Part shown: positions 1 to 64,000 of the stretch, piece by piece | Layout: every line of letters starts with the position of its first letter | How positions within the stretch are numbered: position 1 is the first letter of the stretch | Program-made: the position numbers and the translations under genes | The notes under the pieces: model-generated | Told to the model about the DNA's origin: nothing | Databases searched by the model: none | The model's input: only the letters and a program-made list of their open reading frames with translations | Assembly (NCBI GenBank): GCA_022497155.1 | Contig: MU385712.1 | Span: 557,765 to 621,764 of the forward strand | DNA from: Whalleya microplaca | Lineage: Eukaryota; Ascomycota; Sordariomycetes; Xylariales; Xylariaceae | Length of the DNA: 64,000 nucleotides | Reading direction: 5' to 3'

Positions 1-1118
1 GGTAACTGAGGTTAGTGCCATCCTTCTCAACGGGTTCCCTCTCAGCGGTCAACTCTCCTGGTTCACGACTGGCAGCCAATTCCGAGGGCGGCCAGTTGAC
101 CTGTACAGGTGTGTGCGATGGTACCCAGGCCTTTGTAACTTCATACACCGCACTCTCGTCGCCTTGTGTGTTACTTGCACTTTGAGCCGCCAGCTTCTTC
201 CGCCGGCGGCTAAAGAGCATGTATGCGATCGCGCTGGCCAGTGCCAGCACACCTATCCCTCCGGCGACGCCTATACCTGCTGCCGCACCAGGACTCAGTC
301 CGCTGCTATTCGGCAGTGGTGACGTTGTGGGCGTTGAAGCTGCCGTTTCCGCTATGCTTGACGTAGCTGACGACGTAGTTGATGTTGATACCGCAGTAAA
401 CCAAGGCGGGCGTCCCCACGATTCCCCAGTTGCCCAAGGAGGCCTGCCCGTCCACGCATCAGTGCTCGCCCCATCGGTCGTTGTGGTGACGGCGTTTTCA
501 ACTATAATACCATATGCCATTATTGTCTGCGATGGCGTCACCGTCATTTCTTCGCAAGACGTTTCCGTCCCTGCCAGCGTGCCGTCGATACTTGTGAAGC
601 ACGTCTGTAGTTGTGTGTTGATAACGCTATTGCACCTAAGTGTTGATCCCCACACGTAATCATAGCTATTTGATTCTGAGGCGCAGACATAATTGCCTTC
701 TCTGGGAGCTATTTAGTACATCGGTGCTGCTTATGGTTCCTGCCTAGAAGGGGAAACTCACGGACAGCACACCGCACGCGACATTATCGAAGCACCGCTA
801 CCTGTCAATGAACCGCATGCTTGTGTGTAACCTCCGGGGCAAACACCAGGCCTATAGTATTGGCTCTGATAGGGCGAGTAGTTAGCGGGAAAGCATGATG
901 ATTGGTAAGGCTTCCCACTGACCACAAACGGGAGTCAGCATTTATGTCTTCTAGATAAGATTGGGAAATTCCGCTGTCCACTGTTAAGAAAGGACAGAAT
1001 ATTCGGATACGTACTGAAGCCAGTAGAATGTTGACGCTGTGTTCACCCAATACAAGGCTGTTGACGCGAGGCAATCGGCCGGAGGTGTAAATGACGTTGT
1101 TAGAGGGCCCAGCGACAT
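1..1118 (-). CDS. Cys-rich single-pass membrane protein, C-terminus cut by window edge
   Basis: Three exons read on the minus strand: 1118-1015, 917-762 and 701-1, with introns 1014-918 (GTACGT donor) and 761-702 (GTGAGT donor, TACTAAA branch site just upstream of the AG). Phase is kept throughout. The protein opens MSLGPLTTSFTPPADC and continues with a Cys-rich ectodomain (motifs GVCPGGYTQAC, CCPEGNYVCAS, LRCNSV, LQTCF). A Ser/Thr-rich stalk and one membrane helix follow (core GVAGGIGVLALASAIAYMLF), then a basic stop-transfer RRRKK and a cytoplasmic tail that runs off the window. No N-terminal signal peptide is visible. This layout is common in Sordariomycete surface proteins of unknown function; a sensor or cell-wall anchor role is inference. 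The reading frame and introns are well supported, the function is not. Confidence 0.8.
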
Positions 1119-3601
1119 TGTCGGTGTTGCTCTTTAGGCGAAAATAGGATCCAGCAAATCTTCACTTATGATATCTGCCATTAATTTTATCAATTATACT
1201 TCCAGCCGCTCCAGAGCAGTGACTTGAATGCTAAGTCAGATCGAATAAAGAGGCAAATCCGGGGACCAAAAGGTACCAATCGAGAACTGGGCTATGGCGC
1301 GCCATGATATCCTTTTTAAATGATTCTTGCGCTTCCAATGACCAGCCTAAATATTACCGGTCTCGATGCTCATGTCGCAGATAGCATGCATGAGCCGCAT
1401 GTGTCTCATTTAGGGTGTCTTGCTCACACATTTACCAGACTCAAAATGCTGTAATTGCCTGTAATCAAGCCCCCGTCTCGCGATAGAAGTTTAGCGGCGA
1501 AGGATCTGACTAGCCGCCGATGGTTGCACCCAACCAGCAGGTGGTCAGCAAGCTGTCCGCGGGGGGCGGAGGCACCTATTGGAGGGCCGGCAATCACCAA
1601 CGTCGCATTCGGTACTGAAATCGAGGCAATTCATTCAAAGCTACGGGACCGACCTGATTCTTGTCTTGAGGGACGGCCGGTACATTTATTAGCGAAAATA
1701 AAAGTATAAAATCTGTATCGGCACCGAAGCGATCCACCTATGGCTCGGCCCGCTCCCTAAGAGGAATGAGGGGAGACTGGGGAACCCTAGTTAAACTCGT
1801 ACTGAAACTTGGCTTAGATGTCAACTTGACAGGGTGCTTTCGGTTGCTATAAGATGGTAGTGAGACCCAGCGAGGGAGGAAGGGAGAGTTGCAGAACTAG
1901 AGATTGCCCAAAGAACTTAAAAATAAGCAGTGAGAATAGGGTCGTAATATTGATACTACACCGGATGACCCGATTCGCTAGCTGCTTTATTAGAGGGTTC
2001 TTCGCTTATGTAGGCAACCGACCCCATCATTTTGATAGGTTTGACAAGCGACTTTTGTGCCAAACGGCTGGAGCGTGAACTTCATGGCGCAGTGATATCA
2101 GTGATCTAGCGTAAGGCTCTTGCTATGCGAAACGATTGAAATTTTAATATACGTTGACTAGTTTCTAATTGAGTAGAAGCCTGCGGATTTTGGGACACGC
2201 GTCCACACAATCTATATTTATTCACTGGAAGTGTTCACTTGATATCTGCGTGCAACCATGCCAGTGTACAGGATCTCCTTGCATGGTTACAGTTGCACAG
2301 CCGATAGGTTGCATACTAGTACCTTACTTTGTGTCACTTGCGAGATAGGGCCGCCGAGCTACTTCACCGGTCCCGAGACAATGCATCAAGAAATATGTGA
2401 GATCAAGAAACAAGAAACGGAATTGTTGATCTGCTTTGATATCGTCTTATGATAGTTGAGGACCCTGGAACGAATATAAGGCCTCCAGTGTCTCTATTCT
2501 GAGGTATGTTGTAGCAATTGGGGGTCCAGCGCATTATATGGACCGCCGGTTCTGTTGGAAAAAGTGCACCAACTCACAGGCACCTAAAAGGTCATTGAGG
2601 AGTACCTGGTCTATCTACCATGAACTTTAACCTCCTTACCAACATGAATAACTATGGTGTTCTATTGAGGTTACGAAAGGAAAATATATATCGGCCTACA
2701 GCATGTACGGGTAATTATTGTGTCTTTTATACTTAAACAGCCGAGTAATTGAACTTTAACGCCATCCCGAACTTCTAGCCTTGCACATATTTCGACATTG
2801 CACTATTAAGACTTACGACCTATTGCTAGCTATTGATCTTCTGATATAAAGGCTACCTGTGTATTAGTACTTGAATATTCTACCATCTAACCCCCGTAGC
2901 TTATACACTTACATGGTACTTGAAATATTTTATTCCTTTTCTCGTGTCTGGAGCTATTCGTACAGCTTATTGGAACAAGTACCAGTTACGGATGGCGTGG
3001 ATTCGTTCGTACATACCGAAAAGCACAATTAATACTCCTGTGTGGCGTACATACGAGTAGTTCCGCAAGTACACCTTAATATAATAGTACGTTAATATGG
3101 ATAGAAGAACCTGCCTATGCTATTTTTTAATAACAGCACCGAGTAACATTTGATTAATTACACTTCGTTAAAAATCCTAAAGCCTCTAACAAAAGTGCAT
3201 TACAGAAGTTGAAGTTTTTGTATTGGGGTGGAGGTCTCTGCTAAGCTGTGTGAGAAATGTCAACTGGTACGTATTTATTCCTCAAGCATGTGACTATCCC
3301 ACATAATTGACGTTGGAGCCACATTTAGCACGGCCACTTGTGGCTAGCCTTTGCACTAACCCAAGAGCTCCTGTTATAGCTCTTTGGAAGCTATTTCCAA
3401 TTGACTGCATATATGTATTTTCCAGGATTATATTCTATTAAGGGAATGCTGGACGTACTCTGCAGTAGGGATTGGTTATCTGCAAGTCCTGCCGAGTTTC
3501 GTGTTTCGACTTCTAATTCTTCATTTTTTCACTCTCGGACACTTCCCCTCATCGTCCCTATTGATCATCAAGATCGTCCGCATCCTTGATATTTTGCAAA
3601 T
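1119..3601. other. Intergenic, no gene recognised
   Basis: About 2.5 kb between the divergent membrane-protein and ATPase genes, becoming AT-rich toward 2500-3400. Short open frames occur but none starts well, shows splice-consistent extension or resembles a known family. The last few hundred bases should hold the promoter and leader of the ATPase gene. Confidence 0.6.
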
Positions 3602-6600
3602 ATGGCATGTGGTTCAGGCTGTTGTGGGCCACCTGCTTCTCCAGCTGTCTCAGCTCAGGTCCAGGCTCAGTCTCAGACATCGTCCTCGGCTCCGGCCCCG
3701 GCCCCGGCTTCGTCTCCGGCTTCGGCGAAACAGCAAACTGTTGATGAGAAATGCCAGGACGAATGCTGTGCAGATGATGATGTTGCTTCTTGCCAAGATG
3801 ACTGTTGCGGTCCGGAGGAATCGAAGGCCAGCAACGCCAGCGACTGCTGCAAGTCTGTCGACAGGACCGATGACTGCTGTGCGCCCCAAGCCGACAATGT
3901 CGGAGATGGTTGCAAGGCTACCTGCTGTGCTACTTCCGCTGAAGTCATCCAAAGCGATAGTAAGGATGCTTGCTGTGCTCCTCCTGCGGTAGCTGAAGAC
4001 AGCTGCAAGGATAATTGTTGTGCTCCCCCCACCGCAACTGAAGACAGTTGCAAGGATTCTTGTTGCGCTCCCCCCGTCGAGGATGATGACAATTGCGAGG
4101 ATGCTTGTTGCGCAGCTCCTAACTTGGCCGCTTCAGACCCCAACGAGCCGGATTGCTGCAAGGGAAAATCCTCGCCCTGCTGCGACGCATCGTGCTTGGA
4201 ACGCCTAGCCCGTCGCTCTTGCGAGAACGATAAACTATCAAGCTCTTCTCAATGTAGTGGTAAGAACGAGGACGGCAAGCCATGCAGTAAGCACACTCGT
4301 ACCACACGCGAGCGTTATGCTGCTAAGCTAGAGGCACTTGGGTGCATTTGCCGTGCTCTACTAGCTCTCGGACAAGAGTCGTGCTGTGCACCTAAAGAGC
4401 AATCATCGGTCACAAAAAGACGAAGCTCTGGAAAGGCGCGTGCCTCAGTCGACTCTTGTTGTGCCGCCACTACCACCTCTACCCGTACCTGCAACAAATC
4501 AACTGTCAAGAAGCGACGTTCCAAGGACAGTTGCAGTCGGCCCACGTCGAAGCTAGTAGACGATGCCGATTCATGTGCTGGTGGTGACTGTTGTGACGAA
4601 AAGAAGGTGTCAAAAGCGACTGATGCAGTTAAGGCCATCTCTCATGATACGGCTACCATCGTTGACCTCGAACGGGGAACTACCGGCTCCGAGCATGTTA
4701 TCTTCAGCGTTTCAGGCATGACTTGTACTGGCTGCGAAACTAAACTGAGTCGCTCCCTCGCCGTTGTCCCAGGGATTAAGAATCTGAAGACCAGCTTGGT
4801 TCTATCCAGAGCTGAATTTGACATTAATCTTGCCACCACCTCCCCAACAGAGGTCATGAAGCACCTTGAAAGAACTACGGAGTTCAAATGCGAGAGGATC
4901 ACCAACCAAGGCTCATTCATCGATATCATCCCGCCGGGCAACCCCCAAGAGTTCATTGAGCAGGATTATCCAGTTGGCGTCTCAGAGATGACTCTTGTGG
5001 ACAAGAATATTGTTCGAGTGGCTTTTGATGCTAAGATTATCGGTGCTAGAGATCTCCTCACCCACGGCTTTGGGAAAGAAACTCCGTTGAAGCTCGCTCC
5101 TCTACAGGTGGATCCAACGGTTGAGGTGGGAAGCAGGCATGTTCGCCACGTCGGCTACATGACCATCCTGTCGGCAATCCTGACTATTCCAGTCCTTGTT
5201 CTAGCTTGGGCACCACTTCCTGAGCATGAAATTGCCTACGGATCTGCCTCTCTGGCGCTAGCTACTATCATTCAAGTCGTAATAGCTGGACCGTTCTATC
5301 CGAAATGCTTCAAGGCTCTGATCTTCTCTCGTGTTATAGAGATGGATCTTCTCATTGTACTCAGCACTACGACGGCTTACGTCTTTTCTGTCGTGGCGTT
5401 CGGGTACCTTGTTTCCGGACACCCTTTATCAACCGGCGAATTCTTCGAAACAAGTACACTCCTAGTTACTCTGATAATGGTTGGTCGTTACGTGGGTGCT
5501 CTAGCACGCCAGAAGGCTGTTGAATCCATTTCCGTACGCTCTTTACAGACACCAACGGCCACACTCGTAGGAGATGATGGCGAGACTGAGATTGACGCGC
5601 GCCTACTTCAATACGGAGACCAATTCAAAGTAGCCCCTGAATCACGTGTACCGACTGATGGTACCGTTGTATCGGGCGAGTCAGAAGTGGACGAGTCTAT
5701 GATAACCGGCGAATCAAGGCCGGTAGAGAAGAGAGTCAAATCGACCGTTGTCGCTGGCTCTGTCAATGGCTCCGGAGCTTTGGTCGTGCGCTTGACGCGC
5801 TTGCCTGGAGAGAATACTATAAGCAATATCGCGCTTATGGTCGATGAAGCTAAGCTATCCAAACCTAAAATGCAGGATCTCGCGGACAAAGTCGCGAGTT
5901 ATTTTGTACCAGTGGTGCTTTGCCTGACTGCTATCACCTTTGTCATATGGATTGCCATAGGCGTGGCTGTGAGAAAACAATCAGGATCGGAAGCTGTGGT
6001 TAACGCGATCACCTATGCGATTACTGTCCTTATTGTTTCTTGCCCGTGTGCCATCGGCTTGGCAGTTCCAATGGTAGTCGTCATTTCATCCGGTGTAGCA
6101 GCAGACAAAGGCATTATTTTCAAGAGCGCAGAAAGCATTGAAATGGCTTACAAGACCTCCCACGTTGTCTTTGACAAGACAGGGACACTTACGCAGGGGA
6201 AGCTCACTGTAGCAGTGGAAGATTGGGCAGCAGGTGGCCGAGATGAATCGACTGCCAGTCTTCTTCTAGGCCTCGTCGGCAGCAACAAGCATCCAGTATC
6301 CACTGCGGTAGCCTCTCACCTCAAACGGGACTTATTCGCAGCTACGGATCTCAAAGATGTTAAGAACGTAGTAGGGAAGGGTGTACAAGGTGTAAGTCCT
6401 TCTGGCCACATACTGCGCGCGGGAAACTCTCGCTGGCTTGGCTTGTCATCCGCTCCCCGCGTCAGCACCATTCTGGCAAATGGCTATACCGCTTTCTGCT
6501 TTACAATTAACGGCTCTCTCGCTGCTGCTTTCGGCCTTGAAGACTCACTCCGTCCAGACGCCGTGGCGACAGTTTCCAAACTCCAAGGCCGCGGTATTAC

Positions 6601-7129
6601 CGTATCCCTCATTTCCGGCGACGACGATGGTGCTGTCCGATCAACGGCAGCCCGTCTTAATATCCCTGATGGCCACGTTCGTTCCCGCTGCAGCCCGAGC
6701 GATAAGAAGACCTACATCCAAGACCTCCTGGCCACTACGGCTGTACCCGCAAAGCTCGGCAAGAAGGCGAAACCTCCTGTAGTCATCTTTGTTGGTGACG
6801 GGACTAACGATGCTGTTGCGCTCGCCCAAGCCACCATAGGAATCCACATCAACGAGGGCACGGACGTCGCCCAGTCTGCTGCCGACGTGGTGCTGATGCG
6901 ACCGAATCTCCTGGGCATCGTTACGGCTATCGACACGAGCGAGGCTGCCGTCCACCGCATTATATTCAACTTCGGCTGGAGCTTCGTCTACAACCTGTTT
7001 GCCATCTTGCTAGCGGCGGGAGCGTTCGTGAACGCGCGTATCCCGCCTGAGTTTGCTGGGCTGGGTGAGATCGTGAGCGTGCTCCCCGTCATCGCTGCTG
7101 CGGTGCTGCTCCGCTGGAGCAGGATTTAA
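3602..7129 (+). CDS. Heavy-metal (Cu/Cd) translocating P1B-type ATPase with long Cys-rich N-terminus
   Basis: Single exon, 1175 residues, starting at MACGSGCCGPP. The first ~340 residues are Cys-rich with 15 CC pairs, many in repeats of the form DSCKDxCCAPP. One heavy-metal-associated domain follows (GMTCTGC near residue 372). The P-type ATPase core carries TGES (~702), the metal-selecting membrane motif CPC (~814), the phosphorylation site DKTGT (~857) and the hinge GDGTNDA (~1064), with eight likely membrane helices. All catalytic motifs are intact. CPC places it among monovalent-metal or cadmium pumps. The CC-rich extension recalls Aspergillus CrpA and yeast Pca1, which export Cu or Cd across the plasma membrane and give tolerance. 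Export of Cu/Cd is therefore likely; the exact metal is not decided by sequence alone. Confidence 0.95.
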   Translation: MACGSGCCGPPASPAVSAQVQAQSQTSSSAPAPAPASSPASAKQQTVDEKCQDECCADDDVASCQDDCCGPEESKASNASDCCKSVDRTDDCCAPQADNVGDGCKATCCATSAEVIQSDSKDACCAPPAVAEDSCKDNCCAPPTATEDSCKDSCCAPPVEDDDNCEDACCAAPNLAASDPNEPDCCKGKSSPCCDASCLERLARRSCENDKLSSSSQCSGKNEDGKPCSKHTRTTRERYAAKLEALGCICRALLALGQESCCAPKEQSSVTKRRSSGKARASVDSCCAATTTSTRTCNKSTVKKRRSKDSCSRPTSKLVDDADSCAGGDCCDEKKVSKATDAVKAISHDTATIVDLERGTTGSEHVIFSVSGMTCTGCETKLSRSLAVVPGIKNLKTSLVLSRAEFDINLATTSPTEVMKHLERTTEFKCERITNQGSFIDIIPPGNPQEFIEQDYPVGVSEMTLVDKNIVRVAFDAKIIGARDLLTHGFGKETPLKLAPLQVDPTVEVGSRHVRHVGYMTILSAILTIPVLVLAWAPLPEHEIAYGSASLALATIIQVVIAGPFYPKCFKALIFSRVIEMDLLIVLSTTTAYVFSVVAFGYLVSGHPLSTGEFFETSTLLVTLIMVGRYVGALARQKAVESISVRSLQTPTATLVGDDGETEIDARLLQYGDQFKVAPESRVPTDGTVVSGESEVDESMITGESRPVEKRVKSTVVAGSVNGSGALVVRLTRLPGENTISNIALMVDEAKLSKPKMQDLADKVASYFVPVVLCLTAITFVIWIAIGVAVRKQSGSEAVVNAITYAITVLIVSCPCAIGLAVPMVVVISSGVAADKGIIFKSAESIEMAYKTSHVVFDKTGTLTQGKLTVAVEDWAAGGRDESTASLLLGLVGSNKHPVSTAVASHLKRDLFAATDLKDVKNVVGKGVQGVSPSGHILRAGNSRWLGLSSAPRVSTILANGYTAFCFTINGSLAAAFGLEDSLRPDAVATVSKLQGRGITVSLISGDDDGAVRSTAARLNIPDGHVRSRCSPSDKKTYIQDLLATTAVPAKLGKKAKPPVVIFVGDGTNDAVALAQATIGIHINEGTDVAQSAADVVLMRPNLLGIVTAIDTSEAAVHRIIFNFGWSFVYNLFAILLAAGAFVNARIPPEFAGLGEIVSVLPVIAAAVLLRWSRI

Positions 7130-8505
7130 GCCATCATAACGCGACGAAGGAGGCGATGGACAGTAGGCCTGTGGACTGGGTGAGGGGTGCGTAAGGTATA
7201 AGTGCAATTAGATTCAACATCTTTTTGCAGGTCTTGAGGTACATCATGCTATCTGGGTCTTCAACTAGCTAGTTAGCAGTCGATCAACAAGCCTCGACTA
7301 TTTGTCTTTCTAGATGCCACTAGTTGATAGGGTTAAACAATGGGGTTATAGTCTCGACTTGACGATTTCTCTTTGCGCAATACGACGTAACGCAATACAT
7401 CGGAATGAACTATTCTGTTTTCAAGTTTGTGGTCAGCAGAACTCATGTCCGTATTTATTCACCTCGTGTCTCATAAGGAGATAACCAAAGCCAAATGAAG
7501 AATCAGTGATCATACTGTAATGCTGAATTGGGTCATATTCTCTGGGATCTTTGTTTCATTATTTGCTATTGCTAGACAGTCTAGGCTATGTGACTCTAGC
7601 GGCTGAGAGGCAATGGCAGTTAAAGCCCTTGTTTCAAGTGTAGATGAACAGTAGCAGGGGCGTTGAACCGCACCGAGAGAACAACAACCTGTTCACTCTT
7701 GGTAATTCGTGCGTAGTGTGGATAACTGATAATCGATGATGCACAGGGGTTTCAACCGATAGTAATGCAGCGCTGTGAACAAGAAGACCTAAGTGGATAT
7801 AAAAACAACCGAGGAGGAGGAGGAAGAAGAAGAAGAAGAAGAAACGGGGACAAAAAACAGCAGGAAAAACACCTAAGGAAACAAATATTGAATTGAAACC
7901 ATATTATTTTGAGTATACACGTCGAACTATTGGACTACTGTCTTCTGAGTATTAAGCTTAAACTGGGATTTTAACTTTGAATCATAGGCCATTGAATTTG
8001 CTTCATGGACTATCCCGTAGGGCGGTAGGCTATCGTGTTATTGGCAATAGTATGGTCTTGAACCAGCCTGGCAACTGGTCGATGGGATGGTACAAGCATT
8101 GTCTGGCCCCCCCTAGATACTGTCACCCACGGAGGACCGCTGGACCTTGGGCTTATGATGGCCTGGAGTTCGGGCGAGATAAGTATTGACTGGGGTATGT
8201 TCCCGTCATAGGCCGAGGAACACATAATATAGAGATCCTGATGGGATAGAGGTGAGTGTGCTAAGAATGAGAAGAAGGTGCCCAAGTGATGTATGTCATC
8301 CTGTGGTGGCCAGTGACTGAGGGATGCTCACTAGTTGTATGTTGCGCCAATGAAAATTTAAGAAATATGTTGAGCGAGTTACAATCATTATGTCTTGACT
8401 CGAGAGGGTGGTGTGCTAGGTACAGACCGAGTTAGTATAAAAATCATGACAGAGATAAGTTGATTTACGTGCATGCACGCTGTGTACCAGTAAGCATGAA
8501 AACCA
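7130..8505. other. Intergenic, no gene recognised
   Basis: Downstream flank of the ATPase gene. Apart from a purine microsatellite at 7811-7844 no gene or repeat was recognised. Confidence 0.6.
7811..7844 (+). repeat. Purine trinucleotide microsatellite (GAG/GAA)
   Basis: A run of GAG units passes directly into GAA units on the plus strand. It lies in non-coding sequence. Confidence 0.9.
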
Positions 8506-8880
8506 TCAAATGAAGAGCCAGGGGACAGTATACTTGAACATGCTGCCAAGGTCATACTTTATTTTCAGTGCCAACAGTGTGTCATAGTGCGGACCGTAGA
8601 TCTTTCTATAGCCTGAATCGGCATTGCCCAACAGCGAGACGTACGCCGATGCCATGACATTCTTCGGATCGCTCTCCTCAAGCTCCTTCATGAGCTAGGT
8701 GGCACATTTAGCAGCTTTGATCCCAAGGTCTTTTGTAGGAGTCATAGGTACGAGTTGTAAGATGTGATGCTCAACTCGGGAGCTGAATATTAAAAATTCG
8801 CTCGAAGCTGGCGCCCAGAGCACACGGAAAGAGATCGTGACAATGACAGACGGCGCGCGATAAAGAAGAAGAAAAAGAAG
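8506..8880 (-). pseudogene. C-terminal relic of an FAD-linked (BBE-type) oxidoreductase
   Basis: The minus strand has one continuous frame from about 8880 to 8506 broken by a TAG at 8697-8695. Its end, with YGPHYDTLLALKIKYDLGSMF, matches the berberine-bridge-enzyme C-terminal pattern (Y-G-x-x-Y-x-x-L-x-x-L-K-x-K-Y-D-P-x-x-x-F). Upstream the frame reads through APSVIVTISFRVLWAP and FSSRVEHHILQLVPM, then TPTKDLGIKAA before the stop. No FAD-binding N-terminal half is present; the frame runs into a pyrimidine tract. It is a truncated, non-functional remnant. Assignment to the BBE-containing oxidase family rests mainly on the last 25 residues. Confidence 0.5.
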
Positions 8881-9266
8881 GAAAAGGGGGACAAAGTCGA
8901 CTACTGATTTTATTTAGTAGGAGAGTATTAAAGAAAGCGTAGACATAGTGAAGATCAACGTTTCAATATTCCCGCTTAAACAGGTCAACTTGACAAGCAT
9001 AGTCGTACTAATAATCATAACCTACCACTATAGAATAGTATTTATCCGATATTCAGACTTAAGCATTGATATTATCGTCGATTAACTGGAACTTTTGTAT
9101 GTTGATTTTCGCATACACTAAGAGTATACGTAGTTTAGACGTTCCGCTTAAGACCAGGTTATGAACCTTTTCAAATGAGAATCATCGCCCGAGCATACAC
9201 TTTCCACTTTCTCATAATTTCAACCGAAACATCCATCATCTTCCTATTCCTCAATTTGGTAGAGCT
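8881..9266. other. Intergenic, AT-rich, nothing recognised
   Basis: Short AT-rich spacer between the oxidase relic and the small minus-strand gene. No feature seen. Confidence 0.5.
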
Positions 9267-9548
9267 TCATGCTTTACCTTTACCTTTTTCTTGCTCCCTC
9301 ACCTTCTTCTTGTTGCTTACATCTGTCTCGGCCAACCATTTGAATCTATCTAGCTCAGAGACCATCTCCTTGATCTCTCCCTTTTCCTTATCGTCGGCGC
9401 CTGCGAGAAGGTTGTTGAGAGACGTCTTGTTGTCTTTGACTTTTTCGATAAAGCCATCAATGGTATCAATGTCCATCTTGAACATAACCAGATGTGACAA
9501 GGCCAGATAATCGAACTTGGCCTTGGCAGAGTCGAACGCGGAAGGCAT
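9267..9548 (-). CDS. Small hypothetical protein (93 aa)
   Basis: A single open frame of 93 residues starting MPSAFDSAKAKFDYLALSHL, with a good start context (CAAG before ATG) and a stop 7 codons upstream in frame. It is charged and predicted helical, with a Lys/Glu-rich end (REQEKGKGKA), no signal peptide and no membrane helix. The even amphipathic pattern (DIDTIDGFIEKVKDNKTSLNNLL) looks like a real helical-bundle protein rather than chance. No family recognised. The upstream 5' region has a GTATGT donor-like site (about 9700) and an acceptor (about 9620), so an intron in the leader is possible. Confidence 0.5.
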   Translation of the reverse strand: MPSAFDSAKAKFDYLALSHLVMFKMDIDTIDGFIEKVKDNKTSLNNLLAGADDKEKGEIKEMVSELDRFKWLAETDVSNKKKVREQEKGKGKA

Positions 9549-11620
9549 CTTGATTTGAAGTCTGATTATTTATGCTGATAGTAGAAGATCCTTCTGCCGA
9601 CAGATGCAGATTTTGCACTGGTAGTTGAGGTTTTGGCTGTGGTGAGTTAGAACGTAAGGATTTAAGGAAAGTGTCATTTTATTAGGCACTGACATACCTG
9701 TTTGTGAGTGATATACAGACGCGTGTTTGCTTCCTCTCGCAGAAGGTTGAGTCATATCATATTCCGTAGATTTGACACTGACGTGGGCTGAAGACATTCG
9801 GATTGCTAGTCATAGAACCCTCATCCGATCAGATAATCCCGTGGACACGTTCCTTGGAACCAAGTTGAGTCACAGCTTGAAGTTAGAGAGAAAACACAAA
9901 ACACAATCAGAAAGGGTTGGTGTTATTTCTGTATCATTCTGATGCGCATGATCATTTATGTTGCCTTTCTTATATAGATCATATGAAACTCACTTCAATG
10001 ATCTTTCAATAGATGCTTCCACAATGATAAAGTGTCAAATATGCTTACGTCGCTATTCCCCCCATAATTAAGAACTAAATAAAGTTATATTAGAGATGAC
10101 AAGAACAGAAATTAAATCATATGTCTGAGAGTCATAGGCGGATATTTGCAGTTACTCATCCACACGTATGACTCCGTGGAATGCTACATTGGCTATATAT
10201 TTTAATCCAATCCCCTTTTCTAATCGACGACACTAGTATTGTGCCTCAAGAAAAATCTTGCTCGTGGAGGGCACAAGAATGGGAATGATAGTTGAGGTCG
10301 TACTGGGGAGATACGTGTCCACCGCGGTACAAGTAATCGACGCATTCCGATGGCCGAGTCGCACGGGAAACCCAATTATGTAACGAGATGTTAGATAACG
10401 TATCTAGTTCAGAGTTGTTGCTTTACTCTGCGTGGAAGTACTGCCGTACGAAACAAGTTGCTGTGGTCTTGTGAACTGCAACGCAAGATTCAGTATGTCA
10501 AATCTCGGGGCTATTTCACCGTATGGTATACATTACTGAAGCTCTCGACGCAAACTCAAGAAATTTCCTACATCTTCGAGACATCTTCTATATATTTTGT
10601 TTAGCACTTTAGATATCTTCCCCATTTGTGATACATACGACGCTGCATTCTACAACCGAACATGAGTCTATACAGTAAGAAGCTCACCCATGCTCGGAAA
10701 GACACCCAAGCCCACTTATGAAGTATCCGAAAGAGACCTACAATGAATTGTGGTATGTGAGACTGTGTGTTGTTGTATGTAATCCTCTACAAAGCCCTTA
10801 CTAATGACCTGTGCTGCGGACATGGTAGCATGTGCGCTGTCTGACTAACTACTGTATCCACCTGTGGTTGTATTTCGATGTGTGAATGGTCAGTGGTCCC
10901 TACTATCTAGAAGGAACCACGATGCTATCATTTGGCATCCAAGCACCAAGTCAACTATTTGGTTACTCATTGGTGTGTGGCACATACTCGGGCTCTAGTA
11001 TCTAGCTCCATCATCGCTTGAATCTTCCAAAAAGATAGTTTGCGTGTTCTGCCTTCATGTTTTACCCCTGAAACATCCCGGCGCGATGAGCTCAGCAAAC
11101 CCCCTTATCTCACCCTGGCATATTAGTCCTACATACTAGATCACATGCAAGTGTGTTACTTATTTAGACGCTCTGCTCAAATCTCACTCGGGTTCGTCCT
11201 AGTTACCAAAGCTCCAATCTCAAACAGCACATTGCCGTGTTGGCATCAGCGCTCAAACTAGCATTCGTTCCTAATCTACAACTCCGCTATGCTCTAACAG
11301 CATGTCCTCAGCATACTATCGATAGCTGTTAGGCTTTTATTCAGAAAATCTTGATAGTCTATGATCTGCTTACATATATTAACCTGTTCATGTTCCCCGA
11401 AGGCCAGGGTCCTTGGAGCTTTGGGCATCATTCTCACTGGTCCGATGCTACATGATAGACGCGGGCCTCCTTGCGGAGACAGCGTCCAGTCGTTACAAAT
11501 AGTTACGGAGAATACTAACATGGTATGATTGATTCTCTAAATTCTATGTATCAACCCTCCATAACAGTGACATATACAGCTTTAACCGACCTACACCCCC
11601 TCCACTCCGCCCTCTCCTCC
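9549..11620. other. Intergenic, no gene recognised
   Basis: About 2 kb without a credible gene. A minus-strand open frame at 9570-9797 could be a short upstream exon but could not be joined in phase to the small gene below it. Another at 11294-11521 has no recognisable family. Confidence 0.5.
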
Positions 11621-13032
11621 TCAAGCACCCACCTCCCTCAGACTCTGAACCGTATCCACGACGCTCTTCTCAATGGGGATCCAATCGATGCCCAAGACCT
11701 TCGTGGCGCGCGAATTATCATACTTGTACGTGCCCTCGGGTGGGAAGCCGCCGCCCGGCGTATCCTTCTCGGGCAGCTTGTCCGCCAAATCGGGGAAGTT
11801 CTCGCGCACGACCTGCACGATCTTGCGGTTATCATAGTACCCCGCGGTGGTGAAGAAGCGCAAACCCCCCGCCTCGGGCCGGTCCTGCGCCGCCACGTGC
11901 GCGCGCGCGACGTCGCGCACGTCGACCCACAGGAACACGCCGGAGGGCGGGATCGCGCCGGCGGCCCGCCACCCGCCCTGGATCAAGTCCACGAACCGCC
12001 CGTTCGACGTGTTGATCGCGGACAGGCTGTTGAGGTGGTGCACGACGGGGCCGAAGACCATCGGCGGGCAGATGGTCGCGACGTCGAAGTTGGGGTGCTC
12101 GCGCGCGACGAAGTCCCAGGCCGCCTTCTCGGCCTCCTTCTTCGACACCCGGTACGCGGTCGCGGGCGACCCCGTGAGGCCCTCCTCGTATGTGGAGGGG
12201 TTCCAGTCCGCTTCGCTGAATACCTTGTCCGGGTTCCCGAGCTCGGCCTCGTTGATTAGGGCTGCGAACGAGCTCGTGATCACGATCCGCTTCACGCTCG
12301 GCGCGTACTTCTTCACTGCCTCGAGCACCGACGTCGTGCCCTTGATCGCCGGGTCCAGGAGCTCGGTCTTGGCGTCCGTCCACTTGAAGTGGAAGGGGGA
12401 CGCGGTGCTGTGCGGAAGAACTTAGAGTTAGTATATGAAAGTAAAGTAAACGCGCTTTTCAGTCACCTAATTTAACCTAGGTAGGGGCCTCGAAGGTCAT
12501 GACTCGGATATTCTAATTACCGAACTCCCGAGAGACATCGCCCATAGGTCGACAGACTGGGATGGAAAATAAAAAACGAGGGAATACGTACTGCTGCACG
12601 TACTCGAGCCCCGGCGTGGCCTTTACGACCTCATCGAAGGCGTTGGGCGCCGCGACGTCCGGCACGATGGCGACGGTGAGCTTTGCGCCCGGGTGCGCGG
12701 CGCGGATGGCCGCTGCCTTGTCCTCGGAGCGCACGGTGGTCACGACTTCGTGGCCGCGCTTGAGGAGGAGCTCGAGGACGTGGGCTGGGGGATTTGTGTT
12801 AGTTTTGCGTGTGTAGTTCCCCCGGGAGGAGAGAAGAGACGATTTCGCTGAGCGTCTTCTGGAACGTACCGGCGATGAAGCCTGATCCACCTGTTTGTTC
12901 ATCAACATCGTCAGCATTGCTCTTCTACTTATTCGGCTATCTATCGGCGCAGCGGCGCATCACGATGGCTTCGCGACGGTAGTGCGGGGTACGTTTTTCT
13001 CGCTACGAACCTGTAAGGAGTACCTTCGGCAT
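11621..13032 (-). CDS. NAD(P)H-dependent aldehyde/ketone reductase, extended SDR (Gre2-like)
   Basis: Four exons on the minus strand: 13032-13011, 12890-12870, 12784-12592 and 12407-11621, giving 340 residues. The first two exons are only 22 and 21 nt and together build the start MPKVLLTGGSGFIA, the Rossmann TGGSGFIA motif. Later features are a nucleotide-binding TVRSEDKAAAI stretch, ITSSFAAL (Ser of the active site) and YRVSK (the YxxxK catalytic pair). Length and motifs fit the family of yeast Gre2 methylglyoxal/isovaleraldehyde reductase and plant dihydroflavonol-4-reductase relatives, which reduce aldehydes and ketones in the cytosol. The substrate cannot be told. The large last exon is strikingly GC-rich, producing long open frames in other frames that are not genes. 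Confidence 0.92.
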
Positions 13033-14279
13033 TTCGTCTATCTCGGGGTATCAAAAGGTGTCAATTGAGAGGTATAAACTTGAGGAATCTACAAGAACTT
13101 GCTATCCTAAACTTCTGGCAGGTTTTCCGGGGCCGACTCGTTATTTATTTATACAGCCTCGAAAGCCTCGAACCCAATTCATCCGAGGAATGGCAACATC
13201 GCGGGGGTTGCACCCGTTGATTTATAACGTCACCAGCAGCTAAGGTAAGGGTCCATTGTACGAGAAGTCTAATCTCCACCCGCTTTCGGCGATAACTACC
13301 AGGTATGTATAGTGTAGGTATTGTATAGGCAATACTATATACCTACATAGTAGAACGAACAGGGCAGCAGGGGGGAACCACTTATCATCATCGTGGTGAT
13401 AAGGGGATGGATGGATGCTGTAGCCTTATTATTAATGGCTCGAATTTTCCCGCGACCAAGCGAGTTGCTGTTCTCTCTCCTCGCCGCTGCCTGAAGAGGT
13501 TAGGAGAGGCGTCTAAAGACCGAAACGACACCCCCGGCAAAGATATCGCCTACGCGGTAAACAGTTAGCGTCGCATTCGGCTATTACCTCTCATCCTCTT
13601 CGGCGTTAATATAACGTGATCTGTAAGTGCGAACCTACGGATGACTACGTAGATCTGACAATAGGGGCATCCGTGGCGTTTGGATTCTTGTACTACGGTA
13701 TAGAGCTGATCGTCGTTACTCTTCAACAGTCTCCAATTGTTCAGACAGTTGTTGTTCGGCGTTGACTAATTCTCCGTGCTTGATGACCCGCATGAGCTGC
13801 CAACCTAAGGCGGGACCTGCTAACTAGCGCTGGGTAGCGCTGTTAGGGATTAACTTCATCGCAGCATTAGTACGTAGTCTAGCCACAGATCGCCCGTGAG
13901 AACATTCGCCCTAGCGGTGCGTTATACCTGTCTGTAGTAGGAAACTCGATGAAAATAACCTCAAGAAAGCACGGAAAACAAGCTTTGTTCATGTCTATCT
14001 TGCGTCTCTATTATAGCACACCGTGGACGCCAGATCATGAAACCCGACCAAGCACGGGTGCGTAAAGGCGGCGACGACGTCGGATGCCCATGCGATCCAG
14101 AGTCCTAGTCCTACTCTACATGCCTCTAAAGCCCCGGCTTTCTGTCCTTACAACAAAACAAGTTGCAGAAAGCCTCGCATCTAGCTAGCTAGCTAGCCCT
14201 CCTACCCGGGCCATAACAACTAGAACAGAATCTACATGCAGTTTTCTTTTTTCCAACAAGGATGTCAGACCATACACCC
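13033..14279. other. Intergenic, no gene recognised
   Basis: Spacer between the promoter of the reductase and the 3' end of ufd2. It contains imperfect inverted repeats near 13310-13355 and 13380-13412 and a short AGCT repeat near 14180-14197. No gene seen. Confidence 0.55.
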
Positions 14280-17200
14280 TCAACCGTCCGTAGTGTCCAT
14301 CTTGTCGGCCGAGACGCTGGCCTTAGCGGCCGCGATTCTCTCCGCCTTCCATGCCTCAATCCGTGCCCGCAGGTCGTCCGCCGGCACCACGTCCTCGATC
14401 GTCATGGGGTTCCGCGTAAAGGGGTCCCGCGGGTTGGACAGCAACTGCTGGACGATGGTGGAGCGGTCAACGATGTTGTGAGAGGGCAGGATGACCGGGT
14501 CGGTCATCAAGTCGCCCATCAACGGGTCCTCGAACTCGTCCGGCACCTCGCCCAGGTCGAGCTCCGCCTGGTCTAACTCTTTCTTCGTTTCGGCAAACTT
14601 AGTCTTCAGAGTATCCCAAGCGGCTATCACCTCCGGGGCCCTATGCAGACTGGTTTTAAGCAGTCGAGAAGCCGTGTCGAAATTGTCGGGCTTGTACGAG
14701 CGCCCGTCCGCTGCAACCGCCTCGAGGAAGGACGGTTTGGAGCCCAGGTTGATGTATACATCGATGAAGTCTGATAAGAGAGTCTTGGGGTCAAAATGGT
14801 ACTTTTTAGCATCCTCGACCTTAAGACTGCTTCGCTTTGGACCGACTAGTGACTCGAGGTTATAATTCAGCATGCCCGCCAATCGAGTCACTATCTCCGG
14901 CATAGTGAAAGCATCTCGTAACGCGGCCGTGAACAGCTTCATCATGCCCATTGTGTCATTGACAAGTTGCATCCAGGACTGGCATTGCTGCTCCGCGGAT
15001 TCCAAATCGGATCGGATCTTCTCCCTGTCATCGGGAGATAGCGTCGCGTCTTGCAATTGTTTTTGGTAGTCATGGATCTTAACGAGTTTAGTCAACGCTT
15101 CATCTAGCAGGTATGTCGCATCGTTTAGTAGCAAGTTAACAAACTGCACAAAAAACTGTCGGTTGATCCTGCAACTTGTTAGAAAAAGACGTGAACGAAT
15201 GGCTTGGAAATATTAAACGTACTTGCTTTCCCTGCTGAGCTGCTCCTTGTAGACACTATTCGGCCAGATGCATTTGATAACCTGAAATATCTCATAACGG
15301 ATGTTGAATTTATCATAGAATGCAGAGCTAACACCGCTATGTTCACATTCTGCTAGAGTTAGTATCCAATCTACCTGTTGCGAATTTTCGAACTCACCAA
15401 TGTAGAATCTCATAAGAGCATGTAGAAGGTGTTCGTTGGCAAAAGTCGACCCAACTAAGGTATCGCCCAGAACCCCCCTGCTAAGGTGGTAAATGGGCCA
15501 GGTACCAGAGAAGAGTAGTGTGACGAGTGAGGACTTTAAGTAGGGATTCTTGATGTATTCCGAGGATCTAAGGAATGTGATGCATAAAGCTATGATCTCA
15601 TCACCGACGGCTGACATCAGAATCTGCGGTATAAAGCTAATTGGAGGTGTTAGTAGGAAGGTCAATATAAAAGATCCAAGGCGGAGACGTACCGAAATAC
15701 AAACTTGAAGTTATCAACGATATTCTGAAGCGCGTATTCCGGCAGACAGCTGAATGCCTCTGGCTTATTCGATGAGAGCGGAAGCTTAAGATCTTTCCCC
15801 GGTTTGTAGTCCATTCCACTCGCCACCCGAAGAAGCCAAACCGAAACATATCGCATGAACTGCAGCGATAGAGTTTGCATGTTTGCATCCAGTACAACTC
15901 CTTCTATGGCATACTTGAGCGCTATGGATTTCTCAACCGAATGGACAGCATTCTGATAGTGCTGTCTGGCTACTTGAAGCCGCATCGGGTTCTGATCTAG
16001 TAAGCATAAGACGGCACACAAGCAAAGGACATCAACTTACGCTCTGGAGGGTAGCCATTTCTTCCTCGATCTGTTTGATGAATTTCTCGACATACTTAAT
16101 ATCTTTATCAAGGTCCTTGAGCTTAGAATTTGTAGCACCTAGGCCATAATGGTGAGCAGCTAGGGCTAGGAAGAAAACCTCGGAGATGAAATTAGATGAG
16201 CCCGAAGACTTGGTGCCGTAGAAAGCCTCAGATGTAGCCTGATCAGCATTGAGCTTGGTTTCGTCGGACACATCCACACGAGGATTGCGACGCAGGTACT
16301 CGATGTCGATTTTGTCTATTTTGGAGAAAGTGGAATCCATGAAAGGCTGGCAGAGTTGGTCCAAGACGGCTGTTATGTTGACCATGAAACCGTCCGAGGC
16401 TACGTCTGTGACCTTAACTTGCAGGGCGCGTCTCTTGTGGTTTGAATTAAGGGCAAACGCGAACCAGTCAAGTGTGCTGTTCCGGGCATTGGCGCTTGCC
16501 CGGACAAAAGAATTTGTGATACCGATTAGGTCTGCTTGGTGAGTTTTCAGTGTCATCTGCAACGCATCCTGCGACGACTTTATGTGGCCCGGATCGATTG
16601 TTCGAGGACTGCCAAAGTAGGTCTTAGTGACCTCGGTCTGCAGGGGCGAAATGCGGAAGAATGGTCCCAAGATCGTCTGGCTTTCACTCGCCACGGCGAT
16701 ATCCTCTTTCGTCATACCCGCAGCCGGCGTTACCTGAAAGCGCGGATGCTGTGACAGGGCATCGACCAGCGCGGGAAATCTCGAGTACGTGAGTAGAGAC
16801 TGATACGGTCAGCACGGATAGAAGAGGACATGGGAATATAGCATCTTACATGGATATATGGCTTGTAATCATCATTCATGGTCATTCCGGCAACCCTGCT
16901 GCTCATGATGACCATAGCATCGACGAAAATAGGGGCAATGGTATCATCGTCCTTGATGCGAGCAACGGCTTCGGAGAAGAAGTCTAGACACACGCCATCC
17001 TCGTTTTCATGATTGCGAAGCAGATATGGCACCAGAGAGTCATGGTTAGGATTAGGATCGCGGCTGTTCGATGTTAATATGTATGAAGAGTTCAAGCAAC
17101 AGATATAGATGCCTTCACTTACCCGAAGTACTCAGGCATAGTGAGGGCAAATATGCAGTTGCTCATGCACAATCGCTTGGCCTCATTGACGACTTCTTCC

Positions 17201-18038
17201 TTTTCAGGGGGAGGCCGTCTGGAGGGTCGAGTGGCCTTCATGACACGCTTCCAGCAGGGGAGCAGATAGTCCAGAAGGGCCTTGTTTGTGGGTAGATATC
17301 TGGCGGCTTCGAGGATGGCCGAGTCTATAGACGAGGCAGTCAACTTGATAGGCTCATCAGATTGCTCGAGTTCGGATCTCAGCTCTGGCAGGTAGGTTAG
17401 TTTGACGCCTCTGCTGTCGACAGTGCGCGACTCGTCTAGTGTGACTCGGAAGATATCGCCCAGCACTCTATCGGACCAGTCCTCGAGCTTCTCCTCCTTG
17501 GCCATATGGATCTTCTTAGAGGCTGTGCTACTGGCTGAGGACGGGTCAATGGCTGATGCTGATCTCTTGGTGTTGTGACTGTTACCTGAATCGGCGGTTG
17601 CACCGTTTCCCGATTCTGTCTTATTAGACTTCACGCCAAGCTGGGAGAAGGGGTTCGCCGACTGCGCCTGAGCAGCAGGTGATGGGGTGATGTTAATCTT
17701 CCGACTGGGTGTTTGACTCGGTGCCTGGCCCGGCCGATCGTTCTCTTCGTTCTGTGGACTCGATTTGGGCGCTTCGGCCGGCGTGGATGAGGTGGAAGTG
17801 GAGGGATCGGGGTTTGCGGCTTCGTCTGGTTTTGGGGCAGACGGCGAAGAAGAAGATGATGATGTGGTACCCATGCTAGCCAGCTTCGCAAGGCGCCTTT
17901 GACGCATCTATTATTACAGAATCAGTACCAATCGAGGAAGAGTCACAGCTGCCAGCATGGCATCGCATGGCATCGCATAGCATAGCATACCTGCTCCGCT
18001 GGAGGCAGCGTCGGCTCCGTTTGCTCATTAGGATCCAT
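14280..18038 (-). CDS. ufd2: Ubiquitin conjugation factor E4 (Ufd2)
   Basis: Eight exons on the minus strand: 18038-17991, 17907-17123, 17063-16850, 16799-16041, 15991-15693, 15636-15398, 15349-15223 and 15168-14280. All are in phase and encode 1119 residues starting MDPNEQTEPTLPPAEQ. A Ser/Pro-rich N-terminal region (about residues 20-150) is followed by the long helical Ufd2 core (for example QFYxxKF-type SSAFYDKFNIRYEIFQV, and NPMRLQVARQHYQNAV). A C-terminal U-box (about 1035-1105: DPLMGDLMTDPVILPS, NPRDPFTRNPM) ends the protein. Ufd2 extends ubiquitin chains on substrates handed over by E1/E2/E3 and Cdc48, in nucleus and cytosol. Yeast Ufd2 is 961 residues; the extra length is mostly the N-terminal linker. 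The 48-nt intron at 15397-15350 has no in-frame stop and is easily missed. Confidence 0.95.
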
Positions 18039-21000
18039 GGTGACAGGTCACAGGTCACAGGATAAAGTGAAGGGTGTACTCGATGTACTTGGTGATGGAG
18101 TAGGAAGAAAACCCAGTCAAATATGCGCAAGAACGAAAGATGTACACCACCATGTATCACAGGGGTCGGCGAGGTGGTGGATGTTGCGATGTTGTAGGAA
18201 GGCAAGCCAACATCGGTAGGGCGGCGAGCAATTACACCGGCGTGAACGTGAGCTGAAGATGGATGTTAATGGAAATACGTAGTAGCCCCAGCTCACTGCT
18301 CACTGCATCTCACTGCAGCGTTACAGTGGATCCTGCGGCGGTCGCGTAAGGGCCGCCGGTCAAGGGTCGCCGTGTATTAGTCAAGGTCTCTAATCGATAA
18401 GGGACTGAATGAGGCAAGCTACAATTGCTGCCGCGGGGTAGCTCCCTGCCTAGGCTCCTAGATTACAGATTAGCTAAGCTGCTAAGGACCCAAACTGTGG
18501 CAGTTGTGGCTCCTCCTAATAAAGTGACGGAGTTTAGGTTCATAAATGCCGACCCCTATCCAGGTTTAGCCGGTATTTAGCCACTGAGGTCACCATGATC
18601 ATTACGTAATGCCTATCATTACCAGGTAGGTAATAAACAATAAACCAGGAAAGTGCCAGCCGCTTCCAAGCTCTGTATCATGGAACCTGCTGTCTTGTAC
18701 ATACTGGAGTGAGGCAGGCACGATCTAGATACAGTGAACAGCAGGACTTCACTGTCTGTCTTGAGCATAAGATACTTAGTCCGTTCAGTTTGAAGTGATA
18801 TCTTTATCAAAGACTCAACCATGTCACCCTTAGGTGGGAGTTCAACAAGGTGACGTTTGATAGCTAATTGTTACCTACATGAGAGAAGCCACAAGCAGCC
18901 ATGGCATTAAAGGAGTCAGCACTCTCTCCATTTCCTTCTCCATGATCTGAGCCGATTATGCTTAGAAAGTTCAGCCATCCACTCGAGGTCTCTCTAAGCT
19001 GCTGACTGTGTCTTCAAGATTCACCTAGTCACAGCTCATATTAGATAGGTACAACTGACACTTTGCTTACCTAGCTTTCTAGCTCGTTGATTTTGTGTAT
19101 TCGTTTTAATATACATATCTATATTTGGTCAAACAATATGTAGCGAGGAAACTTCATGTTCGAAGCTTCATTCAGTATCCTACCTACCTACCTACCTACC
19201 TCCCTCGATGATCTGCCTTATCTTTTACTTGAGTTCCACCACAGGATTGTATAGTGTTCCCAGGATGATGAGAACTCCGACCTGCTCAACTATCAAGTCT
19301 ACCAATAGGCTGTATATAATTCTTATCCGAGGGGACATACATATTGATGAGAGTTGCTCACCGTTAGTTGGGTGTCTTGCTACGCGGCTCCTCCCATTTG
19401 AAGTAACTATGCCGATATAGGTGCGTGTAATATATTTACTCGATATAAGCGAAAGCGTTCGATCTTTCAACAAAGTCATTTAGGCTACCTAGGTAGTCAT
19501 CCTTGGTGGTTCACGTCGAAATCCGAGGAATACGGAGAAGAAGAAAATCCGGTGCATTCTGATCGACAACTATCCAGTGGAGATGAAGGCGCCGTCGACA
19601 TCCTGAATCACTGCTTAAATTAGGATTGGTCAATTCAGCCTTCCGATCACTTTTCATCATGGAGGTGGTAAAGCGCACCAGATCCGATAGCATGGACCAC
19701 GATGTGTTTGGTCATAGTCTACTAGATAAAGTACGATTTGCAGCTAGCTTGCTTCCGACATCGATGCTTCGTATACGACCTTCCCATGTACCGCAAACCT
19801 CACAGCTCTCAGCCGTCACCGCGGAGTTTAAATAGGCCGTGGGAGAGCTTCGACGTCTATCGAAGTCAAATCGGCTAAGTGATGGTCGGAACAAACACGA
19901 GCCCTTTTATGTGGAAGGTATTTTTGGCATTGCTCTACTGCCGTGTCAATCCTATCAACACTCGCCTTCGGGACGCCACTTCGGGGAGCTTGCCTTCATC
20001 ATGCAGATATCCAATCAAGTGGCATATATGTCATGCAGACCTTCAGCCCTGTACTGCACACCAAGGTCCTCTACCACGTGTAGACCAGTCATGGATGTCG
20101 AGCAGCGGAGCCAGCAAAGCCAAGACGATGATGCGCATAGACTGTCCACTCAGACATCCCACTGCTGCCCGCCCGGCCGGATAGGTGCCAGTATGAGTAG
20201 TCGTCAATGAAGATCTCGACCATTCGAGCCTTAGGTCGCCGACCATACTATCCAGGGCGTCGACCGTAAGCATATACACCGCCAGCCAAAATCGTGCCCC
20301 GTCGGCACTCCGTCTGTATGATTCAGATACGCATACGATTCCCCGGAAAGTGTTGAAGGTGCAGTCCATTGCGCCATGCATAGGGCTATCAGGACCATGA
20401 TGGAACCTGCATAAACGACCATAAGAATGACCTCTAAGTTCATTGCAGCAGTGTCCGGGTTCTGATGCTATCCGGGATATTGTTCGAGCTATGCAGCCAG
20501 AACCTCATGTGGGCATATTGCCATCTCAATATGTCCGATCACATATCCCAATCGAGAGATCTGTCGAGCATGTCTCACCTTCATCGTGCCTCAACTTGCA
20601 GAAATGGCAAGTGCCTCTGATCACTACCGAGCAAACATCGAGAGAGAACACAGGCATCCAGAACGCATTCCACTGCACATTGTGACACGACGTGAACGAC
20701 TGAGATCTTTCAGCGTATCACAGTGCTCTGTGGCTGTTCGCCTACTAGGGGAAGTTATTGGACGAACACCACCCCATCCTTGCTGGTCCCAGATTTCACC
20801 GTCTTCAGCAAATTTATGCCTCAGTTATTTCGCCGCTCTTGCTCAATCACGTAAAGTCTCAGGGGGCCCCCAAAGGAAATTGAATCGTCTGCTCACCGTC
20901 CCAAAAGCTACCTCCCGCTGCATTACTGCAGGCCTAGGTACGAGGCGCTGCCTTGGTTAGAATGCCTGCCTGCCCTGAGCTCTGCTGTTGCAATCCGGAG

Positions 21001-21968
21001 TGGTTGGACTACTGTCCACCCTTCATTCATTTCAATGGGAGATCTTTCAGTCCTACCACAGATGTGATCCGGGTGATCCGGGTGTTGTCAGAAGACGAAT
21101 GGCAGCCCATCGTCGACTTTCCCACTGCAAATTCGAAATGCCGTGTTATACCTGCCACCGGCTAGAACTGCTCCAATCTGGCGTGCTTATAACTTAAGAT
21201 GGCAAGACAGGCATCAACTAGATCGGTGCTTCGGGAAACATCTCGGCCATCACCGAGTCCTTTTCCCGTGCTGTGCGTAGGTCCCAACATCAAAATCCGA
21301 TATTGAAATCCTACAAAGAACGCATAGCTGCTTATCAGCTCTTCGGTATTTTACATGTTATGTATCGCGATTATATCATGCAGCGGTCTTCCTCACTTCT
21401 GCATTTATGCTGTCTTCTAGACGAATTCTGCGAGCATGGGCGTCTTTCTTGGCCTCCATTGGCGACCTCGCACAACCTCCACTTCCTTCCCATACGAGAC
21501 TCAGTATCGTCCGGCTCGGATAGATGCAGATCTGTGTAACACATCCTGTGTGACTCCTGCTGGTTACCTACAATCGCCATGCTCAGATCGCGTAATCTTC
21601 TAGTTCTTCTGCCCTCAATGCACGGTACCCTGTCGTGCGAAGCGTCATCGTGCTGTGCAATGGACGGGGCTTGTAGGAGGCTGAGAACGGGATATATATG
21701 CGTTCACATGGCAGATATATTGCGGAGGCTAGATCGGTAGGTGAGTTCATGCGATCTGTTGATTCTAGTAGCCAGGTTTTCCATTGCCGTTGCTCCACCA
21801 TACGGGGAATTTGGCCTCCTTTACACTCGTTTAAGCCATTCTCGTCGCTTCCAGCACTGCCTCTTCATTTAACCTGATACTCTCAAATATGCCTCTCGTT
21901 ATTCGTCCCTTTTCAGCTCGCGTAAATATATACCAATGATAGACACGTCTCAGTTCCATATCCTGACC
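18039..21968. other. Long intergenic stretch, possible decayed gene at 19690-20443 (-)
   Basis: About 3.9 kb without an intact gene. On the minus strand between 20443 and 19690 several neighbouring frames read protein-like: a hydrophobic piece beginning MNLEVILMVVYAGSIMVLIA, then GQSMRIIVLALLAPLLDIHD in another frame, then SPTAYLNSAVTAESCEVCGT. This could be a frame-shifted membrane-protein relic, but no family was recognised. A TACC microsatellite lies near 19180-19201. Confidence 0.35.
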
Positions 21969-23853
21969 ATGAGTCCTCAACGGTCGAGCGGCTCCAACGA
22001 GAATGACGTCGCTGACACGAGATATCGTCGGCATTCATTCGAAGATGACACCACTCCAACGCCCGCAGATTTCGGTATCAACAACCCACCAGCCTGCATA
22101 AACGCTTGTTATGATAGTTTCGTTAACCACTGGTCTGTAAACCGGGAATTAGGAGATGTTTGTGAAGAATTATCCCATGTTGGCTCTGAGGAGAAACTAT
22201 GGAGTTTATACTGCTGCGACTCGACTTACTGTGGCGTTCGGATGTTAGCTGAAGGGAACAGCCGTTAGTCATCCAACTTGTCAGAAAAAGCAAAATGATC
22301 TCGACTAATTTCAGCCTCCAGCCAACGTCGACCTAATCATTAATAAATGCAAAGAGTAAGCGGGACTTTTCTTGGACCGTCTCGTATGATCGTTGACAAC
22401 GACTAGAATCAACTACTCCCTATTTGACCCGGGTCTTCCACCTAAAGACTTCGTCTGCGCTTCAGCTCTAGTGGGTGAGTCTCCTTTACCACCTTGAGAA
22501 TCACATATACCAACCTTGTAAACAGATTTGCTGGATCCAGGGATGGCTGGGCCACAAATCATGAGTTTCACCAGCAGCAGTCCGTCTGCGACTGCCACTG
22601 TCACGACTGCCTCGTCCCCAAGCGCGGATCCCTCGCAAGGATTCAAAGGCAACGCCACGACGTCGAGCGCCGTGATGCTACCAAGTGCCTCAGGCGGTCT
22701 TTCCGAGGGCAGCAAGGCCGCCATAGGGATCTGCTCAAGCCTGGCGCTGATGGCGATCATATTCCTGCTGGTCTTCCTGCTCACCCGCCGACGGCGCAAC
22801 AACCCCAAGGAATTCTTCGCCGGCAACGCCAGCGCAACCCGCCACCACGGCCGCTCGTACTCCGAGCCCCCCAGCACGCCCCTGATCACGCCCCCTCACT
22901 CCGTCTCCTCGAAGGGCCCGCCGCTGACGCCCCCGGCCCGCCTCAGCGACCGGCGCTTCCTCCCGCCGTCGATGCTGAAGAAGGACGCGACTCAGACTCC
23001 CCCTCACTCGCCCTCGGCCTCCGCCCTCGACAACCCAGCCACCCAGCCCCCCACCACCACCGCGGACCCCGAGCCCCGCGCCACCAACACCAGCACCAAC
23101 AGCATCTCCAAGTCCCCCACCGCCGTCTCGCCCCCGCCCCCCGTGCGCTTCGCCTCGCACTACCTGCGCGACAGCGCCAGCTCGTACAGCAGTGGCGGCC
23201 GCGGCGACACCACGCCCACGAAAGCAATCGTAACTGGACCCGTCTCGCCCTCGCGCCCGCCGCGGCCCCACGACGGTCCCCTCGAGATCCCGGACCTAAT
23301 CACGCCCGCGGGCCCGCCGCCGACGCGCGCGCTCCCCGCCCCGCCGCCGTACGCCGTATCGCCATCGCCCACGTTCACCATCTCGCCCGTGTCGCCCGTG
23401 TCGCCGGTCTCGCCGGGGTTCCCCACGCATCAGCTGGTTTTCGGTGGAGCCCTGGAGCGCGAGGGGGTGGGTCAGAGCCAAGGGCAACAGGGGAAGGGGT
23501 TGGGGGACGGGATGCATGACGAGGGCGCCATCGGCGTCGCGCTGCCGGAGGCCACGAGGGAGCTCGCGGGCTTGACGAGGGATTATGCGCGCGAGAGCCA
23601 GAACCGGGAGCTGGATCAGAACCGGAATCGGGATCAGGAGAGTTGGGGGAGTTGGAGCGGGACGGGGGGTGGGGGCCCGGGGGTGTCGTTTGGTGGGGGG
23701 TCTGGAGGGAGGAAGAGGGGGCATGAGCGAGGGAAGGCGGATGCTAGGGATGAGAAGAAGGGGGGTTCTGGGAGCGGGAGTGGGAGTGGGAGTGGAGGAT
23801 CGCGGGTCTCGCTGCAGGAGCTGGATCTGGAGAAGTTGGGGGGTAAGTACTGA
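21969..23853 (+). CDS. Cys-rich ectodomain single-pass membrane protein
   Basis: Four exons: 21969-22263, 22322-22355, 22407-22474 and 22526-23853, in phase, 574 residues. The start at 21969 (ACCATG context) is preferred over an in-frame ATG at 21936. The ectodomain carries NNPPACINACYDSF, LYCCDSTYCGV, NVDLIINKC and SLFDPGLPP, a pattern I associate with fungal surface proteins with a conserved six-to-eight Cys module. A Ser/Thr-rich stalk leads to one helix (AAIGICSSLALMAIIFLLVF) and stop-transfer LTRRRR. The long cytoplasmic tail is Pro/Ser-rich with ISPVSPVSPVSP repeats, a Gly/Ser run and the end SLQELDLEKLGGKY. No signal peptide is visible. It may be a sensor or adhesion protein; function unknown. 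The tail exon is very GC-rich. Confidence 0.82.
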
Positions 23854-24948
23854 GGACTTCAGGGAATCGAGGGATGTAAAGGGGTTAGAAGATCAGGGGG
23901 GCGGGGTGAAATGGAGGGGGCTAGAAAAAGGGGAAGAGCATACGGTATATGATAAACGGCATGGCATTCATGAGGCATCGGCATACGGTATATGGTGCAT
24001 AGTACACGGGTTCACACGGCTGGGTCGGGGTAAAAGAAAAGGAAATGGGAAAGGAAAGGAAAAAGGCGTACTCTGTATGTCTACGATCAATGGATCGATC
24101 TGTTGTTGTCTTCTAGGTACTTAGATGGCGGCACTGTGATTATGCATGTGGGCTAGGGTAGCCGCGCTATCCTAGGTATAATAGTACTACTACACATAAA
24201 AACAAGAACGAGTTCTACAGTTCAGTGTGGAAGTTGAGATGAAACTGATATTTAGTCATCTTGCCGTCTCTTATATCTCGTACCTTGAAATTTAGCGAAA
24301 GTCCTCTCATGTCGAAAGGCGGAGAACGGTTGGTCAGATTGGCTAATCGATATTACAAGTTCATAGTAAAATTCATCCATATCATTAAATCGGGAATATC
24401 ATTTACAGTATCATTTGGGATTACGTAGCAAATATTTAGATACCGCGAGTATGCACTTTTACATTAAGACCTAAAAATTCCGCTCGACTAGTCTTTATCA
24501 CAGATTAACTTGAAACCTTATTCACCAGTCCAAGTGTAAGGATCGAAAGCCGTCTCTCAGTTAGAATCTTGGTATGCCTTACATAGTGTTAATGATACCA
24601 GATGTTCCATTCTACAGGTATTTTCACTGGACTTATCGTCGCTATAAATCTTTTTATAGTCTGCATTATCTTCTGGAGTAACACCAACAGTGTCGGGCTC
24701 TACTTTATGGCAAACTTCATAGACCAAGCATCAAGACCATGCCAGAAAAAGATGCGGTGTGTTGTGCTTCATGTCGCGCCTATATGCCAATAATGGTGTG
24801 CCTAACAGTGATGGGGATCCATACGATGCATCGGTTTGTCTCATTAACAGTAATGGTAAATTAATATAAAAATATAGAGTAACGGACAGGGGCAACGAAA
24901 GCAGTTATCGAACAAGCCAACTTATCGTCAACACTCGTATAATGAATC
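23854..24948. other. Intergenic, no gene recognised
   Basis: Downstream flank of the membrane-protein gene. No coding signal that I could support; a hydrophobic open frame at 24602-24793 is unsupported. Confidence 0.5.
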
Positions 24949-25518
24949 TTGCTTGAACAGCATGAGATGACCGAACCTCATAGCGAACTTGAATATCTTA
25001 GGCAGTACACATGGATGAAATATGCAACCGTCGAGGATGAAGCTGTGTATCCAACATGTCTTGAGTTACCTGCTCAGCCTTCCAGGAAGACCGAATTGGC
25101 GCATATATTGGCCCAACTCGAGATAATATATACGAAAGGCAGATATGAACGTATTTCCTACCGCAAGTAGACAATACGAGACGAAAAAGTTGATTTTAGT
25201 GCTAGTACATCATTATGTAGCCGCACCACTGCACAGACGGCAATGGTGGCCACATACGTCAAGGACCTAATTGATATGGGAAGGGACTTCGACACATTGA
25301 TAACTTTAAATGGCATGGTTTGAACACTGATGGAAAGGACATCTGGCTAATGAGAGGAGCTCAAGCCTTATGACCATTGCTTTGAAATTCAGACACTGAT
25401 GCGCTTGGGATTGATATTTCTTGGACTCTTTGCATTCTTGAACACATTTCTAGCACTCGGAAGGAACGGCGGACTTTGTCAACTAAACAACAGACTTAAT
25501 ATATCTTCTCATATGTAA
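24949..25518 (+). pseudogene. Broken gene for a protein with a C-terminal membrane helix
   Basis: One plus-strand frame reads protein-like from 24949 to the terminal TAA at 25516-25518 but is interrupted by TAG at 25168, TGA at 25321, TAA at 25348 and TGA at 25351. Segments on each side look coding: LEYLRQYTWMKYATVEDEAV, then AQTAMVATYVKDLIDMGRDF, then ELKPYDHCFEIQT, then the helix LGLIFLGLFAFLNTFLALG followed by RNGGLCQL. No ATG opens the frame (a TGA lies two codons before 24949), so the 5' end is missing or in an unseen exon. A 39-nt intron at about 25318-25356 would remove three of the stops, but that is shorter than any other intron here, and TAG 25168 would remain. Family not recognised; an inactivated gene is the best reading. 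Confidence 0.45.
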
Positions 25519-25606
25519 GTAAGCTTCAAATGTAATGAAATATAGAACATCTAGGCTAATATCCTATTATAGAGATACCAAGTAATCCCAGCCTCATTCC
25601 ATCACG

Positions 25607-26446
25607 ATGGCGCAATTCTTTCTCTTTTATCACCTCCCGCGGGAGCTTAGAGACATGATCCTTCGATTTGCCATCTGGGGACGCAAAAAGAAGAAATTCT
25701 TTTCACCCACTCAGCTTCAGCAAGGGGCCATACCCTTAGGCGATCCCCGCGCCCTCCTGCTCGTGAGCAAAGGAATGCATGCAGACGCACTACCGATCAT
25801 CTTCCAAAACGTCATATTGAAATATCGCAGGACGGGTTCGGGCATCAACTCCTTAGAACACTTTACCATTCCTATATACAAGAAGGCCTGGAGAAATGTC
25901 AGATCGTTCGAATTGAGTGTTTGTCCTGAATCAATGAGTGTCGAATTCCACAGACTCGTCGTGCGGCCTCTCTGGCACATGGTTCATTCTGGGGCCTTGC
26001 AAGACCTCACTATCCGCTTCCGAGTTTCGCTCGACATGTTGAAACCATGGTACAGATCGTATATGACAGCAGGACTCCTTGGTGGGCGGAACAAAGAGAT
26101 CATCATGGACGCACCCATCGTGACGGTCTCGCCTCCATTCCAGGATCTGATCAGACTTCTCAAGTATCCAAGAATAAGATCAGCGGCTGTCTGGCTGGTC
26201 ACGCCACCGTACCCGCCCGTACCTGAGTACTCGTACGACGTATTTTTCCCTTTTCGATATTCAACAGGTCAGATGCCTTTGGGGGTTCAGAACTCAGTAG
26301 GCACGACCTCTAAACTCAACGTCGACGAGTTGGTAAATGTGCTACTAGGGGCGACAGCCATCAGCCCGCAAAGACACCACTTATGGCGTATTGATCTCGC
26401 CTGTAGAGCTCTAGATCACAGTAACAACAATATTTTTCTAGATTGA
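25607..26446 (+). CDS. F-box-like protein, possibly truncated
   Basis: A 279-residue open frame starting MAQFFLFYHLPRELRDMILR, where the LPRELRDMIL stretch fits the first helix of fungal F-box-like domains. The following DPRALLLVSKGMHADALPII is the usual second part. Such proteins are often SCF ubiquitin-ligase adaptors, but no C-terminal substrate-binding repeat is evident. The frame ends at TGA 26444-26446 and then continues in the same frame to 26728 (FYDEDRLKAHLRRLW), which looks like further coding. The TGA may be a nonsense mutation, or the last exon may be joined by an intron I cannot place. Another frame (NMEYLLHMFTIYVRYPHLAS) also reads protein-like near 26550, so the 3' part may be frameshifted as well. 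Confidence 0.6.
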   Translation: MAQFFLFYHLPRELRDMILRFAIWGRKKKKFFSPTQLQQGAIPLGDPRALLLVSKGMHADALPIIFQNVILKYRRTGSGINSLEHFTIPIYKKAWRNVRSFELSVCPESMSVEFHRLVVRPLWHMVHSGALQDLTIRFRVSLDMLKPWYRSYMTAGLLGGRNKEIIMDAPIVTVSPPFQDLIRLLKYPRIRSAAVWLVTPPYPPVPEYSYDVFFPFRYSTGQMPLGVQNSVGTTSKLNVDELVNVLLGATAISPQRHHLWRIDLACRALDHSNNNIFLD

Positions 26447-26728
26447 ATATTGCAGTTCTACGATGAGGATCGACTGAAGGCACACTTGAGACGGCTTTGG
26501 GCAAGTTTTCAACGCATTACTTGCCGTATAACAGACCTATTCTCGTCAACATGGAGTACCTTTTGCATATGTTCACCATATATGTACGGTATCCTCATTT
26601 GGCCTCACTTCTCAGAAGGACGACAATTTCTCAAAGCCCATTACCATCAAATAATGGCAACAATCACCCACAAGCGCCAACGCAGTACCGATTATACCGA
26701 TATTGACTTGGATAGCGAGAACTCTTAA

Positions 26729-27531
26729 TCATAATACCCATATTGATTCATTCCGGCTGTACTCAACTCGACTAGCCACTTCACACACATACAAATGTAG
26801 TTTTAATACGCGGGCGCCCTGACGCCATGCCGCCATGTCGCCAATCCCTAACCCACCTTGCCCACCAACCCACCCAACCACCCAACTCACCCAGATCCAG
26901 CCAGTGATCGCGAAACGCAATGCAATCAACAAGCCCACGACTCCAAGTGGGACCATCCCGAAGAGATCGATAGGCGGACCCTCCTCCACGCGACGACGAT
27001 TTATTGCTGCCCGACGGCGTTTCCAGCGGCCGCTGCATCCAATGTCGCGGCGTATCGCCGTGGGGCCGCGCGCTCATTGGCCGCGGGCGGGGATATCGAG
27101 CCGATCCGACTCGTCCGACCATGACTCGTCCACGCCCCGCGACCCGACCGTCTACTACCAATTCGTGGGAATGGAAGCTCATTGAATGAAGAAAAAGCCC
27201 GGGACAGGGAGCGCGGAAGAGTGGATATATGCTCATGTATGGATGAAAATAGGAATGGGCCGACGCACGATGAATGGGCGGTGAAGCTAGGGTTGGCGCA
27301 CACATTCTTTTCTTTGTGGGCGCCGGATGCTTATATTAACCTCGACTCTCCCTCTCCTCTAGTCTAATTTTAATAGATGCTTTTTCTCTTTTTATCTGCT
27401 GGTTTTCTCTTCCTCTAATTTTTTGCTCCCCTGACCCGATGCACACGGTGACTTGAAATGAGACAACCGATTACCACCACCACTGAGTGTGTCCACTTAT
27501 ACAGTACACCCGGGTTGCCAGCGATCGTAGG
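26729..27531. other. Intergenic, no gene recognised
   Basis: GC-rich in 26990-27130 with overlapping chance frames on both strands. A pyrimidine-rich tract with TATATTAA-like sequence at 27330-27420 resembles a fungal promoter, but no gene follows on the plus strand. Confidence 0.45.
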
Positions 27532-27810
27532 CTACCCCTGGGTCCGCCTCACTAGTTCCTCGAGCTGGCTTGCCTTCTGCCCTAGACGCTCGTTTATTTC
27601 GTCTTCGGACATGATGGCGCCTTGTGCCAGCCTCTCTGTCATGCTGAGGTCGCTGGCGAGGTAGTCTCTTAGCATCTCGGACGGCGTCTCGAGCGTGGTT
27701 CTGTGCCATCGTTGTGTCAGCATGGCCTCTCGTCGCTTCGATCCTTTTCTCGTATATATAACGTACTGGTTGCCAGAAGTCTGGCTTGTGTTTACTGGAG
27801 TTTGAGACAT
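27532..27810 (-). CDS. Small hypothetical protein (92 aa)
   Basis: Single open frame starting MSQTPVNTSQTSGNQYVIYT with a good start context (CATCATCATG). It is hydrophilic, basic in the middle (RKGSKRREAML) and helical toward the end, where SMTERLAQGAIMSEDEINER and a Leu-spaced QKASQLEELVRRTQG could form a short coiled coil. No signal peptide or membrane helix. I do not recognise a family. The divergent spacing with the C2H2 gene at 28889 leaves a 1.1 kb shared promoter region. Confidence 0.5.
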   Translation of the reverse strand: MSQTPVNTSQTSGNQYVIYTRKGSKRREAMLTQRWHRTTLETPSEMLRDYLASDLSMTERLAQGAIMSEDEINERLGQKASQLEELVRRTQG

Positions 27811-28888
27811 GATGATGTCGCTGGCTTTATCTGTCTGAAAGGCTTGTCTAGGGTTCGTTGAGTGTGTGGGCTAGGACAGGATTTGTGATACTGGATGCTG
27901 GTCTGGCTATCGTCGTTCAAAGGTAAGGCACTGAGAGTCTCTTGCTTGCTGATATTCCTCTTGAAGAATCTAGTCTTGCAAACCCTCTCAGCCACGACAC
28001 AAGAGTCGGCATCCCGCCCATACTTATGTGCAAGGACGGGCCGAGCAACCAGCAACACGCGCCGAAGCGCTACAACGACGTCCAAGGCTCTGCTCAAGCC
28101 ACGATTGCTCGCATCACGCACCCCAGATCAGGCACTCCAGATTTGCTCATTCTCGGCTGCGTCACCATACCTCTGTTCCTCTGTTCGGCGCGGCAAGCCG
28201 AGTCCTCAGGAGCGCATCGACGGGCCCTGCGATATTCCCTTCCCCCTTAGCAGACAGGTAGGGCTGGGCTGGGCTGAGGCGGCGCAAAGGCGCAAGAAAG
28301 CGCATGCACGATGCCGGCGGGTTAGTCCCATTGCGTCCATTGCGTGTTCGCAGCGCTGAGCCAGCCAGCCGGCCGGCTGGCTCCACGCAAATCAGCGTCG
28401 AGCAAAACGTCGCTGCACGCATGATTGGCAGAATGTGCCCGCCCGCCGGGCGCGCATATCTCCACCTCGATTTTGCGCAACGGCGCAAAGCGGACTGTAC
28501 ATAAATATTGGGCGTTTCTCGGCCGGAAGAGAGGGGGAGGGGGAAAGAGAGACAGAGAGAGCCTCTTGCGGAAACCTTCATACTTCCCCTCCTTTTTTTT
28601 CTGCCTCCTCGTGATTCTTAGCTATAAGAATGAGCTAGATATTTTTTGAGACACTCACTTGAGAAAAAAAAAAAAGGGAATTTTATTCTGCTAGCTGGGA
28701 GCCTCATCTTACTAGCAATTGCTTCTCCTCTCCAATCTAAGCCTTTTTTCTCACCCCTTGGCTTGTCAATAAATGCTGGTTAGAATCGACTTCAGCCTCT
28801 TCACCACCTACCGTGATGACATCGCATCAGATCTAGGAGCCACCAGGATAGCCCGCATTCACCAAATGCATTCCTTCCCGCGTTAGAA
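27811..28888. other. Divergent intergenic region with palindrome and repeated GGCGCAAAG
   Basis: Lies between the small minus-strand gene and the plus-strand C2H2 gene, so it should contain promoters for both. It holds a perfect 20-bp palindrome (28363-28382) and GGCGCAA words near 28279, 28288 and 28488, plus AT and pyrimidine tracts at 28540-28700. The overlapping GC-rich open frames here look like shadows of each other. Confidence 0.5.
28363..28382. repeat. Perfect 20-bp palindrome
   Basis: AGCCAGCCGG is followed directly by its reverse complement CCGGCTGGCT, with GCC/GGC extensions on both sides. It sits about 0.5 kb upstream of the C2H2 gene start. A binding site or a hairpin are both possible; neither is shown. 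Confidence 0.75.
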
Positions 28889-30923
28889 ATGCTTAGTCCT
28901 CAACCAATATTGAATGTCCCTTATTTGTCAACGTTGACCAACTTGCACCACTACCAACCTCACCATTACCAGTACCATCACAACACTACCATTGGGCCGG
29001 AGAAGCTATTCTTTAGAAACTGTCGTATAAACTCCTTCAACTCCTCTGACCACTCCTGGAACGCGGCAACAGCAAAGCTTGTAGCCAAGTGGGGGAAGAC
29101 GGTGCATAATCGCCGTTTGCATCGCCTTAAGCGAAGCATGGTCAAGGAATCAAGGACTTGTACCTCTCAGCGACAGCCACCAGGACCAACGAACGCCGGT
29201 GTGCCGGCAAAGTACGAAAGACCATCAAAGGTTAGTATAGCTGCCCCCTAGCAACAATGCGAGATTGGTTCAGATATGTACCATTTGAATAAATGGCGTT
29301 GGACATGTTCATCTCATATGTGAAAAGGAGATATACTAACTTTTTGATATCTTTAGCAAAACTTTATTTCTTCCATCGGAGAGCGACCCGAGCACTCACT
29401 CGTTATTGCGGACGACAAGGCTCATACCGAAGGCTCTGAGCTATGTCTGGCTAAGTGTAGTGCGCGCAAGGAAGAAACAACTACACAGAACGAGGGATCT
29501 AAGCTTGGAGACCTATCAGTCGATCCTATGGAGAGCAACAAGAAGGCAAGCGCCGCTGCTCGACAATCCAGCCATTGCGACCGCGATCACAAAGGCGTCA
29601 GAGGACTGACGCCAGACCAATTCGCCGCTCGTAAGAAACAAGAGGCAGTCGCGGTTGTTATGGCTGCATTCCACAAGTGGTTCGACAAGAGATTGCAGAT
29701 CATCTCTTACGCGTACGAACAATCTGAGGCATCTGAGAACTCTGGCGGCGGTACCGCTGGAGAGTCTGGTGCTGGAGATGGTGCTTCTGGCACAGGTGGG
29801 TCGGGCCGCCCAACGCGAACGAAGCGACCACTGGACGGAGATGACCAGGATAATTCCTCGGCTGGCGGTGATGAGGGAGATCCGAATAGAGGAGGAAGCA
29901 AGCGCGCGAAGAAGGATGTGGAATTGGAATGCAAGTGGGCTTGTCCCTTCTATAAGCACGACCCATTGAAGTATAGCAAACACCGGAGCTGCACTGGACC
30001 AGGTTGGCCATCGCTGCATCGTTTGAAGTATGTACCCTAGGAAGGCTGACTACCCAGATAGTATGGTAATACGAATCATGTACTAACCATGATCTGTGAA
30101 GGGAGCATTTATACCGCATCCACCGAGAGCCGAAGCACTCTTGTGTTCGGTGTAATAAGCCCTTTGTCGATAAAAAGGACTTAGACGATCATTTACGAGC
30201 CGACATGCGTTGCGAGAAAATGGACTTAGCCCCTGTGCAAGGCATTGATCCGGCCACTGAGGCGAAAATAAAAGTGAGAAAGAAGGCTGGTGTGACCGAT
30301 GAGCAGAGATGGAGAGAGATTTACCTGATTCTGTTCCCGAACACGAATCTTAAGGCCATACCAAGTCCATGTAGGTTGATTGAGTGAAGTTTCATGTTGG
30401 GAAACTGCTAATTATGTTTTCATTTCTGAAAGACTACGACGGTAATGTCTCTCTTGGATCCCCTCAAAAGGCCGATTTCAGCAGGATGAAGAAAAGAATC
30501 CAAAAAGAACTACCTGACCTCGTCCAGAAGAGAGTCGAGAGGTCATTCGACAAGCTTGAGGTTGAGGTAAAGCAAAAAATGCGCGAGTTTATTCAAGACG
30601 GTCTGCTCGAAATCTTTAATGATGACGGTTCGCCGATCGTGACTCCAGCAGTAACTCCAAGGGCTGCTACACCAGGTTTATGTGTGGCCAACGACCAATC
30701 GGACAACCCAGTAGATAAAGGAGATGACTCGTTGGATCTCTGGAATCTTCTCGAGCCTGACATGCCGTTTCCATTCGGCGCCTTTATGTCTAATGACTTT
30801 GACTTTACTACTCAATTCGGCCCTGCAGGCTCTGCTGATTGTCACAATTCTGAGGAGCAATCGGACTCAGGATATGCTTCTACTTGTACCGCAAGGGATG
30901 CTCCTTCCAGAGCCGAGGTTTGA
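28889..30923 (+). CDS. C2H2-type zinc-finger domain protein, putative transcription regulator
   Basis: Four exons: 28889-29230, 29357-30027, 30102-30370 and 30433-30923, in phase, 590 residues. Introns have GTTAGT, GTATGT and GTAGGT donors, and the second has a TACTAAC branch site. The core (about residues 305-395) reads CKWACPFYKHDPLKYSKHRS, then CTGPGWPSLHRLKEHLYRIH, then CVRCNKPFVDKKDLDDHL. This is the fungal domain with one degenerate and one canonical-looking C2H2-like finger; it is followed by the usual WREIYLILFP and IPSPYYD. A Gly/Ser-rich linker and basic TKRP/KRAKK stretches precede it; the C-terminus is acidic. A nuclear regulator role is likely from the family, but targets are unknown. 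The start at 28889 is the first ATG of the open frame; the N-terminal 110 residues resemble nothing known. Confidence 0.85.
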
Positions 30924-33220
30924 CGAGGTTAGCGGTACGAACAATTAATTCCCTTTGTCTGCGTGCTGTTGATTGATATATCTTCACTCTTGAAGAAACG
31001 TTCTCCTTCATGGCCTGAAATAGGGTTGGTTACGTCCATACTGTATGGAACAAGTCATTCGCTTCGTTGAAAAGCTGTATTTCGCATAGAATAAGTTAGG
31101 AACATCAGCTGAACTCCACTGTGAGCTTGGCTGCAATCTGATAAAGTTTCTTAAGTTCTGCTGCGATCGTGATCTGCTCCTTACCGGTGACAAGATGGGG
31201 TTTTTGTCACGAATGGCTTCAGGAACTTTAACGAATAGATACGTCATGTGGGCACGTAGCTCCAGTGAGGCTCCCGAAAGACCGGGACTCACAAGATCAA
31301 TGCGAACTTGAGCTGAATATCTGTCAAAACCGCGGGCACATTTGTGAGGGATATACTGAACGCATATTGCATACGTATTACCGGCACGATTAAGGTACGA
31401 GAGAAGAGATGGCATCTGGTCCGATATGTTGTTAGGTTGCTGGAAGTCGGATGTCCTTCAACTATGTTCCGAGGCTAGCGCTGATATTAAAATAGCTTGA
31501 CGTCGACTGTTATGACGGTCGTCTCGCCTTGTTATGCCGAAATCCTCAGGCGCTATGTCGGCATGGTCGGTTCCTGAAAAGCCTATCGGTCATGGCCCAA
31601 CTCAATTGACCCAGCGATACGGTCCAGCTGCACCGACCCAGGGTATGGTGGCCATCCTTGCGACCTCGTCTCTTCTGCGTCCCTTGCCGCGGTACGTCAA
31701 GATGCTTTGGTCTGATATTCTGGTCTGATGTCTTTACAAAATAGGGGTGCGTAAGTAAAAAATTGAATACACGTAGGAGGCGCTTAGAAGGTAGGAGGCT
31801 TTGATCAACTTTGAATGCCTTTGGAATCGCGGGCTTGGGCCATAGGAATTTGTCCGAGAGGCTTGAGACAGGTGAGGAAGAGGCGACCCATATCTTTAAG
31901 AAATTGGAAGCACTGCAGAGGTCTCATGCCGGCACTGCACGCTGGTGGCATTCCAGATGCGAGTCCAGACCCCTGTCACCTGTTCGTTCCATGTGGCAGA
32001 CACTTCAATGGAAGGGGAACCGAACGAATATGATGAGACGAGATCTGAGATCCTGTTGCAGGTGAGCGCCACCATCTTTCCTCTGTTACCGAATCTAAAA
32101 AGACTGGAATCGTCCGAAGTGTGGCCAGACCGGATTGTCTCGGGACAGGATGGAGTGGCCGTTAATAAGGTGTGGATGACGGAAGTGCCGCCAATTTAAG
32201 GTGTTCGGGGGTGGAAGCTAGTGCAGAAAGTTCGGCAAGCCGACTTCTGCATCAGGAGGGATGGGATAGAGATATGTAGCTAATAAGTACGAGAAGGGAT
32301 ATAGGATGATAATCTAATCTTGTCGTGGTTTGGTGTCAGTCGCTGGGATTCATACTTACCATAACAGGGCGATGATAAGAGGAAGATGAGAGATGAGAGA
32401 ACATTGAAGAATAAACGAAACTACAAGGGCGTGTCGTGGGGTGTTGTTTTGTTTCTACGAAACCAATGATATTTATATTATTATTGTGTGCATCTGAATG
32501 CATCTATTAAAGCTGTGTGATCATTGAATTATTGACGAATGGAAATTCATATTTTAGATTAGGAACTTATTGATGGCTTGACGGCATGACGATGGCTTGG
32601 TGAAGATGTTGGAGTTGGAGAAAGAAAAAAAAAAAAAGTGTTGATGGTGATTGATGGATCACAGGCCAGCAGGCCCCGTCCCTGGTGCCTTCCTGCAGGT
32701 CCTCTGGCAGTCAGGTACTGCGTATGGTCGGGGGACCCCTCCCAATAGAAGACCGATGTGGGGCTATGGATGCATTGACCCAAACAACGTCGCACAGCGT
32801 ACAGAGAAGCAGCAGCTAGGGCTAGGGCTAAGCTGCTTCGGGTGGTGGTGGCAGGGGTAGGTGGCCGCTAGTGGCCTCCACCTACCTACTGGCAACTGCT
32901 ATCATGCAGTACGTACCCTGTAGCTGCCTTCCTGGAAGTTGTAGCAGCAGAAGCAGCAGCTGCGAGTGGTCAAGGACGCAAGGGCCATTGCCCGATTGGT
33001 GGTGTTCCAACCCCCCTAAGCCGTGCGATTCCCTGCGATTCCCTGCCAAGGCTGGCCCCAAATGCTGCTCGACACTCGTTACATTGGCTATATGGTACGT
33101 AAATTGGTTGGCTCCCACTAACCTAATGATTGTCTGTACCTGTAAATCACGGGCAATGGTACATATACACACATGTAATCTGTAATCTGTCTATGTAGGC
33201 TGGTGGCCTGTAGGTACATA
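30924..33220. other. Intergenic, one doubtful minus-strand frame
   Basis: A minus-strand open frame at 31008-31415 (begins MPSLLSYLNRAGNTYAICVQ) is the only one with protein-like texture, but it has no recognisable family. Plus-strand frames at 31534-32199 overlap in three phases and look like noise or a relic. A TA-poor segment from 32650 to 33180 holds no gene. Confidence 0.4.
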
Positions 33221-33223
33221 TAA
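33221..33223 (+). other. Left target-site duplication TAA
   Basis: TAA flanks the left terminus of the transposon and is repeated at 36724-36726. PIF/Harbinger elements insert into TWA sites and duplicate three bases, so both the sequence and the length fit. Confidence 0.75.
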
Positions 33224-33263
33224 CCCCCCGATCGACAAATCGTTAGGCTGAGACTGATCGGTC
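33224..33263 (+). repeat. Left terminal inverted repeat of Harbinger-like element
   Basis: The inner 33 bp (33231-33263) match the reverse complement of 36684-36716 at 30 of 33 positions, starting ATCGACAAATCG and ending AGACTGATCGGTC. The outer 7 bp differ mostly (C-rich here, GGCCCTA at the other end). Confidence 0.9.
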
Positions 33264-33520
33264 TATTAAGGTACATTTGCCTGCATAAAAATTTCGGCTA
33301 ATTCCGTTATACCTCCTTAGAACCCCTATATTACACCTTACCTACTATAGTTAGTTAAATCTACCTAATTCCACTTCTTTTAATTATTCCGTAAGCCGTT
33401 TTTTTCTCGGATATCTTGTAATAACTACAATATAACGTTATGTAACTTTTTAAGCCGAAATAAAATCGAAAATAAATTTAAAAAAATGGAAAATAGTTAA
33501 GGAGACACTTTTTAATAAAT

Positions 33521-34600
33521 GGCTGTTAAATTTAGTGGCTCGTATTTAAATTTAGCAGCTATTAGGGCAATAAGTGGCGAGGATATTGCTTTTATTAATA
33601 AAGCTGCCAGGGATTTTTTTTTTAATAATTTAAGGGTATTTTTAATAATTCCTAACGTTAGTTAAGATTTTTCCGATAAGGCTATTATCGACTTAACCGA
33701 TACCCTTTCGCTTCCGGCTATTAATATCGATTTAACCGATGTTTTGCCGCCTCCGGCTGTTAATATCGATTTAATTACTCCCGTTTTAGCTCCGGCTATT
33801 CCTTAGCGTTTAAAGTTAATAATGCCGAAGTTAGTAACGCCGAAGTTAGTAAAATTAAAGGCAGTAATACCGAAAACAGTAACCCTTATAGCTTTACCCG
33901 CGCCGGCGTTAATTTTAAAATAAACCCCGGAAATAAACTTTTTTTTTATGTAGTATTTAATGTAAGCTTATAATAATAGCGCTTTAATAACGATTTATAG
34001 TGCTGCTTTTCGGCCGGTATAAGATTAAATTAGTGAAGCTATAATTAAGGAGTTTTTTAGCCGGCCTTTTATATAAAAAAAAATACAGTCGAAATAAAAT
34101 AGTGAGAAACGAAAATATCGGTAATATAAAACGCTAATATAAAAATCTGGCGTTAAAGTTAACGAACGCGGGTATATTTAAGCGTTTCCGGTAGTTTAAA
34201 AGGACTTTATATTTAAATTTCCTAAGGCTGCTTAGTTACGGATTACCTTGTTAAGTAACGATATCGATATATATAACGAGGTTTTTTTTAGGAAGTCGGC
34301 ATTCGGTAACTTTATTAGGAATATAAAAAACGAAGATAACGTCTTTAAAATTTTTATAAAAAATAATAATAATATTATAAAAAACCTTATTATTACATAA
34401 AAAGTTAGCGAAAATCCGGTATCTAATAATAAAAAAAGTCTCGATTTTAATAAAAATTCGGAGATTATTAACGATAGCGACGTTACTAATACTTTTGTAA
34501 GGCTAAAAAAGCTAAAATCTAAGCCGTTAAAAAACCTTTTTATAACAGTTATTAAAAGAGCATTTTTTTAAATGTTATATGCCTTTAGCTATAATAACGT
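33521..34600 (+). pseudogene. Degenerate second frame of the transposon
   Basis: Reading from ATG 33521 gives a plausible start (MAVKFSGSYLNLAAIRAISG) that meets several in-frame stops within 150 bases. It includes a near-duplicated segment (AINIDLTDVLPPPAVNIDL) and farther on KNSEIINDSDVTNTFVRLKK. It faces the transposase, in line with the second (Myb/SANT-like) gene of PIF/Harbinger elements, but no Myb motif survives to prove that. Confidence 0.4.
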
Positions 34601-34927
34601 TAAAAAAGCTATTTAGGAATTCTAAAAAAACTTCGGAAAGAAAATAATAAATATTTAAATAATTCGAGTTATTAAGGAATTACGGGATCCCTTAAATGCT
34701 GTGGTTTTTTTAAACCTAAGTAAGGTTAATTAAAAGGTATATTTAAAGTTTTTAATTAATTAGCTTTATGTTATAGTAGTTAAGGAAGTTTAAATATGTT
34801 GCTATAATTATTTTTCGTACTAAAATTATATAAGGAATTACATATACGCGGCATTTGAAAGATCGCCTAACTACTGTGCTTAAGAGAGTATATAAAAAAC
34901 GGCCATCCAGTAATAGAGTAGCGTAGC

Positions 34928-35041
34928 AGCTATAATTGATTTTTATTATTATAATCGACTTTGTAGCTGCAATTAATTTTATTACGGCAATCGATTTTTT
35001 AGCTGCAACTAATTTTTATTATAGCAATCGATTTTTTAGCA
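34928..35041 (+). repeat. Tandem repeat, about 37 bp x 3, inside the transposon
   Basis: Units start near 34928, 34965 and 35001, each with an AGCTGCAA-like head, a T-rich middle and an ATCGATTTTT-like end. The units differ mostly by transitions, as expected for a RIP-mutated repeat. Confidence 0.7.
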
Positions 35042-35324
35042 GCTTTTAAACCTAATTAATAATTATAATAGCCACTATTTTTTAATAATTATATTTAATA
35101 AGGCTGACTTTTTAGTAAGGCTAATAAGTCACATGTTTATTATAATTACTCGCTTTTTAACATATTTGTAGCTAAGTAATTTCGATACTTATTTTATATT
35201 TATATAGTAATCCGATAACGTATATAACGAGGTTTTTTATTACAAATACGCCGATTTGCCCTCTCTCGAGCTTTAGTTAGGCATTTTTGCTATTTCCGAG
35301 ACAATCTCGATTTTTAGCTGCCGT

Positions 35325-36060
35325 TACTGTTAATAATTTTTTGTGCCTTAATAAAGTTATAGAGGCTATAGACGGCATATATAATTCGAATTTAAGTATA
35401 TAGTTTATATTTTGCTGTCGAGCTACGGATAATCTTGAATTTTTTTTTTAGTATGCCGAAAATTTGCTTTACGATAACCTTTAATCTCGAATAACGGAGG
35501 TTATATAACTTTTTCGACGTTTAAGGCTTATAAATAGCCTGCCGCCACTTTTATAAATAATATCGTACCTTTAAGAAAGGTATAACCACTCCTTTTTTGT
35601 TACTAAAGCTAGCGTTTGCTAAGTAAAATTTACTAAAAGGTATGTTAAATTTTCCGGCTATGGCGTTTAATAATAGGTTATTATTATATATTAAACCTTT
35701 TGCCTTAGCTAATACGTAATTAAAGGTGCTATCGAATTTTATAGCCGCAAATACGTTTTAAGAAATAAATCCTTTCCGATTGCGTTATTGTTTTTGGCTA
35801 TTACGTAATATAAATGTGTGTATGTGTGTGCTATTTATAATACCGATAGCACCGTTAAAAGCATTTAAAACCGGGTTTAATTCTACTTTTTTAGCTACGT
35901 AATCGGCTGCCGGCTATCGAATAAAAGTTTTATATAATTAGACTATTCGGATAAAGATATATTAAAAGATTTTTAAGACTATATTTTAGCTAACTTTAAA
36001 TCGATAGGCAGCATTTTATTACGGTTTATTATAAGCTATTATTTATAAAAATATCAATAG
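35325..36060 (-). pseudogene. RIP-damaged PIF/Harbinger DDE transposase
   Basis: The minus strand translates, through at least five stops, into the Harbinger DDE domain order. From the N-terminal side it reads NAFNGAIGIINSTHIHTF (family: GAIDGTHI), then a degenerate RNRKG motif (family: R-x-RKG), FDSTFNYVLAKAKG (family: FTYVLAGWEGS) and KFYLANASF (family: YLADAGY). After that come GVVIPFL, YNLRYSRLKVIVKQIFGILK (family: FNLRHSSLRNVIERVFGVLK) and VYSLYNFIK (family: ALHNFI). Catalytic Asp codons are replaced by Asn or Ser, the G-to-A change expected of RIP. The enzyme would bind the inverted repeats and cut and paste the element; this copy cannot. Confidence 0.82.
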
Positions 36061-36683
36061 TTTTTATTTAGCAGTTATATATTTAATTAATTTACGAAAA
36101 TCGGTATTAGTTTAAAGCTATTTTAATAGTTTTTTAAAGACTGTTTTAAATATTTAAAACAGCTTTTAAAACCTTTTATTTAGGCCGTTTAAAAGTATTT
36201 TAATAACTTTCCGGCTTTTATTAAAATTGTTATTATATTTTAAACGCCGACTATTTGCTAATTTTGCTAAAAATTATTAACGTGGTCGATTTAAGCGTAT
36301 TTAACGTAAAGCAGCTATTATAGTTATAGCAAACGCCGAGCGCCGGCGTTAATAATTATTTATCGAGAATCGAAATATTTACTTTCTAAAGGCGCGTTAT
36401 ACGTAATTTTAGCTTAATAAATTAGCTTGTGCTTATTTATCGAGAATTAGTTTAAAATTAATCGATTAAATAAGTTTTTTACGCTAATTACTTAGTAATT
36501 AAGCTGTTTATTAACTAGTAATAAGCTATAAATCCACAGATATATTTATAAATTAAGGAAAATTTACATAGCTAGCCTGAGATTAGTCTGGCATTACATA
36601 ACAATAAGGTAGGTCGAAATTACTGCCAAAAAGGGTATAAAGCTGACTTATTAGCGTCTTTAATTTATGTTTGTGCAAGCCTT

Positions 36684-36723
36684 GACCGATCAGTCTTAGC
36701 CTGCCGATTTGTCGATTAGGGCC
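36684..36723 (-). repeat. Right terminal inverted repeat of Harbinger-like element
   Basis: Reverse complement begins GGCCCTAATCGACAAATCG, typical in starting with GGC after the TWA target. The inner 33 bp match the left repeat at 30 of 33 positions. Confidence 0.9.
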
Positions 36724-36726
36724 TAA
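36724..36726 (+). other. Right target-site duplication TAA
   Basis: Immediately follows the right terminal repeat and equals the TAA before the left repeat at 33221-33223. Confidence 0.75.
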
Positions 36727-38336
36727 TAGTACGGTAGGTAGCAGGGTAGCAGTGGCTGTTTGCCATGTACATATGTACTTGCAGTATCATTGCTACATTA
36801 CCTACATTATCTCTTTATTTCTTTCTCTCTCCAGTCTCTCTCTCACTTTCAGGGGTGATAGGACTAGGTAGGAAGACTATTACATAGTAAAAATTTAATT
36901 TTTTTTTCTTCATTCAATCTTTCACCACATACTCACTTTCCCTCTAGTTCGGTTTGTTGGGCACATCCCACCATATCAACATACCTTATCCATGTGCAAT
37001 TAGATGTGTATGTGTGTCTGATATACATATACATATATACATATACATATATCCATACATACATATTCCGCACCATTAAAGGCCATTCAAAGCCATTAAA
37101 GCCATTTAAGCCATTAACAAACTACCGGATACCTAACTACCTACCTACCCTTAAGTACCCATCCACCATCCTTACACCATACAATTACATACGCACCATA
37201 CGGAATACTTACATACTCCATCCCATCCCATCCCACACTTGTGACTATCATGCGTGCACATACCTTCATGTGCCGTCGCGGACGGGGATAATTCCTGATA
37301 ATGTCCCTCTCCTTGGCAACATTTGGTCGATCTGGAACTTGACATAAGTGCTAAGCTGCTAAGTCAACTTGACCTACCATTAAGTAACTCGACCTTTTTA
37401 CATACGCATACATCAGTACCGTGGAAATCGTCCCTTCACGTCCCTCATCCACCACTCACAGACTCGAACCCGAACTCGAATGCAGAGAAACCCTGAAACC
37501 TCTGAACTCTGAACCTCTGGAGTCTGAACTCTCCTAATCCATCACAACAAAGTTCTCTTCTGCCTACACGAGGCCACACAAGCCATTATCGCATTACCCT
37601 ATTGCGAATACCTCGAAATACCTTTTTTCCCTTAAGCTTCTGCAGCAGGCCTTGGCCCCTTGGCCTTCACCCCTTCACCTTTCCGCCTTTCGTCTTCTCA
37701 CTTTCTCTCCCCTGGTCACCTTGTCGCCTTGTCGCCTGAACGCCTGAACGCCTTGTCATCTTGGGGGGTCATTACGAAACTTCCACTTTCATCCCAACAT
37801 TTTACATACTTTTTTCTTCTCCCGCAGCAAAATCGCAAAATCCGTTCATTCATTCCATTTGTTTGATCTGATACCCCCTCCTGGACCGTCCGTCTTTTTG
37901 TGATCAACTGACAGTTTGTCCAATAATTGTCTAATAATTCATATCCCCGGTCGGTTTTTATGTTCAAGGGGGCCGTCTCGTATCACATGTAGTTTTGCGA
38001 CCATCGATCTAAATCGACCAAATTCGACAAAATTGACCAAATTACCCAAATCGCCGCGACGAAGATCAGATCAGCCAAACCCCCCAACCCTGATACAACC
38101 TCTTCCCACTTACTCAGCCACCGACGTACCATCATTGCATCGGCATCAGCAGCAGCAGCAGCCAACTGCTCCCACCGTCCGTGCTCCGCTACATAAGAAG
38201 GGGGGCCAAATCAGGAAATAAAAAATAAAAATAAAATACAATAAAATAGGAGACACCCATATCGTCCTCACGGCCTGCTTCACTGCCGCCTCATGCGGTT
38301 GACCGACTCGCAGCTACGGTGCGACCGACCGCTCCA
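36727..38336. promoter_or_regulatory. Upstream and leader region of the DOCK gene
   Basis: A long pyrimidine-rich segment (36800-36960) is followed by an ATACATAT microsatellite (about 37021-37068), a run of GCCATTAAA-like decamers (37072-37116), GCCTGAACGCC/GCCTTGTC repeats (37725-37755) and GACCAAATT repeats (38015-38045). A CAGCAG run lies at about 38145-38162. Short upstream frames occur at 37960-37992 (10 codons plus stop) and 38293-38421 (out of frame, overlapping the main start). The real transcript start is not visible, so which of these lie in mRNA is unknown. Confidence 0.45.
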
Positions 38337-41300
38337 ATGCCCTGGCAACCGCTGCCCCGTATCGCCTTCGCCGTCGCGACCTACCCCTTCGAGACCAAGG
38401 TCGAGAACGAGCTCCCGCTAGAGATTGGCGATGACCTATATATAATAGAAGAGACTGTCGACGGCCAATGGCTGCGCGGCTACCTGCTGGCACCGCCCTC
38501 GCTTCTGGCCGGCCTGACCTCTGTCAAGGGCCAGACCCTCGAGGCTCGTGTCTTCTCGGGCATCTTCCCGCGCAGCTGCGTTGAGATACGCGAGGTGCTC
38601 GGTGATGAGGAGGGCAGCTCAGACTACAATGGCAGCCGGCAAGGGGACGAAGACGATGTTCCGCATCTTGGTAGCGACTCCGGGAAGAGCGGTGTGGGTT
38701 CGACAAGAGAACAGCGCAAAAGCAAGTCCGCACAGCCTCCGAATGGCACCATATTAGGAAGAGGACAGAGGGCTATTGCTGCCTCGGAGCTGCGGACCCG
38801 TGACCCGAATGCGCCCAAGCCCGCTGCCCCCGTCCCTATGCTGAGACTCGGCGACGAGACCCCTACGTCTGGCGCGGAACCCTTGATTGACGAGATTGCA
38901 TCATGTCTGCGCGAGTGGCACTCGACCAACTTCCACGAACTACTTCTTACTCGGCAATATTCCAAGCTGGACAAGGTGTCCCAGCTCATTCAGACTCTAG
39001 ATACCTCGAGACGACAATTTCTACATAACCTCCTCACAACGCGCGAGTATAGTACGTTACGGGAGAAGACAGTATGGGATCTGGTCAGAGGGAACAAGCT
39101 GTGTGGAGGGGAAGTCATTGTGCGTGACCCGCATGAGCGAGGAAGAGTTCTAACTGGGGACGATCCTGTTGTGCACATCACCAAGTTGCAGTCGGTAATG
39201 AGTCTGTTGGACGAGCCGCCGCAGCCACAAGTTGAACTCTCGGCTTTGCATCACCTGATGGTCGATGTGAAGAGCTTTGCTGGATCTTCGAACGAACCCA
39301 CTACGCTGGTGATGTACCTCGTCAATAAGTCGGTAGGGGGCGCCTTGACAACCCTCTCGGAAAGCTACATGATCGATGTACCCTCAGGTGGTACAATGGG
39401 ATTTCTGGCTAGGAATACCCAGATGCGCACCTTGTTCACCGACCTCACCTCTGCCGACATTGGCGATGGGCCATCAGCTGATTCGGAACTGTACTTGATT
39501 GTCAAGGTCCGCACGCCCCAGCAAATTAATGCTGGAAAGCCTGTGTCGCGGGCCGGATCTTTTGCCTCGCCCGGCACGCCGTTCTCCAAAGATCACCCTT
39601 CGTCGTCTGGTAGTACTAAGACTTCTAGGAGGAGTATGATGTGGGGATCGACTAGGTCTGCGTTCTCACGAGCGGGAACGAAGCTTGACGCATTATCCGA
39701 ACAGCCCGAAGAGCCGCAGCGGCCACGAACGGAGACTATCAGCAGCCGGGATGAACGAGTACCTCCGAGCACGGCCGGCTCCTCAAGAGCGCCGCGCTCA
39801 TCTGTGGAGGGCCAAGGATCGCAAATGATGGCGGAGAGGATGGTAGGCATCGGGGTGCTGAGCTTGAATCCTATCATGAAGCAAGACGAAGATTCCGAGC
39901 ACGTGGTTACAGTCTGGTCACCCTCGGCGAGGTTCATCACCGAGAAATTGGACAACGCTGAAGGATGGGACGGCCTAGTTCGAGACCTCCTGGAAAGCAA
40001 ATCGGGCCACTACGAGAAGTCTAGAGGCGCAGAACGGTTGCAGGTCCACTTGAAGGCTTTCAACAACCCCGATGCCGATGCTCTCATCAAGGCAACCCCG
40101 ACGTTGCTCTCTGGAATCAGCAAGACGAGCAAGATGGGGTTCTCTGGCGCGCCGACGAAGCCTCGTTCTGATATCTACGTGACTATTACCGAGGCTCTTT
40201 TGGCTCGACAGAACCTACTTTCGCGATTTGCTTCAAGTGCTACCTCGATAGCGCACAGCATGCACGGCAGTAATTTGATAGTCTCGCTAGAAGTGCGGCG
40301 TCAGTCCGGGGACCGCATTGAAAACTGCATATATCAATCTTCGAACTCCGAGGCACTGTCTTCATGGCAGTCGTTTGCCGTAGAGCGCGGTGAACACTGG
40401 GATCAGACTCTCCGACTTTCTCTTCTACCTCCTGATGTCACCACGTCGCATCTTGTGCTCACCGTCTCAGACCTGCCCAATACCCCCTTTGCGATCGCAC
40501 ACATGCCCCTCTGGGATCAACAAGCCTTTATCAGTGATGGACCCCATTCTCTACTTCTCTACAAGCTTGATGAACATATCCATACCGCACTACCGGGACC
40601 GTCCGGGAAGGGCGGGTACTTATCCCTCCCTTGGTCTGCTCGCGGCGATTCGAGCGAGGTTACCGGCCCACTTGCGACGCTTAAGCTCGACACATACCTT
40701 TGCAGCACACGATTTTCTCAGGACCGAATTATTCTAGGCCTGTTGAGATGGAGAGAGGGTTTCAAGGATGACATACCGGCATTACTGAAACAGTTAATAT
40801 TTGTACCAGAGATCGAGGTTGTGAAGCTGCTGAGCGATGTCTTGGACGCACTTTTTGGCATTCTAGTTGAATATCAAGGCAACGACGAATACGAAGACCT
40901 CGTTTTTACAGCACTCGTCCGGGTCCTGGGCATAGTCCATGACCGTCGGTTTAATTTAGGACCTTTGGTTGACCACTATGCCGAAAGCAAGTTTAACTAC
41001 CCCTTCGCAACGCCCTGCCTTGTCAGATCTTTCACACGATTACTCACAAAACCGACCGAGTCCGAGACGGCTCGAAAGTTACGCGCAACCCTCAAGGTCG
41101 TCCGCCAAATCCTGAAATTCATTACTCACGCTAGAGGCCAGCAGAAAGTTAAGGAGGCAGGCATTGGCATTACGAGCAGTACGCCTAGCTTCACACGACA
41201 TCTCCAGAGTATCTTCAAGGCCCTCGACTCGATGATGCGAAGTACCGCACCTGTCCTTGTCGGAAGCCAAACTTTGGCGGTTCAACATTTCCATACCTGG

Positions 41301-44300
41301 TTACCGGAGCTCTCCGGATTGCTTACCACTGAGGAAATATTACACATAGCCATTGACTTCATGGACTCGTGTGCTTTAGTCAAGGGCAAGCTGGTATTGT
41401 ACAAACTCATCTTGATCATCAACTACTCTAAGCTAGACCTTTTCTCGCAAGCCGACCAACGGGCTGCTCTTAGTGCGAACACAGTCCGTTGGATTGCGCC
41501 ACATTGGGGCCGGACCGACGATGTCACGGAGCAGTGGAAGGAGCAAGTTCGACTTTGCTGCTCAGTCATGGCCAGCCAGGTAGAATATCTGAACACGGAG
41601 ATACCAGACTATATCCCGAAGATTATAGATTCATATCTGGCTATCCAGGCTACGGAATTGAAGCCTAAGAACAAACTTTCATTACTTTTTCCTACTTCCT
41701 ACCCCTTCCCTTCCAAAACAATATCTGTCGACCCTGTCCAATTCGATGAGGCGTTAATAGAGCTGTCAGCCATCTTATCTGCGCTCTCGAACTCACCTAA
41801 CGGGATGCAGCTCGAGCTTGCTGCAGACGATCTCACAAAGCTTTTGAAAAACACATTGCAGGTGCATATGAGTATACTACTCGGTGAAGCTTTCCCGTCA
41901 AGCTGGCTTAGTGTATATATCTACCATCACAAATCAACAATGAGGACATTGCAATATATTGCGAGTATCCTTTTGGAATCCTTTTTGCCGGATCCCGACG
42001 AAGCCGAGGACTTTGACACGGATCTTTGGCGGATGTTTTTCACGACGCTCCTCAAACTCGTTGGCAGTGGGTCTTTAGCGCTTGAAACTTTCCCAGAGCA
42101 GAAGCGGAGAGCGGTATGGAAGATTGCCGGTGATGTCAGAGAGCATGGCGCAGAGCTGTTACGGCGGACTTGGGAGGCTATTGGATGGGAGACCAGCCCT
42201 GACGAGAGGACACGGTACGGGCTAACAAAGATGGGTGGCTATCAAGTCCAATATGTACCTACTCTTGTTGGTCCCATTCTCGAGCTTTGTTTGAGCGTCC
42301 ACGAAGGGCTAAGGCGAATGGCTGTCGAAGTCCTCCAAACGATGATTGTCAGCGAATGGACGCTAAGCGAGGACTTGTCTGTCATCCAGACGGAGATGAT
42401 CGATTGTCTGGATGGTTTCTTCAAAGATAAGACCATGACGGAGAGTATCTTGCAGAAGCTCTTCGTCGACGAGCTTCTCGAACGCTTCGAGCCGTTGGCG
42501 CAAGTCGACGGAGATCCCTTGTATGCTGCACTCAAGAGTCTGGTTGAAACGGTAGCCGAATTCTTAGACCTTCTGGTCGCTGTTCACAGTGGAGATGTCA
42601 CAAGTGAAGCTTCTCATTTGATTAACCGCTTACAGCTCATGGAGTTCCTTAGAGACATGCAAAAGGAGGAGATATTTATCAGATATGTCCACCAGTTGGC
42701 AGAACTGCAGTCTAATGCTAGGAATCACACGGAGGCTGGTCTAGCTCTCCGACTCCACGCTGACCTATACGATTGGGAGCCTACTAAATTAACGGGTCCG
42801 CTACATGATCCAGACCTTCCCGAGCAATCGCATTTCGAACGCAAGGAACGCCTGTACTTCGATATGATCAAGCACTTTGAAGATGGAGAGGCTTGGAGCA
42901 TTGCCCTGGCTGCCTACAAGGAACTTCAGTCGCAATACGAAAGCAACATATACGATTTCGCTAAGCTCGCAAGAACGGAGAGAGCTATTGCAACCATACA
43001 CGAAACTCTAGCTAAGGGCGAGAAATTGGTACCGAAGTATTTCAAGGTCGTCTATAAGGGTCTTGGTTTCCCGGTAAATCTACGTGACAAGGAGTTCGTG
43101 TACGAGGGCCCGCCTGCTGAGCGTACATCTTCGTTCACGGACCGCATGCAGGAGCAGTACCCCGCTGCACAGATCATGACCTCTAGCGATGTTGACAGCG
43201 AAGTCGAGGGACAATACTTAGTTGTCTCGGCACTCAGCCCGCATCGTGATCTCAGCCACGCCGTATTCCAGCGGGCACGAGTTCCGCAACCTATTCGGGA
43301 TTACCTTCTTTCAGCACACGCCCAGATGTTCTCGGTATCTTCGAAGCGCAGCACAGGTGGCCCAGTCAATACGCACTATGCCGAAAAGACGATATACACT
43401 ACAGCTGAGCCATTCCCTACGATTCTGCGGCGTAGCGAGATCGTGGATGTCCAGACAATACATCTAAGTGCGAAAGAGACAGGGCTTGAGCGCATTGTCC
43501 GCAAGACCCAGGAGATGACAGCGGTGGAGAAGCGACTGGCCGAAGAGGATGACAACGAAATTGCGCAATTGATGGTCGATGCTATCAGCGTCTCGGTGAA
43601 CCCTAACTCGGAGTCTAGCGTTGCCTGTTACCGGCAGCTTCTTCCTTCCAAATCCGAGGAGGATGAAGAGCCCGAGCTGGACCACCAGGAAAATGCGATC
43701 AAGATGGCTCTCGTCGATCATGCCATTATGATTAAGAGATGTCTAGCTAGCTTCGCTCGTAGTTCGAACCCAATCCTCCTCAAGGGCCACGAGGATCTGC
43801 ACAAACGTAAGCTAAGCCCCAGTGAATTTTGCTACCCGTACGTCTGCTAACATTGACACAGATTTCATGTCTACCTTTGCCCCAGAGATAGAAGTGTTTG
43901 CGCCTGTCCAGCCGGCTCGCAGCAATACTCCCCCTGTACCGTCGCCTACTTGGCGCCAATCATCCCCCACTGAGCACACATCGCCCAAGGTTAAGCTGCC
44001 TTCATCGCCAATAACTAACGGTAACGGCGTCGGCGTGGTTGAAGAAGCATCAGCAGCCCAACCAATCTCCTTACGGCAGCGCGGCACGCGACTCAGCTTC
44101 CTGAACGGCAAGAAGAAGGAATCCATACACTCCAACGGCGACGCGCTGAGCTACAGACCCACGAAGGGCGACAGCGACTCGAACAGCATACAGAGCAAGA
44201 ACAACAAGGACCACTCGAACTCGAACTCGAACTCGAACTCGAACAACAACCGGAGAAGCATATTCCGGACGCCGTCGAACGACAGCTCGCTGCCGCCGCT

Positions 44301-44535
44301 GGGCCAGCCGTACAGCAACGGGCTGGCGGACTCGATCCCGCCGGACTGGATGCAGGACCGGTCGTCGCGCAAGAGCAAGGAGATCGTCGACGTGTTCGAG
44401 CGCGACTTCGACCGCACGCTCAACGAGGGCAAGATGGGGTCGGTGCGCAAGCGCCTGAGCATGCTGAAGCTGGGGAAGAAGCAGAGCAAGCCCAACGGCT
44501 TCTTCATGGGGGGCCTGAATGAGGAACAATCATAG
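38337..44535 (+). CDS. DOCK-family guanine nucleotide exchange factor (Dck1-like)
   Basis: Two exons, 38337-43806 and 43862-44535, separated by a 55-nt intron, encoding 2047 residues. The start is the ATG at 38337 (MPWQPLPRIAFAVATYPF); the open frame extends 18 nt upstream only to a GTG. Domains: an SH3-like N-terminus (about 5-85: DDLYIIEETVDGQWLRGYL and GIFPRSCVEI), a C2/DHR-1 domain (about 610-780, starting PRSDIYVTITEALL), a long helical middle, and the DHR-2 catalytic region (about 1420-1825, with YFKVVYKGLGFP and RLAEEDDNEIAQLMVDAIS). A Ser/Asn-rich tail follows, including an NS repeat at 44213-44245. DOCK proteins load GTP onto Rac/Rho-type GTPases with an ELMO partner; yeast Dck1 acts on Rho5 in stress and polarity signalling. 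Length matches the family (~1900-2000). Confidence 0.93.
44213..44245 (+). repeat. In-frame AACTCG hexanucleotide repeat (Asn-Ser run)
   Basis: A short run of AACTCG units in the second DOCK exon encodes alternating Asn-Ser in the C-terminal tail. Being a multiple of three it can vary in length without frameshift. Confidence 0.85.
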
Positions 44536-47321
44536 TACATACTTATTTCTTCTTGTCTTGTTGTGAGTTCTTGCAGGGGATGTATGGGGAGGGAATGTGG
44601 AGGAGGGGAAGAACCGTCCAGCATCCATTCCCGGTTGCGAACATACTGGAGAAGAGAAGAGGGTATACAAAAGCACATTCATCATCACATCATCACACAT
44701 CTCACACATGGTCACTTTTTGACGGAATACCCCATGCGGAGGAGGGAGGAGTAGGATAATGAGAAAGAAGCCTGACGAAAAGTGTGCGGCGTTCTGGATT
44801 ATCAGATCTTGTTTGTTTGTTTTTGCTTTTGGGGAGTGAGGCAGGCAGGGGGCCGGAGGGGGAAGGGCGAAATGGCGGCGGCTGATTGTGAAGAGAAAAA
44901 ACAACCTCCCTTCTTTTTTGTTTTGTGATCATCATCGCACACACTCACACACAACACACACAATGCCATTTAACCCGCTCGGGCGGGAAACAACTTGTTT
45001 TTGAAACCTTTTTGTTAACTTCTTTTTTACTTTTCGACTAGTAGTAGGGCTTGCTCGTTTTTATTCTCGATGAAACGATCTTTTTTCTCTTTTTTCAGGC
45101 CTGTAAAACAAAAAATTTCTTGCGAGGGTTGTGCTGCGAGGGACAGATATGAGAGAGTATAAGTGGCTGAGTGAGTAAGTGAGTGAGTGAGAGGAAGAGT
45201 GAGAGAGACAGAGAAAGACGGTAAAGACAGAGGATGAATTCTTATATGTACATTGTTATTATTACTTCTACTAAATATCGTAAATCAAAGCCCCCCGATA
45301 ATAACACGTCGCAAGGACGTTAAGCAAACAAACAAGATCTCGGGACCCCTTTTTTACGTAGTACTTTTTGATGAAAAGCATCCGTGCTCTCTGCTCTCTG
45401 TGGAGTTAATACATACTGGCCTTGCATTTTCGAGCACTTTTGCCTCGTATTCGAGGGTCAGGTCTGCCTGTCTGCCTTCAATAACATGTTTTGCGTCACA
45501 CTCGTTGTGGCTCGCGGGGGCTTGGTAGCAAGTACCGAGATCTGCACCCTGGTGTCGTGCTTCATAACTACGCGTAGGCTATTAAGTCTAGACTCCTGAT
45601 GGATAGATGTCGCATTATTTACAGCAATATTGGGAAACGGTATGTTCTCTCATCAAGCTTAAGTTCTTGGTGCATGTTCTTATGAATGAGTGGTTTGGTA
45701 TTGTATAACAACCACGTTCTACATCTTCGTCCTTGGCTGCCTCTCAATTGAACCGGAGAGGTAGGTGCTTGGGGATCGGCACTTTGCTCTCGCAACATGA
45801 GGCCACCTGCACCTTGATACGAGGCCCATGTATTGGCGATCTTTCACGTAACTCCCGTAGTTCCTCCACACAACTGCTGAAGAATAGCTTACCTTATATG
45901 CTGACATTGCATGTTTTATAGATATTTGCTGATCACGAAAACATTAATAAAATGCTCCCGCGTGTGCCAATATTGCAATATTGATCAAGCTGGGGGTTAT
46001 GTCCTGGTTCTCGGTGGGTGGTATCGCTGCTGTGCTGCTGTGGCTTACTAGGTTGCAGTAGCATGGTATAAGGTTGTCGGTTAAATACATCCCAACAAGC
46101 ATGCCGGGGAGGACTATGCATCATCGGTGTAACTTTGTGCGAGGTGGCCTAGGTATTTGCTGAAGAAGTCGTCCTATTCTTATCAAGAACTCTGTCTTCG
46201 GCTTTGTCAAAGAGACGTAAGTGCTTATATATATGTGAGGCCTCAACTCATCTGATGACCTTGCTGCCCCATTATAGGCCAGACTGCTATAAGTAGAAAC
46301 ATTGGTTGTTGACAAGGTTTCAAAAACCGGTTAACAATGTTTTAGTCCGTCCCCTTTGAAACGTGGCGCTCCCCGGTATTCATGATCAACCTTTAGTTAG
46401 CACGGGCAGACGGGCAGACGGGGTAAGGTATCCACACCAACCTACTAACGACGGTCCGAAATCGACACTGAATCCTAAAAGAGATCTCTTGGCTAGATCG
46501 CTTGGCTTCACCTCCCTGTTCGATTGACAATATGTTACGAAGATGGAAACATATTGGACTGCAGAAACTCCGAATGGGTATCTGTCTTCATACCACCATA
46601 CTCACCTTATATACCATCAGAAGTTGCATTTACAGGGTCCAAGAGGGACGATGGTCTGATAATGAATGGGGCTTTGGAGCCTCAATCCTGGAATCTTAGC
46701 TGTTAATTATTCTAGTACTTGGTTGGTTAAACCCCAAACCCTAGTCCCGGACCGATCTAGCGAATAGCGGTTGGTGGACGGCAATCTACCGGCGTGGTAT
46801 GCATTGGGGGGGGGATGTTCAATACTTCGGCTGCAGCTAAAAACCCAAGCTCGCAGACTGAACAGACCCCCATCCATGCAGATCTAGCCTCCGATGAGCA
46901 GGAGATGGGATGAAGGAGAACGTTTCGAAAATAGATTGTGGTGTCACTGTGCCACCGACGGCTGAATTCTTCTATTACTCTTCTGGTCGCGGATCTCCGC
47001 CCGGGCTTGCTCGTTCCTTTTCTTGTCACATTCTCTTGTCTGCTTCTGTGGCCTTTTTTTTGATTTTTGCCAGATTCCGTTCGTGTCTGTTCTTGTTCCT
47101 ATTGTACCTATATTCATAATTGAAATAAACTTGGGTTATATACCAAAACCTGGCTGTGTAACCCGCATATTAACTATATCTCCAACTTTCATATTGACAA
47201 CGCGCAAGCACGCGGGTGCTAGCAAGAAACCACTATTCAGAGGGATCCGGCAAATTCCATTTACGACCTGGTCAATATGAATAGAGCCTCCACGGTGTGG
47301 AGATAGTGACGCTTTAACATA
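44536..47321. other. Intergenic, no gene recognised
   Basis: 2.8 kb after the DOCK gene. A GTGAGTGA-type microsatellite lies at about 45172-45192. A plus-strand frame at 46524-46706 (EDGNILDCRNSEWVSVFIPP) has a protein-like texture but no start, partner exons or known family. Confidence 0.5.
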
Positions 47322-48914
47322 ATGCGAACGGTATCGAATCGGCTTTTGCCGCTCCTCGCCCGCTATGGCTCTGTATTGTTAGCCGCTTTGCTGGTCTACT
47401 ACGTCATCCGTGAGCCGGTCTCCGTGGCCATCGGGGGCCTCTCGTCGTCCCTCAAGCTCGCTAGTCTCAGCAATGGGGAAGACGACATCCCCGTTGTGGC
47501 GGATGAGGACGTACGGGTGGAGGATCCATTAGCTCCCGTAGGCGTGGGGCAAGATGCCCGCAACAGCAATCCGCAGACGCCGATAGAGGAGCCCGAGAAG
47601 TATGTGAAGAAGTACAAGCCAACGAAGGAACCATATCCGCCGATCGAAGACCACTTCCTGTGGCTCACACACTCCAATGCCCCGCCGCCGGTCCCCGAGA
47701 ACAACCTACCACCTATACCGCACGTCGACGAGCTAACACCGCTGCTGATCGGGTTTACGAGAAACTGGCCGTTGCTTCTGCAGTGCGTGAGTAGTTACAT
47801 CGCGGCAGGGTGGCCACCGGAGGATATATACGTAGTGGAGAACACCGGCACATTCCGTTCGAATCGGCAGCACGATCTGTCCCTGCAGAACCCATTTTTC
47901 CTGAACCACACGGCGCTGCACATCCTGGGCGTAAACGTGATCGCGACGCCGACACTGCTGAGCTTCTCGCAGCTACAGAACTTCTACCTGTCGACGGCGC
48001 TGCAGCGCGAGTGGCCGTTCTTCTACTGGAGCCACCAGGACGTGCTGGTGCTCAGCGACGAGGACGTGCGCAAGAACGACCGCGACCACGACTGGGATCA
48101 CGATCCCTACGCGACGATCTACGAGCGCGCCGTCGGCCTGCTGCGCTACCTCAACGGGCCCGACATGCCGCCGTGGGCGACCCACTTCTTCGCCTACGAC
48201 AGCCTCGCCCTCGTCAACCGCGACGCCTATCTCGACGCCGGCGCCTGGGACACCCAGATCCCCTACTACGCCTCCGACTGCGACATGTACCTGCGCCTGC
48301 ACTGGGCCGGGTACTGGCAGCCGCAGAGCGAGGCCGGGCTCATCTTCGACGTCAACGTGGCGCTCGACGACGTCGCGGCGCTGTTCCGGATGCCGGGCGC
48401 GCACGCCAGCTTCAAGGGGGACCCGGTGTTCGTAGACCAGCAGCCGAACCAGCAGCAGAGCCCGAACGCGGGCCAGGACCCGAGCCAGAGCCAGGAGCGG
48501 GACCAGGAGCAGGAGCACCACGAGGCGGAGCTGCAGCGCGAGGAGGAGATGCGGCCGTGGGTCGACGGGCACGGCGAGACGTTCGCGCACCTGGTCGAGG
48601 TGGCGGGCCGCATGCACGACCTGAAGTGGCGCGACCGCGGCGTGCGGCGGAACACGTGGCAGGGCCGGCAGACGGGCGGGCTCGGCGAGCCCTTCCACCG
48701 CGACCCGGAGGGCTTCGCGGCCGGCGTCGAGGCCCTGATCGAGGCCGGCCGCCGCGTGTTCGCCGACAAGTGGGGCCACCGCGGCTGCGACCTCCTCGAG
48801 CTCGGCATCGAGAGTAAGGACGCCTGGAGGCTAGAGCGCGACTGGGATATCCGTGAGAGTCCGGGCAGCGAGGGGGGCAACTGGGGCAGGGACTGGATGA
48901 CCGGGAGTGAGTGA
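47322..48914 (+). CDS. Putative type II membrane glycosyltransferase (GT-A-like)
   Basis: Single exon, 530 residues, starting MRTVSNRLLPLLARYGSVLL. A single helix near residues 8-30 anchors it with the catalytic domain in the Golgi/ER lumen. After a Pro/Glu-rich stem the domain starts at LLIGFTRNWPLLLQCVSSYI and includes ENTGTF, PFFYWSHQDVLVLSDEDV, AYLDAGAWDTQIPYYASDCD and MYLRLHWAGYW. This is the texture of GT-A fold glycosyltransferases, with acidic residues in HQDV and SDCD that could bind metal-sugar nucleotide. A Gln/Glu-rich low-complexity insert (about 370-410) sits in the C-terminal part. I do not know the linkage or exact GT family. The gene is very GC-rich from 47990 on, producing long open frames on the other strand that are not genes. 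Confidence 0.7.
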   Translation: MRTVSNRLLPLLARYGSVLLAALLVYYVIREPVSVAIGGLSSSLKLASLSNGEDDIPVVADEDVRVEDPLAPVGVGQDARNSNPQTPIEEPEKYVKKYKPTKEPYPPIEDHFLWLTHSNAPPPVPENNLPPIPHVDELTPLLIGFTRNWPLLLQCVSSYIAAGWPPEDIYVVENTGTFRSNRQHDLSLQNPFFLNHTALHILGVNVIATPTLLSFSQLQNFYLSTALQREWPFFYWSHQDVLVLSDEDVRKNDRDHDWDHDPYATIYERAVGLLRYLNGPDMPPWATHFFAYDSLALVNRDAYLDAGAWDTQIPYYASDCDMYLRLHWAGYWQPQSEAGLIFDVNVALDDVAALFRMPGAHASFKGDPVFVDQQPNQQQSPNAGQDPSQSQERDQEQEHHEAELQREEEMRPWVDGHGETFAHLVEVAGRMHDLKWRDRGVRRNTWQGRQTGGLGEPFHRDPEGFAAGVEALIEAGRRVFADKWGHRGCDLLELGIESKDAWRLERDWDIRESPGSEGGNWGRDWMTGSE

Positions 48915-49800
48915 GCGGACGGCCGGCCGGCGCGGGCGCGCGTACGTATATACATATATACATGTGTGGATTATATGGGTAAACGTGGGTTACAAGCCTG
49001 GGGCCATTCTATTCATGGTGGTTTATTTGCGAAGATCTCGCCGAGGATCAGTGTTGGTTAGTCGGTGGGTTGAATGTATATACTTGGGCGTTGGTGGATT
49101 GAGTACTATGTAGGGTTTCAACCTATGTCAAAAGCGGTTTGTGTGAAGTATATATAGATATCGTAATGATGTGACGCTTATTATATACAAAAGATTGTCG
49201 GACCACATCATCGTTAGAAATTGACAATAATATCAGTTCGTTCCGCGACAGGTCACATTCCTACTTCCCAATCAATGGTATCACATCCGCCGACGGCCTG
49301 CCTTAACTGTTTAACACTTATTAAACGAAACCTTGCGTCTACAAGATCTCAGTGGTCAAGGCAGCTGAACACCAATGGAGTTCATTTGCCTTGTGCGAGG
49401 GCCATTGCGGTAGTGTCGGTAATAATCAACTCTCGACTCCTCTGGCGTCATGTTAGGTCTAGATGCTTCATAAAATGGCAGTACGGATCAACAAGATCAC
49501 GAGCTCCGTATCATCAATACATGCCAAATTAGCTTGTACTCCCCCCCAACCCAGGCCACCTCGACACCCTGTTCAATGTTCGGCAATGATCATAATATTT
49601 TTCATATAAAAACTTTGGACCCGTTGGCTTGGTGTGGCTTACTCTTCCGTATAGCCATAGATACACCGTCACCACGATACAACTACTTATAGTCTCCCTA
49701 CTAACTACTCATATTGAGTAAGCGAAATTCTATCATCATTGACACTCCAAACGGCCCCAGAACTAGATTTGGCACCACCGTTCGTGTTATTAGCTTCTGA
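48915..49800. other. Intergenic, no gene recognised
   Basis: Spacer between the glycosyltransferase gene and the P450 relic. A short TATA/TACATATA repeat lies near 48945-48965. Nothing else seen. Confidence 0.55.
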
Positions 49801-50473
49801 TTAGAGGCCTAGCGGCATCTTCGCACTGACGTCGCCTGGAGAACTGCCTCGGGGATGAAATACCAGGTTGGGTCCTACGTATCTAAAACCGAATGTGTCA
49901 TATAGCTGGAACTCGTCTGGTTGTCCTCTCCCGTCCGCCAGTCCAGGCACACCCGCGCCAGCCTTTCCAATATACCCCGGTGCAACCTCAAAATCGAAAT
50001 GCCAAAGTGTCCTTGCTATAACCAGGCTAGACTGTAGGTACGCCATACGCTTTCCTGCGCACCCGCGAGAACCAATAGAAAAGGGGCTGAGGGTGGCCTC
50101 ATCATCGGTAAGCCAGCGCTCGGGGCGAAAGACGAAAGGTTCAGAAAAATACTCTTTGTTGTGATGGAGCGAGTACGTGCAGACTCCTACTTCTGCGCCT
50201 GGTGGGACAATATTCCCGTCAACAATGAATGACTGATGTCGCTCGTTTTGGTACAGTTCTTGCCACAGTGTGTCAGTGACCCAAGAGACATGCGCAAGGC
50301 TTCATCGATACAGGCACGTAGATAGCCGCAGCTGGCGAGTTTCGGGCCGCCTCGAAGTCCGGCATTGCTCCCAAACATATCACGTATCTCATCGGCTAGC
50401 TTACTATAAACATGAGAGCTTCGCGATAGATAGAAGAACGGTGCACTGAGTGCAGTAGTTGTAGTGTCCCCAC
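49801..50473 (-). pseudogene. Cytochrome P450 C-terminal half with one-base frameshift
   Basis: The minus strand reads the I-helix (GGDTTTTALSAPFFYLSR), then the K-helix with the ExxR motif (YLRACIDEALRMS), PERW, the heme loop FSIGSRGCAGKRMAYLQS and a normal end (DEFQLYDTFGFRYVGPNLVF). The frame shifts at about 50281-50286, between LRMS and VTDTLWQEL: one base is missing compared with the usual MSPPV. Everything else is conserved, so the loss is recent. The 5' edge at 50473 follows an AG acceptor; upstream exons were not securely found. The heme Cys is intact. Fungal P450s of this type act on secondary metabolites or aromatic acids, but the substrate is unknown. Confidence 0.8.
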
Positions 50474-51739
50474 CTGTCGATGAATTAATGCATGGCTACG
50501 TAGAGGTACGTCAGTTTCTAAGGTGCTCTCGGGACACAGGCCTGCTGGAAAGAAGAATGGTGCTTCGGACCATTTATTCGTCCTAGAATAACTGCTTTTA
50601 ATTGAACCTTTGTCAAATCAAAACTCCCAGCCTTTAGGCAAGTGTACTTCTCGTAGCAGCGCGCCGGATTCTGCTGTTATGATCCTCCAGCAACGTAATC
50701 CAGGCAGTACAAACCCGTAGATTTGTTACCCTTGATGTATCGAACAGAACCCCAATCACATTGCTAGAAGGGAGGTTCGGCTCATCAAGATTGACAGTAA
50801 GTAACATGTGAATTCTAGCGGAGATTTTCAATGAAGCTTATACTACATCGTGAATTGCACCATGAAACCTAAAGCTTTTAGACTTATTTCGTATGGTAGT
50901 TTGGTAAGAATCTTGTTGGATTGTCCACCGCATCTCGTCTAGTGGCGCGCATCAAGCACAGGTACTCCTAGATCTCAACACTGAGGAGCTGCTTCTCCGG
51001 GACCTTTAAGGCTATTGCTAATTTCTCCGCCCATAAAATCAAGCTTCTTTTCGAGATCCCTATCTGAGATCTGAGCAATAAGATTACACTCTTTCGAGCT
51101 ACCATATTCGCAATAGTTTTAGCTAATGGGACCTTCTCGGCCGGCATACGACCAGCTCGAGACGTCTGGGCGCCTCTTCGCGGGCTGAGGTAAGAGGTAG
51201 ACAATATGAACTGTGCTGGTGATATGCTAAATGATTTGTGCTACAATGGTAGATTATCTACGTGATCTTGGACGATGTTATGCTCCTCTTTGTCTATAAT
51301 GATACATACCGACTACCGAACCAAGTTCGAAAGCAATTTGTAGAATCTGAGCATTCATGACATCCTTTACGGTGCTGTACATCCTAAAACACACCCAGCC
51401 TGATGAATACACTGGATATGTGCATTGTCAATATGGTACAAAGTAGTGAGGAGCTTCATGGCTTGATTAATACAAGGTGAAGCTAGAAGGCAGAGCCCCT
51501 TTGGATGTCCAGGCAGCAGCAGTCATATGTAGACCCGCATCCAGTCTTAGAGGCATATTCCAACATGTAGGTGTGCGGGGCTTCTGTTACTCTGCGACTA
51601 TTCGTCCATATGGATGTAACTCCAAACTGGCGGCCTCAACATCGACCCTACTACCCTACCCCTCTTCGACTGCGCGACCAAGACCAACTCCTTGACAAAG
51701 TCTCCCATAGCGTGAGATGAGAGCGTTAGTACAGCCGCA
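50474..51739. other. Region upstream of P450 relic, possible decayed coding
   Basis: On the minus strand 50831-50634 (NVIGVLFDTSRVTNLRVCTA) and 51204-50968 (GISKRSLILWAEKLAIALKV) read protein-like and could belong to missing P450 exons or to a second P450, but the match is weak. The last 200 bases before 51740 should be the promoter of the STAND gene. Confidence 0.3.
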
Positions 51740-54700
51740 ATGGAAGGCCTAGCAGCTCTCGGGTTCGCATGCAATATCATCCAGCTCTTGGAACTTTCTT
51801 CGAAGGTATTAATTGGAGCTATCGAGATCTAATCGTCGGCATCGGGCACAACATCGGAAATAGCGGAGATCGACATAAGTGCACGAAATCTGAAATCCCT
51901 GACCCAAAGGTTAAAAGTTCACTCGGAGAACACCCCCAGGGATATTGATAGCAAGCGTTTGATTCTTCTCAAAGATGGATGCGATACACTTTCGGATGAT
52001 CTTCAGAAGATCGTCGAGACAATGAGAGTAAGAAGATCAGGATCAAGAACGGAGAGTCTCAAGGCATCATGGAGAAGTGTGAGCCAAAAGAAAAAACTTG
52101 AATCTATACAATCAAGGCTGGATAGATATCGAGCTCAAGTCTTCAGCGAGCTCCTTGCAATAATGAGGTAGACATTTATTCTGTCAGAATCTAGGGTCGC
52201 CTGTTTCCCACCGAACTGACGTTCAATAGTGACGACGTCTCTGCAACTTATCGCCTGCTGGAGTCATCGATAAAGGCCCATGAAAATGATGCTAAGGCTA
52301 CGAGAGAGGAACTGCTTAAAGTCAGAGATACCATCATCACTAGACTGAAGTCGGAAATGCAAGCGGCCAAGCTGCCTCGAGGAGACATACTGAGTACGCA
52401 TTCGGTAGTTTTGAAAGAAATACTTGATTCCTTAAATTCCCTCTTGGAAAGTACAAGGACTATTCCGCTCGAGAATCAAATTTTGAAGAGACTATGGTTT
52501 GCACACATTAGAACTCGCGAAAACTCTGTCGAGATTGCCAATGAAGGGACCTATCGTTGGTTATTACACGACGCCCCCAGTGTCCTCCCGGAATATGCGA
52601 ATCATAGTACAACTGATTGTGGTCCAAGCGGTTGGTGGTTTGAGGAGGAAGAAATCGAACGTCGCCAGAAGAGGATTGCATTTCTTGAATGGCTTCGAAC
52701 CGGTAACGGGATCTTCTATATATCTGGGAAGGCAGGATCCGGCAAATCCACTCTGATGAAATATTTAACGGGCGAAAACAAAACTCACCAAGAGCTTGAG
52801 GCGGTAAGATTCAGAAGTTTATTTTCTCTTCCAGCTATATTTATGCACAATGATACCTCAGAATCTGTTTTGCAATTTAGGACTGCGTCAACATTCTTTA
52901 CAATCTCCGATATCTTGCTCGGCTTCCTAGAAAGACAGAATGTTAATGATTGGTATTATAGTGGGCGAACACTGATGGGAAGGACCTAATCTTTGCTCGT
53001 TTCTTCTTCTGGAGTTCTGGTTCAACAATGCAAAAAAGCATTGAGGGTTTATATCGAAGCATTCTGTGGGAAATTCTTCGGCAATGTCCAAAGTTGATTC
53101 CCGAGGTCTTCCCAGAAACATGGTCTTATAGCATCAGAGCATGCTCAAGCGGCACTGAAGAATCTTCATGCCCATTTGATATAAGCGAGCTGATAGCTGC
53201 GTTTGAGAACCTCGCCCGAAATCAGTACATCACTGCTTACAACAAAATCTGTCTATTCATCGACGGGCTTGATGAGTTCGAGGGAGACTATTGGAAACTA
53301 GCAATGAACTTAAACTCTTGGGCATCATCTGGCCACATCAAGATTTGCCTCTCCAGTCGCCCTTACAACGAGTTCGAACGAGCTTTTGCGCTTAATCCGG
53401 ATAGACACTTCAAATTGGCTGATCTGACCCGAAGCGACATGCACCGTTTTGTGCATGACGAGTTCAATAATGATGCGCGTTACGCCTTGGTTCAAGACCT
53501 TGATGATGGATATTCTGGGTTGATTACCTCTATTGTCTCTCGATCAGACGGGGTTTTCCTATGGGTTCGATTAGCAACCTATACTCTTTTAAAGGGAATT
53601 GGCGACAGCTGCTCAGTAGCGCAACTCAGAAGAAAACTGGATACCGTCCCAAGTGGCCTAACAGCAGTCTTCGATAGTATGTTCGATACTATTGATAGAT
53701 CGGATCGAAGAAGTGTCGCACAGATGTTTCTGACCATGCTGAGTGATCCCACGGAGGACAGGGTGAGCACATGGGTCTATACGCAGGCGGTCTTAGACGA
53801 TTTGATGGATGACCCTGTGAAGGCAGAAGACTTACTATCCGGCCAGTTAAGTCCAAAGTTGACCGTGGCTCAATGTTTTTCTACGTGCCACGCTACGAGT
53901 CAACGTGTGGTAGCTAGGTGTAAAGGCCTGGTCGAAGTCCAGACCAATAACGAAAAATTTCCTCATTGCCATGAGATAGATTTCGTACACCGAACAGTCC
54001 ACGACTTCATAGAGGATGAAAATATTCAGGAGAAGTTGCATAAGTGGGCAGGGGATTATTATCCTACAAGAGAGTTGGCCCGAGCCCTCCTAGCGATGGC
54101 CAAATTCGTCCCGTTCGATAAAATTCGAGAATGGCACCGGGATCACGACGGTCAACAACACGACGATCAAAATTACACAGATCAAGGCCACACCGATCAA
54201 GACCAGCTCTCATTTTTTAAGGGGGTGTCCGATCATCAGGCGTGGATGACTTTGCCGTTTGCCGAGATATTGGCAAAGGCTGATCGGGATGAATATCCAT
54301 CTTTGCTGTCTGGATTTGAATCGATTACCAGCATGTATATGTCAGGATCAACCCTTGATGGTAAAATGACGTTCCCCAGGCTTTGGTGGTCTGGTACTAC
54401 CATGTTCGTGCCGCCTTCCTCTCTTTGTCGTGACAATCCCGGGGCATCCCTTATCAATCATATTTTCAGCAACGGAGGCGTTAACACGGCACTGAATATG
54501 ATATCCCGATACTCAAAACTGGCAACTCCAGCCTCATGCGGTGGCTTTAACATCCTTTTGACAGCAGCAATCTACGATCTAGAGAGCACGAACAGTAATA
54601 ACTTCATTTCTACCCGTGTTCTTGACTAAGGGATTATTTCGCCAAATACCGAGTCTCCTGAAACTTGTATGACTGTAAGTCTACGTTTAGAAACCATCGA

Positions 54701-55292
54701 AGAATGCGTGCCTACTCCCTCATGGACAACTTGGACTTGCTTCTTATTGTACGTTTCTCATTGCTTGAGCCCTCATCCTCTCTCACCTTTCTTTGAGTAC
54801 AATGAATATGGGCCATACGACAAAGAGGTGGCGTTAGATCTCATATATAAATTTCTACAGCATGGTGCAGACCCTTCAGTCTGTTTCCTTGGATACAAGA
54901 TCAATCTAGCCACACGCAAACTAGAAGAAGGGGACAGCCCATACTATATTGATCTTTTCGGCATGATCGATTGGTGGGGCTTAGACACCGCTTCAATTAA
55001 AGAAGTATTGCATATGCGAGTACAAGACAAGGGCTGGGCCTTGATGAGATAAATGCGTGGAGTAATTCGACAGACATATGGCTCAAACCATGTGATCAAG
55101 CGGCTAACCCGTGAAAACTTGATGCAATGGGGATTCTTGCCCTACAAGATTGTATCTGCCGACCAGCTTGGAGAGATACCTCTTTTTGAGTTACGTAGGA
55201 CTTCTAATTTAATCGCTGAACATATATACTACAGTAAACAGGCTATGCAGGCTTTTCTTGATGGGTTTAAGTGTAACAGGCAGGGCAAATAA
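51740..55292 (+). pseudogene. STAND/NACHT NTPase (fungal NLR-like), stopped by three in-frame TAA codons
   Basis: Three exons: 51740-52167, 52230-52803 and 52962-55292 (introns 62 and 158 nt), in phase, 1111 codons. The N-terminus (MEGLAALGFACNIIQLLELS) is the fungal helical signalling domain found before NACHT. It is followed by a coiled region, the NACHT P-loop GKAGSGKS (about residue 309), FARFFFWSSGSTMQ, Walker B LFIDGLDEF (about 433), SSRPYNEFE and the winged-helix/DUF7791-type region. The C-terminal part is long and repeat-free. TAA codons lie at 51830-51832 (codon 31, where the family usually has Tyr), 54627-54629 and 55050-55052. No frameshift is present. Intact relatives act in non-self recognition and cell death in fungi. 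It may be a recent pseudogene, or the first TAA may be a start-site issue. The nearby P450 relic is also decaying. Confidence 0.82.
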
Positions 55293-58200
55293 ACAAGGGT
55301 TAATTGGTAAATAAGTTTGTCCCGGTTTGTCCTCTTTACATGAATATACCCTGTAAACTTTTATTATATAATAGGTTATGGGTAATTAATATTGCTTTTT
55401 ATTTCCTAAACCTGACTCCAGGATATTCCATCCTGAAGGTGCTATATATAGACTGTACATCCATCCTATACTGTCAGGGGCGTTCCTGACGGTCGTGTAT
55501 TTAATATCTCGTCTTATGTTCAATAGCTTCGGCGTGTATTGAATGTCTCGTCTTATATTTAATGTCTTCGGCATGTGATCAATGGCCATAATTTCGTAAA
55601 TTCGTGGGTAACAGGTAATATGTCGGCGTGCGTGGCTAAGTCTAGTTTTAGGCTATCTATCGGTATATGGCTTGGTTCGATTTATATAGGAAAACGTGAC
55701 TATCGGGATGAAATAATATAAAAGAGAATATATAGCTATATAATTATAACACACCTCACTAGGCCCCTTATACGTAACCTGTTAAACCACAGGCTTAGTT
55801 AGCTAGATTAAATGAGCAGGTCAGGAGGTTTTCTCAAGCCATGCTGCCACGCGGCATATAATAATACCTCAAAGTTCCTAAACGAAGTAGGTCATCTCAG
55901 CTTTACAGCAACACTTTCTATAACGCCACTAATGAAAATTTTAAACAAGCGTACGCACTTTAGCGATAGCAAAGCTTCTAAAGGAGGCGAACTTTTATCC
56001 TAACACTAGCTTCCATGTTAGGTATAAGGGCATTTCGGAGCTAAAGCCTCAACACAGGTATGATCGCCTAGGGAGCCAACGCCTGTAATTCAATACTAAT
56101 ACAGCTTACTGTGACACAATGTTCTCGCGAGACCAGTAGTGTAAGCAGTGTAGTATATATCGATCGAGTCACAGTAAAGACTCGTTGAGTTAGTCAAGAA
56201 GCCTGGACCTTAGGGACTCTTTTATCTCTTGGCTTGAGAAGGGGCAACGTAGTTGATGCAATTAAGGACCTGAAGGGCCTGGGCTTCCTTATAGGAATGG
56301 TTGGGTGATGTCATGCTGGATGTAACAAATCTGCAAGATCAGATAAATCTGCAGGGGCCAGCAACATAGATGGCTTACAGAGGACCCCTATGTGCGAGGT
56401 TATTGGCCTAGCCAATCATGCAATTCTTCGACGGCATGGCACCAATGATATCTCGGCTCATGTTATAGAGCCGAGGTTGATCGGCAGATTTTCTGGCGTA
56501 CGACAGCGGGATGCATCGCTGGACACATGCTTAGATCAACGACAAACGTTAATCTAAAGTTTCAGATCGGTCAGGATACTGCCGAGTCAAGATCTAAAGC
56601 AAGGTCAAGGATGCTCAGGGTTCTAACCCGATTGTTCCAACTGTTCCGATCGACCCGATCGGTTCGTAGGTCGTTCGTTCATTGAAACTTGATCTTCAGA
56701 GAAATGTTCTAGAAACTATACAGCTTTGGCGAGATTGTTGGGTAAGTCAATAGAAGTGCTCTATTGATTACCGGTTCTTGCTGGCATGTACTCGGGCAGC
56801 AATTCAGTAATACTAGGTATACGATTGGCGCTAAGACCAGCTTAGATTAGTTTCTATTCCGCACCTATACAACGATACTGTTAGAGAAGCTTTGAGTATA
56901 CGGTACAGTAACTAGATCGTTTGGTAATGTCAATGGATAGGGCCAAGCTTTTATCCCCTCCATATCATTTGGGTACTGGCTTTCTGTAGCAGTGTTGGAT
57001 GCGACCTAGTATACTCTCGGATTGCTTGTGACATCGTATGGTAAAACGCTGCCTAACAAGGTCCTGCCCCGAGAAAAGGTGCGGGCGTGAATGCCTTCAT
57101 CCGTTGCCGAATAAAAGTTTAGGACTTGAACCAGTAAGACAATGCATGGCAAAATCTAAGTGGGCAAGCTTTGGGGGGTGGCGGATTATATGTAGTAAGT
57201 AAATGCTGATACGGGAGGTATATGTCTCGGTTAGCTATGCGGAGGAAACAGTAACGAATGGAGATCATTTGACTTGGACCAATCAAAATGGATTTTCATC
57301 ACACGAAGATAAAACCAAATGTTACCTGCCAGAGTCGTCTCTCAGCCTCAACAATGTATGGCCCAGGCAGTGGGACCCGAACTAAGTGTTACTCAATGCT
57401 TATTAGTTCCGATGTCACTCATGACTACAGCCGCATGCCACCAGCACTAGTTGCATAGCGACAACTTGGCATGATAAATCGAAAGATATAATTCAAAGTT
57501 AAAAGTTTAGAAATTAAGTAAATTGTTCTTACCTAATGACGGACTGACCTCGTCGATTTGATGCAAATGCTGGTAGTTTTGTAAGTCCTTTGCTTCGAGT
57601 ATCTTTGCTCGTATAAATTGAGTACTTCGTATACGAGCACTGATATCGAAGCTGAACAAGAGATCGGTATGAGTATGGTTCTATGTATCATAGATGTAGT
57701 AAGTTGCAGCTGTTTGCCAAGCCCTCGTGGGTTAGCAATCATGTCCAAATCAAGTTACCGCTTATGAGAGGGAAGGCCTTATTGGCTGTCCTAATAGATC
57801 ATCTCGAAGGCTTGCACCCGGTTCTATTCAATGCGCCGATATGGCGTGCAGACCAATTCTGCACCCTGCCTGGTGGTTCCTGAATCTAGGGACTCGATGT
57901 CTATGCAACCCCACAATGGCAGCGACGGCAACAAGCCAGTTACGCACTTCCCTCTCGGGATGGCGATTTCGATCTCTCCACGCAATCTTGAGCCTACCTA
58001 GGTTGATGTGATACAAGACAAGATCAGCACAGAACTTTACCATCTCCAGTAATTGGTAATAGTAACAGGACAGCCAGACAGTCTGATAACTGGGTTTCCT
58101 CATCGCCATCTAGACCACGGAGGAACATACCAGGAGCTTACCACACCATGTTGAGCTCGGATATCTTGCACTCCTGTTGGACAAGTTGGTTGACATCCCC

Positions 58201-58600
58201 TGTAGTGTTACGCCAGGCAGAGAAGCAATACCCCTGTCTCTATACCCCTGTCTCTCATTCTTGGCTTTGGTTATTCCGGATTTGGAAGTATGTACAGAGA
58301 TGTAGTCCAACAAGACGGGAACTGAGATGCTCTTTTCTAGTGCAGTAAACATAGTGACGACTATGTCATTGCCATTCGAGGATAGTAAGTTGGAGGAAAA
58401 GATGTACTTGTTTCTGATTCTCATCTTGGCGAGGAGGACATAATCAGTTACGGATGAGACCAACCATCTATGCCTCTACTGAGTACTTATATCAGGCATA
58501 GCCTCCGTGCTGCTTCGTTCAATTTCTGGAGTTCTCTGTGCCAACCAACCCTCAAGAACATCATCCATCAGACTTCAGACATCCTTACCCTCTTTTCACC
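55293..58600. other. Intergenic accessory stretch, mostly unrecognised
   Basis: AT-rich, with an LTR-like scrap at about 55473-55752 and a tandem repeat at 55494-55585. No gene with a convincing start or splice pattern. The immediate 58470-58600 region is the likely leader of the TmpA-like gene. Confidence 0.45.
55494..55585 (+). repeat. 39-bp tandem repeat, about 2.3 copies
   Basis: Units at 55494-55532 and 55533-55571 agree at 33 of 39 positions, each with CTCGTCTTAT and ending TTCGG; a partial third unit follows. A GTCAGG...CCTGAC inverted pair (55473-55490) lies just before. Confidence 0.75.
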
Positions 58601-60179
58601 ATGACGCTTAACCAGTCTGAAAAGGGACAGGCTGGTGCCTTTCGTCAACCTCTAGGAGAGGACCTGGCACCACTGCCCGCCTCGTCAACACTTCCCTCGA
58701 CGGGAACAACTACTCCTTCACTACATTCCGTGGGCAAGGGCGCTGATGAGAAGCTCGAAGATCCCTTCCGAGGACCTCCGTCCCGGGCAGTCCTCCCGGA
58801 ACAACTTGGTAGTGAACTGAGCCGACAGATTCGCCGTAAGCAATTATTTTCTTAATAATATCTGCTGCCTTTTATTGACCATTGGCTAAATCGGTCTAGA
58901 CAAATATGCCTCTTCATATCGAAAGATATTTGGAGTGATATTCACTGCCAACCTGGCTGTCTTCGTTGGCTTGGTGGCAGGCGCACGTGGAAGCCCGAAC
59001 TCACGAGACGTGGGTAGTGCCGCATCCGCAAATCTTATGATCTCTATTCTGTTCCGCCAGGAGGAATTCGTCAACTTGTGTTACGAAATTTGCACTTGTG
59101 TACCGCACTCATGGCCCGTTTCAATCCGAAAACGGTTAGCTAAGGTCTTTCACTACGGAGGCTGCCACAGTGGTGCAGGAACTGCCGCGGTAGTCTGGTA
59201 CTTATTATATACGATATTAGCGACAAAGGAGTGGATTGACGAACCACTCACTGACGTGCTTGTAAACATGATTACCAGCTGGATCTTGGTTACCATGTTC
59301 TTCGTCATCCTGACATCAGCTCATCCTGACCTGCGGCGAAAATTCCACGACTACTTTGAGGCTTTCCACCGTTTTGCTGGTTGGACAGCCCTGTGCACAT
59401 TCTGGATTCACAATATTTTCTCCGCTAGAGTCACGGCTAGGCAAACGGAGACTGCCCTGGGGATTGTGTTGATCAACTCGCCTAACTTCTGGTTCATCTG
59501 CGTTTCAACTTCGTGCACACTCGCATCCTGGTCTCGTCTGCGCCGGCGAACTGTCTACCCTGAGAGGCTGAGTGAGCACACCACTCGTCTGCACTTCAAG
59601 TACAGGGGGATGGCGCCTTTCTACGGCTTGAAGATCAGCGATAAGCCATTGACTGAGTGGCATGCCTTTGCTACTATTCCCGACACGGACCCTGAATCCG
59701 GAAAGATCAACGGCTTCAGCGTTGTCGTCAGTAATGCAGGTGACTGGACCAAGAAGCAGATTAACAAGCCAAACGAGCGCAAGCTGTGGGTCCGTGGTGC
59801 TCCTCTTCACGGACTTCTTTACACCTCGAAACTATTTAAGAGGATCGTTGTGGTTGCTACTGGTTCAGGAATCGGCCCCTGTCTATCGCTCTTGTTTGCT
59901 GGTATCACGCCCCGACGTGTGCTCTGGAGCACTCGAGACCCCTTAAAGACATATGGGCCCGCTGTTGTGGCAGAAGTCCAGAGGGCCGACCCTAAAGCCA
60001 TCATCTGGAACACCACCCAGAAAGGACACCCAAACATTGTCCAAGAGACATACCAGCTTGTTCACGAGTCCGATGCCGAGGCTGTATTCATTATTTCGAA
60101 CCCCAAGGTGACGGAGCTGGTGGTCTTCGGTATGCAGACACGGGGCATTCCTGCATATGGCGCTATTTTCGACTCATGA
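58601..60179 (+). CDS. TmpA-like membrane flavoprotein, ferric-reductase-like NAD domain
   Basis: Two exons, 58601-58835 and 58900-60179, in phase, 504 residues. The first ATG of the frame (MTLNQSEKGQAG) is used; the upstream extension begins at GTG. After an ~80-residue polar N-terminus there are several membrane helices (KIFGVIFTANLAVFVGLVAG, GTAAVVWYLLYTIL, ITSWILVTMFFVILT, SPNFWFICVSTSCTLAS). A soluble half follows, with an FAD-like ISDKPLTEWHAFATIP stretch and a nucleotide-binding VVVATGSGIGPCLSLL, ending with GIPAYGAIFDS. This architecture matches Aspergillus TmpA, a transmembrane flavoprotein needed for conidiation signalling, and the membrane part of larger NRPS-like enzymes. No adenylation domain is present, so it is the stand-alone type. 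Intact by inspection. Confidence 0.85.
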
Positions 60180-63100
60180 GTAACGACAATCAATCTTGAA
60201 GTCTGTAAAAGGCGAATAATCACGAATTTGCCAATATGGACTTATGTGCGCGGCGTACCCTTGGCACGGCGACAGCCATGGAGAAGCATCGAGTTGGTGT
60301 ACACAATTGGGATCTAAGCCGAAAGTATGACACCGCGACAAGATATCCGGCCTGGAGTTTGAGTGAGCGGTAGAGCCGGTCTTGTAAAATTCACTTCCTG
60401 TCATTCTTTCTCTCCCCATGTTTTTATCTTCCTGTCTTTTAACTCTCTACAAGACACGACGAAATTTCATCACGATGACAACTGTAGATAGATGTTTCGA
60501 TACGAGATTGCTGCTCTTCAGGTCGGATTCAGATTTCGGCTATGTTTCAAAATCCTAGATTAGACTTAGATCCCATCATATAACAAACGATCATGACATT
60601 CAATCTCTGCCTTTAGCAATTGATATCCGTGCAACCGGTCCCATGCTCACCTCTGCATCGTAGGCCTGTACCTAGCAAGTTAAGCTGCTAGGGATAACTG
60701 GTACATGCTCCGCATATACTAATTGGCATACACCTCTCTATCTTTTGATTCTCTTTCTCTAAAATCAGAGGTAGCTGACGCGTTACTCGTATCAACTTTT
60801 CCATACTATAACCCTTACTGGAAATCTTTATATATCATTATCTGTCTAGCAATGAACAAGCTATGCTGGGTGTAAATAGATGATTTTCCCTAAGTTTAAA
60901 ACGACTACATATGCTGTGAACTAAGCAATTTACCGTTTGCCTTATAAACACAGGGGCCAGAGCATTATAGGCACGTTCATCTTGTTACTTGTTTAGTATG
61001 GTTATTTACTAGAGCAATAGAGAAAGGATTGCTGGATAAGATCATGCCAAACTATTTGCCGACCTTGAGATACAGCTCACAGTCTAAGCTAGTGTTATTT
61101 TAGTAAGGACCTCGTTATTGACTTGACCTAGAGTACAAATTCCTAACTACAACATTTTACTGTGCCTACGTCATGACACGAAATGAATGAAATTAAAATG
61201 CTATGCTACGCACTGGGGTGCGCATTTGAGGGATGTCGTCATTAATTGGTATTGCTAGACTCGGTTCAAGGTGCCGGGTACGTGCAGTAACGGATGCTAC
61301 AAGGCTGCATATAGCGAGAATGGCAGGCAAGCAGGATGCCGGAGGTGGGGAGTCTTAGCCCGGCGCTCTGTCACATACCCCGGACGTGGCACCTACGTGT
61401 ACGTCATTCCGGATGCTTTGTTTTAGATATACTAATATGATGTATGTTACACAGAGCAGCTCGTAATTATTTGTCACCCCATCTCACATTCACTTACCGA
61501 TGCTCAAGACGGTTTATCCAGCTTTTTGCCTTCACCCTGGTAGGACTTGCATGGTCTTCATGAGTAGTTTCTTACTTGATTTACTACCAATTTAGCACAG
61601 AAGGTGAACTTTCTATGAACTTGTAGGTAGTAGCCTATGATACCAGTTTGTATCCTCGTCCTCCAAGCTATATTGGCTGTCCAGCGTATCGACTGTCACC
61701 GTGATAAACCTCAAGGCTCCCGGTCGACGTACAGAAATATACTACTAAACTTCAGGTCTACATCGCAGATACGTTATACACTAATGCCCCGAGTCTTCAA
61801 ATCAAAAGGACAATATGGGCAAATACTGATGTGTTTACAGATGTGTGCTTCTATCGACTTGATTATGGAGGCACAATTGAAAACTATACAGCACTTCAAG
61901 AATTTTTACATGTTTTCCCTACATATCTAAGAACAGGCGATTGCTCATATGGAAATAATCAATGAACAGCATAATAAAGGAATAAGTTCAAGGAAAATAT
62001 AGAAGAGGCTTTGGTCCCCGTATATATTTGTAGGTGGTTGGCTTGTGTGGGCCCCTATAGTACCTAGTGGACCCCAGCCCTTTACCCCTATCTCTTCAAT
62101 AAGCAGACAGCACGCCACGCAGAAGGTAGGAAGTGGACCTCTACACATATCTAGTTGCGAGGTTCTGTATTCGGGCTGGGATAATGGAGCTAGCGGTGTC
62201 AAGTTTTCCAGGATGGCGCCTAAAATAGGCTGGTTACAGTATTCATGAGTTTCCAGTCTACGTTGCTGGGCTTTAGAGTAGCTAATAATCCAAGTAGTCA
62301 ACACCACATACTTATGACTATGGTAGGTAGGGAACCGCGCTGATTGAATCTATCTAGTGATGATACTTGGGTTATAGCAACTACAATGTTGCTCATGGCC
62401 TACGTCTATTCAGCACACGTCAACGAACCTATAGCACTAGACCATGCCATGGAACCGTGATGCATTTGTGGTGAAATATACATAACCTAGCAATGAAGCC
62501 ATTCGATTGTATGCATCGATCCAACGCTTCTCGTGAGTCCTCTTTTGTGCTCGTAGTATTGATTAAGTTTTAGGGAACTTGCTCAAAACATTTCAATCTA
62601 GAATCCTTTGGGAAGATAAAAAGAACCCACAACAGTATATATTTCCACCACGAAACAATTAAAGTCACTGTTCTGTAGTTAATAGCAGATATATATAAGC
62701 CACGGTACTTTCTTTCTGGTAATTGGGTATATGTCTCCTGCCTTTTGAAACTTTATATAACCTTTTAATCTGTTATTGACCCGAATCTTTCAATAATATT
62801 TTAATTTCTCTCTTAATCTCCCTCATTTGTTCGAATGATACCCTGCTAATATCGTGAATGAAAGTGTTAAGCCATTTCCAATTCAACGTAAGATTTGAAC
62901 GTCTGAGTCATTTGTTATAAAGGAATGGAATCACGAAACTAGGCAATAGTGATAGTTTTAAATAACACCTACATGTCACATATCACCGGTTTAGAGACAA
63001 ATTAAAAGCTACTGCATTCAGCAATAGTCTAGATATACCCACTATTAAAGATCGTATACAGTGGCTTTAATCGTTTCGATGAACGAACTCAAACTCAAAT

Positions 63101-64000
63101 GAGAATACCTAGTTTGAGACAACGATTGTCTTGAAAATGTTAGCCACACTGGCTTGTTAACTATCTAAAACGACACAAGATAATAATAAGCCAGATCTAT
63201 CAGGTTGAGACGGCAGACCAGCGGAGGCTCACTTTCAAAGACTAAAAATTAGGACGTATGAAGAGACGGAAAAAGACTATGGCGGGGGTGATTATGCTTG
63301 AGGCCGTAATTAGCTGCTGGGGTACCCGAATCAAGATATTTTGCATCTCTTCCCGAAACCAACAATCAAGTTGACTAGAGAAGCAGTTTATTTATTCCAG
63401 GTTACTCGTGTTAATTAAGAAGACAAGACAAAATCCCTAAAACAAGGCGACTACAGATAAGCTGGTGAGGAGACTATGGATAATGGTTGATGAAATTTGA
63501 AGGAAATATTAATATAACCGCTTTTCAGGTTTAGAACCAGTGAGAGGTAGTGTAAGGTCTACTACCGCGCTCTAAAAGGGGTGTGACGCTTGGCGATCCC
63601 ACCCCCACACTAGCAGACTTAAGTAGTTAAGGTATTGAGTGGCTTGATTGATTGTCAGGATATGGCCCGTGCATATTTAATGTTGCGGAATACAGAAGGC
63701 TATTGTGCACTGCTGCTGCACGCAGTCATCTTTTTCCTTTCGCAATCCAGCCGAGCCTTTCCTCTTCAGCGACAGTTCGACCCACTAAGTTCTCTTCTTA
63801 TTCAATACTCAGATACTTTTACTACCTACATCTTCATGCCTTTTTGACCCCTAGCATACCTCTAGCTCTGCGGCTGTATCTAGTACTTAGTCCTGACAAT
63901 GTCTTGCTAGCCTCTCTCATTGAAATCATCCTCGCTGGAAGCAGTGGAAGCCATTCGCAACACGACGGTAAAGGAACACTTAACACGAATAGGTATCGGT
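60180..64000. other. Intergenic, no gene recognised
   Basis: 3.8 kb to the window edge. Open frames on both strands are short, unspliced and resemble nothing known. No inverted repeats or RNA genes noticed. Confidence 0.5.

What the first reader, a model, noticed from the sequence alone, without database searches (positions are those of the whole stretch)
33221..36726. Complete PIF/Harbinger element with ends and target duplication still visible
Inverted repeats (33224-33263 and 36684-36723) plus flanking TAA and a faded DDE transposase give class, boundaries and orientation by sequence alone. Few annotators would find it because no frame is open. A full-length 3.5 kb copy gives a reference for finding relatives and non-autonomous derivatives in this genome.
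Basis: partly seen in the sequence, partly recalled or inferred. Interest (0 to 1): 0.78.

Follow-up and report, generated by a model that had tools for sequence, protein, structure and literature searches.

The report
RIP-mutated PIF/Harbinger DNA transposon
This is a complete but inactivated copy of a common kind of cut-and-paste jumping gene, most likely in a fungus and riddled with mutations of the fungal repeat-silencing type; it is a sound annotation but an ordinary one.

Summary
Window 33221-36726 is a 3,506-bp element with 40-bp terminal inverted repeats (33 of 40 match), identical TAA flanks and a broken DDE transposase on the minus strand. Six copies with both ends were found: three long (about 3.5 kb, one split by a Gypsy-type retroelement) and three short (727-748 bp). 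Five of six have identical TWA duplications. Two long copies differ by 401 transitions and 3 transversions, so 'faded' means hypermutated while nearly identical, as RIP does, not old. In the window copy the D, D and E motif positions read N, N and K. A second, Myb/SANT-like gene is plausible but unproven. Verdict: new member of a known kind, low surprise. Species not identified; Repbase not available.

The parts
33221..33223 (.). left copy of the TAA target-site duplication
   Evidence: matched by 36724-36726
33224..33263 (+). left terminal inverted repeat (begins CCCCCC)
   Evidence: 33 of 40 positions match the right arm; the same end type in four other copies
33519..34934 (+). candidate second gene (ORF1), broken by many stops; weak Myb/SANT-like signal; limits uncertain
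   Evidence: Myb_DNA-bind_3 below cut-off: E 0.3 in this copy, E 0.056 in the C29 copy beside two unrelated families at E 0.044 and 0.051, nothing in the C10 copy; no homologue in two protein searches
34934..35040 (.). 36-37-bp tandem repeat between the two candidate genes
35266..36450 (-). broken DDE transposase (limits approximate)
   Evidence: DDE_Tnp_4 26.2 bits, cut-off 24.8; 30.3 bits in the genome search; five proteins with DDE_Tnp_4 at E 1e-77 to 6e-40; motif positions D, D, E read N, N, K
36684..36723 (-). right terminal inverted repeat (begins GGCCCT on the minus strand)
36724..36726 (.). right copy of the TAA target-site duplication

Best explanation
A PIF/Harbinger cut-and-paste DNA transposon, most likely of a filamentous fungus, now dead. 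Shown: matching terminal inverted repeats, TWA target duplications, a DDE_Tnp_4 transposase gene on the minus strand, related copies at other loci, and almost purely transition-type differences between the long copies. Inferred: the transposase, probably with a DNA-binding ORF1 protein encoded convergently, once excised the element and inserted it at TWA; after it had multiplied, the host's repeat-induced point mutation (RIP) turned C to T on both strands, filling the genes with stops and changing acidic motif residues. Short copies keep both ends and would have moved only with transposase supplied in trans.
For: Ends and TSD; family members in the same genome; DDE_Tnp_4 over cut-off; five protein relatives, of which two bear species names, Fusarium oxysporum and Gaeumannomyces tritici; RIP-like composition: TA/AT 1.36 and (CA+TG)/(AC+GT) 0.52 in the element against 0.80 and 1.19 to its left and 0.85 and 1.15 to its right; 401 transitions to 3 transversions against the C29 copy; two short copies (C13, C30) match bases 3-273 and parts of about 3003-3506 of the long element.
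Against: ORF1 is not established. One of six copies (C13) has unequal flanks, TTA and TAA. The left end begins with C in five of six copies, whereas the first base of PIF/Harbinger TIRs is usually A or G (PMC4482050, section 5). DDE_Tnp_4 fell just short of the cut-off when the whole frame was scanned (23.5 of 24.8 bits); the C29 copy stays below it (20.6) and the C10 copy is not among the genome hits. No empty site was examined.
Confidence: 0.96

Rival explanations
1. A sister group of the same superfamily (NuwaII, NuwaI, Pangu or ISL2EU) rather than PIF/Harbinger proper.
For: All have similar DDE transposases; NuwaII uses C|TNA|G, which overlaps TWA (PMC4482050, passages). The C29 copy sits in C|TAA|G.
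Against: Of six copies only C29 has both the C before and the G after the duplication. The duplications are TWA, not ANT, CWG or AT. No tree was made.
Confidence: 0.03
2. An ancient relic eroded by ordinary mutation rather than a young element killed by RIP.
For: 88% identity between long copies and no open frame.
Against: Only 3 transversions in 3,490 aligned bases against 401 transitions; the other four long-copy comparisons give 1-3 transversions each.
Confidence: 0.02
3. A single-gene element with no ORF1: the left half is non-coding, and the Myb-like score is noise.
For: The Myb score stays below cut-off; in the C29 copy two unrelated families score as well; the C10 copy gives nothing; two protein searches found nothing; the genome search for the Myb family found only a gene on C33. 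One minus frame has as few stops or fewer (32, 29, 33).
Against: Overlapping stretches of the same frame score in two copies, that frame has the fewest stops of the three plus frames (33, 31 and 33 of 542 codons), and the only internal length difference in the aligned left halves is 15 bp, a multiple of three.
Confidence: 0.25

Closest known systems
PIF/Harbinger group of the PHIS superfamily (PMC4482050: passages and section 5 seen)
   Same: TWA target duplication, TIR under 60 bp, DDE_Tnp_4-type transposase, length (3.5 kb) of the order of the reported average of about 4.1 kb
   Different: left terminus begins with C; second Myb/SANT gene unproven; the three long copies are heavily mutated
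Tourist-like MITEs mobilised by PIF/Harbinger (PMC2836001: start of abstract seen in the search listings only)
   Same: short copies keeping both ends, in two of three with identical TWA flanks
   Different: only three short copies with both ends found here (a lower bound), at 727-748 bp, so no MITE-scale amplification seen
Single complete Harbinger in Mycosphaerella fijiensis (PMC3562529: passages seen)
   Same: a highly mutated Harbinger in an ascomycete
   Different: insertion site given there as CTC, and no conserved domain could be detected; here TWA and a detectable DDE domain

Membership tests
PIF/Harbinger | 3-bp TWA target-site duplication | tested here: met
   Five of six copies with both ends have identical TAA or TTA flanks (C3, C29, C30, C10 split copy, C10:529159-529903); C13 reads TTA and TAA
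PIF/Harbinger | terminal inverted repeats | tested here: met
   33 of 40 in the window copy; both ends seen in six copies
PIF/Harbinger | DDE_Tnp_4-type transposase | tested here: met
   below cut-off (23.5 of 24.8 bits) when the whole 1,168-codon frame was scanned
PIF/Harbinger | second ORF with Myb/SANT domain | tested here: inconclusive
   weak sub-threshold matches in two of three copies; no homologue; genome search did not reach this place
PIF/Harbinger | first TIR base usually A or G (a tendency, not a strict criterion; PMC4482050) | tested here: inconclusive
   right end G in the six copies; left end C in five of six
PIF/Harbinger | helix-turn-helix motif in the transposase | not tested
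   no separate test; the predicted structure was too poor to use
PIF/Harbinger | transposase releases the element and inserts it at TWA | not testable with these tools
   needs an assay, or strains with and without the insertion
NuwaII | C|TNA|G target | tested here: not met
   both flanking bases present in one of six copies

The most novel reading that the evidence does not exclude
The family is a natural experiment on the limits of RIP: three 3.5-kb copies, near-identical before mutation, are saturated with RIP-type changes, while three 727-748-bp derivatives show no RIP signature (two of them share about 270 bp and 300 bp of end sequence with the long copies at 76-88% identity, the third is more distant). 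Deletion derivatives of a fungal Harbinger may thus escape the genome defence through small size or divergence, and outlive the parent element.
Probability: 0.3. Interest if true: 0.35.

Novelty: new member of a known kind. Interest (0 to 1): 0.2.

Why it matters
It gives exact ends, orientation and a small set of relatives for annotating this repeat family, which gene finders would miss. It shows that reading stops through, without de-RIPing, sufficed here to recover the transposase class, and that transversions rather than overall identity show how alike RIPed copies were. The mutated long and unmutated short copies could serve to test what RIP spares. None of this overturns anything known about PIF/Harbinger.

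Tried and rejected
Structure prediction of ORF1 (mean pLDDT 32.6) and of the transposase with five relatives (37.8) was too poor to use, so no fold search was made. The transposase had no sequence match in the PDB at E up to 1. No homologue of ORF1 was found with one copy or with the three-copy alignment, nor a convincing counterpart in the six fetched neighbourhoods of other DDE_Tnp_4 loci and partial relatives (best E 9.2 for the plus frame; a minus-frame control profile reached E 0.018 on L037). Rfam found nothing over gathering scores in the window, ARAGORN no tRNA. Self-comparison of the four other DDE_Tnp_4 neighbourhoods gave many inverted pairs in AT-rich DNA, of which the few that bracket the transposase are weak (24-50 bases, 76-92%), so their ends stay undefined. 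Literature searches: 3 papers found, 3 listed; 20 of 47 listed; 20 of 161 listed; 7 of 7; none of the listed titles and abstract starts struck me as describing this family, but only passages of PMC4482050 and PMC3562529 and one section of the first were read. Tc1/mariner was considered because of the TA inside TAA; the DDE_Tnp_4 domain and TWA duplications speak against it. The species was not determined; that the host is a fungus is inferred from the RIP-type mutations, two fungal names among the protein relatives and neighbouring domains such as the PCA1-type metal domain.

Full report
Observation. The two 40-bp arms match at 33 of 40 positions, beyond 20,000 random pairs (best 21) and 10 crude block shuffles (best 24, where the element's best is 34). 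TAA flanks both ends. No frame is open. The loss of CA and TG dinucleotides runs from the left end to about 36.6 kb; the last 130 bases or so are less depleted. The composite RIP index agrees at 1-kb scale (0.51-0.93 over the element), but it is noisy: one 200-base bin just left of the element is higher still (1.73), and five other kilobases of the window are slightly positive (0.06-0.37).

Family in the genome. The genome (G000, 48.1 Mb, 114 contigs) holds a second long copy on C29 (3,490 bp, 88%) and a third on C10, whose halves match the element end to end but lie about 9.6 kb apart. The interrupting stretch carries RNase H and integrase zinc-binding domains, a Tf2-type SH3 domain and a sub-threshold chromodomain match, as in Ty3/Gypsy elements. 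Of twelve frame translations scanned, the six minus ones gave nothing, two plus ones hold these domains, one holds a sub-threshold NB-ARC match and three nothing. Three short copies with both ends exist: C13 (727 bp with flanks), C30 (748 bp) and C10:529159-529903 (745 bp). Partial relatives lie on C19 and at C29:540841-540941. Counts are lower bounds, as the tool says. Five of the six copies with both ends have identical TAA or TTA flanks; C13 has TTA on one side and TAA on the other.

Transposase. Reading stops through on the minus strand gives DDE_Tnp_4 at 26.2 bits against a cut-off of 24.8, 30.3 bits in the whole-genome search with four stops inside, and 23.5 bits, just below cut-off, when the whole frame was scanned. 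In the genome search C29 stays below cut-off (20.6) and the C10 copy is absent, though both match relatives by tblastn. A search of about 5.8 billion proteins gave five hits at E 1e-77 to 6e-40, all with precomputed DDE_Tnp_4. Two bear species names, Fusarium oxysporum and Gaeumannomyces tritici; the two best bear none. Against these five the window copy reads N for D in the IDGTH-type and YLADAGF-type motifs and K for E in the VE(Q/R)AFG-type motif; each change fits G to A on the coding strand. That these positions are the catalytic triad is recalled family knowledge. The C29 copy reads N, N and K as well; the C10 copy reads N and K but keeps D in the second motif. C29 also has a one-base gap inside this gene and its frame shifts.

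Second gene. The left half may encode ORF1 on the plus strand, convergent with the transposase. Support is thin: sub-threshold Myb_DNA-bind_3 scores in the same frame of two copies and none in the third, with two unrelated families scoring as well in the C29 copy; fewest stops among plus frames, but as few or fewer in one minus frame; and a 15-bp in-frame length difference. Two protein searches and a genome search for the Myb family gave nothing at this place.

RIP and age. Between the window and C29 copies there are 401 transitions and 3 transversions in 3,490 aligned bases; the four comparisons with the C10 halves give 1 to 3 transversions each. The copies were therefore nearly identical when mutated (inference). 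The short copies lack the signature: TA/AT 0.89-1.0 and (CA+TG)/(AC+GT) 1.26-1.62, against 1.29-1.36 and 0.28-0.52 in the long copies. C13 and C30 differ by 35 transitions and 25 transversions in 691 aligned bases, which suggests an older, separate lineage. They match bases 3-273 and, with gaps and a short unmatched stretch, parts of about 3003-3506 of the long element in the same order, as internal-deletion derivatives would. The third short copy was not in that comparison; it is more distant (71% over 251 bases of the right end; pieces of 73-89% to C13).

Termini. In five of six copies the left end begins CCC and the right end, read inward, GG; only the short copy at C10:529159-529903 begins with GG at both ends. 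The outermost two bases thus fail to pair, yet four of those five copies have matching duplications.

Classification. TWA duplications, TIR and DDE_Tnp_4 fit PIF/Harbinger as described in PMC4482050 (passages and section 5). Sister groups with other target duplications are disfavoured; the C|TNA|G context of NuwaII is met by one of six copies. Other DDE_Tnp_4 loci on C2, C57, C14 and C4, each with 6-7 stops inside, show further Harbinger-like relics in this genome.

Verdict. A correct, careful first reading of an ordinary thing: a RIP-killed PIF/Harbinger with deletion derivatives, most likely in a fungus. Whether the family already has a name could not be checked.

Noticed in passing
L035:2978-9001 and L036:1-3618 (G000 C10:162977-172618): A Ty3/Gypsy-type retroelement region (RNase H, integrase zinc-binding, Tf2 SH3, sub-threshold chromodomain), also AT-rich, splits the C10 copy.
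   Followed up: partly
G000 C2:401714-402196, C57:154146-154625, C14:163678-164139, C4:1497925-1498338: Four further DDE_Tnp_4 loci over the cut-off, each with 6-7 internal stops.
   Followed up: partly
window 33224-33225 and 36722-36723: The outermost two bases of the TIRs do not pair (CC left, GG right read inward) in five of six copies.
   Followed up: partly
window 33813-33857: A 15-bp tandem repeat inside candidate ORF1; here the window copy is 15 bp longer than the other two long copies.
   Followed up: partly
window 3602-7126: Large ORF with heavy-metal ATPase domains (PCA1-type HMA, E1-E2 ATPase) and a cysteine-rich N-terminus, underlain by 45-bp DNA repeats.
   Followed up: no
window 38319-43847: DOCK-family ORF (DOCK_N, C2, TPR, DHR-2) about 1.6 kb to the right of the element.
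   Followed up: no
window 12001-14000: Two kilobases with a mildly positive RIP index (0.15 and 0.37) away from the element.
   Followed up: no
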